From: Hyaloraphidium curvatum
Taxonomy: Eukaryota; Monoblepharomycota; Hyaloraphidiomycetes; Hyaloraphidiales; Hyaloraphidiaceae
Direction: 5' to 3'
NCBI GenBank assembly: GCA_025558095.1
Contig: JAIVFI010000021.1
Coordinates: 372,001 to 436,000, forward strand
Length of the DNA: 64,000 nt
The position numbers and the translations under genes are program-made. Shown here piece by piece: positions 1 to 64,000 of the stretch (the stretch's first letter is position 1; the number at the start of each line of letters is the position of its first letter). The notes below the pieces were generated by a model, which searched no databases, was not told the origin of the DNA, and saw only the letters and a program-made list of their open reading frames with translations.

Positions 1-1215
1 GCGGGAGCCTTGCAGCAGCACGCGTGCGACGGGTCCAATTTCGCGGACGGACGGCTCGCGGACTACCAGTTCGGATCGTGGGCCAACTTCCGGACTGCGC
101 CGAAACGCCTCAGGCAGCAGCTGTTTCGGTCTACCTTGGTAGACAACGTCGACCTGGAAATCTTTCGCGTCGTGAACGGCTCGCTCTCGGTAAAGAACTG
201 CCACGTCGATTCGGGGTGCCTGCGCGGCCTCAACGGCGGGCGACTCTACCTACCCCTGCTGCAATTCATCCTGGACACCGCACGGCACGCAGGTGTACGG
301 CTGCCGGACGTCCGCATCATGTTCTTCAGCACCGACGGGGTCGGTAGCGTCGGCCAGACGCACCCCATCGCCACTGCCTCCAAAGTGCAGGGAAGCAAGT
401 TCCTCCTGTTCCCCAACTGGGAGCACGCGGAAAAGCTCCTGAAGGCGCGCGATCGGAACGCGTGGGTAGCGACTTCGGCGTGGGAGGAGCGTGCCCCGGT
501 GGCGGTCTTTCGCGGAGGGTTGACGGGGCACGATTTTGGGCCCGCGGGGTTCGTCCCCCTGCAGCAAATACGAGTCAGCGTGGTGCGACAAGGCGCGCTG
601 TATCCGGATCTGATCGACGCCGCGTGCGACTGGAACTCCCCCGGGCTGCCGGCCAGGGGCTTTACGCCGGAGATGAGGGCCAACATCCTTGACAAGTACT
701 GCAAAAACGGCACTTTTCTATCCATGCAGGATGCCGCGAACCGCTACAGGTTCCAGGTGAGCACGGACGGATTCGGCGCCGCCTTCCGGACCTTTGCCGT
801 CCTCTCCTCCGGCGCTGTTCCCATGCTGCCGCGGGACGGGGCCTTCAGCGAGCACTACTACCCTCTGTTGAAGCCGTGGGTGCACTACGTGCCCACAGAG
901 TCTTTCCGGCTGCACGAGGCCGTGTCGTTCCTCAGATTGCACGACGGGCTCGCCCGGCGGATCGCAAAGGCCGCCCTGGCCTTTTCGCTGAGCAACCTGA
1001 CGCTCAAGGGCACGTTCTGCTACGTCCTCCAGATCTGGATGAGGCTGGCCGAGCTCCAGGAGGGCCTGGACTGGGAGGCCATCGAGCTCGAGTTCGCGGC
1101 GGAGATGCAAGACCGCCGCTGGCCTCCCATGGCGAACGCGACCGCGGATACCGGAGGCGCCGATGCGCGCGCCTTTGTGCCGTACTCTGTGTGGAAGCAG
1201 ATCATGAAGGAATAG
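1..1215 (+). CDS. GT90 / CAP10-domain glycosyltransferase, 5'-truncated by window edge
   Basis: The frame is open from base 1, so the N-terminus lies outside the window; about 404 codons are visible to the stop. The segment VAVFRGGLTG near residue 165, the following Arg-rich region, then DAANRYRFQVSTDG and LKPWVHYVP match the conserved core of the CAP10 family (GT90), whose characterised members transfer glucose or xylose to glycoproteins or capsule polysaccharide in the secretory pathway. The closing FLRLHDGLARRIAKAAL segment is also typical. No intron is needed. A second GT90 gene lies at 60.6 kb. Family assignment is from motifs; donor and acceptor cannot be told from sequence. Confidence 0.8.
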   Translation, partial: AGALQQHACDGSNFADGRLADYQFGSWANFRTAPKRLRQQLFRSTLVDNVDLEIFRVVNGSLSVKNCHVDSGCLRGLNGGRLYLPLLQFILDTARHAGVRLPDVRIMFFSTDGVGSVGQTHPIATASKVQGSKFLLFPNWEHAEKLLKARDRNAWVATSAWEERAPVAVFRGGLTGHDFGPAGFVPLQQIRVSVVRQGALYPDLIDAACDWNSPGLPARGFTPEMRANILDKYCKNGTFLSMQDAANRYRFQVSTDGFGAAFRTFAVLSSGAVPMLPRDGAFSEHYYPLLKPWVHYVPTESFRLHEAVSFLRLHDGLARRIAKAALAFSLSNLTLKGTFCYVLQIWMRLAELQEGLDWEAIELEFAAEMQDRRWPPMANATADTGGADARAFVPYSVWKQIMKE

Positions 1216-1345
1216 ACTCCGTCCCCTCGGGACCGCACGGCTCGCGCATTCCCCCCCCCCAAAGAGGCATCGCAACTGTATTTACAATCGTGGGTATCGG
1301 GACATCGAAGCAACTCCGCCCAAGCAAACCAGCACCGCACCGCCT

Positions 1346-3148
1346 TCACTGCACCGGCGTCTGCGGATAGGGCGACGTCGACAGCCCCGAGAGGGGCCAC
1401 GTCGGCGTCGCTGGCGGCGACATGATCGCCGAAGAACCCCGCGAAAGGGAGCTCTTGCTGCTGTACGACGACGAGGTCCGGGAAAGCGAGGCCATCGAGC
1501 CGTTGGGCGGCCGGTCGCCCGGCGACAGCCACGGGTGCTGCCAGATGGCCTGGGACGTCAGCCTCCGCGAGGGATTGGGGGCCAGGATCTTGCGCACGAG
1601 ATCGCGCGCGGCTTCCGAGATCCTGGCCGGCTCCCTGGGGGGCGTCTGCTGCGGGGCCGCGGGGTCACCCGGGTCCGTCAGGGACCTCGCCAGCAGCCGC
1701 GGCGGCCGCTCGTCGGGGAAACGAAAGTCCGCGCGGCAGATTTTGGAGTAGAGCGACTTTGGCTTCTGGTTTGGGAGCAGCTGGAAAGGCAGCTGCCCGG
1801 TGAGGATGGCGAAACTGGGAAGCGGGGTCGGGATTGTGAGCGAAAGGGCTGCCGCGAAAGGTCGTCCGACCCACAGGATGACGCCGCACGCCCAGATGTC
1901 GACGCCGCGGGGATCGTACTCCTGTCCGAGGATCATTTCCGGTGCCGCGTACTCTTCGGACCCGCATCGCGTCGTCAGCCGCACGCCGGGCTCGAAGAAC
2001 CGCGAGAGTCCAAAATCGGCGATTTTGATGTGCGGCGGTTCCGCGGGTTCCGGTGCGGCGGCATCCGGCCCGGCGGGCGGGGCGAGGGAGGAGGGTTGCG
2101 GGGGGCGGGATGTGAGGAGGATGTTTTCCAGCTTGAGGTCGCGGTGCGTGACGTTGCGCGAATGCAGGTAGTCGACGCCTGGATCGCGTTCGCGCATATA
2201 AACAGCCGCGAATAGGGCGGCCGAAGGCAACGTACCCTCCAGGATCTCGGAGAATATGCGGCGAGCCTCCTGTTCCTCGAGGCCCGACCCGCGGGCCGCC
2301 TGCTCGCTCGCCACCCAGTCAAACAGCTCCCCGCCGGGCACGTATTCCATCACCAAGCACGAGCAGTCCTCCAGCTCCACCGTGTCCAGCAGCGAGATGC
2401 ACCGCGGGTGCGGGGTGATTGCGCGCAGCACGGCGATCTCGCGTTCCCACGAGGCCATCATGGCCTCGGACGCGAGCATCCTGCGGCGCGGGCGCGGCGT
2501 TGGCGGTGCGGCGGAGGAGGACGGTAGCGCGGCGGGCACCCACTTTTTCTGCACCGTCTTTATGGCGACCAGGCCGCCCGTGTCCGGATCGCGGCCCAGC
2601 TTGACCTTGGAGAAGGTGCCGACGCCGACGGTGCGCTCGATCAGGTAGCGCCCGACGTGCAACAGCCCGCCCTCGGGCGACGGCGGGGGCGAGCCGCCGT
2701 CCAGCGCGCGCGGCAGGTGTTTGGAGGGTTGCATGATGGCGGGTGTCATGCTGGTGAGCGACACGGCGCGCTCGACGTTCGGCGCTCCGGCCGCGAGGTT
2801 CGAACCCAGCGCCGAGTAGCTGCGGTGGCGCTGCAGCGCGGCGGGGTCGGGGCCGGCAGTGCCGGGCGACGAGTCGTCCGCGCTCTGCGGCGACGAGTCC
2901 GCGCCGCCGTCCGAGGCGGGGCCGCGCGCCCTGCGCATTGGCATTGCGGGCGCGCGGAGCGGCGGCGGCACCGGCGGGCCGGCGGGCGCGGCGCCGAGCG
3001 GTGCGGCGGGCCCGTCCGACACCGCGCGGCGCACAACCTCGAGCGGCGCAGACGCCGACGGCGGCGGCGGGCCGAGCAGCGCCGAGCCCGGCAGGGCCGC
3101 CGCCACGGACAGCCGGATCGCTGGCGGCCCCGGCCCGCCCGGTTCCAT
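1346..3148 (-). CDS. Ser/Thr protein kinase, CAMK/SNF1-like, three exons
   Basis: Exons 3148-2236, 2178-1875 and 1814-1346 (written 5' to 3' on the minus strand). The first about 165 residues are Pro/Ala/Ser-rich and disordered. The kinase domain follows: glycine loop GVGTFSKVKLG, Lys in VAIKTV, HRDLKLEN catalytic loop, ADFGLSRFF activation start, GSEEYAAPE and DIWACGVIL. The tail is Ser-rich. Both introns (57 and 60 nt) are multiples of three and lack stops, so an intron-blind ORF runs straight through. Removing them restores EGVDYLHS and VILFAILTG, which are normal kinase sequence. The start is the ATG at 3148, 65 bp from the divergent gene at 3214. Substrate is unknown. Confidence 0.85.
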   Translation of the reverse strand: MEPGGPGPPAIRLSVAAALPGSALLGPPPPSASAPLEVVRRAVSDGPAAPLGAAPAGPPVPPPLRAPAMPMRRARGPASDGGADSSPQSADDSSPGTAGPDPAALQRHRSYSALGSNLAAGAPNVERAVSLTSMTPAIMQPSKHLPRALDGGSPPPSPEGGLLHVGRYLIERTVGVGTFSKVKLGRDPDTGGLVAIKTVQKKWVPAALPSSSAAPPTPRPRRRMLASEAMMASWEREIAVLRAITPHPRCISLLDTVELEDCSCLVMEYVPGGELFDWVASEQAARGSGLEEQEARRIFSEILEGTLPSAALFAAVYMRERDPGVDYLHSRNVTHRDLKLENILLTSRPPQPSSLAPPAGPDAAAPEPAEPPHIKIADFGLSRFFEPGVRLTTRCGSEEYAAPEMILGQEYDPRGVDIWACGVILWVGRPFAAALSLTIPTPLPSFAILTGQLPFQLLPNQKPKSLYSKICRADFRFPDERPPRLLARSLTDPGDPAAPQQTPPREPARISEAARDLVRKILAPNPSRRLTSQAIWQHPWLSPGDRPPNGSMASLSRTSSSYSSKSSLSRGSSAIMSPPATPTWPLSGLSTSPYPQTPVQ

Positions 3149-3213
3149 GGCGGCGTGCTCCGCGTCCCGCGAGATCACACAACACCGCCTCGCCCCACCC
3201 CGCCCACCCCGCC
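3149..3213. promoter_or_regulatory. Short divergent intergenic region between kinase and membrane/SH3 gene
   Basis: Only 65 bp separate the two start codons, which face away from each other, so the genes probably share a bidirectional promoter or their 5' UTRs overlap. The stretch is C-rich on the plus strand with CGCCCCACCCCGCCCACC-type boxes resembling GC-boxes; no TATA box is seen. Promoter function is inferred from layout only. Confidence 0.35.
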
Positions 3214-5193
3214 ATGCACGCCCCGCGGCACTCGGCCCGCATGCGCACGCCGCTGCCCCGCGGGCTCGCCGTCGCGCTCGTCGCGCTCGCGATCCTCGCG
3301 CTGCTGGGAATCGCCGCCGCCCAGAACTCGACGGACTCCTCCGCGGCAACTTCGGCAACCCAGTCCACTCAGACCGCGTCATCGGCCTCCGCTGGCGCCA
3401 CGACATCAGAGACACCCTCCGCCACCTCATCGGCCGCGTCGTCGACCTCGGAAACAACAACGACCCCCTCCAGCTCGCCCACGACTTCGCCGACGCCCTC
3501 AACCACAACCACAACCACATTCGCCCCGCCCACGCCGGTCGGGACGCCCGTCTACTACGCCGCCGACGGTGCGGGCCTGCAGTGTGCCGCCGCGGGCTGC
3601 CAGATGGTCAGCGGCGGCGGCGACCCGTACCAGCGGCTGTGCTCGCCCTCGCTCTCGCCGGACTGCTCGCAGGTGCTCCTGCAAGGACCCTCGGGGAACT
3701 GCATCCTGGTGCCGATCGGCGGGAGCTCTTTGTCGGTCGGCCGCTGCCCCGGCTCGGCGCCGTCGCGCCTGCTGCAGCGGCTCTGGCGCCTGGTCCAGCG
3801 GCAACTCACTCCGGAAAACCTCCAATTCCTCTTTGCGGCCGGCGGCGGAGGCGACACGGCAATCCAGAGCGCGCTCACCAACCTGTGCATGCTGCACCCG
3901 GCCGGGGCCGGGGCCGTTTCGCTGGGGTCCTGCGGCTCGGCCGCGAGCCAGTTCGTGGCCCGCCAGGATCCGCCACCTCCCCCGACCACCACGGTAACCA
4001 CAACGGAACCGCCTACGACGACGTGGGTTTCAAGATGGGCCTGAATGAGCTCTGCTGCGGATTCTAATTGTCGCCAAAGCACGACCGCCGTTCCTACGAC
4101 GACCAGCAGCTCCGAAACGACGACATCGACGCAGTCAACGACGTGGGTCGCCTAATGCTTGTGTGCGTGACGCATCTGACGCCGCCTTTGCAGGACCACG
4201 TCTCCAACGACCACGTGGGGCCGTCGTGTTCCCGGCCTCGATCATGCTGACGTCTCGCTCCATTTGCAGAACAACAAGCAGTCCCACGACGTCCAGCTCC
4301 ACCGAAACGACCAGTTCGACGACCAGTTCCACGGCCTTGAGCACGACATCGAGCACCCTGTCCACGTTTGCGAGCACGTCCGTCTCGACCACGACTTCCC
4401 GGACGACTTCGGCATCGACGAGCTCCGGAACGGCCACGGCGACCCCTGCTCCCACGTCTGACGGCCTCTCCGCGGGCGCGATCGCCGGCATCGCCATAGG
4501 CGCCGCCGCGGGCGCCGCGCTCTTGGGCGTGGGAGCCTTCTACCTCATCAAAGCCCAACGGCCACCGGAAAAAATCGTCGTTCAGGGAATCTCCAACGAG
4601 GAATCGTACGGCGCGCAGTCCGCCAACCGCGCCTCGGCCGCAGGGCCTTCCCCGACGTCTTACGCCTCGGGCGCCTCGCAGGCCGCGGCCGCGTCCAACG
4701 GCGCGGGGTACGCCTCGGGGGTCGCGCCGGCCGCCGCGTTCGGCGCCGGGGCGGCAGCGGCGGGCACCGTGGCGGGGGAGAGCATCGCGATGGCGCCGAT
4801 CGTGCCCTACGGGCCGCCGGCGGCTGGCGAGGTGGCGACCGTCGTGCGGCCGCACATTCCCCAGCTCTCGGACGAGCTCCTCCTCAGCGTGAGTTCGCTG
4901 CCATCAACGTGGCCTTTTAAGCGGAATGCTGAATATGCCTGCACAGGTGGGCGACACGGTCACGATCCAGCGGGTCCACGACGACGGATGGGCAACGGGG
5001 TAAGCTTGTCGGAGCCTCTGACCGTTCAACAGCTAATCGGACCGGCTCGTCTACGCAGCATCAACAATGTTACGCGGGTGACCGGCGTCTGTGAGTTGCA
5101 ATGCTGCGCGCATGTATCCTCCTCTGACAGCACTGCGTGACGGCAGTCCCCATGGCATGCGTCTTCCGGTCGGGCGGTGCGCTTCCGCAATGA
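3214..5193 (+). CDS. Single-pass membrane protein: signal peptide, Thr/Ser-rich ectodomain, TM segment, C-terminal SH3
   Basis: I reconstruct seven exons: 3214-4022, 4080-4142, 4194-4214, 4270-4888, 4947-4999, 5059-5090 and 5147-5193. The start has a hydrophobic signal (LAVALVALAILALLGIAAAQ), then a Ser/Thr-rich stalk, a Cys-containing domain and a second Thr-rich stalk. The TM helix is around AGAIAGIAIGAAAGAALLG (about 4470-4545). The tail is Ala/Ser-rich and ends in an SH3 fold: SDELLLSVGDTVTIQ, DDGWATG, then after two more introns VTGVFPMACVF. The joined ending reproduces the usual SH3 order (ALYDY-like acidic strand, DGW, FP..CV), which supports the splice model. Such surface-sensor/SH3 architecture recalls fungal osmosensor-type proteins. 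Ligand is unknown. Confidence 0.75.
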
Positions 5194-5365
5194 AGGGCAG
5201 GGTGATTCTAGACGACGTTTCACTAGGTGTAGAGCAACTAGTACTCTATTCAAGGCCGTGTGCTGCGCTGCGCTTGAAGTTGCGTCGACAAACGAGTCCC
5301 CTGCTACCCGTCCTGCAAGAGCTGCTGCGTCTCGTTGAGACGCTCTGCATGTTTACGAATGTCCC

Positions 5366-6761
5366 TTAGCGGTTCTGGAAGAGCTGTGGCAAAGGCCGAT
5401 GAGTTTTCGACCCCCGCGGAGCGAGGCCCGAGCACCTTACCAATTCGATCGCTGCCTCGACGTTGCCCCCCGTCAAAGTCAGCGCCCTCGTGTTTGCGGC
5501 CGCGTCCCACAGGCCCATATCATTGAGCTGCCTGAGCTGTGTCTGGAAGCGCTCCTCCGGGGGCCTCGTGTCGGCCGGGGGAGCCGGCAAGCCGGTGAGC
5601 ATCTGCATCATCTGCTGCATCCGCGCCGGATCCAACGGCGGCAGCGCGGGCGCACCGTCGGTGGGCAGTCCGCCGACGCCTGCATCCGCGCCGGCGGCGG
5701 GGGCGGAGGAGCCGGTGGTTGCCGTCGCGGTGGGGGCGGTGCCGGTCGCCGCGCCGAGCCCGCCAAGGCCTCCCATGCCTCCCAAACCGCCGAGACCGCC
5801 AAACGAAGGCATGCCGCCTGACTGCCGCAGCCGGGCCGACATCTGCATCATCGATCGCAGCGTTTCTGGGGTGCGCGAATCATGGTTCACACGTGTGTGG
5901 GGGGGGGGCGGAAAACACGGTTCACAAGCGTGGGGCACATTCGCACGCAAACAAGTCCGATCAGCATGGTCCACACTTCGCGAGCGCCGTGTACCTACCG
6001 GGGTTGCTGAACATGGTCTGCATCATCTGGCGCATCTGAGGGTTGGCGTTCGCGAGCATGGGGTTGGAGGCCATGACCATCTCCATGAATTGCGGGTTCT
6101 GCATCATCGTAGTCTGCAAAAGAGGAACAACGACAATCAGCTGGTCGCCAGAGGGGTCGCTCCGCCGCTGCAGGCCCACCATCTGCTGGAGAACCATGGG
6201 ATCGTTCATGAGCATCTCCATCGTCGCCTCGTCGGGCATGCCCCCCATGCCAAGCCCGCCCAGTCCTCCGAGGCCACCCAGTCCACCGAGACCGCCGAGC
6301 CCGCCCAACCCGGCCAGGGGGGGGAGGCCGCCCGCTGCGCCCGTCCCGCCTCCGGCACCCGCCCCCGCGCCGGCAAACATGTTGAACGGCGTCGCTGCCG
6401 CCCCAGCTCCGGTTCCCGGCGTCACGGGCGTGTTCTCCGGCGCGCTGGGCACGGCGGGGCTGGTCCCCGACGCGCTCGCCGGGCTGGCAGTGTCCTTCTT
6501 CTCCTCGGGCTTCGGCTTGTTCAGCTTCACGAGATGGACGGTGTGCCCATCGGCCATCTTGTACGATGCGATAGTTTCCTCGTCCTTGAGCACCCGCCCG
6601 GCGTAGATCAGGCGCTGCGAGTCGGCGGGGCACGGGCCGGCCGCGGTGTTTTCAATCGCATCGGCGACCTTGGACTTTAGCTCCGCGATGGTCGTCTCCG
6701 GCTCCGCCGACACGCTGAGCTTCGTGTCGTTCGAGCACTTTATGTTTAGATTGAGCGGCAT
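5366..6761 (-). CDS. DSK2: Ubiquilin / Dsk2-type UBL-UBA shuttle protein
   Basis: Exons 6761-6180, 6113-5999, 5865-5441 and 5383-5366 on the minus strand. The N-terminus is a ubiquitin-like domain (IKCSNDTKLSVSAEPETT, RLIYAGRVLKD, VHLVKLNK). Then come Gly-Leu-rich linkers and STI1-type repeats rich in Met/Asn/Pro (NPQFMEMVMASNP, SNPETLRSMMQM). The C-terminus is a UBA domain (QLRQLNDMGLWDAAANTRAL, GNVEAAIELL). Dsk2/ubiquilin carries ubiquitylated clients to the proteasome. Introns of 66 and 57 nt are multiples of three and stop-free, so the raw frame runs through them. The GLGG runs vary and may be length-polymorphic. The start ATG at 6761 begins the UBL directly. Confidence 0.9.
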
Positions 6762-6919
6762 CGTAGACCGATTGGACGGAGGATCAGTGAGAGTACGACG
6801 CCCAGTTCGAACAAAGGTTTGCTCAGCAGGGGCCATCAGCAACTTCACCCGGGGTCTAGCAGTCTGGCAGGGCACAGCAGGCTTCTTGGATACAATTCGC
6901 CGCGGAGAGCTCGGCTGCC

Positions 6920-8212
6920 ATGAGCGCCCGGGAGAGGGAACTCGCGACCGCAGAATCCGAACTCCATGCCGCGGAGGCCAGGTTGCTTGTGGCCAAGGAA
7001 GAGACGTCAGTTGCCGAAAGTTCCTTAAATTCAGTACGAAGCTCCGGAGATGCCGACGATATTGCTCGCGCCAAGCGCTTGTTGGACCTCTCCATTGACG
7101 CTCTTGCGACGCGCCAAAGCGAGGTCTCGAATCTCGTTACCATTGTGAACGAACTCCGCGCCTTGAGGGTCAAGGAAAGCAAGGTCTTCACGGAAACGAC
7201 CAGCGAGACTGGCTCATTGATTGCCAACGCAAGGTTGGCGTATCCGGACATATCTCCCAAACAGGAGGTTGTCCTCGCCACATCTACTATGATGGCAGAC
7301 TTTCGCAAGATCTTGCTTCGAGGACCGTTAGAAAGTCGCAAGATAGTGGAGTTCCGGCGCCGAATGGATGCCATCTTGAGCACATCTACCCGATGGCAAT
7401 TCACCTCCGAAACCGGCTTCGTGCTGGATGGACCTGTGACTGCGGAAGGGCAAGGAGCATCAAGCATCCTGTACGCTTATTCCGGTCCCTTGCTCATGTG
7501 CGCAAAACTCGGACCACGCGTCTTCCGCGAGCACGACGTGTCGGAAGCAGTCCATCGGGACTTCATCTGTCCCTCTGTCGTGCACATGACGAACAAGTTC
7601 CTCGTTGCGCGGACTGCGAGATCGGAGCAACCCCAGCAGTGCGTTGTGATGCCACTCTATCCACAGAGCGCTGCCGATGCTTCTCTTGCCTTTCGAGAAC
7701 AGGACCGCCAGTCACGAGAGCACCTGGCACACGCCATCCTTGTGTCTGGCCTTGCCGCAGTACAAGCCTTCTCGCAAGCAGGATGGGGTCACGGTGACAT
7801 AAAGCCCAGCAACCTTATGCTTACGAATGATGGTTCCGGCATCGTCGTGTTGGTCGACTTTGGAACGGCACAGCCCCTCGGCATGGACCACATGGAATCA
7901 TCGAAGTTCAACTGCGGGGCAACGGCCACTGCCAGTGAACATTATGATTTGGTCTGTCTCGGCAGCACGGTTGCACACGTTCTAGATCCTAGCGCCGCTC
8001 CGCGGGACTCACTGGAAGATTGCTTGGCTACACTATCGAAAATGGCCGAAGTGAAGCAATCCCCCATTACGGATGCGGCGTTGGCCTGCTTGAAAGGGTT
8101 CGAGTCTGCTGACACCATTGCAAAGACTCTTCAGTCGGGGATGCGGCTTCGTGGCTCCACCTGGCTACCTTCCCTCGACAGTGTTTGGCCGAGGTCCCGT
8201 GGTGCCCAATAG
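6920..8212 (+). CDS. Coiled-coil N-terminus plus atypical (HGD) protein-kinase-like domain
   Basis: A single-exon ORF of 430 residues. Residues 1-100 are charged and Ala/Glu-rich with heptad character, so probably a coiled coil. A kinase-like C-lobe follows: GWGHGDIKPSNLML has the catalytic Asp at 293 in HGD rather than HRD, and VLVDFGTA has the metal-binding Asp at 313. The N-lobe is poorly conserved: no clear glycine loop is visible. The usual APE/DxW block is replaced by a shorter ASEHYDLVCLGS stretch, so activity is uncertain. HGD kinases without the Arg often need no activation-loop phosphorylation. The gene starts 158 bp from the divergent ubiquilin gene. Role unknown. Confidence 0.65.
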   Translation: MSARERELATAESELHAAEARLLVAKEETSVAESSLNSVRSSGDADDIARAKRLLDLSIDALATRQSEVSNLVTIVNELRALRVKESKVFTETTSETGSLIANARLAYPDISPKQEVVLATSTMMADFRKILLRGPLESRKIVEFRRRMDAILSTSTRWQFTSETGFVLDGPVTAEGQGASSILYAYSGPLLMCAKLGPRVFREHDVSEAVHRDFICPSVVHMTNKFLVARTARSEQPQQCVVMPLYPQSAADASLAFREQDRQSREHLAHAILVSGLAAVQAFSQAGWGHGDIKPSNLMLTNDGSGIVVLVDFGTAQPLGMDHMESSKFNCGATATASEHYDLVCLGSTVAHVLDPSAAPRDSLEDCLATLSKMAEVKQSPITDAALACLKGFESADTIAKTLQSGMRLRGSTWLPSLDSVWPRSRGAQ

Positions 8213-8224
8213 ATGCCAGTTGCT

Positions 8225-9247
8225 CTAGTCGGCAGGCAGCGGGCAGTCGCGCTCCTTACACAGGCAGAATGTGCGCAGAGGGACCTCGCGAACGATTTCT
8301 TCCAGGGCTGCCTTGTGGCACCGGTTGCTGGCAAGAATTTGGACGCCTCCTCCCCATGCCTCGTAGAAAGCAACGATCTCCCTCACCGCTGGGGTGTAGT
8401 TGTACCCCCTGTTGGAGCCCATCTCGATGCTGATGTGGCGAAAGAGCGTCTTCTTGCGCCGCATTAGCGCCAGGAGGCTCTGTGCACAAAGCCATTCTGC
8501 GCCATCGATGTCGATTTTTATGAGCGCGTACGAGTCGATCGGCCTGGTGATCACGGTAGCCGCCGTCGACGCGAGCACGGAGACGACCTTGCCTCCGCCC
8601 CCGCTGCAGCGCGCCTCCTCCTCTTCGCTTTCGAGGATGTGTCCGTGGAGCGAGCCCCCCGGGATCGCGCAGAACTTGGCAGCGGCGGCCAGGAGCGTTC
8701 CATCGCCCCTATCCTTGGCAATGACGCGGTGCAGCAGCGTATCTCTCGGGGCGTCGTTCACCACAAGGGTGCTTTGAAGCCACGGAACAAGAGAGGGGCT
8801 CGCTTCGACGGCCACGAGCGTCCTATCGCTCTTTCCCCTCTGCAACTGCACGAAGAGGGTGCTGAAGATGCCCAGGTTGGCACCGAACTCCACAATGTGG
8901 CCCGGGCCGCGGGCAAAGGCGGCGTAGTAACTTTCGAGGTCCAAGTCCCATCCGTCCCCGGCACACAACCGTGCGATGAGCAGGAGCTCGTCCGACGGGA
9001 CAAAAACGCGTCTCCTGACGCCACTAGCGTCCCAGATGGCGAGAACAGAGTCCTTCAGCGATATGCACCGCGGCGGTTCGGGAATGCTCTCGAGCACTGT
9101 TCGAAGCACGGACGGGTCCGTCGCCTGCACGCTCGCTGCGGGCGCCGCCTCGCACGGCTCAGGCGAGGGACATGTCCTATTTCTCGACCATGCGGCGAGA
9201 GCCAGGACGAAAGAAAGGAGGGAGAGCGTCGAGCTCGGGAACCGCAT
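8225..9247 (-). CDS. Membrane-anchored FkbM-type SAM-dependent methyltransferase
   Basis: About 340 residues, single exon. The ATG at 9247 is followed by a hydrophobic anchor (STLSLLSFVLALAAW), so this is probably a type II membrane or secreted enzyme. The SAM-binding motif is HIVEFGANLGIFSTLFVQL. An acidic motif after the second strand (LVAVEASPS) and the FkbM signature ALIKIDIDGAEWL follow. FkbM enzymes O-methylate sugars or related small molecules. The gene ends 13 bp from the convergent kinase-like gene. It is one of two or three FkbM-like genes in the window. Substrate unknown; a role in surface glycan methylation is inference from context. Confidence 0.75.
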   Translation of the reverse strand: MRFPSSTLSLLSFVLALAAWSRNRTCPSPEPCEAAPAASVQATDPSVLRTVLESIPEPPRCISLKDSVLAIWDASGVRRRVFVPSDELLLIARLCAGDGWDLDLESYYAAFARGPGHIVEFGANLGIFSTLFVQLQRGKSDRTLVAVEASPSLVPWLQSTLVVNDAPRDTLLHRVIAKDRGDGTLLAAAAKFCAIPGGSLHGHILESEEEEARCSGGGGKVVSVLASTAATVITRPIDSYALIKIDIDGAEWLCAQSLLALMRRKKTLFRHISIEMGSNRGYNYTPAVREIVAFYEAWGGGVQILASNRCHKAALEEIVREVPLRTFCLCKERDCPLPAD

Positions 9248-9369
9248 GGCGCACAGGATGGGACGGCGCAGCAAGGTTTCCTGTCAATTTCCTCTTCCTT
9301 CTCGCCGTCAAAATGTGTGCTGATCCTCATCCTCATTAAATTCACCACAATGCAACATCTAATCGGTGG

Positions 9370-10434
9370 TCAGGTCGGCGGGGCCGGGCCGTGCTGCACC
9401 TTTCCCCCCGCGCGCAGCCTCCCGAACCTGAACCCCTGCAGCGGGCGGACCTCGATCCCCTTGAGGTTCATGACCGCCTTGAGGAACGTCTCGGCGTGCA
9501 GCGAGCCCTCGTAGTAGCCCTGGCTCTCGTTCACGACGCTCGGCACCGAGTGGTGCAGGTACAGCTCGGCGAGACGCATGCGGTGGCCGTAGAGGTCCAT
9601 CACCTCGGGCGTCCCGACCGCGAAGCGGTCGTTGACCCCCGAGTACGAGTCAAAGTCGGGGGCGTACAGCGTCCGCGGTGCGACGTCGGGCACGGGCAGC
9701 GGCGTATCGTACCACAGATCGGGGCGCAGGTACGTGACGGCGCCGTAATCGGCCCGGCGGGGCCACCACAGCTCCGACACGCGGTCCAGAGAGTGCTGCT
9801 GCAGCAGGAAGTTCCGCATGGACCGCCCGCCGGTGGTGGGCCACGGGTCGCCCCGGATGAGGTAGTAGTCGAGGCTGCGGAAGCCGGCGAGGGCCTCTTC
9901 GCGGGTCGAGAAGGACGCGGCGAGCAGCCGCACGCCTGCGGCGGCGAGCCCGTCCTTGAGCACGCGCAACGACCCGGCGACGTCGAGCCTGGCCTGGCGC
10001 TCGCCGTTCCGCGGGTTGTCGAAGCTGTCGAGCGCGAACGTGTGCAGATACGCGTCCAGACGGCCGCACCGGGCGGCCAGCGGCGCCAGCACGTTGTCTG
10101 CGAGGTTTGCGGCGTGCGAGGCGTTCAAGTTCTTTAGCTGGCCGAAGAAGCAGAGCGCGCACGGGCTGCCGCCGCCGTTGTCCGCCGGGGCGTCCAGCAG
10201 CGCGGCGGCCGCGGCCTCGAGCGCGGCCTTGAGCGCGGCGTCGGGCGGCAGCGCGGCGGGGGCGCGGCCGCACGCCGTCCGCGGCGGCTCGGGGCCGGCC
10301 ACCGTCGCCCGCCGCACCTCGGCCGCGAGCGCCTCACGGCAGCCGTCGCGCATCCGCGCGCCGCCGATCGCGCCGGCCCCGAGCAGCGCGAGCGCGGCCG
10401 CGGGCCAGAGCAGCCAGCGCCGCAGCCTCGCCAT
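9370..10434 (-). CDS. Type II membrane protein, putative Golgi glycosyltransferase of unassigned family
   Basis: 354 residues, single exon, starting with a short basic stretch and an N-terminal anchor (LLWPAAALALLGAGAIGG). The luminal part opens with CALCFFGQLKNLN and YLHTFALDSFDNP. These resemble the first strands of algal and protist glycosyltransferase-like proteins that begin with F.G..RN and Y.HTF. Later SYSGVNDRFAVGTPEVMDLY and LHAETFLKAV fit an acceptor/donor-binding region, with Asp/His residues that could be catalytic. I cannot place it in a numbered family. Codon use is extremely GC-biased, like the zinc-finger gene beside it. Confidence 0.6.
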   Translation of the reverse strand: MARLRRWLLWPAAALALLGAGAIGGARMRDGCREALAAEVRRATVAGPEPPRTACGRAPAALPPDAALKAALEAAAAALLDAPADNGGGSPCALCFFGQLKNLNASHAANLADNVLAPLAARCGRLDAYLHTFALDSFDNPRNGERQARLDVAGSLRVLKDGLAAAGVRLLAASFSTREEALAGFRSLDYYLIRGDPWPTTGGRSMRNFLLQQHSLDRVSELWWPRRADYGAVTYLRPDLWYDTPLPVPDVAPRTLYAPDFDSYSGVNDRFAVGTPEVMDLYGHRMRLAELYLHHSVPSVVNESQGYYEGSLHAETFLKAVMNLKGIEVRPLQGFRFGRLRAGGKVQHGPAPPT

Positions 10435-10626
10435 AACTGGGCGGGACGGAGGGGAAAGGAGTGAGCGTCCCTCGGCGCCGCCCCATCATTCGCCGCCGCT
10501 ACCCCTTCGACGAGATTTGGAGACATTCGACCAAATCCTATCCTCCGGAACAGCGACCGACTACAGAAAAGCAAATGATTCATGTTCCACCGCCGCCGCG
10601 CCCGTCCGCCGCGCCGCACGCGCAGA

Positions 10627-12230
10627 TCATCCGTCCCCGCGGCGGTCCGCCTCGGCCTTGAGGCGGCGTGCGTGCGTGTTGGCGTGGCTCTTCATGTTGT
10701 CGATCCTGCGAAAGCAAGAACAGGAACGAGGTATCGGGGTGAGATACGGATCAAGGCGCCGCGGAGCACGGCGCACCGGTGAAAGCGGGCGCCGCATCCC
10801 TCGACGGGACACGCGTACGGTCGCAGGTCCAGGTGGATCCTGCGATGCCGGGAAAGGTGGCCCGACGACCCGAACACGCGCGGGCACGACGGACAGGGAT
10901 AGTCCCTGCGGGAGCGCGGGGCTGTCAGCGGGCCGGGCGGCGCGAGGCGACAAGCGACCGACTTTTTCTTCCCGCCCTTCTTCTTCTTGCGCTCCTCCTC
11001 GACGGCCTCGGGCTCCGGGCTGCGCGGGCTGTCCTCCTCGCTCTCCGCCTCCGAGTCCGCGTCGCGCATGGCAGCGTCCGCGGCGCCACCGCCCGACTGT
11101 GTCGGGCTGACGCCGTTCATCCTGAAGCCGGCCATGACGGCCACGGCGGCGCGCTCGGCCTCCTCGTCCGCGGCGGATGCGATCGAGCCCGACGACGGCG
11201 TGGTGGAGCCCGAGGGCGGGGCGCCGGTCGAGTTGATTGTCATTGTGGCCAGCGGCAGGTCCGCCGACACGGCGCGCAGGTGCGCCTGCGACGTCGCGGC
11301 GGCGGCGGCGGGGGGCAGGGGCGGCCCGTGCGGCGGCGTGGCCCACGGCACGGGCACGGGGCCCAGCGGGGACAGCGTGCCGGAGCCGGCGTAGCGCGCG
11401 GCGAGGTCCCAGTCCGAGCCCGCTGCGGACGAGCCGATGCTGGCGTCCGAGGCGTGCGAGCCGCGGTAGCCGCCGGCCGCGTCGTCCGCGAAGATGGGGC
11501 GCAGGCCGCCCGAGCCGCGCATCGCCGGCAGGCTCTTGTGGCCGAGCACCGACAGCGGCGCGCCGACGGTGCGCGCGGCGTGGGCCATTGCGTGCGCATG
11601 CGCGGGCGAGCGGGCGGGGCCGGGGCCGGTGGGCGTTGCCGGCCTGCGGATGTTTGTGTAGGGCGAGATGCCGATGCCGTGGCCGAGCGCGGCGTGCGCG
11701 TGCGGCGGCGGGTGCGGCGGGGCCAGCGGCAGCGGCTGCTGGAGCGCGTAGGCGCGCATCGGCTGCAGCGACTGGAAGCCGGCGAGCAGCGGCGGCGCGG
11801 GGGCGGCGGGCGGCAGCGGGCCGGGGAGGGCGGGCGGCGCGCGCGGGCCGTCCCACGCCGGCGCGGGCCACGGCGGCGCGGCTCCGCCACCCGCGCCCCA
11901 CGGCGGCGGCCGCGGCGCTCCGCCGCCCGGCCCGAACGCGCCCGCCGGCGGCTCGACCGGCGCCGGCCGCTCGGCTGCCCCGCCGGCCCCCGCGGCCCCC
12001 GCGCCCCCCGCAGCGGGCACCGCCGGCGGCGGCTCGGCGGCCAGCAGCGACATGACATCCATCTTGTGCCGCGCGGGCGCGCTGGCCGCGGGCGGCGCCT
12101 CCATGTCGGATGTGGGGTGCACAGTCCCGCCGCCTGCCTGCGCCGCCTGCGCCGCCCCACCCCACCCCCCACCCGGACCCACCGACCCCGCCGCCGCGCC
12201 TGCTCCATCCATCCCCGCCACATAGCACAA
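10627..12230 (-). CDS. C2H2 zinc-finger transcription factor, two C-terminal fingers
   Basis: Two exons, 12230-10777 and 10705-10627. The first about 400 residues are low-complexity Pro/Ala/Gly with Ser-rich and acidic patches and a Lys-rich stretch (KKKKGGKKK) that may act as a nuclear signal. Finger 1 is YPCPSCPRVFGSSGHLSRH with H..H spacing. Finger 2 is split by the 71-nt intron, and splicing joins GARFHR to RIDNMKSHANTH, completing the second Cys2His2 unit. Two tandem fungal-type fingers with an RxDNM helix recall stress regulators of the Msn2/Com2 kind. The exact start is uncertain; in-frame ATGs also lie downstream. Confidence 0.75.
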
Positions 12231-12995
12231 GGCATTGGCCTCGCGGATACAAAGCTACACGCGCCGCGCCATCGGCCCCGCTCCCGATCCCTCCCGCAGC
12301 CGTCCGATGTCCGATGTCCGTCGGCCGCCCGGACCCTACGGCCACCCTTTCGTCCCACCTCCGCCCGCCCGCGGCCTCGGCATCGCTGGCTGCAGGTGGC
12401 CGCTTCCCGTCGTAACAGCCGTCTCGGGCAACTCACCGCACGAGACCACTCGCCAGCCGGGTGACGTAAGACTGGGCCGGTCCCCGTTCCCCCGCCCCGA
12501 GACCTCAGCTGCGCAACGCTCTTGCCCGGACGTTCGTCTCTGTGCTTCCCGAGTGCCCATGACCACGCCGGGCGTATCGGAAGACGGGCGCGGCGACCGA
12601 ACAGTGGCCGCTCCTCCGCCCCCGGCCTGGACCGGCCCCCGGCCCCGGACCGAACCTGCTGTAAGTCCGAACCCGAATCCGGTCGTTTCTCATACCTCAG
12701 CACCGTTCGGCTTTCGTTGGACTCTTGTCTCCTCGAGGCCGCCTTCCTCGGCGGACCCTCATCCCTGGGTCCCTTCAAAAGCCCGAGGGAGATCCCGTGC
12801 GTCCTACCTGCGATCCCCAGGACGGCTGTTTGAGGACTCCAGATTTGGCATGCCCGGCATCGGCTACAATCCAAATGGGGATTCCGAAAGATTCCGGGAA
12901 CTCAGGTGTAGTCTTTTGCCGCGCAGGCGGCGTAGGTGGGAAAGAGGCGCAATACAGGATGGAAAAGGAACTTCGGTCCGAGACCACCCGTCCAA
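12231..12995. other. Intergenic, no supported gene
   Basis: GC-rich sequence upstream of the zinc-finger start. Long ORFs on both strands have Arg/Pro-rich translations typical of GC-rich non-coding frames. I see no conserved motif here. Confidence 0.4.
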
Positions 12996-13685
12996 TCAGC
13001 ACGGATCCCCGGCCTCCGGCCCGGCAAACGTCCAGGGGTACAGACCATGCACCGACCCCGCCTCCGCCGCCTCCCGCAGCACTTCCCGGATGGCCGCATC
13101 GTCCGCGTCCCCCGGGTCCCACGCCCCGCCGTCCTGCTGCGCGTCACCGCCGTCGCCATCCCACTGCCCTTCGCCGCAATGAAGTTCCGTCCCCAGCGGG
13201 CCCTGCGCCGCGCCGCCGCCGTGGTACGCGTCCCAGTCGCCCGCCCCGAAGCCCTCCTGCCCGTCCGGGCCCTCGAGCCCCTCTGTGTCCCCCGGTTCCC
13301 CGTGCTCTGCGGCCCCGGCATGGTGCTCCCGGTCCGCACGGCCCCGTACAGCCCCCGCTGCCGCCCCCGAGCGCAGGCCGCCCAGCGCCGCGCGCTCCGC
13401 GGCCAGCGCCGCCCGCGCCGCGCGCAGCCGCGCCTCCCGCGCGCGCAGCCGCAGCAGCAGCGAGTCGCCCGAGCGCGGGCCGCGCGCGGGGCCGCCCGGG
13501 GGCGCGCGGCGGGGCAGCGGCCGCGACGGCGGCAGCACCGCGACGTCCAGCGCGCCGATGCGCACGCGCCGCCCAGACGGCGGCGTCGGCGGCCGCCCCG
13601 GCGCCTCTGCCTCGGAGCCCGCGTGCGACGGCGGGGACACCGAGCCCGATCGCGTGTCGAGGCGCCGGTGGATGTGCCGGAGCAT
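12996..13685 (-). CDS. Hypothetical protein, coiled-coil centre
   Basis: 229 codons from an ATG at 13685. I do not recognise a family. The N-terminal third is basic and Pro-rich. The middle (LRAREARLRAARAALAAERA) is an Ala/Arg/Glu helix, possibly a coiled coil. The C-terminal half is acidic Gly/Asp-rich and ends with AIREVLREAAEAGSVHGLYP. Amino-acid composition is more balanced than in the competing frames, which are Arg/Pro-only, and that is the main argument for coding. No introns are evident. Confidence 0.35.
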   Translation of the reverse strand: MLRHIHRRLDTRSGSVSPPSHAGSEAEAPGRPPTPPSGRRVRIGALDVAVLPPSRPLPRRAPPGGPARGPRSGDSLLLRLRAREARLRAARAALAAERAALGGLRSGAAAGAVRGRADREHHAGAAEHGEPGDTEGLEGPDGQEGFGAGDWDAYHGGGAAQGPLGTELHCGEGQWDGDGGDAQQDGGAWDPGDADDAAIREVLREAAEAGSVHGLYPWTFAGPEAGDPC

Positions 13686-13870
13686 CGCTCGCCGTTACGT
13701 GGGTTCCCGCTCTGGACTCCGGTCCATGTGGCGCGCCATTATTAGAGACCCGCACTCTCTTAAGCCGTCCCACGCGACAGCTGAAATCCTCGTTCTCTCT
13801 GTCGCTAACTCGGCATTACAGCCTCTATGCTCCGCCATCTTCACGTTCCTGATTGTGTCCGCAGGCTTTG

Positions 13871-13930
13871 CGGCCGCGCATACGTGGCACCGCCGGCCGC
13901 GCATACGTGGCACCCGCTTACGTGGCGTCC
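13871..13930. repeat. Three tandem copies of a TACGTGGC-centred motif
   Basis: The segment carries GCGCATACGTGGCACC twice at about 22-nt spacing, then a diverged third copy CGCTTACGTGGCGTCC. The core ACGTGG is a common bZIP-type half-site. The block sits in the gap between the minus-strand ORF starting at 13685 and a small plus-strand ORF at 14015, which fits a regulatory cluster. Binding is inference. Confidence 0.5.
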
Positions 13931-14014
13931 GCGAAAACTACAAAAGGCAGGGTGCATAGGCTCCCGCATCATCACCAAACGTCTCCTGCCCCGTGCGCTC
14001 ACCAGCATAGAGCC

Positions 14015-14212
14015 ATGAGGGCCCGCAAGAAGCGCAAGAAGAGCTTCCCGGTCGCGCTCTCGCTGTTGGGGGCGCTGTCCTGGTGGGAGCGCGAGCGCCG
14101 CCTGCGCCCTGCCCCCGTCGCCTTCTCACCGCGGCATTTCCCATCTTTCGGCAGTGCCGCTGCCGTCACGCGCAGGACAACGGCCGTGGTCTCGGCTCAT
14201 CGAGAGAAGTAG
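14015..14212 (+). CDS. Small basic ORF of doubtful reality
   Basis: 65 codons starting MRARKKRKKSF, in a good start context (GAGCCATGAGG), about 85 bp after the ACGTGG repeat cluster and an A-rich CTACAAAAGG box. I compared it with ribosomal protein eL41 and found no convincing match. It could be the first exon of a longer gene, because GTCGCG after the basic start and a later CTTTCGGCAG could act as splice sites. No downstream exon could be identified. Confidence 0.2.
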   Translation: MRARKKRKKSFPVALSLLGALSWWERERRLRPAPVAFSPRHFPSFGSAAAVTRRTTAVVSAHREK

Positions 14213-14853
14213 GTCTCGCAACAAAGACGCGCCGGAACGACACACCGACCTGACGGTTCAGCAGCCATCTTATCCTCATTTTGTCGCTTCTTTCTCTCTG
14301 TTACTCGGCTACAACGACTGACGGGCGACGAGCGCACGGGCGCTGCGCGGCGCCGACGGCCGGAGACCGCCGATCGAATCGAGCTGGACTCCAAGTGCAC
14401 TCTCTTGCACCCCTCGGCATTGCGCGCGACTGTGGAGTTCGGAGCTCAACCAAGCCTACCTGCATGTGCATTATCCTGCCCGCCCGCCCATGGATCTCCA
14501 CCGTTGCAATGTGGTGGAACAACGTGTGGGTGGAGCCTGCATTCGCCTGCGATCGTGCCGGCCAACGTTCCCTTGCAGACTGATCTGGAGAATTCGTGGG
14601 CAGGGAAGGGATATCAGGTAGCAAGTTGTTGAGGACAGTAGCCAGAGAACTAGTAGCGGCGTCGAACCTGCGGAGTGCGGGTTTCTGATGTAGCCGCACT
14701 AGTGTTGTTTACATCTCCGTTCGGTCCTTGCAACGCGGGCCGCGGGTTCCAAAAACCGCGCCGCAGGAAGAGCGACGCGACTCGGACCAAAGCCGGAGCT
14801 CGGTCGGGCCGGAACGGACGATAGTCTTCTAGGGCGGGCCCACGACGGAGTCG
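14213..14853. other. Intergenic, no supported gene
   Basis: Short ORFs on both strands have no recognisable motif. The 3' part is presumably the promoter and 5' UTR of the gene starting at 14854. Confidence 0.4.
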
Positions 14854-15474
14854 ATGGAGGCGGGGAGCACGGCCAACCGCACCACCAGCTACAGATCCCT
14901 GCTGCTTCTCAGCATCTCCACGTGGATCCTCGCCGTCTCTTCGGTGCACACGTCGATGCTGCTCTTTGGACGCGACGTGCTCGCGCTGCCCTTCCTCGCC
15001 GGCCCCTACGTCTCGTTCGACGCCTGGTCCCTGGTGCACGTCCTCTTCTTCCACACCGTGGCCTACTCGTTCCCGAACAGGTTCTGGTACGCGATGGCGC
15101 TCGGCGTCGCGTGGGAGCTCGCCGAGGCCTGGTTCGCGGGCCTCGAGGCCGGCCTGGGCAGGGTGTGGGAGGAGCGCAGGCTCAACTCGCTGTGGGACGT
15201 GTACTTCAACGCCGCAGGGTACAGGCTGGGCGAGTGGCGCCTCGCGAGGCATCTGGCGCGCCCGGGAGGCGTGCGGTCGGCGTCGCCGTACCCGATCGTG
15301 TTTGCGTTCGCGGGCTTCTGCATGGCCGTGGGGGCGTGGGGCGTCGCAAACGGCAGGGATCCGGCGGCGTTCGTGACGGCGGCCGTCGGCTGCGCCGTGT
15401 GCGCCGCGGGGTGGTTCGCGGAAGGGGAAGGCGCTGGCAGCCCAGCTACCTTGGCCAGCGCAGCCGGTCGATAA
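14854..15474 (+). CDS. Small multi-pass membrane protein, VanZ-like
   Basis: 206 residues with four or five hydrophobic segments: LLLSISTWILAVSSV, LALPFLAGPYV, WSLVHVLFFHTVAYSF, YPIVFAFAGFCMAVGAW and a final Ala/Gly-rich segment. Between segments, ALGVAWELAEAWF and SLWDVYFNAAGYRLGE repeat the W/E..E/D and S..DV..N..G pattern of small VanZ-type or DUF2238-like membrane proteins. No introns are needed. The C-terminus may differ, because an in-frame stop follows soon after the last TM helix. Function is not known; assignment beyond a membrane protein is tentative. Confidence 0.55.
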   Translation: MEAGSTANRTTSYRSLLLLSISTWILAVSSVHTSMLLFGRDVLALPFLAGPYVSFDAWSLVHVLFFHTVAYSFPNRFWYAMALGVAWELAEAWFAGLEAGLGRVWEERRLNSLWDVYFNAAGYRLGEWRLARHLARPGGVRSASPYPIVFAFAGFCMAVGAWGVANGRDPAAFVTAAVGCAVCAAGWFAEGEGAGSPATLASAAGR

Positions 15475-15546
15475 GACGCATTGATCAGTTGAAAGAACTC
15501 GTGAACAACCCGGGGCCTTCTTCGTCGGGGTACTAGAGTCGAACTG

Positions 15547-15825
15547 GGCCCAGGTGTTTCCGCAAAAGCTCACGACCATCTGCACATCACTTCAGCCGCC
15601 GCATACCTCCTTCAGGTCGGCCAGGAATTTCCGTATGTGAAGCGATTGCTACGCTTGGCACCGCATCCAGGCCATTGCAGGTTGCCAGGCGCGAGAACGC
15701 GCCAAACGTGATGCCCATGCAATCCAACTCCTTCAGCCGAGACAGGCAAGGACCAGTGGCATCTGAGCATTAGCGCGAGAGGCCCTTCCCGGTCGCTGCC
15801 GGTCGATTGCCGGTCATCCAAAGAC
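15547..15825 (-). pseudogene. Decayed phytochelatin synthase fragment
   Basis: On the minus strand this stretch is clearly homologous at the DNA level to 25071-25345 inside the truncated PCS gene. Long shared blocks include CTCACGACCATCTGCACATCAC, split here as CTCACGACCATC and TGCACATCAC, and CCAGGCCATTGCAGGTTGCC. Indels break the reading frame and the catalytic Cys and His regions are absent. It is a partial copy of the middle of the PCS domain, lying between two unrelated genes, and the third of four PCS-related loci in the window. Confidence 0.8.
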
Positions 15826-15876
15826 TTCATTACCGACCGGAGGACCACTCGCTCACATACGTTCACACCTGACGGC

Positions 15877-17145
15877 TCACCTACGAAGCTTATATACTCC
15901 AACACAATCAGTCAAACTATGATTCATGCCTGGTTGAGATGGGCAACTGCGAGGTGGCATCCATATTCTAAAATGCCTCTTATTGCTGGTATAGAGTGAG
16001 CAGTTCTCGACGCTATAGACAGTAGACGTTGGAGATGAAAGCGCATAAACAACGTGACTGAACGTCGATTCAGACATGGTGAGAATCTTTGTCTGCAGAC
16101 GAGACAAGATCAGTATCTCTTCCCACGCAGTGTGGACTGTTTGCGCCCGGAGGGATGGGGCATTCTCCATGGATGCTTGCAGTGAAACATTCAGATGCAG
16201 TAACCGATTGCTGAAATGCGAAACCATGTGGCGGCGAAAATCAATCGAATCTGTGGCGAGGAAGACATACTTCCATGTTCCTGCTTCAAGGAAAGTCCGC
16301 CTAATGCAATCTGCCGCCGCAACCGTATCCTTCACATAAACCACCCGCAAGTGTACCCCAAGAATGGCCGATGTGTCCCACTGGTCCATGCTTCCAAGCA
16401 GCTTCTCTTGCTGTTCTCGAATATGTTGCTGCACGGCCCCAGTGGGTGCAAGAAACGCGGCCGAAAGGTGCCCAATGATGCTATTTGTTGCGGGGAAGTA
16501 GCTTTCCAGCAAAGGCTTGACGTTCGGATTCTCAGCGAGGGAAGCAATGTAGTAGAGGTTCGATGAGATCGCCAGGTTCGGGCATTTGCTCAGTAACGGA
16601 TCTGAGGTGAAATTGGCGCAGGACAAGGCATTCCAGCAGCCATCCTTAGGCGATTGCTCCGGTGGGGCATATATCGATAACGTCCATTCACACTGCGCAG
16701 ATGGCAGCGGTTCGTTGGCCGGCCACCGGATGCTCGCTGGCAGATTAACGATGTCTGACAGATCCGCAAGTTCGGCCGCACCGTTCCATGCGTACCGAAA
16801 GGACCGCCGAAGAACTACAGACAAAGTCAAGGCCGAAACGAATTGCAGGATGTTGTTTCCCAATCCTTGCTTATTTCCTTTGAAAATAACAGTCCCCGCT
16901 GGAGTTGAAGGTAACTCGTTCAAACGGCGGAAGTCACGGAGGAAAGTGGAATTCTCGTCAACCGGAAAAGGAAAGAAGCCGAGATGTCCCACGTGAGCAG
17001 AAGAATTTAACGGACGTTGCAGGATCGAATGGCCAATCGTGTGTAGGGAGTCTGTCCGTTGGAAAGAGACGTGCAATGCGAAGAACACAAGGAGCACAAC
17101 AGAAGCCGGCATCAAAAGATCCGCGAGAATCTGCGTCCTCACCAT
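15877..17145 (-). CDS. Fucosyltransferase-like type II membrane enzyme
   Basis: 422 residues, single exon, ATG at 17145. An N-terminal anchor (MPASVVLLVFFALHVSF) is followed by a luminal domain. GNKQGLGNNILQFVSALTLS resembles the G.(G)..N.......A lead motif of GDP-fucose-dependent transferases. ILGVHLRVVYVKD fits the H.R donor-binding motif shared by GT11, GT23, GT37 and related families. A late STFSHVVYALSS fits their C-terminal S.FS..A block. Several Cys and N-glycosylation sites (NSS, NCS) suit a secretory location. I infer a GDP-fucosyltransferase-like fold; the exact family is not fixed. Confidence 0.6.
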   Translation of the reverse strand: MVRTQILADLLMPASVVLLVFFALHVSFQRTDSLHTIGHSILQRPLNSSAHVGHLGFFPFPVDENSTFLRDFRRLNELPSTPAGTVIFKGNKQGLGNNILQFVSALTLSVVLRRSFRYAWNGAAELADLSDIVNLPASIRWPANEPLPSAQCEWTLSIYAPPEQSPKDGCWNALSCANFTSDPLLSKCPNLAISSNLYYIASLAENPNVKPLLESYFPATNSIIGHLSAAFLAPTGAVQQHIREQQEKLLGSMDQWDTSAILGVHLRVVYVKDTVAAADCIRRTFLEAGTWKYVFLATDSIDFRRHMVSHFSNRLLHLNVSLQASMENAPSLRAQTVHTAWEEILILSRLQTKILTMSESTFSHVVYALSSPTSTVYSVENCSLYTSNKRHFRIWMPPRSCPSQPGMNHSLTDCVGVYKLRR

Positions 17146-17290
17146 GATGCATTGACTCCCGCACTACTGGGCATCCAATGTTTTAACGCATAGTTAATTG
17201 CTTCGAGGATAGACGGGTCGCTTCGTGCAGCTCGCACTACATTATTGGCCCCTATTGCTACGACACTTCTTGTTTCCATTCCAAATTCTC

Positions 17291-18247
17291 ATGTTCTCCG
17301 GCCGAACAATATCTATTGCCACTGCGATCTTCCTCGTCTTCTTGCTCTCCTCGTCTTTCGTCTTTTACCGCCCGCCATCGGGGACCGCTCATGTAGACGT
17401 AGAAAACCCCGCCACCCGATTCTGCATTCATCGCAGTCTTTCCAAGCAGATCGACGTAGCGTCTCTTCGTTCCTCGGTCGCCGCTGCGACGCGATTTTGG
17501 ACTCGTGGCATTGCACAAACGCTTCAATCGATGCTCGATTTAAACGAAACCGGAGGTTACCGGGATGGGACTGGCCCCACCGGGCACCACGTCTTCGACG
17601 TCCTGGGCCCCATTGGGCCACGCTGTAGACAGATCGACAGGTTGGGAACTGGAGACTTGGAGAAGAGAGTTTGTGGACTCCAGTCAATGATTGGTGACCA
17701 GGCAGCATGCCACGTAATCTCGGTCGGTGGCAACAATCAATGGGAGTTCGAAGCAGCAGTACATACTCGGACAAGCTGCAAAGTCCACACATTTGATTGC
17801 ACCGTTAATGGGACGGTCCCACAAGCGTTGCAAGACCGAGTGTTCTTTTACAAACTCTGCTTGGGAGCCAAAGACATGCCCGAAAACTCCAAGAGGCGCT
17901 TTGTAAACTGGGCAACGATGCTTCAAACCGCGGGGTTAGATCGATCTCCGTCGTACGTGAAGATGGATATCGAGGGTTACGAATTTCCCGCTCTCCGGAG
18001 CATTTTGGACAGCAACAGGAGCCTTCTGCCTCTCCAGATAGCTATGGAGATACATTACATGACACATGGTCACCTGATCGACTTACCAATGCACAATCGG
18101 CTGCTCACTCCGGGAGAAATCGCCCTTTTCATGATGGAGCTCTTCCACACTGGCCAGTACCTGCTTCTGGACCGGAATGACAACCCTTTCTGCCAACATT
18201 GTAGTGAAGTACTCCTTGCAAGATTCGCGTGTGACTCCACTACATAA
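17291..18247 (+). CDS. FkbM/METTL24-like methyltransferase domain, type II membrane protein
   Basis: From the ATG at 17291 (318 residues) the protein begins FSGRTISIATAIFLVFLLSS, a signal anchor. The luminal region has Cys residues and ends with the signature SPSYVKMDIEGYEFPAL, the K.DIEG.E motif of FkbM-type enzymes. The SAM strand is weaker (CHVISVGGNNQWEFEAA), followed by THTFDCT-like sequence. This layout resembles Methyltransf_22/METTL24-type proteins, whose substrates are unknown. The upstream in-frame extension to 17225 lacks an ATG. Single exon; 145 bp from the divergent fucosyltransferase-like gene, so the two may share a promoter. Confidence 0.7.
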   Translation: MFSGRTISIATAIFLVFLLSSSFVFYRPPSGTAHVDVENPATRFCIHRSLSKQIDVASLRSSVAAATRFWTRGIAQTLQSMLDLNETGGYRDGTGPTGHHVFDVLGPIGPRCRQIDRLGTGDLEKRVCGLQSMIGDQAACHVISVGGNNQWEFEAAVHTRTSCKVHTFDCTVNGTVPQALQDRVFFYKLCLGAKDMPENSKRRFVNWATMLQTAGLDRSPSYVKMDIEGYEFPALRSILDSNRSLLPLQIAMEIHYMTHGHLIDLPMHNRLLTPGEIALFMMELFHTGQYLLLDRNDNPFCQHCSEVLLARFACDSTT

Positions 18248-18428
18248 TGGGGCTTGGCGGTCCCTCACGCTTAGTCACGGGCGGCACCTTTTCGTCGGTG
18301 ATGCTGCGGCCCATAGTCGCACGCAATGCAGATTCGACACCGGCCGCCCCGTTCACGGCCCCACTACACTCGGCAGCATTGCGATGCTCCGAACAGTCTC
18401 CTCTTGTGAGGCTCCGACAAGGAGACAA

Positions 18429-19088
18429 TCACACCACCTTTCGGTCCATCTCCTCAGGCAAAGTGTCTGCGAATCCTGCTAATTTTGATACAACAAGGGC
18501 GATCCGGGAATGAAGTACGCTGGATAATCGGGAGGCAAGCTCGTCCGTGTTGTTTGCATACCAAGTAAAGGATCCTTGAAGAAACTGGCCAAGCTCTCTT
18601 CGGCGTTTATGCACCCGATTCGTTCAAGGGGCACGATTCCAGCGCGCGAACGAAGCCGTCGAGCATATAATCAACAGAGGTCCGGCGGACTGAATCGAAA
18701 GTTGATTGGGTCCAGCGCCCTAGATACGGGTTGGCGACGCAATCTGCGGCCGTGGTGACAGAGACGAACGTGAGACTACTTGAGTCGGAGCGCAATGCGA
18801 AGAGGAAGTCGGCCGACAAGCGATGACAGTCCAAGTACAACTGTCCTGGGATCCGGTGCCAATTTTGCAGTCGACCACAGGCTACGGTTTGGACCTTCTT
18901 TAGTCAATCACGGAAGCCAAATGGAGCAAGTAGCTACCAGCACGAACAGCCGAGCCAGCTGGATCGAGCGAGAACGGCAGAGACACTAGATCATGTTGGA
19001 TGGATTGAAAGGCATTGAATTGAAATGCGGTTCCTTGCGAAAAACGCACTGACGGCCCGAGGGGACCGGCATAGAAGTTGATCTTCAA
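18429..19088 (-). pseudogene. Possible decayed or intron-broken protein-coding sequence, unknown family
   Basis: On the minus strand three successive short frames look protein-like: FYAGPLGPSVRFSQGTAFQF (about 19080), then QLYLDCHRLSADFLFALRSD (about 18840), then GSFTWYANNTDELASRL (about 18560). They are separated by stops and frame changes. A GTGATT..CCCAG intron could join the first two, but I cannot rebuild a complete gene. Composition resembles the neighbouring glycan enzymes. It may be a relic of a glycosyltransferase gene; no catalytic motif is recognised. Confidence 0.3.
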
Positions 19089-19204
19089 CTACGGTTGCTT
19101 GCGATTGAAGTAGTCCGCGCGAGTAAAAGTGATGGAAACGAAACATCGCCGAATTCCCGAGTCGTTCCGTCCCGAGGACCGTACTATTCTGAAGTTCAAC
19201 TACC

Positions 19205-21163
19205 ATGAATGTCACAGAGGATGAATTCGACAGCACTCTGTTCGGCTTCAAGGTTGGGCGATTGTCAGCGACGGCTTCGGGGGACCAGAGCTCCATCATC
19301 ATGGCAGCCCTGCAGAAGGCGCATTCGGACGGGTTCCACCTCATCTACATCTTTGGTCCAACCCTAAAAGACACGGCGCAAGAGTCGCATGCCGGCTCAA
19401 CGGTACCAGGTTTCAAGGTCGATGTCAGAACCGAGTTCTCGTGTAGACTACGGGACCTCGACCCCAAGGCGCTGGTAAAGGCCGCGTACCTCTCTCCAAC
19501 CATAAGAGTCGTGAACATGTGCGAAGATTCCGCGGCTCTGAGGAAGATTGCGCTTGCCGCGGGAGAATGGTCGCGCTACCGTACGGACCCTTGGCTGCCC
19601 AAGAGCGCCTTTCACGACATGTACGAGCAAATGCTGACGAACTCCATCAACCGCTCGTTTGCCGACGAGATGTTCGTGGCCCGGAATGTGGAAAATGGCC
19701 AGGAAGCCGGCTTGATCACTGTGAAAACCAAGGGCTCAAATGTTCAGATCGGCCTCCTTGCTGTTTTACCCGAGTACCGCCAACAGGGCATTGGTTCTAT
19801 GCTGCTGAGTCGCGCTGCTTTGTGGGCGTTGGAGAACATTGGATGGCAGCCTGAAGCCACCATTTCAGTGATCACACAGGGCCGGAACTACCCCGCTTGC
19901 CAGTTGTACCGCAAGTTTGGCCTGCACGTGGTCGGACAGCAGGACGTGCACCATGCTTGGTTGCCCCAGCATCTAATGGAACCTCTTTCACGCGGTGATA
20001 CCGGGCCTGTACCGTTCTGTAGGCAGCACATCGTCGGCCAGGAGGCAACGTATGTAGCGCAGGTGCTGTCCACAGGACTGGACAGTGCTTCTCGCTTCAC
20101 CAATATGTGCGCCTCTCGTGTGCAAAGTCTTCTCGGTCCCGAGAGCTCCCGAGTGCTTATCACTCCGTCATGTACCGCAGCTCTGGAAATGGCTGCCCTC
20201 CTGTGCGATTTGCAGCCGGGTGACGAGGTCATCATGCCCTCCTTCACATTCTCGTCAACGGCAAATGCGTTCGTTCTCCGCGGAGCTGTACCCGTATTCG
20301 TTGACGTCCGCGCCGATACGCTTAACATTGATGAGGCTCTCATAGATGCGGCAGTTACAGCAAAGACACGCGCAATATGCTGCGTTCACTACGCAGGCGT
20401 CCCGTGTGAGATGGATGCCATCTGTAGCATTGCACGGCGACATGGTTTGCTGGTAGTGGAGGATGCCGCACAGGGTTTTCTTTCCACGTACAAGGGTCGT
20501 CAGCTTGGCTCGATTGGAGACTTCGGATGCATCTCCTTTCATTACACCAAGAATGTTATTTGTGGAGAAGGGGGCGCGCTGTCGATCAATCGATCAAGTG
20601 AGCGAGCCCGACGAGCGCTGCTAGTGTGGGAGAAAGGAACAAACCGCTACGATTTCCTCATGGGAAAGATCGACAAGTACGAATGGGTGGATGTTGGGTC
20701 ATCGCACGTCCCAAATGAAGTTTCTTGTGCCATCTTGAATGCGCAGCTGGAGCGGTGCGAGGAAATCACGGCCAAGAGGGTGGCCAATCACGCGCGATAC
20801 CTTGAAGGCTTCAAGGATCTCATAGCGCAGGGTGTCTTTCGTGTCCCCCACGTGCCGCCTGGATGTACGATCAACGGCCACATTTTCTTCCTGGTTTTCC
20901 CTTCCACGGACGTCAAGGAACAGTTTGCAGCGGGCTTGAAGGCTGCTGGCATCACGGCATTTTCGCATTATTCGCCGTTGCACAGTTCAGTAGCAGGCTT
21001 GAAATATGGCCGAGCATCAGGAAGGATGGAAATTACAAGCAGCGTGCACGCGAGATTGCTGAGGCTTCCTATGTGGCCAGGGCTTTCGAGCGTAGAAGCT
21101 GCTTCGATCATTGATATGGTGCACAAACTTTCCGCGCGCTTCGTGCAGTCCAGAACGAGCTGA
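19205..21163 (+). CDS. Fused WecD-type N-acetyltransferase and WecE-type sugar aminotransferase
   Basis: One uninterrupted ORF of 652 residues. Residues 1-260 are a GNAT acyltransferase like bacterial WecD/RffC: DSTLFGFKVGRL at the start and the acetyl-CoA motif LPEYRQQGIGSMLLSRA. Residues 270-650 are a PLP aminotransferase of the DegT/DnrJ/EryC1/StrS family, closest to WecE/RffA: PSCTAALEMAALL, VVEDAAQGF, the PLP lysine K449 in SFHYTKN, EKGTNRYDFLMGKIDKYEW and FSHYSPLHSS. In enterobacteria the two enzymes convert dTDP-4-keto-6-deoxyglucose to dTDP-Fuc4NAc. Here the order WecD then WecE, adjacent in the bacterial operon, is fused into one chain with no intron. Horizontal transfer is the simplest reading. 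Confidence 0.9.
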   Translation: MNVTEDEFDSTLFGFKVGRLSATASGDQSSIIMAALQKAHSDGFHLIYIFGPTLKDTAQESHAGSTVPGFKVDVRTEFSCRLRDLDPKALVKAAYLSPTIRVVNMCEDSAALRKIALAAGEWSRYRTDPWLPKSAFHDMYEQMLTNSINRSFADEMFVARNVENGQEAGLITVKTKGSNVQIGLLAVLPEYRQQGIGSMLLSRAALWALENIGWQPEATISVITQGRNYPACQLYRKFGLHVVGQQDVHHAWLPQHLMEPLSRGDTGPVPFCRQHIVGQEATYVAQVLSTGLDSASRFTNMCASRVQSLLGPESSRVLITPSCTAALEMAALLCDLQPGDEVIMPSFTFSSTANAFVLRGAVPVFVDVRADTLNIDEALIDAAVTAKTRAICCVHYAGVPCEMDAICSIARRHGLLVVEDAAQGFLSTYKGRQLGSIGDFGCISFHYTKNVICGEGGALSINRSSERARRALLVWEKGTNRYDFLMGKIDKYEWVDVGSSHVPNEVSCAILNAQLERCEEITAKRVANHARYLEGFKDLIAQGVFRVPHVPPGCTINGHIFFLVFPSTDVKEQFAAGLKAAGITAFSHYSPLHSSVAGLKYGRASGRMEITSSVHARLLRLPMWPGLSSVEAASIIDMVHKLSARFVQSRTS

Positions 21164-21580
21164 GGGAGCGGGACGCTCAAAGGCTAGCTTTCGGGCTGCG
21201 TCGCTGTGACCGATGGCACTAGCGGGATGACGCATGAACTCTAAGGGGATGGGGCTGATCCGGACCGTGTGGCGACGCTGCTGACCGTCGCGGTGGGCAT
21301 GTTTGGGCTGATTGGGGGCGCGGGGGTGCACCTGACTGTTGCATGAGGATGAGGAGTGTGCATAGCTAGAGCTAGCAAAGCAAAGGGAAATAGACCTCCA
21401 CATTGTAGACCCACGTCCCAACAGTTCATTTACTAGCCTTCGCTGAACAGCCTTTCTAGGTTGGCGGCTGCGAAAGTCGACGCTCCGGCAGTCTCCTGGG
21501 GCCGGCTCACGATTTCGAAAGAATTAGACGAATGATCAGACATCAAACGAGGCCGTTCTCGCTTCGTTTATTGGTGATTG
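21164..21580. other. Convergent 3' intergenic region, no supported gene
   Basis: Lies between the stops of two convergent genes. Only short ORFs with no recognisable motif are present; it presumably holds both 3' UTRs. Confidence 0.4.
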
Positions 21581-22810
21581 TCAGCAACCATGACTGGGAA
21601 GACAGTAGGGAGGTTGCTGGAGCACCGAATTCGGCCAGAGGACAGAAGACCATTCAAATGGCCTACGTGGATTCCATGTCCAGTCTAGCGACTTTGGGGA
21701 TGTTGGTACCTTGTACGCTTTGAAGGTTTGCGTCCAGGGCATGGAAAAGTTCTGTGAGCAAGAGCTCTCATTTTTGACATTTTCACAGTTTGCTTGGTGC
21801 TGGATAGGAAGAAGGAGTTGTGTGGTTTGGTTTGCATTCAAAAAAAAAGATGTCAGCAGGTACAGGTGCGGATCGCCCCACCGGTGCTTAAATGCACCGT
21901 GGACGTTATCAAAATGCCACACGGTGTTCAGGTATGCGGGCGAACGGGCGAAAGCGGTATCAAATATGAAAGCGAACCCGTACCACGTCCAATACTTGGG
22001 CTTTCGATTCACATCCTGAAGGGGCTTTAGCTGATTGTACCTCAACAAGTCTTCCGCAGTTTCATATAGATTCACGACCACGTGGGGTTGATCGATGACC
22101 TCAACTACATATGCCGCCATAATATTACGCCTCTTCAGATGTTCAAACACGTCGAAATCGATCCGTTCCACTAGAGCCGCGTCTGCATCCAGTTTAAAGA
22201 TGTATCGGTATCCAAAGAAAGCCCGATGCAATGGCCAGCGGTAGATGTTTGTTCGAATCATATGCAGGTATTCGGGATACCAATTGAACAATTTGTATCC
22301 AGTCCGATTAAAGACTGCAAGATACTCCTCATCGATCAAGGCACGGCCAACGAACTCGATTCTGGAACGCGTCCAAGATCTGATGGTATCAATAGTCTGT
22401 TGAGGAAGATCCTCGTGGAGCAAAATCACGGGATAGTGAAACTGGTCGTTGAACGAGACGTCAAGAGATTGCAAACATCTCTTCAACAAGTGTGCCCGGT
22501 CGTCATCATGGTGGCTCCACAATATCATGAAAGCGCCCAGGCCGGATGTTGGGAAGTCTGCACTGTTTTGTAACGCGGAGCCCCAGACATTAGCTTCAAC
22601 GCTACGAGAGTAGAACTTATAGAAGTCTTGAATAAACGGATTATCGTTCGTCTCTCTCCTCTTCTCTTCTGCAACGTCCGCTTTTTCGCAAAAGCTGGCA
22701 ACTTCCCCGGGATTCGAGTGATCCAAAGCGGAAACCAAGAATGCAACGATGGCCAAAGGAAGAAGGACCTTAACATTCAAAGCTCGCTGTACTTCGGCGC
22801 TCAAGGGCAT
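21581..22810 (-). CDS. GT15 (Kre2/Mnt1-type) alpha-mannosyltransferase
   Basis: 409 residues from the ATG at 22810, single exon. An N-terminal anchor (VLLPLAIVAFLVSAL) precedes a catalytic domain with GT15 hallmarks: AFMILWSHHDDDRAHLL at the start, FHYPVILLHEDLP, YRYIFKLDADAALVERIDFD containing the D.D metal site, YWTWYGFAFIFD and HRWGDPHLYLL near the end. GT15 is essentially a fungal family of Golgi mannosyltransferases that extend O- and N-linked mannans. Domain length fits. This gene is one of the strongest pointers to a fungal host. Its particular linkage cannot be read from sequence. Confidence 0.85.
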   Translation of the reverse strand: MPLSAEVQRALNVKVLLPLAIVAFLVSALDHSNPGEVASFCEKADVAEEKRRETNDNPFIQDFYKFYSRSVEANVWGSALQNSADFPTSGLGAFMILWSHHDDDRAHLLKRCLQSLDVSFNDQFHYPVILLHEDLPQQTIDTIRSWTRSRIEFVGRALIDEEYLAVFNRTGYKLFNWYPEYLHMIRTNIYRWPLHRAFFGYRYIFKLDADAALVERIDFDVFEHLKRRNIMAAYVVEVIDQPHVVVNLYETAEDLLRYNQLKPLQDVNRKPKYWTWYGFAFIFDTAFARSPAYLNTVWHFDNVHGAFKHRWGDPHLYLLTSFFLNANQTTQLLLPIQHQANCENVKNESSCSQNFSMPWTQTFKAYKVPTSPKSLDWTWNPRRPFEWSSVLWPNSVLQQPPYCLPSHGC

Positions 22811-22967
22811 GGTCAATGCTTTCCGCTGACAACCAAATCCTGGGAAGAGTGCAGAAGATTCATGGTCTACAAACAGTTAAGTTGTATGGCGGCCGGAACC
22901 GCACTTCCGCCTTTCGCGAGGGCCGGACAACTCAAGGGTTACAACTCAAGGGTTCGAGGGTTATGAG

Positions 22968-24142
22968 ATGATGAGAGCGAATAATCGACACTTGAATCAC
23001 AGCTCGTCCGCAACCTCAATGACCCGAGTCTGCATCGTCGGCACCGGAGCAATCGGCTCGTTCGTCGCGGCCAAGTTGGCCTTGACTGCCGTGAACCCGC
23101 CGACTGTCACGGTGGTTGCGCGAGGCGCGAACCTGGAAGCGATCCGCTCAGGTGGCATCTCGCTCCTGGACCATGACGGCGTGGAAATTGGTCGTGCCCG
23201 CAACGTGGTTGCCGTCGAATCGACAAAGGAAGCGGGGCCGCAGGATGTCGTCGTGCTGGCAGTCAAGGCGCACCAGGTTGGAGACGTCGCGGACTCGCTC
23301 GCGAATCTGTACACCGACAACACCGTGGTGGTGACCATGCAGAATGGGTATGTCGTGTGGCGCGTCTCCAACCGCGATTTGTGCTGAACGGACTCACCAT
23401 GTGAAGGATTCCGTTCTGGTACTTTCGGAACCTCTCGGCGCGGCCGGATCTCGCGTCGACCGCCATCCGGACCGTGGATCCCGACGGCACGCTCGCAGAC
23501 AGGGTGCAGGTGGAGCGCATCATCGGGTGCGTTGTGTACCCGGCAACCGATCGGCCCGCTCCGGGGTTCGTGCGCCACATCGAAGGGGACAGGTTCCCGG
23601 TCGGAGAACTGGACGGTCGCCTGACGCCGCGGGTCCGAATGGTGTCGGATCTGTTGCAGGCAGCCGGGCTGAAGGCACCAGTATTCCACCACGATTCCGA
23701 CAAGGCGGGGACGAAGGACATTCGCGACGAGATCTGGCTCAAGCTGTGGGGCAACCTGTCCTTCAACCCGATCTCGGCGCTCACGCACGCAACGCTTGTT
23801 GATCTCTGCACGTTCCCCTTGACGAGGGAACTGGCGGCTGCAATGATGAGGGAAGCTCAGGGGGTAGCGGAGAGCCTGGGTGCGCACTTCAGGGTGACAC
23901 TGGAAAAGCGAATCGCCGGGGGCGCTGCGGTCGGCAAGCACAAGACATCCACACTCCAAGACGTGGAGGTGGGAAACGACCCAGAGGTAGATGCTCTTGT
24001 CGGCGCTGTGGCGGAGCTCGGGACAGTGGCCGGATTGCCCACGCCGCATATTGACGCGGTTTTCGCCTGCGTGAAGCTGCTTGCCAAGGTCATGGCGGAG
24101 GAGAAGAGCGCATGTAGGATGGTTCCAGTCGTCGTACAATGA
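22968..24142 (+). CDS. panE: 2-dehydropantoate 2-reductase (ketopantoate reductase)
   Basis: Two exons, 22968-23347 and 23407-24142. The NADP-binding start is RVCIVGTGAIGSFVAAKLA, followed by DVVVLAVKAHQ and VVTMQNG. Splicing out the 59-nt intron (GTATGT..GTGAAG) restores QNGIPFWYFRN, the family motif across the active-site strand. The C-terminal helical domain has EIWLKLWGNLSFNPISALT with the catalytic Lys and Asn, and LQDVEVG. The enzyme makes pantoate for vitamin B5 and CoA. The ATG at 22968 gives a 17-residue extension before MTRVCIVG (ATG at 23019); either start is possible. Ends 5 bp from the convergent PCS gene stop. Confidence 0.85.
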
Positions 24143-24147
24143 GACTT

Positions 24148-25376
24148 TTACTGGCAATCGCAAGTCTGCTGTGTTTTGGCCTCCCACTCCAACCTCCAGT
24201 TCTCCACAGCGGCCCGCAGAACGGGCCATCCCTCGGTGCTGCGCGCGCTTTCGACGAGCTCGTACATATTCGGGAACGCAGAAAGGATCAACGGCTTGAA
24301 GCAGGCCGGTGGTAGCGCCAAAAGCAGCAGTGCGAATCGCTCGCTTTCGACTCCGAAGTCCGAACCCGCCTCGAACACCAACGACGAAACGTCTTTGAAG
24401 AGGGGATGCTGGCGGACCGTCGCATCAATTAGAGGTGTCGTCCTCGGAAGGAACATGTCCATAATGGAGGCAGGCAAATCTGACACATGGCTGACCACCG
24501 TGGTGACGGCGAGGTCTATGACGGATCGCAGCGTCGGCGATGTCGTGAATTCCATCGCCTCTCGCTGTTCCGCGGCACTCAGGTGGTTGACAGGAGGGTA
24601 CAATTGCCGAAAAGCGTCCGGGATCACCTGTGAAATGAGCGTGTCCAGTCCAGCCCGCTTCACACCAAGTGACGGGGCGGAAGTGAGGTCAATGTTGAGC
24701 TCCTCATTTGCAGTTGCCATGCTCTCGCCCAGCTTGCAGACCGACATGCTCGACTTCCGCATAGGCACGGGAGTCCCCGGAGCAGACGCTTGCGACAATG
24801 TTTGATTGCCCTTCGCCTTACGAAGTAAGTACCAGCCGCGCGACAGGCCCGTTTCGCGGTCGATCTGCTTCATGGCTTCGAAAAGCAGCCGTGCAGGGGC
24901 AAAATAGGCTGGCCACAACGGTCCCGTGAGCGTGAGTCCTGCTTGCGCAATGCGAACGCCTACCTGGATACTTGAACCGAGCAACATCAAGCACCAGAGC
25001 ATACGGCTCTGATCCATCGGCCGGCTCGTACAGGGCAGCCACGGGACTGAAGTGCCCATCGCCCGTCTGACCCAGGTGCTTCCGCGAAAAGCTCACGACC
25101 ATCTGCACATCACCGGAGCCACTGCACACCTCCTTCAGGTCAGCAAGGAAGTCTGCGTATGTGAAGCGATCACCACGCTTGGCCACCACGTCCAGGCCAT
25201 TGCAGGTTGCCAGGCGCGCAAAAGCGCCGAAAGTAATGCCCCTGCCATGTAATTCCTCCAGCGGAGATAGGCAAGAAAGAGTTGCGTCCGACCACCAGCG
25301 CCAGACCCCCTTCCAAGGTCGTTGTGGGTCGATCGCCAGCGCGTTAAGTGCCATCGCCAGTGCAGCCGGCCCGCAG
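24148..25376 (-). CDS. Phytochelatin synthase-like gene, 5' exon missing
   Basis: Exons 25376-24964 and 24908-24148. The first visible exon starts at an acceptor (GCCGCAG) in the middle of the active-site helix. It encodes SCGPAALAMALNALAID with the catalytic Cys, then DGHFSPVAAL with the His and LVLDVARFKYP with the Asp, so the triad is intact. The 55-nt intron removed, FKYPAYFAPARLLFEAMKQ follows the normal PCS order. A C-terminal region of about 230 residues, variable in this family, reaches the stop. No N-terminal exon encoding the usual RPLP..L..F..S start is found upstream, because the preceding PCS gene ends 12 bp away. It could be a pseudogene, or a second domain spliced to upstream sequence. 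Confidence 0.7.
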
Positions 25377-25387
25377 CTGCGGCACGC

Positions 25388-26590
25388 TCAAACAGCACCA
25401 CGGAGTGCCGTCATCAGGAAGCGAGAGCATGCATTGACCACGCCCGCCAGAGTCGAAGTGGCCGTGGTTGATCTACGCCAAGCTGCAGTTGAAAGTGATG
25501 ATGCTAAGCTGGCATGGATGATTGAACTCGACGGTGTCGAACTCGACCATGTCCGCGAGAGCGCAGGGACGTGAACACGGGGTCGGCAGCTAAGTCGATG
25601 GATGGGAAGCACGTTTGACCCCGGCGGTAATAGCGCCCTAGCTCCGAGGACGGCGCTGCCAGCGCAGACATCCCGTTCTCCGCTTGTCATAAAGTGCCCC
25701 CGCTTCTCCACCAAATTGAGTCCAAATTTCCGGCGAGTGAATGCGCTTTTCGAAAAATGGCGGGAAAAAAACGTGGTCCCGCCAAGGGAGGTCACGCGTG
25801 GCCCCGTGGGCTTTGCAGGCGATGTGAAGTCAGCCCCACCTGAAGGAGGGACAAAAAGTGGCGGTGGATCTGACGCCCGCGATAGGACCGCGAAACCCCT
25901 AGGCTTGCCAGTCACGCTGTCTAGTTTGCCCAGAGATGCCCACAGGGTGGAAATGTCGGCCCAGTACGTGGGGTATTTGAATCTGGCGACGTCCAGAACC
26001 AGAACGCGATCGTCCTGAGGAGAATAGCCACCCAAAGGGGAGAAGTGGCCATCACCTGTCTGACCTAGCGTTGCCCGGTCGTAAGCAACGCAGAGCACAG
26101 CCGGCATCCCGGTGCCGATGGTGGAGAAGGACGAAGTGAGCGCGATGGCCCTCCGGAACTCGTCTTCCGAAGACGAGTCAGCCCGAAAAACGTCCGCCCT
26201 GAGCCCGTTGCACCCCGCAAGGCAGGCAAACTCGTCCAAAGTGAGGCCTTTCTCCCGCACCGTCTCGAGCGGTCGGCAGCAGTCAAGCAGAGTCTCGTCG
26301 TAGTGACGCCAAACCCCCTTCCACGGTCTCCCTGGGTCTACCTCGAGAGCGTTGAGAACGGTGGCAAGGGTGCCAAGGCCGCAGAACGCGGGTTCGGATT
26401 GGGTCACGAGGTGCGTAACGAGAAGGAAGAAAGCGTCGAGATAGGAGGAGGGGCGGCCGGAGGATGCCTCGGCAGGGAATGGCAGGTCTGAGGAGCCCGC
26501 GGCCATCGCGCGGCCAAAAATCGCGCGGCCCTCTGATGAGCTGAACGGGACCAGAGAGGGCGGGAGCGGCCGTCTGTAGAATGTCTGCAT
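25388..26590 (-). CDS. Phytochelatin synthase
   Basis: 400 residues from the ATG at 26590. The start TFYRRPLPPSL is typical of the PCS N-terminus. The catalytic triad is visible: Cys70 in TQSEPAFCGLGTL, His182 in TGDGHFSPLGG and Asp200 in VLVLDVARFKYP. GKPRGFAVLSR closes the peptidase C83-like domain near residue 230. The enzyme makes phytochelatins (poly gamma-Glu-Cys-Gly) from glutathione in response to heavy metals. A short insertion (about residues 33-48) precedes the catalytic helix. The last about 165 residues are basic and not conserved, and an unrecognised intron there is possible. The gene lies head-to-tail with the truncated copy that follows it. Confidence 0.85.
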   Translation of the reverse strand: MQTFYRRPLPPSLVPFSSSEGRAIFGRAMAAGSSDLPFPAEASSGRPSSYLDAFFLLVTHLVTQSEPAFCGLGTLATVLNALEVDPGRPWKGVWRHYDETLLDCCRPLETVREKGLTLDEFACLAGCNGLRADVFRADSSSEDEFRRAIALTSSFSTIGTGMPAVLCVAYDRATLGQTGDGHFSPLGGYSPQDDRVLVLDVARFKYPTYWADISTLWASLGKLDSVTGKPRGFAVLSRASDPPPLFVPPSGGADFTSPAKPTGPRVTSLGGTTFFSRHFSKSAFTRRKFGLNLVEKRGHFMTSGERDVCAGSAVLGARALLPPGSNVLPIHRLSCRPRVHVPALSRTWSSSTPSSSIIHASLASSLSTAAWRRSTTATSTLAGVVNACSRFLMTALRGAV

Positions 26591-27469
26591 GGTGGATTCC
26601 CCTTTGCGGCACACGATGCGGCGCGGCTGATGCTGATCGTTGGGCGCCGACCTAATCATGGCCGGAACCATGCTACGAGCGGACACTTTTTAATTATTTC
26701 GGGTCAGGGGGGCGGAGCCCCCCGGTTTTATTCATTTTGAGGCCATTTTCGGCTTCCGGACATTTGAATGTCGCTGTCTGCGGTTGTCGATCGCGGAGTC
26801 CCGGAGTCCGAAGTGAAGCGGGTTCGAGGCGTCTCCGACCAAGCATGGAGAAAGTGACGCACGTTATCAAAAAGTGCTGCGACTCGATGAACACAATGGA
26901 TGCCGCCGTGGTGACCTCACTGCTGGTCAGGTCGCGGTCTTGCGGGGCACCTCGATTGTGCTGTTCGCCGGAGCCCCACGCTTCAGCGCTGCTGTCTCCG
27001 GCGTCTGAGTCTAGGCATGGCGCTGCCCATCACTAATCTAGGGGCCTGGTGGCCCACCAATCAGCGAATCGCCAATCATGGTGCACACGTTGAACGGGCA
27101 ACCTGGAGCCTGACTCTTCGAAGGCCGGTGGGCACGGCGGCCGCGGCTTAAACCCGGTCGTCACGTTGATACGCCCGCTCTGTACGACGCAATGTAGTTC
27201 AGATGCCCTCCAGCTCAGGGACCCCGCCGGCACGCTCGCCGCCGATGATCCCCATCTCCAGGCGCTCAAGCACGCCACCGGAACAGTTCCAACTTCCAAA
27301 AACGGAAAGCGTTCCAAACACATAGCAGCCCTCGGCGCTGTCGGATCTCCTTTGAGCCATGGTTCGCGTCTGATGTCTGGAGAGCGATTGCGCAAGGAGT
27401 TCCAGAATTGCTCGATCCAGTGGCTTGGTCACCCCAGTTCTCTACCGTCGACGGCAACGATAATCTTCA
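26591..27469. other. Gene-poor region
   Basis: Contains the PCS promoter region, an A/T-richer patch around 26690-26760 with a perfect hairpin, and short ORFs without motifs. No gene is supported. Confidence 0.4.
26707..26723. repeat. Perfect 7-bp GC hairpin with GGA loop
   Basis: GGGGGGC and GCCCCCC flank a 3-nt GGA loop. The hairpin is followed by CGGTTTTATT, about 117 bp upstream of the PCS start codon on that gene's side. Such short GC palindromes are common as dispersed repeats; function is not known. Confidence 0.5.
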
Positions 27470-27880
27470 TTAACTTGTTTTTTGGGCCAGAATCACGTTC
27501 CTGAAGCTCCGCTCCACGTACGGCACGGGGGCGGGCACGCGAGCACAGAAGGGGTCCTCGGGCGACACCAACAGCTGCAGCCATGGCTCCGCATGCGACT
27601 CAATGAAATGCCACAATAGTGAAACACTGGAGGCGGCCACGATTGGCGAGGCGACAGAGCTCTGGACTCCGTCGGCAGCGCGGAGACCGCGTCGGTCGGG
27701 ACGACCTTTGAACGACTGCCGCTCCCCAAACAGAGCTTGTGCGGCCAAATCCCGTCGTCCACTGCTTCCAAGCACATAGTAGACGGAGCTGAAGGGCGGG
27801 AAATCGGACCCTTCGGCTCCAGTGCGTGGGGAAAAGGTGTGTAGACCGATGCCATGCCAGCCAGTAGTTTGGTACGCCAA
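27470..27880 (-). CDS. Hypothetical protein fragment
   Basis: 136 codons (first ATG about 27855-27880) with a balanced amino-acid composition, including FPPFSSVYYVLGSSGRR and SVSLLWHFIESHAEPWLQLL. I do not recognise the family, no start context stands out, and no other exon could be linked. It could be a relic of a longer gene. Confidence 0.25.
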   Translation of the reverse strand: MAYQTTGWHGIGLHTFSPRTGAEGSDFPPFSSVYYVLGSSGRRDLAAQALFGERQSFKGRPDRRGLRAADGVQSSVASPIVAASSVSLLWHFIESHAEPWLQLLVSPEDPFCARVPAPVPYVERSFRNVILAQKTS

Positions 27881-28767
27881 AGCCTGGTAGACCGATGCCA
27901 GCCAATTTCGAATTTCTCATCCTGCGGTGCGTCCCGGGCCCGGCGCCCCGCATGCCGCGGCTGCGGCCATGTTTCCGGCCGTTAGGACTGCTGCTCTTAA
28001 CTTTACGCACCAGGATTTGCTTCTCTCCCTGAATGGGAAGCGCCATTTCGCGAAGAAGTGAATCGAAAGAAGATCCGAATCATCGAGAGAAGACCGCGGT
28101 AGAGATCCCACCGACAGGTCATTATCGCCCGTCAAGAGAGCACTACGTGGAGCTCTCAACCCCCGCGCCAACGTCAACATCGAGTCTCGGTCGAAATTGG
28201 TGGATTCGCCACCATCCTTCGTGCGACCAGCAGATCCTTGCTCTTTGTTCAGGCAGCTTTCGCTGTACATCCATTCTAGTTGGCATCTACCGCGTCCATC
28301 CATCCATCGAATAAATCCACCTTCCTCCTCGCCTATGCCCTATTCCGGCATCGTTCCGTCGGCATGTTGGGAGAGGCCGTGGGGTGAGGGCCTTGACCCG
28401 TCAATTGTCTTGTCTACCAACACCCAAACTTTGTCCACTTACCATCGCCGCCCTCAATGCCCGAGGACGAGGAGACGAAGCGGACGGGCGAGAATGTGGC
28501 GCAGGCTGCATCGGGCCAGGTGGTCTGCGTGGAGGAACCGGAATCGGGGCATCGTGCGCTCCACGGCTGTCCGGTCCGCGGCGAGCAGCGTATGTGTCGT
28601 AGCACACATACGCATCGCCCACGGCCTTACCGTGTTGTTGCCGTCGTTCAGCCGCTCACCCGGCGGACCTGAACCTCGAAGCCCGCCCGAGCCCGCTGCC
28701 CGGTTCCGCTTCCGTCGCGGAGGCCGTCGAGGACCTCCTGCCGTCGTCGACCGATTTCCGGCACGGG
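27881..28767. other. Mostly unexplained; may include a 5' exon of the following ORF
   Basis: The frame of the ORF at 28768 stays open upstream to about 28657 (PADLNLEARPS.. to STDFRHG), preceded by a pyrimidine-rich acceptor-like TCGTTCAG. An acidic ORF at 28457 (MPEDEETKRTGENVAQAA) could be an upstream exon, but the phases do not join cleanly. Confidence 0.3.
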
Positions 28768-29493
28768 ATGGCTGATGTTGCAGCCATCAAGCAGAAACTG
28801 TCGATCCTTGGCGCCGTTGTAGCCGAGGTAAACCAGTTCAATGGTCAGACGAAGGCATTTGTGTCCAGCATGCTCTCGGACCTGCGGGACAGGTACTCGA
28901 AGAAGGCCGCCAGGGCAGATGCGGACGAAACCATCTCCCGGAACCTGCGCGGGCAGGTGCCCAACGACGCGCCCGCAGCTTTCACTGCTCGCCAGGCGGA
29001 AGAGATCAAGGCACCTCTGATGGGACGGGCAATGTACAACACCATCCTGGTCAAGGAGCGGCTCGCGGACGGAACTTTTCAGTGCAAGCTCATGAAGCGC
29101 TCTCTGACCGTGGTTCCAAAGCCGCCTAAATCTCCAAAGAAGAAGGGAGACATCAACAAAGGCAAAAATGTTCTGCGCCCCGAGGACAGTGGCGGCGCAG
29201 ACGCGGAGGGCGAGGATGGCGAAGGTGCGGAAGAAGGACAGGCTGGATATGCCAAAGATGGGAATGAAGAGGACGATGACATGGGATACGCAGTCCCAGC
29301 TGCCACCCTGGCAGAGTATCTCGTTGAACGGAGGCTTTGCCTCCCGATGCGCAGGGACCCCGATCTGGCGGGCTCGGCCTTGATCCAGGGGCACCCTGAC
29401 TTCATCACCATGTTCAGTATGTCGATGTTGCGGTCCGTGGGCGACAAATTATGTCTCACTCTCCTCCGAGGGAGATGCCTTCTGGGACGGTGA
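28768..29493 (+). CDS. Hypothetical acidic/lysine-rich protein
   Basis: 241 codons. It begins ADVAAIKQKLSILGAVVAE, a helix-prone start, and continues with charged helices (LSDLRDRYSKKAARADADE). Next is a basic patch KPPKSPKKKGDINKGKN, then an acidic stretch GEDGEGAEEGQAGYAKDGNEE. I recognise no domain. The last 25 codons may read into an intron: GTATGT follows MFS at about 29417 and an AG precedes GGAGATGCC, after which DAFWDGEVRERK-like sequence appears. Start and end are therefore both uncertain. Confidence 0.45.
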   Translation: MADVAAIKQKLSILGAVVAEVNQFNGQTKAFVSSMLSDLRDRYSKKAARADADETISRNLRGQVPNDAPAAFTARQAEEIKAPLMGRAMYNTILVKERLADGTFQCKLMKRSLTVVPKPPKSPKKKGDINKGKNVLRPEDSGGADAEGEDGEGAEEGQAGYAKDGNEEDDDMGYAVPAATLAEYLVERRLCLPMRRDPDLAGSALIQGHPDFITMFSMSMLRSVGDKLCLTLLRGRCLLGR

Positions 29494-31013
29494 AGTCCGG
29501 GAGCGGAAGGTATCTATCCGGCGGAGTCCAGGGGAAGAAGGTCCGCGGCGGCAGCCGAGAAGGCGGCGTTCTTGGCGCCAGCTGCCCCGACTTCTTCTTG
29601 TTCTTCAGCGCGGGCATGATGAGGGTGAAGCTGGGAGTAGGAGGAGCATGCGGCTCTGGCTGCGGCTGCGGCAGTCATCACCTCCGCACCCAATCAATCG
29701 CGCCCACGGAAAATGCTTCAGGGGCCCGAAATCCACTCGGATTGGACCAAAAATGATCGCAACAGATTTATTTGGATGACAGCTACAGCGTATGGTCCGT
29801 ACTACAGCGATCGGACGGGAAGGTGCCGCGTCGGTCCCGTCCGCAGCTGGGAGCTTTGGACGGCGCGGCAGGCACCGCCAGACCGAATAACCGGCCGGAA
29901 ACCGGAACGATGTGGGCCGGCGCATGCCGCCAACCGTCAAAACTGGCCGCAGAGGTGGGAGAGAGCGGCAAATCGAGCGAAGATTTGGGGAGGGAGGGCA
30001 AGAGCGCCGCGCGCGCGCTGTTCCAAGGCACAAACAGCGTCGTCAGACCTTCTGCTTTGCAGCGACGAATACCGACTCACGACGTCGTAGGCGACAAAAT
30101 TACCCCAAGGAGGCAGCTGAGCGGGGTCGAAGCGGTGCGACGACCACGGTTCGATGGCGTCGCTGTTCCGCGCCGCTGTCCCGCGCCGTCGGGGGGCAGC
30201 GTCCTGGCCCTGGAGCCCAAAAAGACCGGGACGGCTCGGGGAAATCGGCCAAAAAGACCGAGGAAGTCGGGCGGCGAACACCCGGGGCCCGAACCCGGGA
30301 ATCGGGTAGACAACAGACGCCGACCGGTGCTAGGACTTTTAGGCCAGCCATCGACGATGACTCACGGAGTGTCTGCTGGGTCCGAGGACCGTCCCCGGGC
30401 TTGGCAGAGCCCAAGAGGGAGCAGACCACGACCCCTGCGAACGGTAGAACCACAGGCATAAGGAATAGCACGTTCGAAAAACGCGAACAGCCGTGCTTGA
30501 GGTAAGAGCAGGATCTCCAAAATCGGAGAAGCACTCACGGAAGGCTTCACAGGAACGGCCAACGCGATACGCCGATCGCCCTCGCACCGCGTCGGCATCC
30601 CGTCCGCCCCATCCCGGCCCTCCTCGCCGTCCGCAGCCTCGGGAACGTCACATGACGTTCCTAACCCGCGTGTTTGGCCTGTCCCGGATCGCGGGAAATC
30701 GGACACGAGCTTCACGCGTCGAATGTTCGTATAGTGAGTTGCACAAGCTCGTTCCCTTCTCCCCTCTCAACGTTTTGCAGCTCGCCGGCGGCACTGATTC
30801 GCACGGACTCGGCCCCTGCAGCCGGGCCGTCACGACCCTACGGGACGCCTGCCAGTGGCCCGCCCCTCGCACGGCGCCCCGGCTCGACGCGCGAGAGGCC
30901 GCGGACTGCGGAGGAACCGGCCCGGGCCGGCGGTCCCCGCGCGGTCCAGGTACGGCCATGGGCCGCTGCGGCGAGGCGGATCTCATCGAGATCGACTGCC
31001 AGGCATTTCAATC
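29494..31013. other. GC-rich gene-poor region
   Basis: Several overlapping ORFs on both strands have Arg/Pro/Gly-rich translations without motifs; none stands out. The right end is the presumed promoter and 5' UTR of the large gene starting at 31014. Confidence 0.35.
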
Positions 31014-34000
31014 ATGACGAAGCCCGCTGGAAGACCCATTGCGGTTCAGCGCATGGGCTTAGCTCCTGTGGTGGAAACGTACCACACATGGTACACGGAG
31101 CTAGGACGGCCCGCTGATCTGAAGGATCCAGAATGCCGTGGGTTGAAGATGCTGCTGCCAACTCTGGCTTTTCTGCTGATTGGGTTTACAGCCGTTTGGG
31201 AATACGCCGCAAGGGGCATTCCGGTCTTCTACATGGCCCACCGATTCTACGACGTCGACGAGTCGCTATCGCTGTTCCTGAATAGGGATTGCAACAAGAA
31301 GTACGAGACTAAGCCGCATGCCCGGGTCGTCTTTTATCCGAAGGAGGTATGGAGCAGCTCGTTTGCCCTTTCCATGGATGCGCATCCCTGATCTCCTTTC
31401 GGTCACAGCATGCAGCATTTCTGGCTCCCAAGTCGGTCTCCCCTCGCATGACTGTGGCGTATTGGTGCTGATCTTCCCCCAGCGTCGTCGAACGAGCTAC
31501 AAAGAAGAAGGACAAGGTTTCTTTCTGGGTCCCGACCATCAGTGAGTTTCCAGTCGCATTTCCCCGAGCAGCTCTGACAGAAACTCCCAGCTGCCAAGCA
31601 TTACATCGACGCGGACTACACGTTGTTATACAACAGCATGGTCATCAAGTCTCTCGACGACGAAGAAGTGCTCGCGTTCTTCGACAAACATTGCACGAAG
31701 ACCTTTCCCGCAGGGCAAAGGAGGGTGAATTACCGGCCCAAGGACGTGAGTGCAGCTGCTCCAAGACATCATCCTTTACTCAGCGTCGCTTCATCCTCAT
31801 CGTCGCCTCTTCCCCTGCATCATTGTCTGGTTTTGAAGCCAACTGCGCCCACCCCAAGGTCTGGCTCGACAGTTCAGTTCTCTGTGCTTGGCAAAACTGA
31901 CGCATTCTTCCATCCACCATCTCCTGCATACCAGTGGCCTCAACCGAGCCCTGATTGATTTGCAGGATAGGCTTCCCAAGAATCGAAGGGAACGGCGCGA
32001 CGCGGGTCGCAGGGCAAGAACTCCAACGGAGCAGGAGACGGAGCAGGAGCCGCCCGCAGGTCAACAAGGTAGAGTAGATGCTTGCAGTGCAGTGCAAACG
32101 ACCTAACTTCTGCACCACCATCCGCAGCAGCTCGTATCGGGAACCCTCAAGCAGCTTCAGAAACGAACGAGCCGGCGCAGAGCGGTATAGTGCAACTAGG
32201 TGCAGCCATGCTGCACTACTGAGCCTTCCTCCGCCTTTCTCCGCTGCAGATGACTGGGAACTGCCCCACCCGTCGACGATCGCCATGCCCAACCCGTCCC
32301 CCACCCCCGCGCCGCAATTCAAGGCACGGCAGGTCGGCGACGGCCACGGTCGCACCAAGCCGTCGGAACCATGTGGGAATGCTCCGGCTCGTGCTTCCGG
32401 AGCCCGTCCTGGTGCGGCCACGGCCACGGACTTGGACTTGGACGACGACGACGACTTGAAGGCGGGTTTCAGTTAAGATTCGCTTCGTTTCGGATCCTCA
32501 TCCTAGTACAGATCGTGGACTGCGCGTCCGACACCAAGCCTCCTTCTTCGGCCGAAGCCAAGCCCACCAAGGCTAAGTCGAAACCCAAGACGACCAAGTC
32601 GGATATCGTTCACGTGGTAGGTGATGTCGGACTCTCGCGAGTTTGTGCGTGACTGGCTTGCATTTCCACAAAGCTCGACGATGACGAAGATCTTGTTGAT
32701 CACGTCGACCAAGCCAAGCAGGTCAACCAGGTGCTTGCTCACTTCCCCTTTGCGTATGCGGAAGACGCCGTCAAGATGTTGGCCAAGCACGGGACGGTGG
32801 ACGCCGCCATCAAGGCGCTTGAATTCGTAAGGTCCCGTTCGGCTCCAGCTATTCTGCGACCTGATGATTTGGGCAGGTCGAGTTGGACCGCGACGTGGCG
32901 CGACTGTACCACGAATTCGCGGCCATCTCAAATGAGCAAATTCAAGACCTAGTCGCTCGGTCTGACGGTGACCCCAGGGCTGCGAGGATGATGGTTGCGG
33001 AGCTAAAAGAGAGCCTGACAATGTCGAAGGTGAGGTTCATTCTCGCGCTCTGCAACCAGCAGCGGCCTCTGATGTCACGCCAAGGAGAAACCAAAGCACG
33101 TGGAAGTATTCGCAATCCCGGATTCGGAACCCGAGGAGCAGGAGCAGCCGGACGAGTTCGCGATCAACATGCAGGTAAGCACGATGTGCAACTGCACACG
33201 ATTATCCCGTGCTGACCTAATGCTACAGAAGAGCTTCGAGGACGAGGAGAAGCCTCTCGATGGACGTTCGATTGGCATGGTAAGCATGCGCGGTCACTTT
33301 CATGCACGTCCTTGCTTGGAGGATTCACGATCCATTGCAGAGAAGCAAACTCGAGCCTCTGAAGGAGGAGGAACAGCAGCAGACGATCAAGGGGAAGCAG
33401 CAGCAGACCTTCCTCGGTCAGATTGTCAAGCATGCGCGTGATCGGCAAACTACCACTCCAGCAGGTCTCAAGCCGAACTTTTTCAATGGCAAGTTCCATG
33501 GACTCTACGACAACGACGGCAAAGACTTGGAAGACATGGCAGACGAAGATTACCGGGAGGCGAGCAGGCTTCTTCTGTGCACGTCGTGCCTGCAACCATT
33601 GACCATCATCGGCACTTCAGATCAGCATGGACATTCGGGCGACGGTCGACGATATGGAGGAGGACGAAGAGGAGATTATTCGCCGCCGCTCTACGGTCCG
33701 GCCCTTTCTGCGACGTTCAAGGCAAGCTTCTAACAACTTCATTCTCCGGCAGAAGAAGCGGAAGATTTCGGCCTTGGACTCGGACGACGACGTCGACCTA
33801 CCGGCAGGTGACACATCACGTTGTTACTACCCTTTGCACTTCAGTTTGTGCTGACTCTTCTTCCCAAACAGTCACCGCAACGGCCGCGGATTCGAGTGTG
33901 TCTGCACAGGTAGCAGGTTTTGCTGGCAACTTGGCATCCGCGCGAGTGCTAACTGGCGCATGTGCTACAGGCGCCTCGAAAGAAGCAGCGAGGTCGGCCG

Positions 34001-37000
34001 AAAAAGACCGACAATGTCGACGGTGCCGAGAGCAAGAACAAGAAGAAACCCAACGGCCGGTATGAGCGCATCATAAAGGAAGACACTGAGGGTACGAACA
34101 AGCTGGGCTGGTCAATATGCTGCACTCATTCACCCCATGATCCATCCAGCTGGGCGAGGACAATACGCCTTCTGCAACTTGACCAAGTACGCGCTCGCAA
34201 GATTCATGGTTGACGCAGTCTCGAATGGATCAACCAAGGACGAGGCAGTTAAAGCCGCCTCCAACTTCTTCTTCGACGGCAAGGTCTCGCACTCGCAGCT
34301 TCTCATAGTTTACGGAGCCAACCAAGTGAGTTTCCCCTCTCATCTGTTGCGGCATCCTTTGAACAAGGCCTGTAATCCGGACAGTCCTCACCAATGACGT
34401 GGGAATCAGCGCAGACCCTGGCGCGCTGTCTTTACTGTCGCCAAGAGGTGCAGTTTATCGAAGATTTCTGGAGCTCTAGAGAAGACTTGAGGAAAAGAGT
34501 CGGCACAAGCAAGACAATTCCTCTGGACATTCGCCGTCAGCTCGTCACTTACATGCAAGACCGCCTACCATTCCAGTTTTCGATAAACGACGTGCGGTAC
34601 AGTAAATCCAAGCTGTTGAGGCCCAACCCCCAGGACTACGAGGAAGGCAGCTGGGCGGTGCTCAACATGGAGAATTTGTGCAGCTTTATGCAGGAGGAGC
34701 ACTTCAAGGAGACTCCGGAAGCACCGACCATTATCCTGCGCATCTCCAGCGAAGAATCCAAGGCCATCTTGGACACCTTCTGGAAGCAGGTCAAGGAGGT
34801 TCGCATGGACATCCCGTGAGTGCCAGCCCTCATCCAAGCCGTTATTGTCTAAGTCTGAGCTGGACAACAGTGAAATCCAGCAGGCTGCGTTTGAAGTGCA
34901 GGGCAATACCTTCTCGGACTTTGGAATCTCATGTCATCTGAACACGAAGACTGGCGGATTCAAGGCCAACTTGTCAGCGGACGATTATAAGAAAGCATAC
35001 AACGAAAGGTTGGCATCAAGTTGTGCACCATTGCTCCAGTGTTGACGTTTCGTCGTCGCCAGTCATTCCAAGGGCTTGAAAAGGTAAGCGCCATGGAAGC
35101 AGTCTCTCTGAGCCCGTTCTGAAGCCATCTGCCCCAGATACTATGCATCGGAAGCCGGACAAGCCAAGCAGAAGGAGAAAAACGCCAAGATCAGCGCGGG
35201 TCACCTGAAGTAAGGACGCACACGAGAGAACCGATGCGGCCGTTACTCACCCTCCTTGTAGGCATAATGCATCGGAGGCAGTTCAGGTGACCAAGGAGAA
35301 GAGAAGCGCCGGTCTCAAGAAGTGAGCAGCACACCAGCTTGGAGTCCCTTCGTCCCTGACTCGCATCTTCTCAGGTTTCATGCTTCGGAAGCCGGGCAGG
35401 TGGCCAGGGAAAAGTGGAGCAAGGACCGGCTTGAGTGAGCACGAGTCAAAGTCTAAGTTGCAAAGACCGCACCTGAGCTGTCTCGCTTCCACCTCAGGTA
35501 CTATGCAACCGAAGCAGGGAAGGAGTCAACTGAGAAGAGCCGTGCAGGCCTAAAGGAGTGAGTGAGCACGGCAAATTCGCGAGGCCGCACGCAAACAACT
35601 CAATGCCCAGGTATCATGCTTCGGAGAAAGCACGGGCCGTCAGGAAAGATGTGAACGAAAAGATCAGCTCGGGGCTTAAGAAGTGAGGAAACGGAACGCT
35701 CGCTCTGGCCTGCTTGACAGACATTCTTCATCGGGCCCTAGTACTACACTTCGGAGGCAGGGCAGGCTGCGAAGCCGCAGAGGATCCAAAGCCGTCGAGA
35801 GTGAGCAAGGAGAAGCCTCGATGAGCATGTGTTTGGCTGACCCTGTTCTGTTTCAGCTATTACGACACAGCAGCCGGACAAACTACGAAGGACAAGATCA
35901 GCAAAAGCCTTCGAGAGTGAGTGGCCAAGAAGAGCGTGGACTTTTAACTTACACCCACGTTAGGTTCAATCAATCTGCACAGGGCATCGTCAACCGTCTC
36001 CGACACTCCGCAAACATGAAGCTGTAAGTCTGATGGCGGCTTGACAAGCAGTTCAGTCTGCTAATCGCAACCCCAGGATGTGGTCAAGCATGAGCGACGA
36101 GGAACGAGACCAAGCAAGGGCGCGGCTTTACGTTCGTGGAGGTGGAAAGGTAGCACTCAACCTCCCTCCTGCCTAAAGACTGCTGATGACATCTTGCTCC
36201 CTAGCTCACCCCCATCACCATCACCGTGGACGGCGACGACATTACCTGTTTCGTCGCCGGCTGGGAGGGCAGGACGCTGTCCTTCTTCGAGTTCCTGCTC
36301 GGTGAAGGCTTTGCTGAGCTGCATGTCAAGAATGACCTCTATCTCCCCGGGACCTCCGAGGAGATCAACACGAGGGTCCCGAGATCGTTTGATGAGCACC
36401 GAACGGCCTATACTTCCTACACCCTCGATGACGAGATGTTCGGGCACCGACTTGATCATCAGGTGAGTCGGAGGTACGACGATGCATATGTTTGAATCTA
36501 ACGTAATGCATGATCAGGTCTCCGGGAACGTTGTGCCTCTGCTCCAGAAGCTCCTTGGTGCAACGACCGAGCAAGAAGTCCGCAAGCGCCTTCTCCCTAG
36601 CCTCTCGAGCCTCGGACTGGCCCACAACTTCGATCTTTCGCAAGCTCAGTGGGAGACGAAATGTCTCTTTCAAGTGGTGCGAGGTGGAGCCCGAGGCGTA
36701 CAAGTCTTCTGGGAAAAGGGCGCCGGGGCTATTCGGCAGCTTCGGCAGCCATACTTTGCGATCGATTGGGCTCACAAGAGTGCTTACATCGCTGTGCCAA
36801 CCATCTACGAGGGGGAGAAGGTGTGGGAGGTGCTGGCAATCATCCTTGACAGCGACTTCCTGGCTACCCCTGATAACATCCGGTCTGTTCGACTATCGTC
36901 TCCGTTGAGATCTTTTGCTCACAGTCATTTCAGAACGTTTCGCCAACACGGCCGATATCTGGAGAACCGCTGCGACAAGGAGGTGATCGCAGTCCCCAAG

Positions 37001-37606
37001 ATCTTCCTCAACGAGGTCGCGGCGCAGACGGCCGGCGTGCACGAGCAGACCCCGCTCGAATGGGCACTTGAGGGCTGCCCGGGCGTGCCTCCCGACCGGC
37101 GCCCCAAGATCATTCGCATGGACGGTCTCTTTGCCGCGTGCCCCGTCAACGACCGTGCTCGCCGCGTCGTTCGGGCCAAGGCCATGAACCCCAGGACCAT
37201 GCGAGTCGTGTTGGAAGAGGCAGAGGGAGAGGGAAGGGGCGCGAGTGAGGAGCAGCTCATGGGCGAGGAGCAGGGCGAGCGCGAGGGCAGGGAGCAGGGC
37301 GAGCGCGAGGGCGAGGAGCAGATCGAAAGCGACTTCGAGGAGCAGTCCGAGGGCGGGAAGGAGTTCGACCCCGAGGAGCAGTTCGATTTCGAGGAGCAGT
37401 TGGGCGGGGAGCAGTTCGATTTCGAGGAGCAGTTGGGCGGGGAGCAGTTCGATTTCGAGGAGCAGTTGGGCGGGGAGGAGTTCGACTCCGAGGGGGAGCA
37501 GGGCGGGGAGGAGTTCGACTCCGAGGACGAGTTCGACACCGGGGACTTGGGAGAACCTCGGCGATCTGTACTAGAAGCCAATGAGAGACCACTGGTGCTG
37601 TACTAG
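31014..37606 (+). CDS. Large multi-exon protein with AT-hook, exon-encoded repeats and acidic tail; family not recognised
   Basis: I read one gene of roughly 25 or more small exons split by introns of about 45-80 nt, from MTKPAGRPIAVQ to the stop at 37606. In order: two related about 45-residue modules (MAHRFYDVDESLSLFLNRDC and AKHYIDADYTLLYNSMVIKS); Lys/Pro- and Asp-rich linkers; a helical region (LAHFPFAYAEDAVKMLAKHG) with CUE/UBA-like spacing; an AT-hook (KKQRGRPKKTD, about 33980); a conserved-looking globular part (34394-34818); the repeat-exon array (35063-36023); a second globular part (TITVDGDDITCFVAGWEGRT onward); and a Glu-rich tail. Nuclear, DNA- or chromatin-associated function is inferred only from the AT-hook and charge. 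It could be two adjacent genes; no internal gene boundary was evident. Confidence 0.6.
35063..36023 (+). repeat. One-exon-per-repeat array of about 20-24-residue units
   Basis: Nine consecutive mini-exons: 35063-35083 (21 nt), 35138-35209 (72), 35262-35321 (60), 35375-35434 (60), 35498-35557 (60), 35611-35682 (72), 35742-35800 (59), 35857-35916 (60) and 35964-36023 (60), with introns of 47-63 nt, all phase 2. Each full exon encodes one variant of YYASEAGQ..K.K..AGLKK, and each acceptor is followed by a TAC/CAT-Ala/Thr-Ser-Glu start. The 59-nt exon has lost one base at its 5' edge and would shift the frame. Confidence 0.8.
37376..37474 (+). repeat. Three perfect 33-nt coding repeats (EQFDFEEQLGG)
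   Basis: Copies at 37376-37408, 37409-37441 and 37442-37474 are essentially identical, with degenerate flanking units (EEFDSEGEQGG). They encode the acidic tail of the large protein. Near-identity suggests recent expansion and likely copy-number variation. Confidence 0.85.
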
Positions 37607-37828
37607 GTGCAGAGGCAAGAGTATTGGTCTTGATTCGGACCATGAGGAATGAAAGAGAGTCCATGGAATCCCGTCCATTATGAAACAATAGGCTCCCTTC
37701 CGAGGCACAACCCCGATGTCAAAGGGCGAGAACAATTCCCGTCCGGCCTCGATGCTCAATCGAGGGAGCCCGCACGTGGCGTCCACAACGCAGACATCAT
37801 CCAGAGAAGCGTCTGGAAAGTGGAAAGC
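37607..37828. other. Convergent 3' intergenic region
   Basis: Short gap between the large gene and the PCS stub on the opposite strand; no motif is seen. Confidence 0.4.
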
Positions 37829-38167
37829 TCAACGTTCTAGTAGCCCGGAGAGTCCGTCTCCGAGCGCCTTCTTGAACATGGCCTTGCCTCGGTCCGATTC
37901 GAAGGCAATGAGATGGGGCGGCAGGGGTCGGCGATAAAACGTGCGCGCAAGGAGCTCCGCTGCAACATTGGCAGGCGAGCGCTGCTTAGGCGACGGCGGC
38001 GGCGACGGCGGCGATGGCTTCGGAACGGGGCTCGGGAGCTGCGGCGCCCCTTTGCGGATCATTGTCTGTGTCTGCCCGCCGGAAGCCTGCCGCCGCATCG
38101 CAGGCACCGGCTGCGCGACACGATGAGCCATCGCTGAGCACACCGTGACCGCCGTACGGTGCTTCAT
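37829..38167 (-). pseudogene. N-terminal stub of a phytochelatin synthase gene
   Basis: From the ATG at 38167 the ORF has a Pro/Ser-rich leader (SPVPKPSPPSPPPSPKQ), then RTFYRRPLPPHLIAFESDRG and KAMFKKALGDG, which align with the first 30 residues of the PCS at 26.5 kb (about half identical). After ALGDG the homology stops and the frame ends at GLLER. The catalytic Cys helix and everything after it are missing within the next 250 bp. It is on the same strand as the other PCS loci and is probably a relic left by rearrangement. The leader could be an organelle-targeting extension. Confidence 0.7.
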
Positions 38168-38354
38168 GGCCGAGAGAGGGCGAGCGGTTGTGGAACCCGA
38201 CGATGACTGATCGGAAATCGGAACCCACACAAGTCCAACGCGCCATCAACTTCCGTCACTCGGAAGCAAGTCGAAGAGACGTCCGAAACGCAGCAAACGG
38301 ACTACAACAGCGGCGCGGAACACATGATCGCCTCCCTTTGCGCGATACAACTGC

Positions 38355-40774
38355 CTAGATCCCCCCGTTGGCCTTCTCCTCCTCCCCATCTTTCACCTCC
38401 TCCGTTGTTTCGCCCACAGCGCGCTCACTGTGGATCCGCTCGCGCTCATCGTACCAGTTCCAGTCATCCATGATGCACGTCTTGGAGCGGTACTCGCTGA
38501 AGATCCGGAGCATCTCACGGCCAACGTCCGGAGGAAGCTCCTGCGTGTCGCGCGAGTTCGTCACGGGCTTGTTCTCGTTCGATCTGGGAAGGGGTGTCAG
38601 CCGCCCTCGAACTGGCAATCGATTCTCGAACGACTCACGCGACGCGCAGGTGCCTCAGGGCACCGTTGGGCACGTCCTTGACAAAGATCCACTTGACCCC
38701 GAACACCCCTTTCCACTTGCCGTCCTGGGCCCAGACGCTCGAGTTCTTGTTCCAATCCACGCGCGTCAGCATTTCCGCGACGCCGCAAAAATGTCCCGAA
38801 GCGTTGACCGAGTAGAAGAGATAAATTGGGCCCACCCCGTGGTTCTCCATGAATGCTGCGTCGAGGCGGCGGTTTCCGATCTCGGTCGAGGCCCAGATGG
38901 AGTACTTTAGCGACTTGTGAACGTCGTCCTCCGTGTAGGATTTGATGACGAAGAACTTGGCCTGCAGAGTGGGAAACAATGGTCAAGGTGACCCAAACAC
39001 ATCGATTCCTGCTGCCGATGGTACTCACGGCAGACGGCTTGGTGTTGAAGACTTTGGGATTAATCCCCCGCTCGGCAAACATCTCGGAAGTCTTCGTCTT
39101 CGCATCATCCGTGCGCCTGGGACCCACCGTCAGCACGGGACCCGTGGCAGCAGTGGTCCTTGAAGCCATCGAAGCCCAGGAAGACGGAGCCGTCCTAGGT
39201 GCCGGGATAGCGCCATTGGTGGCGGCCACCCGTGTCGCAGGCGCAGCAGTAGGCGCGACGACCTTTTCCGCAGGCTTGGGGGGATTCTTTGCGATGGCAG
39301 CCCAGGACATTGGCTTCTTGGAATCCGGCGCCCCGGTGCCTTCAGCGACTTCGGGGACTTCCGCTGCTGCCACCAAAGTCCCCGTCGCAGCTGTCGGGGC
39401 AATAGAAGACGCGGGAACAGTGATAGCGCCGTCCTTATCCCGCGGTCGTCCCGTGCCGGAAACTCGCGTCGAGGCAGAAGAGTCGATTCCAATCTCTTCC
39501 AGGCCCTCCGCTAGGTTCTGCACTGAAGCACTGACGTCCGGAGCAAATGGACCATCCCCCGTAGCAATCGTGCCGCCGAGGGACCCGATCGAAGTGCCCC
39601 AGGAGGGCAACTGGAAAACGGCATCCCCATTGGCTGACAGCGGCCCGCTCGCAAGCTCCGCCGCCGGCGGCCCGGACGCAAGCGGCACTTCTGGCGCCGG
39701 AAACTTTTCGGGAGCAGATAGAACATTGATGTCCGCGAGCGAGCCGGTCCGCGCGGAGAAGGGAGGTGCGGAAGTGGCCACCGACGGGCCAAGGCCTGGC
39801 GGAGGTCCCGAGGTCACGCCAGATGCGGCTGCCATTGAACCGGTCGGCCCCATGGGAGCGGCTCCCGCAAGCAACTGGTTGGCGGACAGGGTCGTGCGTG
39901 CGTCGTCGGCAGAAATGACGCCCGTGCCGAGCCCGCCAAGTAGGTCATCCAAACCGAACCTTGCCTCGTAGTCTTTCCATTCGATTTGGTCCTCTTCGTG
40001 AGTGCTGGCGCCGACTCCAGCAGCTCCCCCCTGCGCATCGAGAGCGGCATCTGACTTGAGACCACCGCGAGCCCCGTCCGCACCGTAATAGGACGGGTAG
40101 TCCACCCCGCCGAAGAAAACGCTCGCGCCGAAAGGTGACACCTGTTTGCCTGGCGCCACGCCGGTTGCGTCTGATCCAGGAGCCGCGACTTCGGCGCCGC
40201 TGCCGGAGGCAGCAGCGGAAGCAGACCCCCTTTCGGTGTTTGTGGCCGGCCCCTTGAAACCGCCTTCGATCTCAACGTCCAAGCCTTCCGCAGGAGAAGC
40301 GACCGGCGATGCGGCCTCGCGGTCGAGCTTCGGCGAAAGAGGCCCTTCAGGCGGCGAAGCCAGATCAGAAGGGGGCGCTGCATGCTTTACCCCGCCGGAA
40401 GCGTCTTGCTGGGCACCGGCTTTGCTGAGCGCGGCGGCCGCGAGCGCCTGAGCGTGCGGACCTGCTTGGCCCTGCGCCTGCGGCACCGCGGGATACGCGG
40501 CGGCGAACGGCGATCCATAGGGGGAGCCGTACACCGCGTAGGCGGCCTGCGAGGGGTACTGCTGCGCGTACTGCTGGCCGTAGCCAAAGTAGCCGTCCCA
40601 TCCGGCGGGCGCGGCTACCGGCGCGCCGGCGAAGCCGCCGTAGTAGCCCGACGCCGGCAGCACGTACGCTCCGTAGCCCGACGGCGGCGCGTAGCCGTAG
40701 ACATCGCCCCACGCCGCGGCAGCCGCGGGCCGCCCGCGCGGCGCGCCGGGCGCGTGGGGCGGCGGCGCGGACAT
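38355..40774 (-). CDS. YTH-domain m6A RNA-binding protein
   Basis: Exons 40774-39029, 38961-38639 and 38583-38355. The first about 560 residues are low-complexity: Tyr/Gly/Pro/Ala-rich at the start ([15 protein letters not shown]), then Ala/Ser/Pro-rich. The YTH domain is built across all three exons: [37 protein letters not shown] with the first cage Trp, [36 protein letters not shown] and, after the last splice, [19 protein letters not shown]. The domain binds N6-methyladenosine in RNA, and the disordered N-terminus fits YTHDF-type cytoplasmic readers. The two splice joins fall exactly on conserved sequence. Confidence 0.93.
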
Positions 40775-41392
40775 TGGATCTGCGCGCTGTCGCCGCTGAT
40801 GCTTGCTGTCTGCGGGTGCGTCGGACGTGCAACCGCGCCCCTTTTGCTAGCAGCCTGCGCAGGCGTTGATCATGCAATCATGCGACCGATGCCCTCTCTC
40901 TTCATATCCACCCTCCTTCCCCCCCGCCTCCAGCATCCTTCTTCTTCTCCTATATTCGAGGACTGTGCCGTATCAATCCATTCGTCAAAGCACGCATCCA
41001 ATCGTGCTTCCAATCGTCCATCGCTGATCGACAGCGATCTCATAGCTCGACAGAGCGGGGCAACGACTGATTAATCATCCACGATCATCTCCGATTAGAA
41101 TCCAGACGAAGGTTGCTGCGCATAATTGAAACGCTGACGAGAGCAGCAGGGGAGGGGAGAAGGGAGGGACGCCCCCGAGCCGAAGGGGCATCCGATCACC
41201 ACCCCAACGTCACGACGTACTGCCGAGCGCTACACAGGCGCAGATTCAAGACTGCCGTCAGTTGTTAGTTGCCGGAAGCAGACCACACCTTCTCTCTTCG
41301 GTCTCCGCGGAAGGCAGCGCTCCAGAGCAATCCATTGCCCGCGATTCTGCCCCTTGGACTCTCGTTATGCTGCCTTGCCCCAGGTGGCTCTG
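40775..41392. promoter_or_regulatory. Divergent intergenic region between YTH and kinase genes
   Basis: 618 bp between two start codons pointing apart. It contains pyrimidine-rich tracts (40915-40955) and lower GC than the flanks. No RNA gene or ORF of note; promoter role is inferred from position. Confidence 0.35.
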
Positions 41393-43468
41393 ATGGCCAC
41401 GCCACCATCGCTCTTTTCGACCGTTCCGGTACCGGCGCTGTTGGAGGGACTCGTGCAAGTACCGACGATGGCGCCAGCCGCGGGGGTTGCCACCGCGGAG
41501 CTTCTTGCGGTGGAGGAGGGCCGTCGCAAACGCGCTGAATACCGATGCATCAAAGTTATTGGCTCCGGCACCCAAGGCACAGTGAAGCTGGCGGTTCACC
41601 TGCCCACGGGCCTCGAGGTTGCGTTGAAATCCGTGCGCAAGCCGCACGGCACCGGGCGGGCAAAATCGCAGCGCGAGACCACGGCAAACGAGGTCCGGCG
41701 CGAGGTTGCGATTCTGCGCTCGTTCAACCACGAGCATCTGTGCCGGTTCATCGACGCTTTCGAGACCAACAGCAAATTCTACATTTCGATGGCGCTCTGC
41801 ACCGGAGGGTCGCTTTTTGAGCGGATCCAGACGCTCGGCTTCTTTGATGAGACTGCTGCAGCGGTTTGCGTGGCCACGATCGTCAATGCAGTCATGTACC
41901 TACATGATCATGGTATTGCGCACAGGTTAGTCTGTCGCGGTGCGGCTGTTCTTTCTCGGCTTAGTCTTTTCTGTGCCTCCATTTGCGCAGGGATCTCAAG
42001 CCCGAAAACCTTCTGTTTCGGGACAAAAGCCCCAACAGTCCCCTGATTCTCGTTGACTTTGGCGTTGCTGGGGTCTCGCGTTCCAAGTCCGATGACCAAG
42101 GAATGCGCACGATCGCGGGCACGCCCTTTTTCTTGGCCCCGGAGCTAGTCACGGGGTCCAACAATAGGACCTACACCAATAAAATCGACATCTGGAGCAT
42201 AGGTGGTGAGTTCAAATGATTCCGCGTCGACCACACTACAGCTTCAGTGCCCCAGTGATCACGTACCAGCTCCTCGTCGGCACGACGCCATTCCAGGATT
42301 CGCAGTCTTTCGGGGAGCTCTGTGAGGTGTTGTTCCGTCCTATTCATTCGTTACTCACATCTCGTCCGCAGATCGACGTATCAGCACGGCACAGTTCGAC
42401 ATTCCCACGAGCTCACCGCTCTCCCCCCTGGCCCGCGACTTTATTCGCACCCTCCTGCAACCTAATCCCGACTTGCGGCCCACCGCATACCAAGCTCTTC
42501 GTCACCCATGGATCATGGCCTACTGCCCGCGATCGTACATCCTCTTGTTGGGGGAATTCAACGTGGAAGCTGACCCTGCAATGTATGCCAATGCCGCCTG
42601 GGATGGCAAACCGCCAGATCCCGAAGATCCCGACGTTGCCGGAGCCGAACGATGGCTAGGACCACAAATTCTGCCGACTGATGAAGGCGAGACGGGAACT
42701 AATCTTCTGGAGTACTTGGCTCATCGAGCCGCGCGGGCCGACGGGCTGCCTGCGCAGGAGGTGCCCTTTAGTCAGCCCAACTTGCTCTCATCGGGCCGGC
42801 TTCCACTGGCCGGCACCGGGGAGCTTTTGGGGAGCAACTGGCTACATGATGCAGATAGCGGCGTCGCACGCACGGACAGCGCGACATCGGTTGAAAGCAG
42901 TGCGAGCAGCGGCGCGGGCGATTCCAGCCAGACTCTCGGTAGCAGTCCCCTTCTTAGTGGCGCTGCTTCGTCGGATGGTCTTCAGATTGCGGTCTACGGA
43001 AGTTCGCCCAGCGCACTCTCCGGGCAGCCAGAAACGCTGTGGGACATGTTGACCACGCGCCGGGACAGCAAACGTCGCCAACACACGTTGGGCGGTCTGA
43101 ACTCCGGCATGGATGCAATGAAGCGAGAGCTTGAGCGGGCGCCGAAACCCAGGAACGAAACGGACATCTTTGTTCCGGATAGCACGGTGCACGATGGGCG
43201 ATCATTAGGATCGCGCTTTGCAAGCCTGCCGCGGCGTGCTAGGCACACCAGCACCCCGCCGGCGGGTGCCGACGAGTCAGGGGCCGACGTCGCGATCAGG
43301 ATGAGATCTCTGGGGGACATTTCGGACCTCAGGTGTGCTGCAGAGCCCGATGTCAGCGGTACAACAAATGACCCGGGGATGGACTCCGCGCCGACCCCTT
43401 CGGCTCAGGCCAGGATGCGCAAAATGATTGGACTAATGGCTTCCGAAGGTGTTGCACGGCAAGGGTAG
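41393..43468 (+). CDS. Ser/Thr protein kinase, CAMK-like, four exons
   Basis: Exons 41393-41925, 41991-42205, 42256-42321 and 42372-43468. The kinase domain spans roughly residues 45-340: VIGSGTQGTVKLAVH glycine loop, VALKSVRKP Lys, HRDLKPENLLF across the first intron, LVDFGVAGVS, GTPFFLAPEL, DIWSIGVITYQLLVG across the second, and FGELYRRISTAQFDIP across the third. ALRHPWI closes the domain. About 320 residues of Ser/Gly-rich C-terminal tail follow. Splice choices were checked by restoring kinase motifs. The ATG at 41393 is the first in frame. Pathway unknown. Confidence 0.85.
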
Positions 43469-43551
43469 ATGCAAGACAGGCTGTGGTGTCTACTAAATGA
43501 TTTGTGCGCCCGGATGGCACCATTACACTCTGATTCACGCTCGAGAGAAAA

Positions 43552-45834
43552 TCAGCCCCCATAAACGAAACCGTTCCAAAGCCGCGACAGCCAAGACCTC
43601 TTTACCCGCCTCCCCTCAAAGTCCAGCTGGCCGACGGCCTCGCTTGCGATGCGCGACCGATTGACGTTCCAGAAGCTCCGACGTAGCCCGTCGCAGTCGC
43701 CCGGGGCATATAGGAAGCATTTACCATACCGCTGCTGGCAGCCGCACCCGCACCACTCGAAGCCATCGTTGCCTCCGTCATTCTGGCAGAATCCACCCGC
43801 TGAACAGCAGATTCCATCGGGACAGCGCGTTCCAAACACCGATCCGCCTGGGGGGCCGGCAAGGTGAGCGTGCGATGAAGCCAGCGATGAAAGGAAACCC
43901 ACATCGCCCGTTCGTGGAGACAGGCAGGCTCGCGTCGGCGGTCGAAGTGGCCGTCGGATAGGGCAGCACGGTCAGCGACGTCGTTGCGCTCGTCTCCTGT
44001 CCCGGGCACGTGTTTGGCTCGTAGAGGAAGCACTTGCCGAAGCCAAACTGGCACCCGCATCCACACCACGGGAACCCGTCGTTCCCACCGTCGTTCTGGC
44101 AAAAGCTGGCCGCCGAACAGCACAGGTTGTTTGGGCACCGCAGGCCGTTCCCCTCGCCGATGCCGCACCGGAGGTTGTTTGCCGTGGGGATGTTCAGATC
44201 CGGCATAACGATGCCCGTGGGAGTCGGCGTGGCCGTAGAAGTCGTCGTAAACGTCGCGTTGCACACTTCCGGTCCGTAGCCTGCGAGGCGAGGTTAGTTT
44301 TGCGTGCAGGACACCCGCATGCGATGAATCCTACCCTCAAAGCACTTGCCGTAACCCCTCTGACAATCGCATCCGCACCACGCAGGGCCGTCTGTGGCGC
44401 CACTGTCCTCGCAGAACCCACTTCCACCGCAGCAGATGTTGGCGGGGCAGGACCCGATGCCCGGGCCGCACTCCTGGCCGCGCCGGACAAACGCCGCGAA
44501 GCAGATGCCAAAGTTCTGCTGGCACCCGATGCCGCACGGGCCGAGGGCAACCGCCGTGTCGTTGAAGGTGCCGTTAACTGGTGGGAAGAAACACGTCGAG
44601 TCGCCGCTGCAGCAGCCGGGCCTGGTGTTGTTTCCGCAGCGCGTGTTGCCATAGTCGGGCCCGCATCGCCCGTCCAGCGAGGTCGGGTACGATGTATCCA
44701 CCCGGAAGGTGGCAGTCACGTACTGGGTGCCAAAGTCGGGCGGTAGTGTGAGGGTCGAGGTCGTCGTCGGGCCCCCGGACGTCGTGCTCGTGAGGATGGA
44801 CAGCGTTGTCGTGGTCCGGTTCGTGGTCGGCACTGTGAGCGTGGTCGTGCTGGGCCTGGAGGTCGTGGGGACCGCAGTCTTGGTCGTCGTCGGAGGGTTG
44901 GTCGTCGGCGGGACTTGGCTGGTGGTGGTCGTGGGCCGAGATGTGGACGCCGACACCGTGACCGTGACGGTGGAAAGAACCGTCGTAAAGCACGTCGGTG
45001 CGCAGGTGGCAGCCGTCGACGTTGCGTGAGCCGTGATAAAGGTGTAGGTCGGTGTGGCGGCCGTCGGCGCAATGTCGAGGCGGCACGGAATGACGGCCAT
45101 GGTGCCGTTGTCTGCCGGGCCCGAACGCATCAGCTTTACAACCCGTGGGGAGGCATGAAGAAAGGAGAGACGGACCGTCGCATCCGCCGTACCCGAGCTG
45201 GCAACCCTTGCCGCAGTAGCTTGCACGCTGGCCCATGCTCGAGCGCGGGTCCCAGCAGTAGTTGTACTCGGAGCAGCAGCTCACCCACTGAGTGCCGCCG
45301 ACATCGTAGGTTGGGCACCGCGCAAAGCCAAAGAGCTTGCCGCAGCGCCCGTCGGTGCTCGTCGGGTAGTTTGGGCACGATGGAAGCGTGGCGGGCACAA
45401 CGGGAGTCGGCGTCGGCTGCAGCAGCGACCACGTGCCGGTAGCGGCGGGCGGGTCCCTGCAGAACACATCGACCGTAGAAGAGCTGTTGTACGAAACTGG
45501 GGACGTGCACTGGCCGTAACCTGGGACAGTGTCAGGGGGTTACCGACGCGGGGGGACAGCGAGCGCACACACCCAGCTGGCAGCCCGCGCCGCAGTACTT
45601 GTCCGCGGGATCGGGCGAGTCGGCGGCGGAGCACCAGTTCCACTGGCTGCAGCAGCTTCCGGGGGGGCAGCGCGCGTAGCCGAACAGCTTGCCGCAGCGG
45701 CCGTCGGTCGACAGCGGGTAGGCCGGGCACCACGGCGTGAGCGCGCTGCGCGTCGCCTCGCGGGGCACGAGCCCAGCTGCTGCCGGCGCGCACGCCGCCG
45801 CCAGGAGAAGCAGCACGGACGCGAGCCGGGCCAT
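43552..45834 (-). CDS. Secreted chitin-binding protein with six CBM18 (hevein-type) modules
   Basis: Exons 45834-45573, 45520-45176, 45111-44335, 44280-43903 and 43847-43552. A signal peptide (LASVLLLLAAACAPAAAG) leads into module 1 (DGRCGKLFGYARCPPGSCC). Module 2 follows, then a long Thr/Pro-rich mucin-like linker in exon 3, then modules 3-6. Each keeps the RCG...CC....C.....YCG/WCG..CQ..YG.C cysteine pattern of chitin-binding type-1 domains. Introns often cut just after or inside the CQLGYG ending, as expected for module-by-exon growth. No catalytic domain is present, so it is a wall-binding or scaffold/lectin-like protein. CBM18 expansion is well known in chytrids. Confidence 0.88.
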
Positions 45835-45933
45835 TGATGGAGCGGGGGATCGTTTAGGTGATGACCGCAGTCCTCGGTTTCGCTGCCAAGCCACATGCAG
45901 CTGCGCCCTCCTCTCCCTTCCTGCAGTCGCGCG

Positions 45934-48190
45934 ATGCGCGTCGGCATCGACGTGGAGCCCGCCGAGGCGACCGTGGGCGACGTCCTGAATGCATTAAGCA
46001 AGCTCGGAGCGGACTTTGTTAGCTTGCCCATCGCCCGGCACGAAGCGCGTCTCGCGCGTGCGCGGGGGACGGTCCGGGACGCGTTCCTGGATCCGCGCGA
46101 ACTGCTGGTCCCGGATCCCACGGACACGGGTGCGGTGTCTTCGTAGCGTCGGCCGGAGCAAGTGCTCATACTGGCTCGCTCCAAGGCTTGTCCGCGGCCG
46201 CCCTTCTCGGAAAGATCTACAGCCTCGGGGAGGACTCTGAGCCGCACCGTGTCGGCCGCTCGACAGATCGCCTGCTGGAGGTAGGGCGCCGAGCTCTAGC
46301 GCGTCCCGGGCGTCAGCTCATGTCCAGAAGCTGGTACAAGTGGAGTTGTCCTGGGCTACGCACATTGGAATGGAAGCCGTCCTCTTGGACGTGGCAGACT
46401 TTTCCATCGACGTCTGCCGCCTTGTGAACCAGTTCCTGCATTCGGAAAGCCAAACGCAAATCTGGGTTCGAGTGTCTATGGACGGGGAGGCGGCTCCGAC
46501 GCGGTGGGACAATTGGAACCGTGTTCGCAACGTCTTGTCTACGTCCAAGAGGCTTGGAGTAGGTTCGGATGACATCCAAGCTCTAATCATGCTTTGGTTG
46601 ACTGCGTTCCCCTCAAAGCACTGGAGCTTGGCGCCGAACTTCCGATACCTTTCTTTCTTCGGCAGTGGCTCGCGGAACCGGTCCGGGTCGTTCTCATTCC
46701 CACCGACCTGTTTACGAGCAACGCGAAGGGGTATCCCGTGTTGAGCCGCTCGCACCAGGACTTTCTGCGGCAGCTGTTCCGCCGGTCATGCAACGCAGCT
46801 CTTCGGGTGCCGGATGCAGTCAGCATTGCGAGCGTCGACGTTTCCGATCGCCTGATGTACATGAGGCATTTGTCCAGGACTGCCCGCGCTGACGAGGAAC
46901 GTGACCAGATCCTCGCCGTGGCCTACCATGATGTTCTGCAGGCTCCGCTTCAGGTGAGTTAGCGCCCTTCTGCATTGCAGTCTGCGCTCTAGCTCCGCTC
47001 GTGCAGCCCCTCGCGCGCGACCTCGACTCCAGCACGTACCAGGTCTTCGAAACGGACAAGGTAAAGTATGCGATGTACGGCGAGGTGAGGGCATCTCTCT
47101 CACGCTTTTGAACGCTGCTCATACGTACAAGGCCATGCTGCAGGCATTACACGCCCTTGGGCCGTCGAATGCCGGCGCTGAACCAAGGTACCTCTTTGCC
47201 TCTCTCCCCCCCTCCTGCCCCCCGCCCATTGACGCACGCGCCAGAATGATAGCGGTTGTCGGTGCCGGACGGGGTCCCTTGGTACAAGGAGCTCTGGAGG
47301 CGTGCGCACGGGCAGGCGTCCACGCGCACGTTGTCGCCATTGAGAAGAACGGGAATGCGGTTACTCAGTAGGTTGCATCCCGCGTTCAGATACACCTAGG
47401 AACAACTTCCGTAGGCTCCGGAATCGGAAAAGGTCCGCTTGGGGCGATTTCGTGACAGTGGTGCACGCCGACGTCAGGTCTTTGGTGGATTCATGGCCGA
47501 AGAAGTTCGATCTCGTTGTAAGCGAGCTCTTGGGTTCTTTTGGGGGTGAGCGCCCGTGTGTCACACTGCTTCAATGCTTCGTCTGATCACAACGCCTGTG
47601 CAGACAACGAGCTTTCGCCAGAGTGCCTCGACGCTGCATGCAGGATCATGAAGGACGGCGGCTTCTGCATTCCGGCAAGCTACCGTGCGTATATTGCTCC
47701 CCTCTCGGCCCCAAGTCTGCATGCGGAATGCTCGGCCTTCAACGACTTGGTGCACTTGGAGACTCCCTATGTGGTCCAACTTCGCCAAGCCCACGTGCTC
47801 GCGCGCCCCAAGTTTCTTTGGGAGTTCAGGCACCCGTCTAGCCATCCACTTGAATACGCGAGTTCAAACGATCGGAGTGCAGGCGTTGATTTCAAAGTGG
47901 AGTATCAAACGATTGTGCACGGACTCGCTGGTTTCTTTGACGCGACACTGTGGCCCAAGATCATGCTCAGCACTCTGCCGGAGGCGCACACGCCAAACAT
48001 GTTCAGCTGGTTCCCGATGGTCTTTCCAATCCGCTACCCCATTGACATTGCGTCGGGAGCGACGCTGGGTATTCACTTCTGGCGCCTCTCGGACACGCGC
48101 AGGGTTTGGTACGAATGGTGCGCCGGAGTTTCGGGACGCTGGGGCACCATCCACAATTGCGGCGGTGCAAGCTGGTCTATGGGACTATGA
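45934..48190 (+). CDS. PRMT5: Type II protein arginine methyltransferase PRMT5
   Basis: Nine exons can be placed: 45934-46129, 46147-46280, 46328-46562, 46619-46953, 47007-47084, 47132-47187, 47245-47367, 47415-47545 and 47604-48190. The N-terminal TIM-barrel region has THIGMEAVLLDVADF and GVALELGAELP. The SAM-binding motif is MIAVVGAGRGPLVQGAL. The double-Glu catalytic loop is VVSELLGSFGDNELSPE. The C-terminal barrel has HTPNMFSWFPMVFPI. PRMT5 (Skb1/Hsl7) makes symmetric dimethylarginine on histones and Sm proteins. The first join implies only a 17-nt gap, too short for a normal intron; this may be a sequence error or a frameshift. Confidence 0.92.
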
Positions 48191-48216
48191 CTCCAAACGT
48201 GACGGACAACAGATCT

Positions 48217-50564
48217 CTATAGCGGGCCCTCGGCGGTTTCGAGCCCTCTGCGGGGCTTGACGTACGTCCGCATCGTCGTGAAGCCCTCGTTGTCGAGTCC
48301 CACGCCGCCAACACTTCCGTTCGTCCCCAGAGCCGACGGGCTTGCAAACAAGTTCGTCGCAGGTAGTGCGGGCACCGGGATGGTTCGCGAAAGTGGCGCC
48401 AGGAGCGGGTGCGCTGAAGCCGACGGGGATGCCGAAGGCTCGGGAAGGTTCGCCGGAACGGTTGCCCCTGCTCCAGGAGTGGAGCTGTGGTTCGCGCTGA
48501 CGTCTGTACTGTTGTGCGACCGCAATCCAGTCGCGCCGTGAGTTTCTTGTTCATTTTCCGCAGCTCGGGTCGGTGGAGCGCATGGGTCCGCCGACGAGTG
48601 GGTGCCAGCACCCGCTCCAAGGCTTTCCAGCAAAGCCTCCACGGCACCAACGTCGTCCTGAAACGCTGCCGCATTGGGTGCGCTCGGCAAATCGGCTGGC
48701 TGTGGCGCTGCCGCGGTCGCGTCGACCCACTCGCCGTCCTCTGACGCTACGGCATCAGTCGCGGGCTTCAGAATAGCCCGGATGCCGTTGAGGATCCGCA
48801 CGGCTTCTTCCACCGCTTTATCCGTTACTGGTTGCACGCTGAGGACGTGCAGTGCAGTCTCCAGGCTGGCGTCTAGTATATCCTTGTCAAGGTTGGTTCC
48901 GGACACCGTATGCGCTTGATGATTTTTCTCTGTAACCGCGGCTGGTCCCCCCATCGGTTCCTTGATCTGACCAGCCAGCGACTCCGACCTGGCAAAGGGA
49001 ATACCACCGGTTGGTGCTCCGCCAAGCATCCAGAGGTTCTTGATTGGGCTGGCGCGGGCGCTCCGCACGAAGCCCTGCACTAGAGAGTCCAATCGTTTCC
49101 CGACGGTGCCGTCGGGGAACAACGATGCCGGTGCGGATGTCGCCGGTTGCGCGCTTTCGGCCCGCAAGTCCGCAGCATAGATCGGCGAGCCCTCCACGCT
49201 GTTTGCCACCGGTGGCTTGGGTGACTCCTGAGGGTCCCCGTTGCTACGGGTACGGACAGGGCCGCCCGGTTCCAGATCGGAAATGTGATTCAGGGCACGC
49301 AGGACAAAGCGTGCTGGATGAAGCGCATCGAGAGGTGCAGGGGGCGTGTACTTTAGCAGGGCATGGAGCGCAGCCGTTGGGTCGGCGGAGCTGCTAAGGA
49401 CTTCAACTGCGTCAAGACCGATGGGACTCTTCAAACGGCGGGCAAGCACCCACTTTTGTCCCGAACGCTGATTAGCATCTCCACTGCCGTCCACTCAATC
49501 ACGCTCCGGCCGGTCTCTTCCCATACGCCTTGCCCAAGACCCGCGGCGGCAAAGATGCAGGTCCACATTTCGCAAATCTTTCTCAGAGTTCTTGCCGTCC
49601 GCCAACCCTCCACGTCGTCTTCCACGGCTCCGTTGAAGCCATCGGCAGCGACTTCGCGAGAAAAGAGAAGGCGCAGCCAGCGCACGCCCCACACCTGTTC
49701 CTCGACGCCGCAATGCCTTAACGCGCGGTAAAGCTGGGGATCTGTGCGTGCCAGGTGCTCGTGAAATATCCGGGCCGACGTTACCAGTAACGGCGTCGGT
49801 CGCGTTGGCGACTTTGGCAGCGAATCCACGGCGAGAGCTGTTCCGAGCGCCGTTGCGACGGGAGGCGCACGGTGGCGGTAAAAGGGCAGCAGCAGCAGCG
49901 ACATGATGAGCGAGAAGAGCGTGTGCACGTCTGCTTCAATGTTCGCCGGGTCCGGCGACTCCAGCAGCGACCACACGTCGGGGCGCTCGTCGTCCTCGGT
50001 TGGCGGTAGAGCGACCCCACCGCGTTCCTCCAGCAGCATCCAAAGCGCGACGGCAGCGACCTCGTGCATGCCCTGGCGGTAGCCGACGTCCGCGTTCTGC
50101 CGCGACCACACGAACAGCACGTCGCCCAGCGTCGCCAGGACATCCGGACGGCGGAACAGAGGCAGGTCCTGGAACGTGCGCGCAGTGTCCTGCGCGATGA
50201 GCGAGCGCAGTGCAGCATCGGCATGCATGCGGTCCCATGCCGGCGACAGCGGGTCTGCCGGCGGACGTGCGGCGAGCGCGGCCTTTACGTCCGCGTATCT
50301 GGCGCGGAGAGCCGCGACCAGTGGCGCCATGCGTCCGGCCAGGAGCTCATCCAGCGGCGCCGGCGGCGTCTGTAGCCCCGGGTGCAGCAGCAGCAGCCAC
50401 AGCACCCCTCGTCGCGACAAGACGCGCGCAGCGGCCGGGCCCGCCGCGGCGGCGCCCCACGCGCGGTATCGCACCGCTGCGCTCGCGGCTCGGGCTGCAT
50501 CGGCAAGCACCGCGCGTCTTAGAGCGCCCACGGCGTCCTCCGCGTCGGGCTCGCGGGGATCCAT
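48217..50564 (-). CDS. TBC-domain Rab GTPase-activating protein, TBC1D5-like
   Basis: Exons 50564-49454 and 49406-48217. The TBC domain fills exon 1. SLIAQDTARTFQDLPLF gives the I..D..R Arg-finger motif, and VGYRQGMHEVAAVALWMLLE gives the YRQG Gln-finger, both needed for GAP chemistry. The order fits TBC1D5, which acts on Rab7 at endosomes and autophagosomes. The 47-nt intron splices VEMLISVRDK to IEVLSSSADPT, keeping the helical end. Exon 2 encodes an about 390-residue disordered Ser/Pro/Ala-rich tail. The ATG at 50564 begins DPREPDAEDAVG. The stop lies 26 bp from the convergent PRMT5 stop. Confidence 0.85.
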
Positions 50565-50696
50565 TATGGCAGCGCACCGGCGCAGGATCGAGTGATCGTG
50601 ATCCACGCATGCGATGGCTCTGCGGTTGTCGCGCGCCCCCCGCGCGCACGACTACGCTTGTCACAGTTGGACCCCCCCCCCCGGCGTACACAGGGA

Positions 50697-53300
50697 ATGC
50701 CACGCTTGCACATGTTGCGGCGCCTTGGCTCCCCCGTGCTGCTGGCGCTGGCGGTCGCTGCGCTGGCCCTCGCGACCCTCGGCGTTGCCGGGCCTAGCGA
50801 GCCCGGCGTTTCCTACCGTAACCTTTCCCCGGCTGCTCGCCTATGGGACACAACTTTCGGCGCCAACTGGACAATGTGGCCCGGGGGCTTCTGTCGCGCG
50901 GGACGCAGTCTCCTGCCGGACGTGCCCGACTGGGTGTGCGAGCGCCAGGAGTGCCTGCGTGCCCCGAACGTGAACCGCATCGTGGTCTTGGACGACCTGC
51001 TGCGCGGCACCGCCTGGAAGCGCAAGGAGAATAGGTCTGCGGTTTGCGAGCCTCCTAGGGGCGGCCAGCGGAAGCAGGCGGGCGTTGGGTCCGCCGGCCC
51101 TGTTGTGAGCTTCATTTTTACTCTGCACAACAAGCCGCTTATGGCAGCCGTCTCGATTCTGGACGCATTTCGGTCCGCACGAGAACTCTCGAGCGCTGAG
51201 TTTGTCATTTTGGACGACGCGAGCAGCGACGACATGTCGCTGGTGTCAATACTTTGCGCCAACTTGCGAAACCTGTTCGGGGCCGACGTCACGATGCTCA
51301 GGAACAGGGTGTCCGCGGGATACGGCGCCAGCAACAATGCTGCCCTGTCTTACGCACGGGGAGAGTTGGCACTGCTTCTGAATAGCGACCTCAGCCTCCT
51401 CCCGGGAGCCCTAACCCTGCTGCTTCGCACCATGCGGTCTTTCCCAAGGGCTGGCATGGTGGGACCACTCATGGTTTCGCCGCAAGGCACAGTCATGGAG
51501 GCAGGAGGGACTGTCTTCCGCTATGCGGTGCCGGCCAATTTTGGACGGGGTTCGATGCCGGCGGAGCTCCCGCTTCAGCATGCACGTGCTGTGGACTACA
51601 TCAGCGCTGCCTGCCTGCTAGTCCGCCGCAAACTTTTCCTCGGTCTGGGCCTGTTCGACAAGCAGTTTGAGCCCGCATATTACGAGGACACGGACGCGGC
51701 ATTCACGCACCTTCGGTCGGGCTACCTGACTGTCCTGCAGCCCCTGGCGCTCGCCGTTCACGCGGAAGGCTCCAGCTACAGCGATGCTTCGAAAACGACC
51801 CTCATGAACTCGCGCCAGCGGCTTTTCCATGCGAAGCACCGCGACGTTTTGGACAGCTATTGTCCCACGCTTGAACCCGATTGCCAGGACGTGACTTACA
51901 CTGAGGCCATGGTTTACTCTAGTGTCACGCGGCAACCTGCACAGATACTGGTGCTCGAAGACATTGTTCCGGAACCGGACCGGGACTCGGGATCGATTCG
52001 TTTGGCAGAAACCCTCAGGATCCTCGTGTCTCTTGGATATTCGGTTTCGTTCGAGGCGCAGACCGGAGCAGTCTCCCGTGGAGTGAGGTACATGCTTCCC
52101 CTGGTCGCGGATGGAGTGAATGTGCTTCCGCCTGGCTCAGTGAAGGATGTTTCGAAGCGTGCTTCCTTCAAGGGGTCTCAGCCGGAGACGATGGTTAATG
52201 AAGAACGTCGCTGCCCTTGGAAAATCATATGGATTGCTCGGCGAGGAGTTTTCCGCCAGCACATCGATACTGTGCGCAAATTGTGCCCCGGCACTCCCAT
52301 TGTGTATGACACGATCGACCTCCACTTTCTGAGGGAAAGGAGAGCCTTTGAATTGGACTTGCAGGCACAGTCTGGCAAAGGAAATGGTCACCTTGTCATG
52401 AAGGACAAGGAGCTTGGCGACAGCGAAGCCGTGGAGCTGGGCTTTGTCAAAATGTCAAACACCACGATTGTCGTCAGCCCAAGCGAGGCCACGATCCTAG
52501 CGCAGAAAGTACCAGGTTCCAACGTTGTGCTTCTGTCAAACATCTATCCGGACCCTGTAAAGACCCCAGGTAACTTCTCCGGCCGACAAGGCGCACTCTT
52601 TGTGGGCAATATGTGCCATCCGCCCAACAGGGATGCGGTTCGCTTCATTGTCGAGGACATCCTTAAGCAAGGACCTTCGCCCAAGTGGGACCCGGGATTC
52701 CGGATGCATTTTGTTTGGTCAAACAGTCGCGGGTGCCCCGACCCCGTTCTCGAAGCTGCAGAGGCACATCCATTGGTCCGCGTTCATCGGGACGTGTCTG
52801 ATCAAGAGCTCATTGACATTCACTCAAAAGTTCTGATGCTGGTGGCACCGTTACGCTACGGTGCGGGCGTCAAGGGCAAAGTGAACTTCGCCTTGCTGCA
52901 GGGGTTACCCGTGGTCGGCAGTCGCATGGCAATCGAGGGCATGTTCCTCGTGGATGGAGAGAGTGCGCTGGTCGCTGAGACTGGTGGGGATTTCCGAGGA
53001 GCAATGGACCGGCTCTCGAATAATCGGGATCTCTGGAGCAAGCTGAGGGAGGGTGGATGGGCCGTGATGAAGAAGCACTTCAGCAGAGATGTGGCTGCCT
53101 CCACATTGACACGGTTGCTCTCGGATCTCGGGGCGCCGCCTCCTATCGCTCACAACGGTTCTCTTGCTCGGCCCTGCCAGGTGGACCTCGCGGCACCGCT
53201 GCCAGATTCATGCGGCAGCTGCTGGCACTGTTCCCAGAATCCTCTGTATTTTCCGCCGCCCCTGCTGCCCTTTACCGACCCACGCTACTTTGCATATTAA
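50697..53300 (+). CDS. Bifunctional membrane-anchored glycosyltransferase: GT2 domain followed by GT4 domain
   Basis: 867 residues, no intron, from the ATG at 50697. A signal anchor (LLALAVAALALATLG) precedes a GT2 domain: VSFIFTLHNKPL start, FVILDDASSDD, GYGASNNAALSYARGELALL, LLNSDLSLLPG with the N.D metal motif, and EPAYYEDTDAAF with the ED base. From about residue 400 a GT4-like domain starts ILVLEDIVPEPD. It contains IVYDTIDLHFLRE, GALFVGNMCHPPNRDAV and the donor-binding LVAPLRYGAGVKGKVNFAL with a Glu-poor E-x7-E region. GT2-GT4 chains of this kind are typical of bacterial polysaccharide loci. Transfer from bacteria is likely but not proved. Confidence 0.85.
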   Translation: MPRLHMLRRLGSPVLLALAVAALALATLGVAGPSEPGVSYRNLSPAARLWDTTFGANWTMWPGGFCRAGRSLLPDVPDWVCERQECLRAPNVNRIVVLDDLLRGTAWKRKENRSAVCEPPRGGQRKQAGVGSAGPVVSFIFTLHNKPLMAAVSILDAFRSARELSSAEFVILDDASSDDMSLVSILCANLRNLFGADVTMLRNRVSAGYGASNNAALSYARGELALLLNSDLSLLPGALTLLLRTMRSFPRAGMVGPLMVSPQGTVMEAGGTVFRYAVPANFGRGSMPAELPLQHARAVDYISAACLLVRRKLFLGLGLFDKQFEPAYYEDTDAAFTHLRSGYLTVLQPLALAVHAEGSSYSDASKTTLMNSRQRLFHAKHRDVLDSYCPTLEPDCQDVTYTEAMVYSSVTRQPAQILVLEDIVPEPDRDSGSIRLAETLRILVSLGYSVSFEAQTGAVSRGVRYMLPLVADGVNVLPPGSVKDVSKRASFKGSQPETMVNEERRCPWKIIWIARRGVFRQHIDTVRKLCPGTPIVYDTIDLHFLRERRAFELDLQAQSGKGNGHLVMKDKELGDSEAVELGFVKMSNTTIVVSPSEATILAQKVPGSNVVLLSNIYPDPVKTPGNFSGRQGALFVGNMCHPPNRDAVRFIVEDILKQGPSPKWDPGFRMHFVWSNSRGCPDPVLEAAEAHPLVRVHRDVSDQELIDIHSKVLMLVAPLRYGAGVKGKVNFALLQGLPVVGSRMAIEGMFLVDGESALVAETGGDFRGAMDRLSNNRDLWSKLREGGWAVMKKHFSRDVAASTLTRLLSDLGAPPPIAHNGSLARPCQVDLAAPLPDSCGSCWHCSQNPLYFPPPLLPFTDPRYFAY

Positions 53301-53588
53301 ATCTGCTAGATCTGTATTGTAACAACCTCCCCGTGTGTATTGCAGGGTACATACTACTTGTGCGTCGCGCGTCCCAACTTCCACCACTCACAACACCGCC
53401 ATGTCGGACCCCGGTAACCGAGCAGGGGCTACCGGGGAAACGCTCGTCGTCCCCCTGCGGTTCTTGCTCGTTGGGGAGGAGGTCGAGAGCGGCGGTTTCT
53501 CGCTGCGCGTCACTACACAGCGCTCCGCCTAGTCGTTCCTCGGGACCACCGTCTCTCTTGCCCCGACACCGGCGCGTAACATCGCACG
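53301..53588. other. Short intergenic region
   Basis: Separates two same-strand glycosyltransferase genes. Contains the 3' UTR of the first and the promoter of the second. No further ORF is supported. Confidence 0.4.
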
Positions 53589-55841
53589 ATGCGGTTGGCC
53601 AAACCGAGGTTATTGCTCCTGTTCCTTGCGGCGCTTCTCTTTGGACTCTACCGTCTATTGCGGCTGAGGACCCCGGACGACCGGCCACGCTATGCCCCGT
53701 GCGGCGGTTTGGGAGGCAGTGCTCCTCCATCCTTACGCATTTTCAAGCCGTTGATTCCAGCAAGGAAGCAAACGGATCTTTCTCCCGCTGACTTCATTCC
53801 TGCCGAGCTCTTTTATGTCATGGGACAGCAGTCGGACTTGAGACCCGACGACGTCACTGCACTGGCCGACAGTTTGCATTCCTTGGGAGTCAACACCTCA
53901 TCTTCTATGGTGTTTTTTGCCTTCCTAGAAAATTTCCGGCGCGACTATGGATTTGCTACTCCGGAAGCTGCGCTGCAGTCGATACGCGAGGTTTCGACGA
54001 CGCCAAAGTCCAAGTGGTTCTGGCGCTACTTCTGCTACCGCTTTCTAAACCAGGCAAGCTTGCTGGATCTCCCTGCCGTTGAGCTGCAATCTCGCTATGA
54101 AGCGGTTTTCCTGGAGTTTCGTCCGCTTCCCCATGTCGAGTTCGTCATCCGGAACACTTTTCGCAACCTCGGACCGGGGTGGATGCTGCGACTCGTGTGC
54201 GGCCACAGGAGCTGTGAGCTCCTGCGAGATATTGCTGCTCGCGTATCGCCTCATGTTGTCGTTGCACATCACGACATTGACGAAAAGGACGTGAATGGCT
54301 ACAACGACTTGCTTCTTTCCCAAGAATTCTGGGAAAGCTTGGAAGGCGAAAAGATCCTTATTTTTCAGGAGGACAGCATCGTATTCCGGCCCGGCGTGCA
54401 CCGATTCATGAGCTATGACTTTGTCGGCAGCCCTTGGCCACGAGACGTCAACGATACCCCTGGGGCTGTAGGTAACGGCGGCATCTCGCTCCGAACGCGT
54501 TCGAAAATGCTTGATGCGTTGAAGCGGATCCGATTTGAAGACTTGAGGCTCTCTCCTGGTACGGCGACCTATGTGAGAAAGGTTGGACTACAGCGACCCC
54601 CAGAGGACGTATTCTTTGCGCAGGCTCTCTCTGTTTATGGAGTGGGGCATTTGGCCCCGCGAGAGATCGCCATGTCGTGGATAGAGAGCCACGACAGCAA
54701 CTTTCCCTTCGCCGGCCACGACTTTTGGCAGACGAAATCGGATTGGGTGCCGTTTCTCGACCTTTCTTTCATCGTTCGCATGTCTTTCCCTACGGTCAGC
54801 CGGTTGGAGGTTCATGACGATAACACCCGTGGTACACATCTGCGAAGTGCCGTTCCTTCTGTATCTGCAATCTCTTCTGGAAACGGCATCCGCAACTCCT
54901 GGTCTCGTGTTCTGCGTCGCATGGCCGAGTTCGAGCTTTTCTCATCCTCAGAATCGCCCTTGAACCCGTCGAGGTACGCTCTTGTGGATTCGCTGGACAT
55001 TTTTGTGGCACCATCGGTGGCTGCACCGCCCGAATCCCGCATTATCGCATTTTTCCATGGCGTTGAATCTGCTCGTCCAATCAACGGAATTTGCACTGTT
55101 GAACAGCTGTGGAAAAGCGAAAGCTTCCTCGCTGCCTTGCCTCGTATCGATCTCATAATGACCTTCACTGAGCACGTCGCAGATGTCATACGAGCCACAA
55201 TTCTCGCTACTAAAGGAGCGATTGCAAGAGTGCGTGTTGTGCCTTTTCCTATTACAGACATGGACCGAGTGAAAATCGGCGAGAATGCTGTTCCTGAACG
55301 CCCAGAGAACAGATCAGTGCTGACGGTTGCATCAAGCTTGACCTTCGTTTCTTCCATTTATCGTCTCATTGCTCCAGAGTGGACGAAGGTCGTTGCTATT
55401 CCCGGTGATTTTGCAGCAGATCAGACAACTTACCTGGGAAGAGTGAGGCAGGAGCTGCGAAACTGGAAAGTGGACGAAAGCATCGTTGACGTTTCGCATG
55501 TGCAAGTGCGACTGGCTCAGAATCCTAGCGACTTTGTCTTGGGCTGTCAGGTTCTTTTCCTCCACTTTCGAACATTGAATTACTTTCCACTTCTTCTGGA
55601 AGCTGTTGCATTTCAAACGCCTATCCTTGTGAACAGGCACCCCGCTGTCGAGGAACTTCTTGGTTCTTCCTATCCTTTGTTTTTCGAGACACTCGATGAA
55701 GCGTCCTCGCTGTTGCAGTCCCTGACTGGAGAGGTCATTGCCTGTGTTAAGAGGCACTTTCAAGACATCTCGAAGCGGCGCACGCTCAATAATTTCGTTC
55801 TTCAAGTCTACAACGTTGTCCACGATGTAATGGCATTGTAA
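53589..55841 (+). CDS. Membrane-anchored DUF5672-type glycosyltransferase with a second GT-like C-terminal half
   Basis: 750 residues, no intron. A signal anchor (LLLLFLAALLFGLYRLL) is followed by a helical N-terminal part. The central domain (about residues 165-390) has PLPHVEFVIRNTFRNLG, LLLSQEFWESL, ILIFQEDSIVF with an acidic ED motif, YDFVGSPWP and GAVGNGGISLRTRSKML. This is the pattern of DUF5672 putative glycosyltransferases. The last about 300 residues have a Rossmann-like layout (IIAFFHGVESA, DLIMTFTEHVADVI, FLHFRTLNYFPLLLEAVAF) that resembles a GT4-type C-terminal domain. It lies next to the GT2-GT4 gene on the same strand. Substrates unknown. Confidence 0.75.
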   Translation: MRLAKPRLLLLFLAALLFGLYRLLRLRTPDDRPRYAPCGGLGGSAPPSLRIFKPLIPARKQTDLSPADFIPAELFYVMGQQSDLRPDDVTALADSLHSLGVNTSSSMVFFAFLENFRRDYGFATPEAALQSIREVSTTPKSKWFWRYFCYRFLNQASLLDLPAVELQSRYEAVFLEFRPLPHVEFVIRNTFRNLGPGWMLRLVCGHRSCELLRDIAARVSPHVVVAHHDIDEKDVNGYNDLLLSQEFWESLEGEKILIFQEDSIVFRPGVHRFMSYDFVGSPWPRDVNDTPGAVGNGGISLRTRSKMLDALKRIRFEDLRLSPGTATYVRKVGLQRPPEDVFFAQALSVYGVGHLAPREIAMSWIESHDSNFPFAGHDFWQTKSDWVPFLDLSFIVRMSFPTVSRLEVHDDNTRGTHLRSAVPSVSAISSGNGIRNSWSRVLRRMAEFELFSSSESPLNPSRYALVDSLDIFVAPSVAAPPESRIIAFFHGVESARPINGICTVEQLWKSESFLAALPRIDLIMTFTEHVADVIRATILATKGAIARVRVVPFPITDMDRVKIGENAVPERPENRSVLTVASSLTFVSSIYRLIAPEWTKVVAIPGDFAADQTTYLGRVRQELRNWKVDESIVDVSHVQVRLAQNPSDFVLGCQVLFLHFRTLNYFPLLLEAVAFQTPILVNRHPAVEELLGSSYPLFFETLDEASSLLQSLTGEVIACVKRHFQDISKRRTLNNFVLQVYNVVHDVMAL

Positions 55842-56148
55842 TGTGAAAATGAAAGTTGATTCAATTGAACCCTGGCGAGCGAGTTTCCCAGAAGTGTCCC
55901 GAAACCAAGGCGCTGAATAAACTGAGGCGGGTGATTCGTGACGCTCAACGGCATGGGCACCCAACCCTCTGGAACACAGTACGGTAGGTCACCACGGCGG
56001 GTACTCGAACTGCTGTGAAGGGGGGGCCTCTTTGTGCGCGAAACTTCGCCGAAGTCTTTTTCGTGCACATTGAGTGACCAGACAAGTTTGATTCGCCGAG
56101 GCTCCTTCAGCCCTGACTCACCCTCGCTCACACCAATAACATCATCCT
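55842..56148. other. Intergenic, no supported gene
   Basis: 307 bp with no protein-like frame; presumed 3' UTR and promoter. Confidence 0.4.
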
Positions 56149-58131
56149 ATGACTAAAGCGCATCGCCAGCCGCAGGGCGACCGAGGATTAGCTGAAAGCA
56201 GATACGCCGGTCCTATTGTGGTCGCCATCGCATGCGCGCTGGTTGCCTGCAGGACCATGGCCTGCCAGCAGGTCCTGGGGTCGCCCATCATTCCGAATGC
56301 CACGTACAGCCCGCTTCTCGATACGCGCGGCGTCACAGAATCACGCGTAAGGGTCACGGCAACTACTGTGCTTCCCTTCGCCGGTGTAGCCGCCGTCCTC
56401 GCAAGCGGTCGCCACGGGACCCTTTCATGGTTTCGTGACCGCCTAGCTCTTTCTTGACTGACTCTAACATCCGGCTGCCCGTCGCAGCTCTGGAGCAGTC
56501 GTCGCAGCCGCCTCCGGCCGTCTCACGCTGCTGACGGCTGCGAGCTGTCTCTACTACAAGAAAATCGGCAACTCAGCCTTCGTTGACAGCGTTGTTGCCA
56601 CTCCCGCAAGAAACGGTGCCTCTGCACCCTTTGGTGCGCTGCGTGGAACGGTGTTGTATATTCCTCGGGCGTACACCACTGCCCTGAAGAACGGTAACAT
56701 GTTGGTTGCCTCCCGGCATGATTATGCCTTAGGTGGGTCCCGCCAGACGTTTTTTCTACCAAACCAACGCGTCAGGGCAGTGTCACTTTCAGCCACGTCA
56801 CGCCGACCTGCAACCTTCCAACTGTGGAGCCAATCCCGTCGCCAAACGACCATTGTGACCACCGCAGGCTACCCCATTGACACCGGTGGCTCACTGATGT
56901 GGAAACATCAATGCAGGACCGTTCTGGATCCTGCGAGGCCTACGTTTTCTGCCCCGTGCAACATCACAGCAGGTGAAACCGGAGCACCTCTTTGGATTGT
57001 TGAAACAGGCCCCAGGACGTCTTCAGGCAGTGAGGGTTTACCGTGTCGCGATTTGGGCCACTTTGACCCGTTTAAGCAGTCCGTCTAGTTGGTGTCTGGA
57101 CGTCATTTGCTAACGGTACTTCGGAGAGCCAAGCGCGCATTGCAAATGGGGATGTTGCTAGCTTCTTGGGGGCCGCCGATCGCCTCGGCCCGTCCCCTTG
57201 CGGCAGTCACTGCTCTCGTGATGCCGTGTGCACCTCAGATGGGCAATCTGCAACCTGCATCTGCAAGGCAGGCTTTGCAGGCAACGGCTTAGTCTGTAAG
57301 CGCAAGCCAAATCCCTGCCTCGTCAACAACGGCGGCTGCCGACCCGAGGCAACTTGCACAAACTCGTTTGGTGAGGCCCAATGCCAGTGCAAGCCTGGCT
57401 ATTTTGCCCGGGCCGGGATTTGCGTCCGTACAAACCCTTGCCTTGTGGAGCACGGTGGCTGCAGCTTTAATGCAACTTGTGATAACGTTTCCCCAGGTAC
57501 GGCTCGTTGCAGCTGCAAACCTGGTTTTGCTGGAAATGGCCGGGCTTGCGCCTTTGTGGACGCCTGCCAGTATGAGCAGTACAATGGCCGGCCCTGTGCG
57601 CCAAATGCAACGTGTGCCAACCTCGGCATGGATGCAGTTTGCACCTGCAAACCTGGCTTTGTCGGAGACGGGAAGACCAAGTGCTTCCCTGACCCGTGCA
57701 TAGATGGCGGAGGCTGTTCAGCCAACGCAACGTGCTCCTGGAATTCAACGACAGGCGTTGCCCGTTGCGCATGCAACCCCGATTGGGTCGGTGACGGCCA
57801 GACCTGCTTTGAGGATCTCTGCACGCCAGATAGGATTAATGCTACGTGCGGGATCCCCGAGTTTTACTCGTCGTGTTCGACGGATCCAGCAACGGGTGCT
57901 CCGAGCTGCGTGTGCGTTCAACCAGGGCAGGAAAATCCTTACTCACTCCCGAAGTGCCGGTGCTCCTACGGCACGGAACCCAAGCGGGACCCAATCACGG
58001 GCAACATTAACTGCGAGACGGTTTATGTTTGCTGCCAGATATTTCGTCCGCCGGCACCCTCACTGTCGTGCCGAAGCATGGTTTCCTGCTTGCACCCGGC
58101 ACCTGACTTGGGGTGTTGTAGTGGCGGTTAA
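56149..58131 (+). CDS. Secreted protein: trypsin-like domain lacking catalytic His and Ser, then EGF-like repeats
   Basis: Exon 56149-56429, then 56488 onward. A TM/signal stretch (AGPIVVAIACALVACRTMA) precedes a chymotrypsin-fold domain like V8/glutamyl endopeptidases: GTLSCSGAVVAAASGRLTLL, TAASCLYY, SRHDYALGG and TAGETGAPLWIVE. The catalytic His of TAAHC is Ser and the nucleophile of G.SG.P is Thr; the Asp in HDYAL remains, so it is probably inactive. An intron whose borders I cannot fix (about 57010-57175) leads to five or six Cys-rich EGF-like repeats, each of the form NPCL..GGC...ATC.......C.CKPGF.G.G..C. Many N-glycosylation sites (NATC) are present. Adhesion or extracellular binding is inference. 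The two parts could be separate genes. Confidence 0.6.
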
Positions 58132-59030
58132 AGTTCCTCTCAGTTCAACTGACGCATTAGCTGCTGCTTGTAGCAACAAATGCGTGGTCGCGTCGAATAC
58201 TTCTCCATTGCAGCACGAGCGGGGCCACGGTCCGATATGGCCCGTGCTTGTGGCCCGCCATGATCCAACCTAAGAAGCCACCATCCAACTCCGCATCCGA
58301 TGATGCCGCGTGCGCGAGGGCGTCCCAACTACAGCAACGCACATGCCCACTGGGGGTCCATCAGCCCGCGATGCCACCGCGCATCGGGGTCAGAGAGTCC
58401 GCGCGTGCCTGCTTGTCCATGACCTCGGTCGTCGCGTCCAAGAAGACAAGAGTTGTTCATCCAGTCCGCGATATGCAGCCATCCGTGCGCACTTCGACAC
58501 GTCGAGCCCAGGGGTCCACAGTCGCGCTGTTGCTCCTCAACGCTGTCAGCTGCGTCTGCCTCAGCAGCCTCCAGCCCGTCGACGATGAACATTCTCGGAA
58601 ATCCAAAGAGGCCAAATCCAACACGACGAATCGGCCTTCGCCGCTCCAGGATGTTAAGATGACTCGGAACTCTTCCCAAGCATCTCGTGGCGATCCCTGA
58701 CCTCAAGACAAGCGCATCGCCGTGTCGGCCGTCCAGCATACTCAAGAATTAGGCGAGAAGAGGTGGAGCAGGGAGATATCGCCGGAGAGCCGCGTCAGCA
58801 CCACCTCGGCACCGTGCCGAGTCGCGTGTTCGTCGCACCCATGCCCCGCCTGATCCTCTCACGCGGACGGTTACCTCGGAGTCAGCAGCCTGAGGGGCAG
58901 CGGCACACTGGGGACTAGATCTGCCACTTTCACGGGCTTGGTTTGAAAAGCTGCTCGCCAGCCTCCATTTCCTCGGACAACGTCGCGCTGGCCAGCGAAT
59001 CACCACTGGAAAGCAGTAGCGGAAAGATGA
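58132..59030. other. Intergenic, no supported gene
   Basis: ORFs on both strands lack motifs. Because a retrotransposon 3' end follows directly, part of this stretch may be more degraded element sequence, but I could not identify reverse-transcriptase motifs in it. Confidence 0.35.
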
Positions 59031-60192
59031 AATAGAATGAGCGTTCCAACGCGGTCGCGGGGGCCGACCAGGCCTTTGTCGGACAAGATCTGGCCAAAAA
59101 CTTGCTCACACAACCTCCTTCGCTGCTGACAGGGCACCAGATCAAGCTCGATATGCGGATCAAGGTGGCTCCGACGCGCGGTAGCGACCGTTACATGCGT
59201 GGGACGTCATTGCAGCGTCTAGTGGGTGCGAACAGACTGATCTCGCGACTCCGGCGTGTGGAAGGTGCAGACTTCTCTCGTCGATGCCATGGCCGGCACT
59301 CGCATGGCTGCCGTTTTGGCGGCGCTCCCGCCCGACTCCCGCCACCGTGCGAACTGGCTCAGCTGTTCTGGGCCCCATGCCGGCGCTGCATTCGGCGCCT
59401 TCGCCACGCATCGCGATCTGGGGATGCCCGACGATGCGTTCGTCACCGAGGCCTGTCTCTGCCTGGATGTCGATCCCGGGTGGGCGCTGCCTCTCCGTGG
59501 CCACCCTTGCCCTCGTGGCTGTGGGCATACCTTGCCTTCTGGCCTTATCCTGTCGCATGCCCTGTCGTGCGGCACACTCGTGGACTTCACCCTTCGCGCT
59601 AAGATCATAGAACGGGCGTTGGCTGCCGAACTTCGTGCTGGTCTCTCCCGCCTCGGTGCTCACGTCACTACCGGCTCGGCCGTCGAATATGTTCGCTATG
59701 GACTCGTCCCTCATCAACCTCTACCCAACTCGGACGGGCACCGCGATATCTCGCAGGACAAGTCGGACATCGTGATCACCGAGCCGGGCCGGCGACCGAT
59801 CATCATTGACCACACGGTGTGCCTCCCGTCTATTTCGCAGTGTCTGGATGCGGCGCACGAGCCTGGGGGTGACGGCCGCGGACGCTGAGGCTAAGAAGGT
59901 GGAATGTTTCAACGGTCGCTTTGCGATCCCGGACCCGGCTCCGGTGGACATGTTCCTCTCGGCCAAGAGACCCACGGTCGGCTCGGACCCGCGGCAGCAG
60001 CCTTCATCCCACGGATCGCCCGACGCGCGCACCCCCGTGGAAGGATCAGACGGTAAGGAATGGGACGTGGGGGGTCTGATGGCACGGTACACGGCTCGCC
60101 TTCGCGCACGGATTCAAATAGCGCGGGCCATGGGCAATGACATCCTTTTTCAGGCGTTGCGTGAGGGCAAGCCCCGGCCGAGGCGGCGGTAG
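59031..60192 (+). mobile_element. 3' end of a non-LTR (LINE-like) retrotransposon ORF, decayed
   Basis: On the plus strand, 59256-59888 encodes NWLSCSGPHAGAAFGAFATH, then CPRGCGHTLPSGLILSHALS, a C..C...H...C zinc-knuckle-like motif, then KSDIVITEPGRRPIIIDHTV. This order (SGPHAG, CCHC-like, R..D....D) is typical of the region after reverse transcriptase in LINE ORF2 proteins. The frame shifts at about 59260 and again at about 59850, where AADAEAKKVECFNGRF continues it to 60192. The reverse transcriptase and endonuclease parts are missing, so it is a 5'-truncated dead copy. No target-site duplication could be defined. Confidence 0.75.
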
Positions 60193-60606
60193 CGGTCTTT
60201 GATTTGTATACGCACTGGAGCCCAACACGACTCCGTACCGCAAAGCCTGTTGCGGCAGCACCCTCGTGTCCTCGACATAAAGGAGCAACGTTGAGTATTG
60301 CCATTCGCGCCCAGGACCAACAAATCGCCCTAGCAAGGCTGATCGAGACGAGGAAGCGCTGACCAGCGGCTCCATCTCCGTTTCCATCATCCATCTGTAG
60401 ATTTGTACGTTAGCAGCATCACAAATCTCAAAGATAAGACTCGGACAAAGTTCTTGGTTTCCGAAAGGGTGTCCCAACATAACTGTATCACCCCGTCTTT
60501 CTTCCCGCATATTGCGGGCGCATGGAATGGAAATATAGTAATCCCGTCGTACACTTGGTTTTTCATTCCGCGGCATATCAAGGCGAACCATCAATTGGTT
60601 CGACCA
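60193..60606 (-). CDS. Possible gene remnant next to the retroelement
   Basis: From an ATG at 60606 the minus-strand frame is open and balanced: SNQLMVRLDMPRNEKPSVRR, ILCFEICDAANVQIYRWMMET-like stretches, then WQYSTLLLYVEDTRVLPQQA, running into the element end at 60192. No family is recognised. If coding, it is cut off at its 3' end by the retroelement. It also faces the GT90 gene start at 60608, so it may just be promoter sequence. Confidence 0.25.
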
Positions 60607-60607
60607 C

Positions 60608-62054
60608 ATGCTGTCGCGTTCGGAAGCGCTTTTCACTGGCTCCACACGTTGGACGCCAGCCAAATTGGCGTTCCTGGCAATTCTGCTCGTCACAGCTCAT
60701 GCGACGTTTTCCCGCTTCCATGTGTATACAGGGGCAGGGGTGCAGTTTAGCCCGTTCTTGTTACGAGAGAACCCCCTTTCTTCCAGGCAGATGCCGGTAA
60801 AGGGCAGTCAAGTACTGCCTGGGACATGGGAGTGGGCACTGCAGTTCAACATGGCCCAGTCGCGGGCCTGCTTGGCAGAACGCAGGCATGCATTGGATCT
60901 GCAGGTGGTAGACGCCCATTTCAATGGAACAAACCACTGTCTAGCCTTGCTTCAATTTCAAAAAGGACGGGTAAAGGCAGTTCACCACACTGGATCCCAT
61001 TGCCAGGCCGTCATCATTCGGAGCCTCACTGCAGAGGTTGCCTTTGAGCACATTGTCAACGCTTCTTCCTCACTATTTGAGGTTAACCATCCCTTCCAAA
61101 TTTGGCTATATGAAGCAGATCATGCAATCCTCAGCCAGAAGGACTACGATGTGCTGGGACTACCTGTTCTCTGTCCCGGTGTTAGGCACGGAGATCCATG
61201 TGGCATCCCTGTCCCGGAGCTGTACTTCTACTTTGCTGTTGTGGGCTCCACTGATTCTCTTTTGGGCGCATTCACAGCACGGCATGGCGAACGTGCGGTT
61301 GCTGTTCAGGGCTTTGCACAGATGATGCATAAGACTTTCGCCTTCATGCCCACCCTTGGGAACGTCTCCTGGTCTGCGAAGCAAAGCAAAGCTGTATACC
61401 GGGGCAGTTGCTTTCCGACAGCCGATTCGGAGAAGCACGGTGAATACTTGTTTCTGCGCGGGGACACATGCTTGGCTGCAAGCCTCGACAGAGATCTCTT
61501 TGACATTGGGACTCCTATAGTGCCTCAATTTGCAACAGGAGCGGAGGGATATTGTGCAGGCCCATTCTTTGCACAGCTATGCAGTCGTTGTCAGCCTTGC
61601 AATGAGTCTGTACCACTAAGCAGGGACGAAATGGCTCAGCAGTACAGATTTCAGATCAGCATCGATGGGTATGGTCCAACATTTGATGCAATGTAAGTGA
61701 CGAAGATCAAGTGCTCCAGAAAAAGTGATTAAATGTACTTTCAGGTATTGGAAACTGGCAAGCAACAGTGTGGTGCTCCACATAGGTCCACAAGACAGAA
61801 ATGGCAAGAGCAACTTCTTCCAATGGTTCTCGCCTCTCTTGATTCCGTGGGTTAACTACGTGCCGTCGACTGCCGAGAGTTTAGTCAGGGACGTCAAGGC
61901 ATGCTTGAGGGAGGATGAGAGATGCAAATCAATTGCTCAAGCAGGCAGAGAACTCTTCTTACGTGCCATGAGGCTGCAGCATCAACAGAAGTACATCGAA
62001 AACGTCCTGCACATCTTGCATAATGCCTCTGGGTCAATCGATGCTCATACTTAA
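60608..62054 (+). CDS. GT90 / CAP10-domain glycosyltransferase, type II membrane protein
   Basis: Exons 60608-61692 and 61745-62054. After a signal anchor (LAFLAILLVTAHATF), the luminal part is Cys-rich. The CAP10 core shows KAVYRGSCFPTADSEKHGEY, DEMAQQYRFQISIDGYGPTF, then across the 52-nt intron DAMYWKLASNSVVLH and FSPLLIPWVNYVP, matching the WVHYVP block of the GT90 gene at 1 kb. The VFRGG motif is altered (VYRGS). GT90 enzymes add glucose or xylose to proteins or polysaccharides. Having one intron sets it apart from the other, intronless, surface-glycan genes here. Confidence 0.8.
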
Positions 62055-62523
62055 GATTTCGTCACTTCATCCATTACATCCGCTAGGCTAGGTTGTGTGT
62101 TCAAACCTTCTCCGGCGACATGCCGTGATTCAAGCACTGTTGACCACACATCACCTGGGCTTTGCGCACATAGCGCTAGACCATCCTTTGAACGCATACG
62201 CTCCATCCCAGCGGCAGCCTGATATCTTCCAGGTGCGCGATTGGGACGTCACGAATTAGCAATGGAGAACAGGGTACGGTCATTTTAGCCACCCCCTGTC
62301 CATCTTGGATACCGCAGTTCTCACTGTCAGGAGCACAGCACTGAATGCCGCAGTCCGTGGCGATTCTGGTCAGGCCTCTGGTGGCGGCCCGGCAAATGCT
62401 GCTAACACGATGTGTACAACGACTTTTACCGACCTCCCCAGTAGACCGAGTTTCTGAAGTTCACTGTCGATGGATTGCACGTTAGAGCGTTGCGGCTCAA
62501 AGCAATAAATGGTCCGCAGTCTA
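62055..62523. other. Intergenic, no supported gene
   Basis: Lower-GC stretch with no protein-like frame and no RNA gene recognised. Confidence 0.4.
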
Positions 62524-62940
62524 TCATTGTCGGTTCCAGTAACGATGGATGGGTGCTAGACTTCGTTGACCTGTAAACACGTGCGTGCCCCACGGCTGCT
62601 TAACCGGTTGAATCGTGCTAGACTTTTGGATTCCGGTGTACGGTGCCCAGTAGCCGAGCCACCCGTTGCGGCCAATGTTGCAAGCGATTAGCACGAGCGT
62701 CTTGTCTAATCGCGGATCCAGATCATGCAATTTCCGAAGAAGCAGGGAAGTCGGGTACTTGTTACCATCAACTAGGGTTTCTCTCGATATGTTGCGAAAG
62801 CGGGATGCGAGCGTTGCCGCGTCGCCTCGCGAGCAGTTTCTTTTCGTTGGACGAAGGGGTGGAGGAGGCGGAGCGAGCTTCACAGCTCGCCACCAGGCAA
62901 GAACCACGACAGCTGTAAAAAGCTTGGTAAGATGCGGCAC
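62524..62940 (-). CDS. Hypothetical short protein or gene fragment
   Basis: About 138 codons; the frame lacks a clear ATG at its upstream end. A hydrophobic start (LFTAVVVLAWWRAV) is followed by SRFRNISRETLVDGNKYPTS and LDKTLVLIACNIGRNGW. That segment has the look of the first strand and loop of a Rossmann-type enzyme, and then composition turns random and the ORF stops. It may be a truncated transferase gene. It shares its upstream region with the divergent gene at 63047. Confidence 0.3.
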   Translation of the reverse strand: MPHLTKLFTAVVVLAWWRAVKLAPPPPPLRPTKRNCSRGDAATLASRFRNISRETLVDGNKYPTSLLLRKLHDLDPRLDKTLVLIACNIGRNGWLGYWAPYTGIQKSSTIQPVKQPWGTHVFTGQRSLAPIHRYWNRQ

Positions 62941-63046
62941 TGTCTAGCATTTTGGCCGGTCAGAAGTTGTGAATTCAGAAGAACGTGTGAAATCGATTCC
63001 GTGGCGCCAAGGGAAGTGCTGTCCAACCGCCCCATTATCATTCAGA

Positions 63047-64000
63047 ATGCAAGGCGGTTTGAGGGAATGGAAGCACGCCGTCGTGGCGACAGGCTGCATT
63101 ATTCTCTTGGTCTTCACTACGTACTCCGGGCGTCCCTACGAAGTTTCGGAGCCGATGGCGTCCATGGAAATGCCTTCTGCCTTTGTACGCTATGTTCCTT
63201 CGCTCTGGGAACGGAACTGGGCCGAGTACGTGGGAGCCACCAACACGACGGATCCCTGCCGCAGGCTCCAAGAGGCCACAGAGCAGGAGCGCGTTCGGGC
63301 TTATCTAGCCAGCGCCGGTGCTATCAACAACGGACTGCGGCCGATACACACAGAAAACACGGACGAAGACATCATCCTGTCAAAACTGATCTACCGCCGC
63401 GCTGACGGGTCAAAGTACGCAAGATTCTTAGAGCCCTTGATTGGTGGACTCCGTCATCCGGACATGTGCCTCCCTGGCCAGGTGGAGCAGAATGCCAACA
63501 GGTCCTTTATCATCTATGATTGGAGGGCAAATGGCCAGGAGTCCTTCAAGACGGGGAACAAAAGCTGCTCGGACCAGGTGTTTTACTTTGACATGGGGGC
63601 CAGTACGTGGGCCTCTGGCGGAGGTGGTCCCTCTATTTCCTGGTTTTACGAAATCTACCGCGACCGCGGACTAAAGTTCTCGCGCATGTTTCTATGGGAA
63701 GCCGGTAAACTGGATCCGGTTCCGCTCTTTGCGCAATTCCCAGAGGATGTACGGCCGTTTGTACACTACTACAACATACCTGTGGATCGGGAATCAAACG
63801 GAATGTTCAACAGCTTCAACGCTATTCTGGCAACAGCGACCGAAAAGGACTACGTCGTGGTCAAACTTGACATTGACAACGCTGCCGTCGAAGATGCAGT
63901 AGCCAGCCAGTTGATGGGTTCCCCACAGCTCGCGTCTTTGGTGGATGAGTTCTATTATGAGCACCACACAAATTATAACCCCATGGCCCAGCGGTGGGGC
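63047..64000 (+). CDS. Type II membrane enzyme, FkbM/methyltransferase-like, cut by window end
   Basis: From the ATG at 63047 the frame is open to base 64000 (318 codons, no stop). After a short basic start comes an anchor (AVVATGCIILLVFTT), then a luminal domain. Key stretches are DQVFYFDMGASTWASGGGG, FSRMFLWEAGKLDPVP, VRPFVHYYNIPVDRESNG, DYVVVKLDIDNAAVEDAV and LVDEFYYEHHTNYNPM. A D.GAS strand-loop followed later by KLDID.A.VE resembles the SAM loop and K.DIEG.E signature of FkbM-type methyltransferases, so I infer a related fold. The C-terminus is outside the window. Single exon as far as visible, like most surface-glycan genes here. Confidence 0.65.
   Translation, partial: MQGGLREWKHAVVATGCIILLVFTTYSGRPYEVSEPMASMEMPSAFVRYVPSLWERNWAEYVGATNTTDPCRRLQEATEQERVRAYLASAGAINNGLRPIHTENTDEDIILSKLIYRRADGSKYARFLEPLIGGLRHPDMCLPGQVEQNANRSFIIYDWRANGQESFKTGNKSCSDQVFYFDMGASTWASGGGGPSISWFYEIYRDRGLKFSRMFLWEAGKLDPVPLFAQFPEDVRPFVHYYNIPVDRESNGMFNSFNAILATATEKDYVVVKLDIDNAAVEDAVASQLMGSPQLASLVDEFYYEHHTNYNPMAQRWG

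Follow-up and report, generated by a model that had tools for sequence, protein, structure and literature searches.

The systems closest to a fusion of WecD with WecE have been described in enterobacteria, a dinoflagellate, and mimivirus. Among the features named for WecE are the PLP lysine, a cofactor aspartate, and a conserved glutamine (PMC7439462). In the dinoflagellate Karenia brevis, MviM-WecE has been read as a fused bacterial pair (PMC2064935), and in mimivirus the separate genes R141, L136, and L142 lead by way of UDP-4-keto-6-deoxyglucose to UDP-Vio4NAc (PMC10117803). The same intermediate is the product of fungal and human relatives of the 4,6-dehydratase (PMC12488480, PMC5698552); fungal UG46DH and human TGDS form it from UDP-glucose (PMC12488480). 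NRS/ER, its usual consumer, has been resolved as specific to Dikarya (PMC8092308).

The window analyzed here, the whole stretch of 64,000 nucleotides, belongs to a 706-kb contig (C21) of the Hyaloraphidium curvatum genome, which comprises 31.9 Mb in 55 contigs. It contains a single open reading frame (ORF) in which a WecD-like half precedes a WecE-type half. With a probability of roughly 70%, this ORF is read here as a bifunctional, bacterial-type fusion, derived from a non-enterobacterial gene pair, that would convert UDP-4-keto-6-deoxyglucose to a Fuc4NAc-type sugar, probably UDP-linked. The features of the fusion and its neighbors are as follows.

15877..17145, − strand: putative glycosyltransferase, fucosyltransferase-like (PF03254 at 23.3 bits, cut-off 23.4)
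17225..18247, + strand: Methyltransf_22 protein (Pfam)
19205..21163, + strand: whole fused ORF, P0001, 652 aa (ORF call, Pfam, NCBIfam)
19205..19969, + strand: WecD-like GNAT N-acetyltransferase half, aa 1-255 (Pfam, NCBIfam, Ramlibacter alignment, AlphaFold model)
19778..19795, + strand: acetyl-CoA motif RQQGIG, aa 192-197 (translation, family alignment)
19907..19909, + strand: Tyr235 of the GNAT half (nearly invariant column of the GNAT family alignment)
19970..20008, + strand: inter-domain linker, aa 256-268, LPQHLMEPLSRGDTGPVPF, with the similar LPQHILEPAAVRADVGPIPF in the second copy
20009..21130, + strand: WecE-type PLP sugar aminotransferase half, aa 269-642 (Pfam, NCBIfam, solved WecE)
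20549..20551, + strand: PLP Schiff-base lysine K449 (aligned with WecE; invariant column)
21581..22816, − strand: weak GT15-like glycosyltransferase (weak Pfam-based match)

P0001 runs from ATG to TGA through 652 codons without an internal stop, and its N terminus is considered correct because a Ramlibacter GNAT aligns with it from Met1. Pfam places GNAT (PF13508) at aa 155-239 and DegT_DnrJ_EryC1 (PF01041) at aa 280-639 (1.4e-76). In NCBIfam, the C-terminal half scores 478.1 bits with the dTDP-4-amino-4,6-dideoxygalactose transaminase model (NF008687, cut-off 375) and 448.9 bits with TIGR02379 (cut-off 434.85). The best solved match of the protein is WecE (4piw, 7e-107), and K449, located within SFHYTKN..GEGG, is the counterpart of the SFHETKN lysine of solved WecE. 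K449 and the cofactor aspartate D420 are invariant in 27 aligned sequences, and the conserved glutamine Q423 is present in both fungal copies of the fusion. The N-terminal half, whose best solved match is WecD (2fs5, 2e-5), scores significantly with the WecD model NF008212 (68 bits, 1e-18) yet far under the cut-off of 219, and reaches 49.6 bits with TIGR02382, under the cut-off of 195.1, in a comparison confined to the fungal GNAT half. The AlphaFold model of this half has a pLDDT of 91, and its top solved structural match is again WecD 2fs5 (TM 0.79 by target length); around the linker, at aa 249-263, model confidence is low. The acetyl-CoA motif and the nearly invariant family residues are retained in the family alignment. 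In its modeled fold, its acetyl-CoA motif, and its physical linkage to WecE, here as a fusion, the GNAT half is of WecD type. These results bear out the preliminary description of the locus as a single fused frame in which the PLP lysine and the acetyl-CoA motif are intact. The ORF is also intronless, as had been described, though this says little about its history because the neighboring glycan ORFs are single open frames as well.

A family search of the genome recovered a second complete GNAT-WecE fusion on another contig (P0005 on C39), which is 48% identical to P0001 over 624 aa, with both halves and the linker conserved. P0005 reaches 403.5 bits with the WecE model whose cut-off is 375, yet its 358.6 bits with TIGR02379 fall under 434.85. 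Where P0005 starts is uncertain, as roughly 30 N-terminal residues of P0001 lack a clear counterpart in its frame. The GC content at third codon positions (GC3) is 0.93 in the C39 copy, like that of other host genes, and 0.63 in P0001, like that of its low-GC glycan neighbors. In both halves, nonsynonymous divergence between the copies is well under synonymous divergence, which is near-saturated. No unfused GNAT of this type was found in the host genome. Since the two copies pair in the GNAT and aminotransferase trees alike (100/99 in each), the sequences indicate that fusion preceded gene duplication.

A search with the aminotransferase half gave the 80 best bacterial WecE loci, which are 47-54% identical to it and none of which carries a fused GNAT. 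A GNAT profile search of about 1,120 prokaryote genomes returned good matches in 36, many of the verrucomicrobial ones adjoining WecE, and no GNAT-WecE fusion in any of the genomes searched; among plasmid and phage records, none covers 80% of the fusion. Enterobacteria, Ramlibacter, and Verrucomicrobia have a GNAT gene immediately before WecE and in the same orientation, the GNAT-first pairs of the latter two groups comprising Ramlibacter and more than ten Verrucomicrobia. The two genes are enterobacterial neighbors, as had been noted, but the pairing is not limited to that group. In Ramlibacter, the pair is preceded by a WecF-family gene. A viral origin was rejected, as viral contigs held only bacterial-type WecE (~50%) or distant aminotransferases and no GNAT fusion. 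Two viral-labeled contigs place WecE-type aminotransferases beside hexapeptide acetyltransferases, and one of them also holds an RmlB-like dehydratase.

Separate trees place each half among bacterial sequences, which indicates bacterial ancestry for both. In the GNAT tree, the fungal copies lie within a clade of Ramlibacter and Verrucomicrobia (98/98), whereas in the aminotransferase tree their nearest relatives are Gallionellales-type betaproteobacteria, with weak support. The AU test rejected trees that group the fungal GNAT half (p = 0.0004) or the fungal aminotransferase half (p = 0.014) with enterobacteria, which removes the enterobacterial common antigen (ECA) operon as the source. Of the earlier proposal of operon transfer followed by fusion, an ancestry in neighboring WecD and WecE genes is likely on this evidence, and the enterobacterial operon is abandoned. 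It is plausible that one donor supplied both halves. The adjacent pair of a non-enterobacterial donor would have been fused ahead of the duplication in the fungal nuclear genome. It is unlikely, though still worth weighing, that the fusion instead arose outside this fungal lineage, in an unsampled bacterium or another eukaryote, and was then passed on. The long stem beneath the two fungal copies in both trees is compatible with such a course, as is the limited, all-prokaryote set of genomes searched with the GNAT profile, but the absence of fused forms from that set, from the 80 best WecE loci, and from plasmid and phage records speaks against it.

For the bifunctional reading, the fungus's own UDP-glucose 4,6-dehydratase would provide UDP-4-keto-6-deoxyglucose as the probable substrate; this is the simplest assumption. 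Both halves would be catalytic. The C-terminal half would transaminate the NDP-4-keto-6-deoxyglucose at C4, using PLP on K449 and glutamate as the donor, and the N-terminal half would acetylate the new amine from acetyl-CoA to yield an NDP-4-acetamido-4,6-dideoxyhexose. Tyr235 is presumably catalytic in the second step, by equivalence to E. coli WecD. The product would probably be of the galacto series (Fuc4NAc), a C4 configuration predicted from WecE membership only. We infer that UDP is its carrier and that it is used in surface glycans. It is improbable, more so than an origin of the fusion outside the lineage, that a bifunctional enzyme acts here on another substrate, giving the gluco epimer (UDP-viosamine/Vio4NAc), or on another acyl acceptor. 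A different acceptor is conceivable for the GNAT half, whose scores are far short of the WecD equivalog cut-offs, and the mimivirus route to UDP-Vio4NAc starts from the same intermediate (PMC10117803). The C-terminal half, however, is WecE-type by a curated cut-off and by ~50% identity, and scores 361 bits with solved WecE against 30 bits with mimivirus L136.

A still smaller probability attaches to the proposal that the host makes dTDP-Fuc4NAc with enzymes from the ECA operon. In its favor, the WecE half passes an equivalog cut-off named for a dTDP sugar and enterobacteria show the identical WecD-WecE order; against it stand the rejected enterobacterial grouping of both halves and the results for RmlA, WecF, and RmlB in the fungus. 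A look for RmlA- and RmlB-like genes elsewhere in the genome had been suggested; an exon-by-exon search of the host genome, with possible assembly gaps, returned no RmlA above cut-off, the best score being 39.6 bits against 360.65, and no WecF; these absences are no proof because of the search design and the possible gaps. The best RmlA score belongs to a fusion of a GHMP kinase with a nucleotidyltransferase (NTP_transferase) at L017:1255-3219 (− strand, contig C19). No RmlB match in the host genome exceeded the cut-off, a result on which gaps and introns leave some doubt, and the two top RmlB-like (4,6-dehydratase) matches lie in genes with introns, on C1 and C21. The conceptual protein of the C1 gene scores 293 bits with 6vlo, which we take to be mimivirus R141, and 283 bits with the best bacterial RmlB, a narrow margin in a comparison with solved structures. 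Mimivirus R141 is a UDP-sugar enzyme (PMC10117803). A dTDP carrier is doubtful, since the search gave neither RmlA nor WecF and the nearest 4,6-dehydratases look to be of the UDP type, by the narrow margin given; a dTDP route is conceivable because some algae hold TDP-glucose (PMC6556577). The amino-sugar product put forward in the preliminary description is retained, and its dTDP link is not.

Despite the bacterial look of both halves, bacterial contamination or an assembly chimera is scarcely credible, given the length of the contig, its eukaryotic and partly intron-bearing neighbors (phytochelatin synthase, PRMT5, ubiquilin-like and TBC-like proteins, and a ketopantoate reductase divided between two frames), and a second fused copy with a conserved linker on a separate contig, with host-like GC3 and following a reading frame that resembles holocytochrome c synthase. 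The host itself is identified as a fungus because the fungal chitin synthase N-terminal domain has three matches in its genome and none in 14 prokaryote controls. Within the window, the glycan-type genes at 16001-24000 form a low-GC island of 52-55%, in surroundings of ~60% GC, and share their GC3 with P0001. A phytochelatin synthase gene (25388-26686) lies alongside a similar frame (24818-25354) as an apparent tandem pair (24148-26686), and a GT2/GT4 glycosyltransferase lies next to a DUF5672 protein (53589-55841, 92.6 bits) whose C-terminal part is long. Elsewhere, an SDR epimerase-like gene scores identically at C33:155056-155954 and C53:987-1885, and C53 may be a redundant contig.

Fusion is a recurrent feature of amino-sugar enzymes in this genome. 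Beyond the two WecD-WecE fusions, the DegT family has seven matches, one of them a weak fragment. Three of the rest are fusions as well: a single ORF that joins FdtA ketoisomerase to an FdtB/QdtB-like aminotransferase (C24, 605.5-607.5 kb), a NeuD/PglD-type acetyltransferase with a DegT aminotransferase (C20), and an RfbH-like aminotransferase with a GDP-fucose-synthase-like SDR (C5). A further FdtA, at L161:904-2013 (− strand, C46), is joined to a QdtC/FdtC-like hexapeptide acetyltransferase, in a domain order opposite to that of the solved WxcM-like protein 4mzu. Because of these enzymes together, a Fuc3NAc/Qui3NAc-type sugar is also predicted. A broader proposal, to which we give slightly less than an even chance, is that this modular and largely fused bacterial-type set converts the fungus's own UDP-4-keto-6-deoxyglucose to at least two UDP-linked acetamido-dideoxyhexoses, of Fuc4NAc and Fuc3NAc/Qui3NAc types, for surface glycans undescribed in fungi.

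A literature search, conducted mostly outside subscription papers, found no mention of a WecD-WecE fusion or of fungal Fuc4NAc, and the family is absent from the main text of two broad transfer surveys. Neither 4-amino- nor 3-amino-dideoxyhexoses are listed in fungal surveys, and a nucleotide-sugar survey of 491 fungal genomes mentions neither aminotransferases nor dTDP sugars (PMC8092308). The novelty of the fungal fusion is provisional on this basis and on sequence searches that covered prokaryote genomes and plasmid, phage, and viral records, and the analysis suggests that the surface glycans of this fungus contain a sugar unknown from fungi. Should the product be made, the surface chemistry of fungi would be broader than thought, and UDP-4-keto-6-deoxyglucose in early fungi would gain a consumer beyond the Dikarya-specific NRS/ER. 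The locus also illustrates cleanly how two genes in an operon-like arrangement became a single eukaryotic gene, and this genome contains further fused pairs.

Compared with known systems, the fusion is predicted to carry out the same two reactions as WecD and WecE (RffC and RffA) of E. coli in ECA synthesis. E. coli WecE is ~50% identical to the fungal C-terminal half, and E. coli WecD has the closest fold to the modeled GNAT half. However, the E. coli enzymes are encoded by separate genes, whereas the fungal halves are fused, lie outside the enterobacterial groups, and probably use UDP as the carrier in a genome in which RmlA and WecF were not found. The Ramlibacter and Verrucomicrobia pairs, some of which include the nearest GNAT relatives, have the same order as the fungal fusion but remain two separate genes. 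Mimivirus likewise combines a 4,6-dehydratase, a C4 aminotransferase, and an N-acetyltransferase in a eukaryotic setting, although its aminotransferase is separate, its L142 acetyltransferase is fused to a glycosyltransferase, and its product is of the gluco series. The nearest precedent is MviM-WecE of K. brevis, in which a bacterial sugar aminotransferase and its operon partner were fused after transfer and exist in several copies (PMC2064935). There, the partner is a dehydrogenase rather than an acetyltransferase, and the K. brevis "WECE" belongs with aminotransferases of the FdtB/QdtB and desosamine types, apart from the true WecE.
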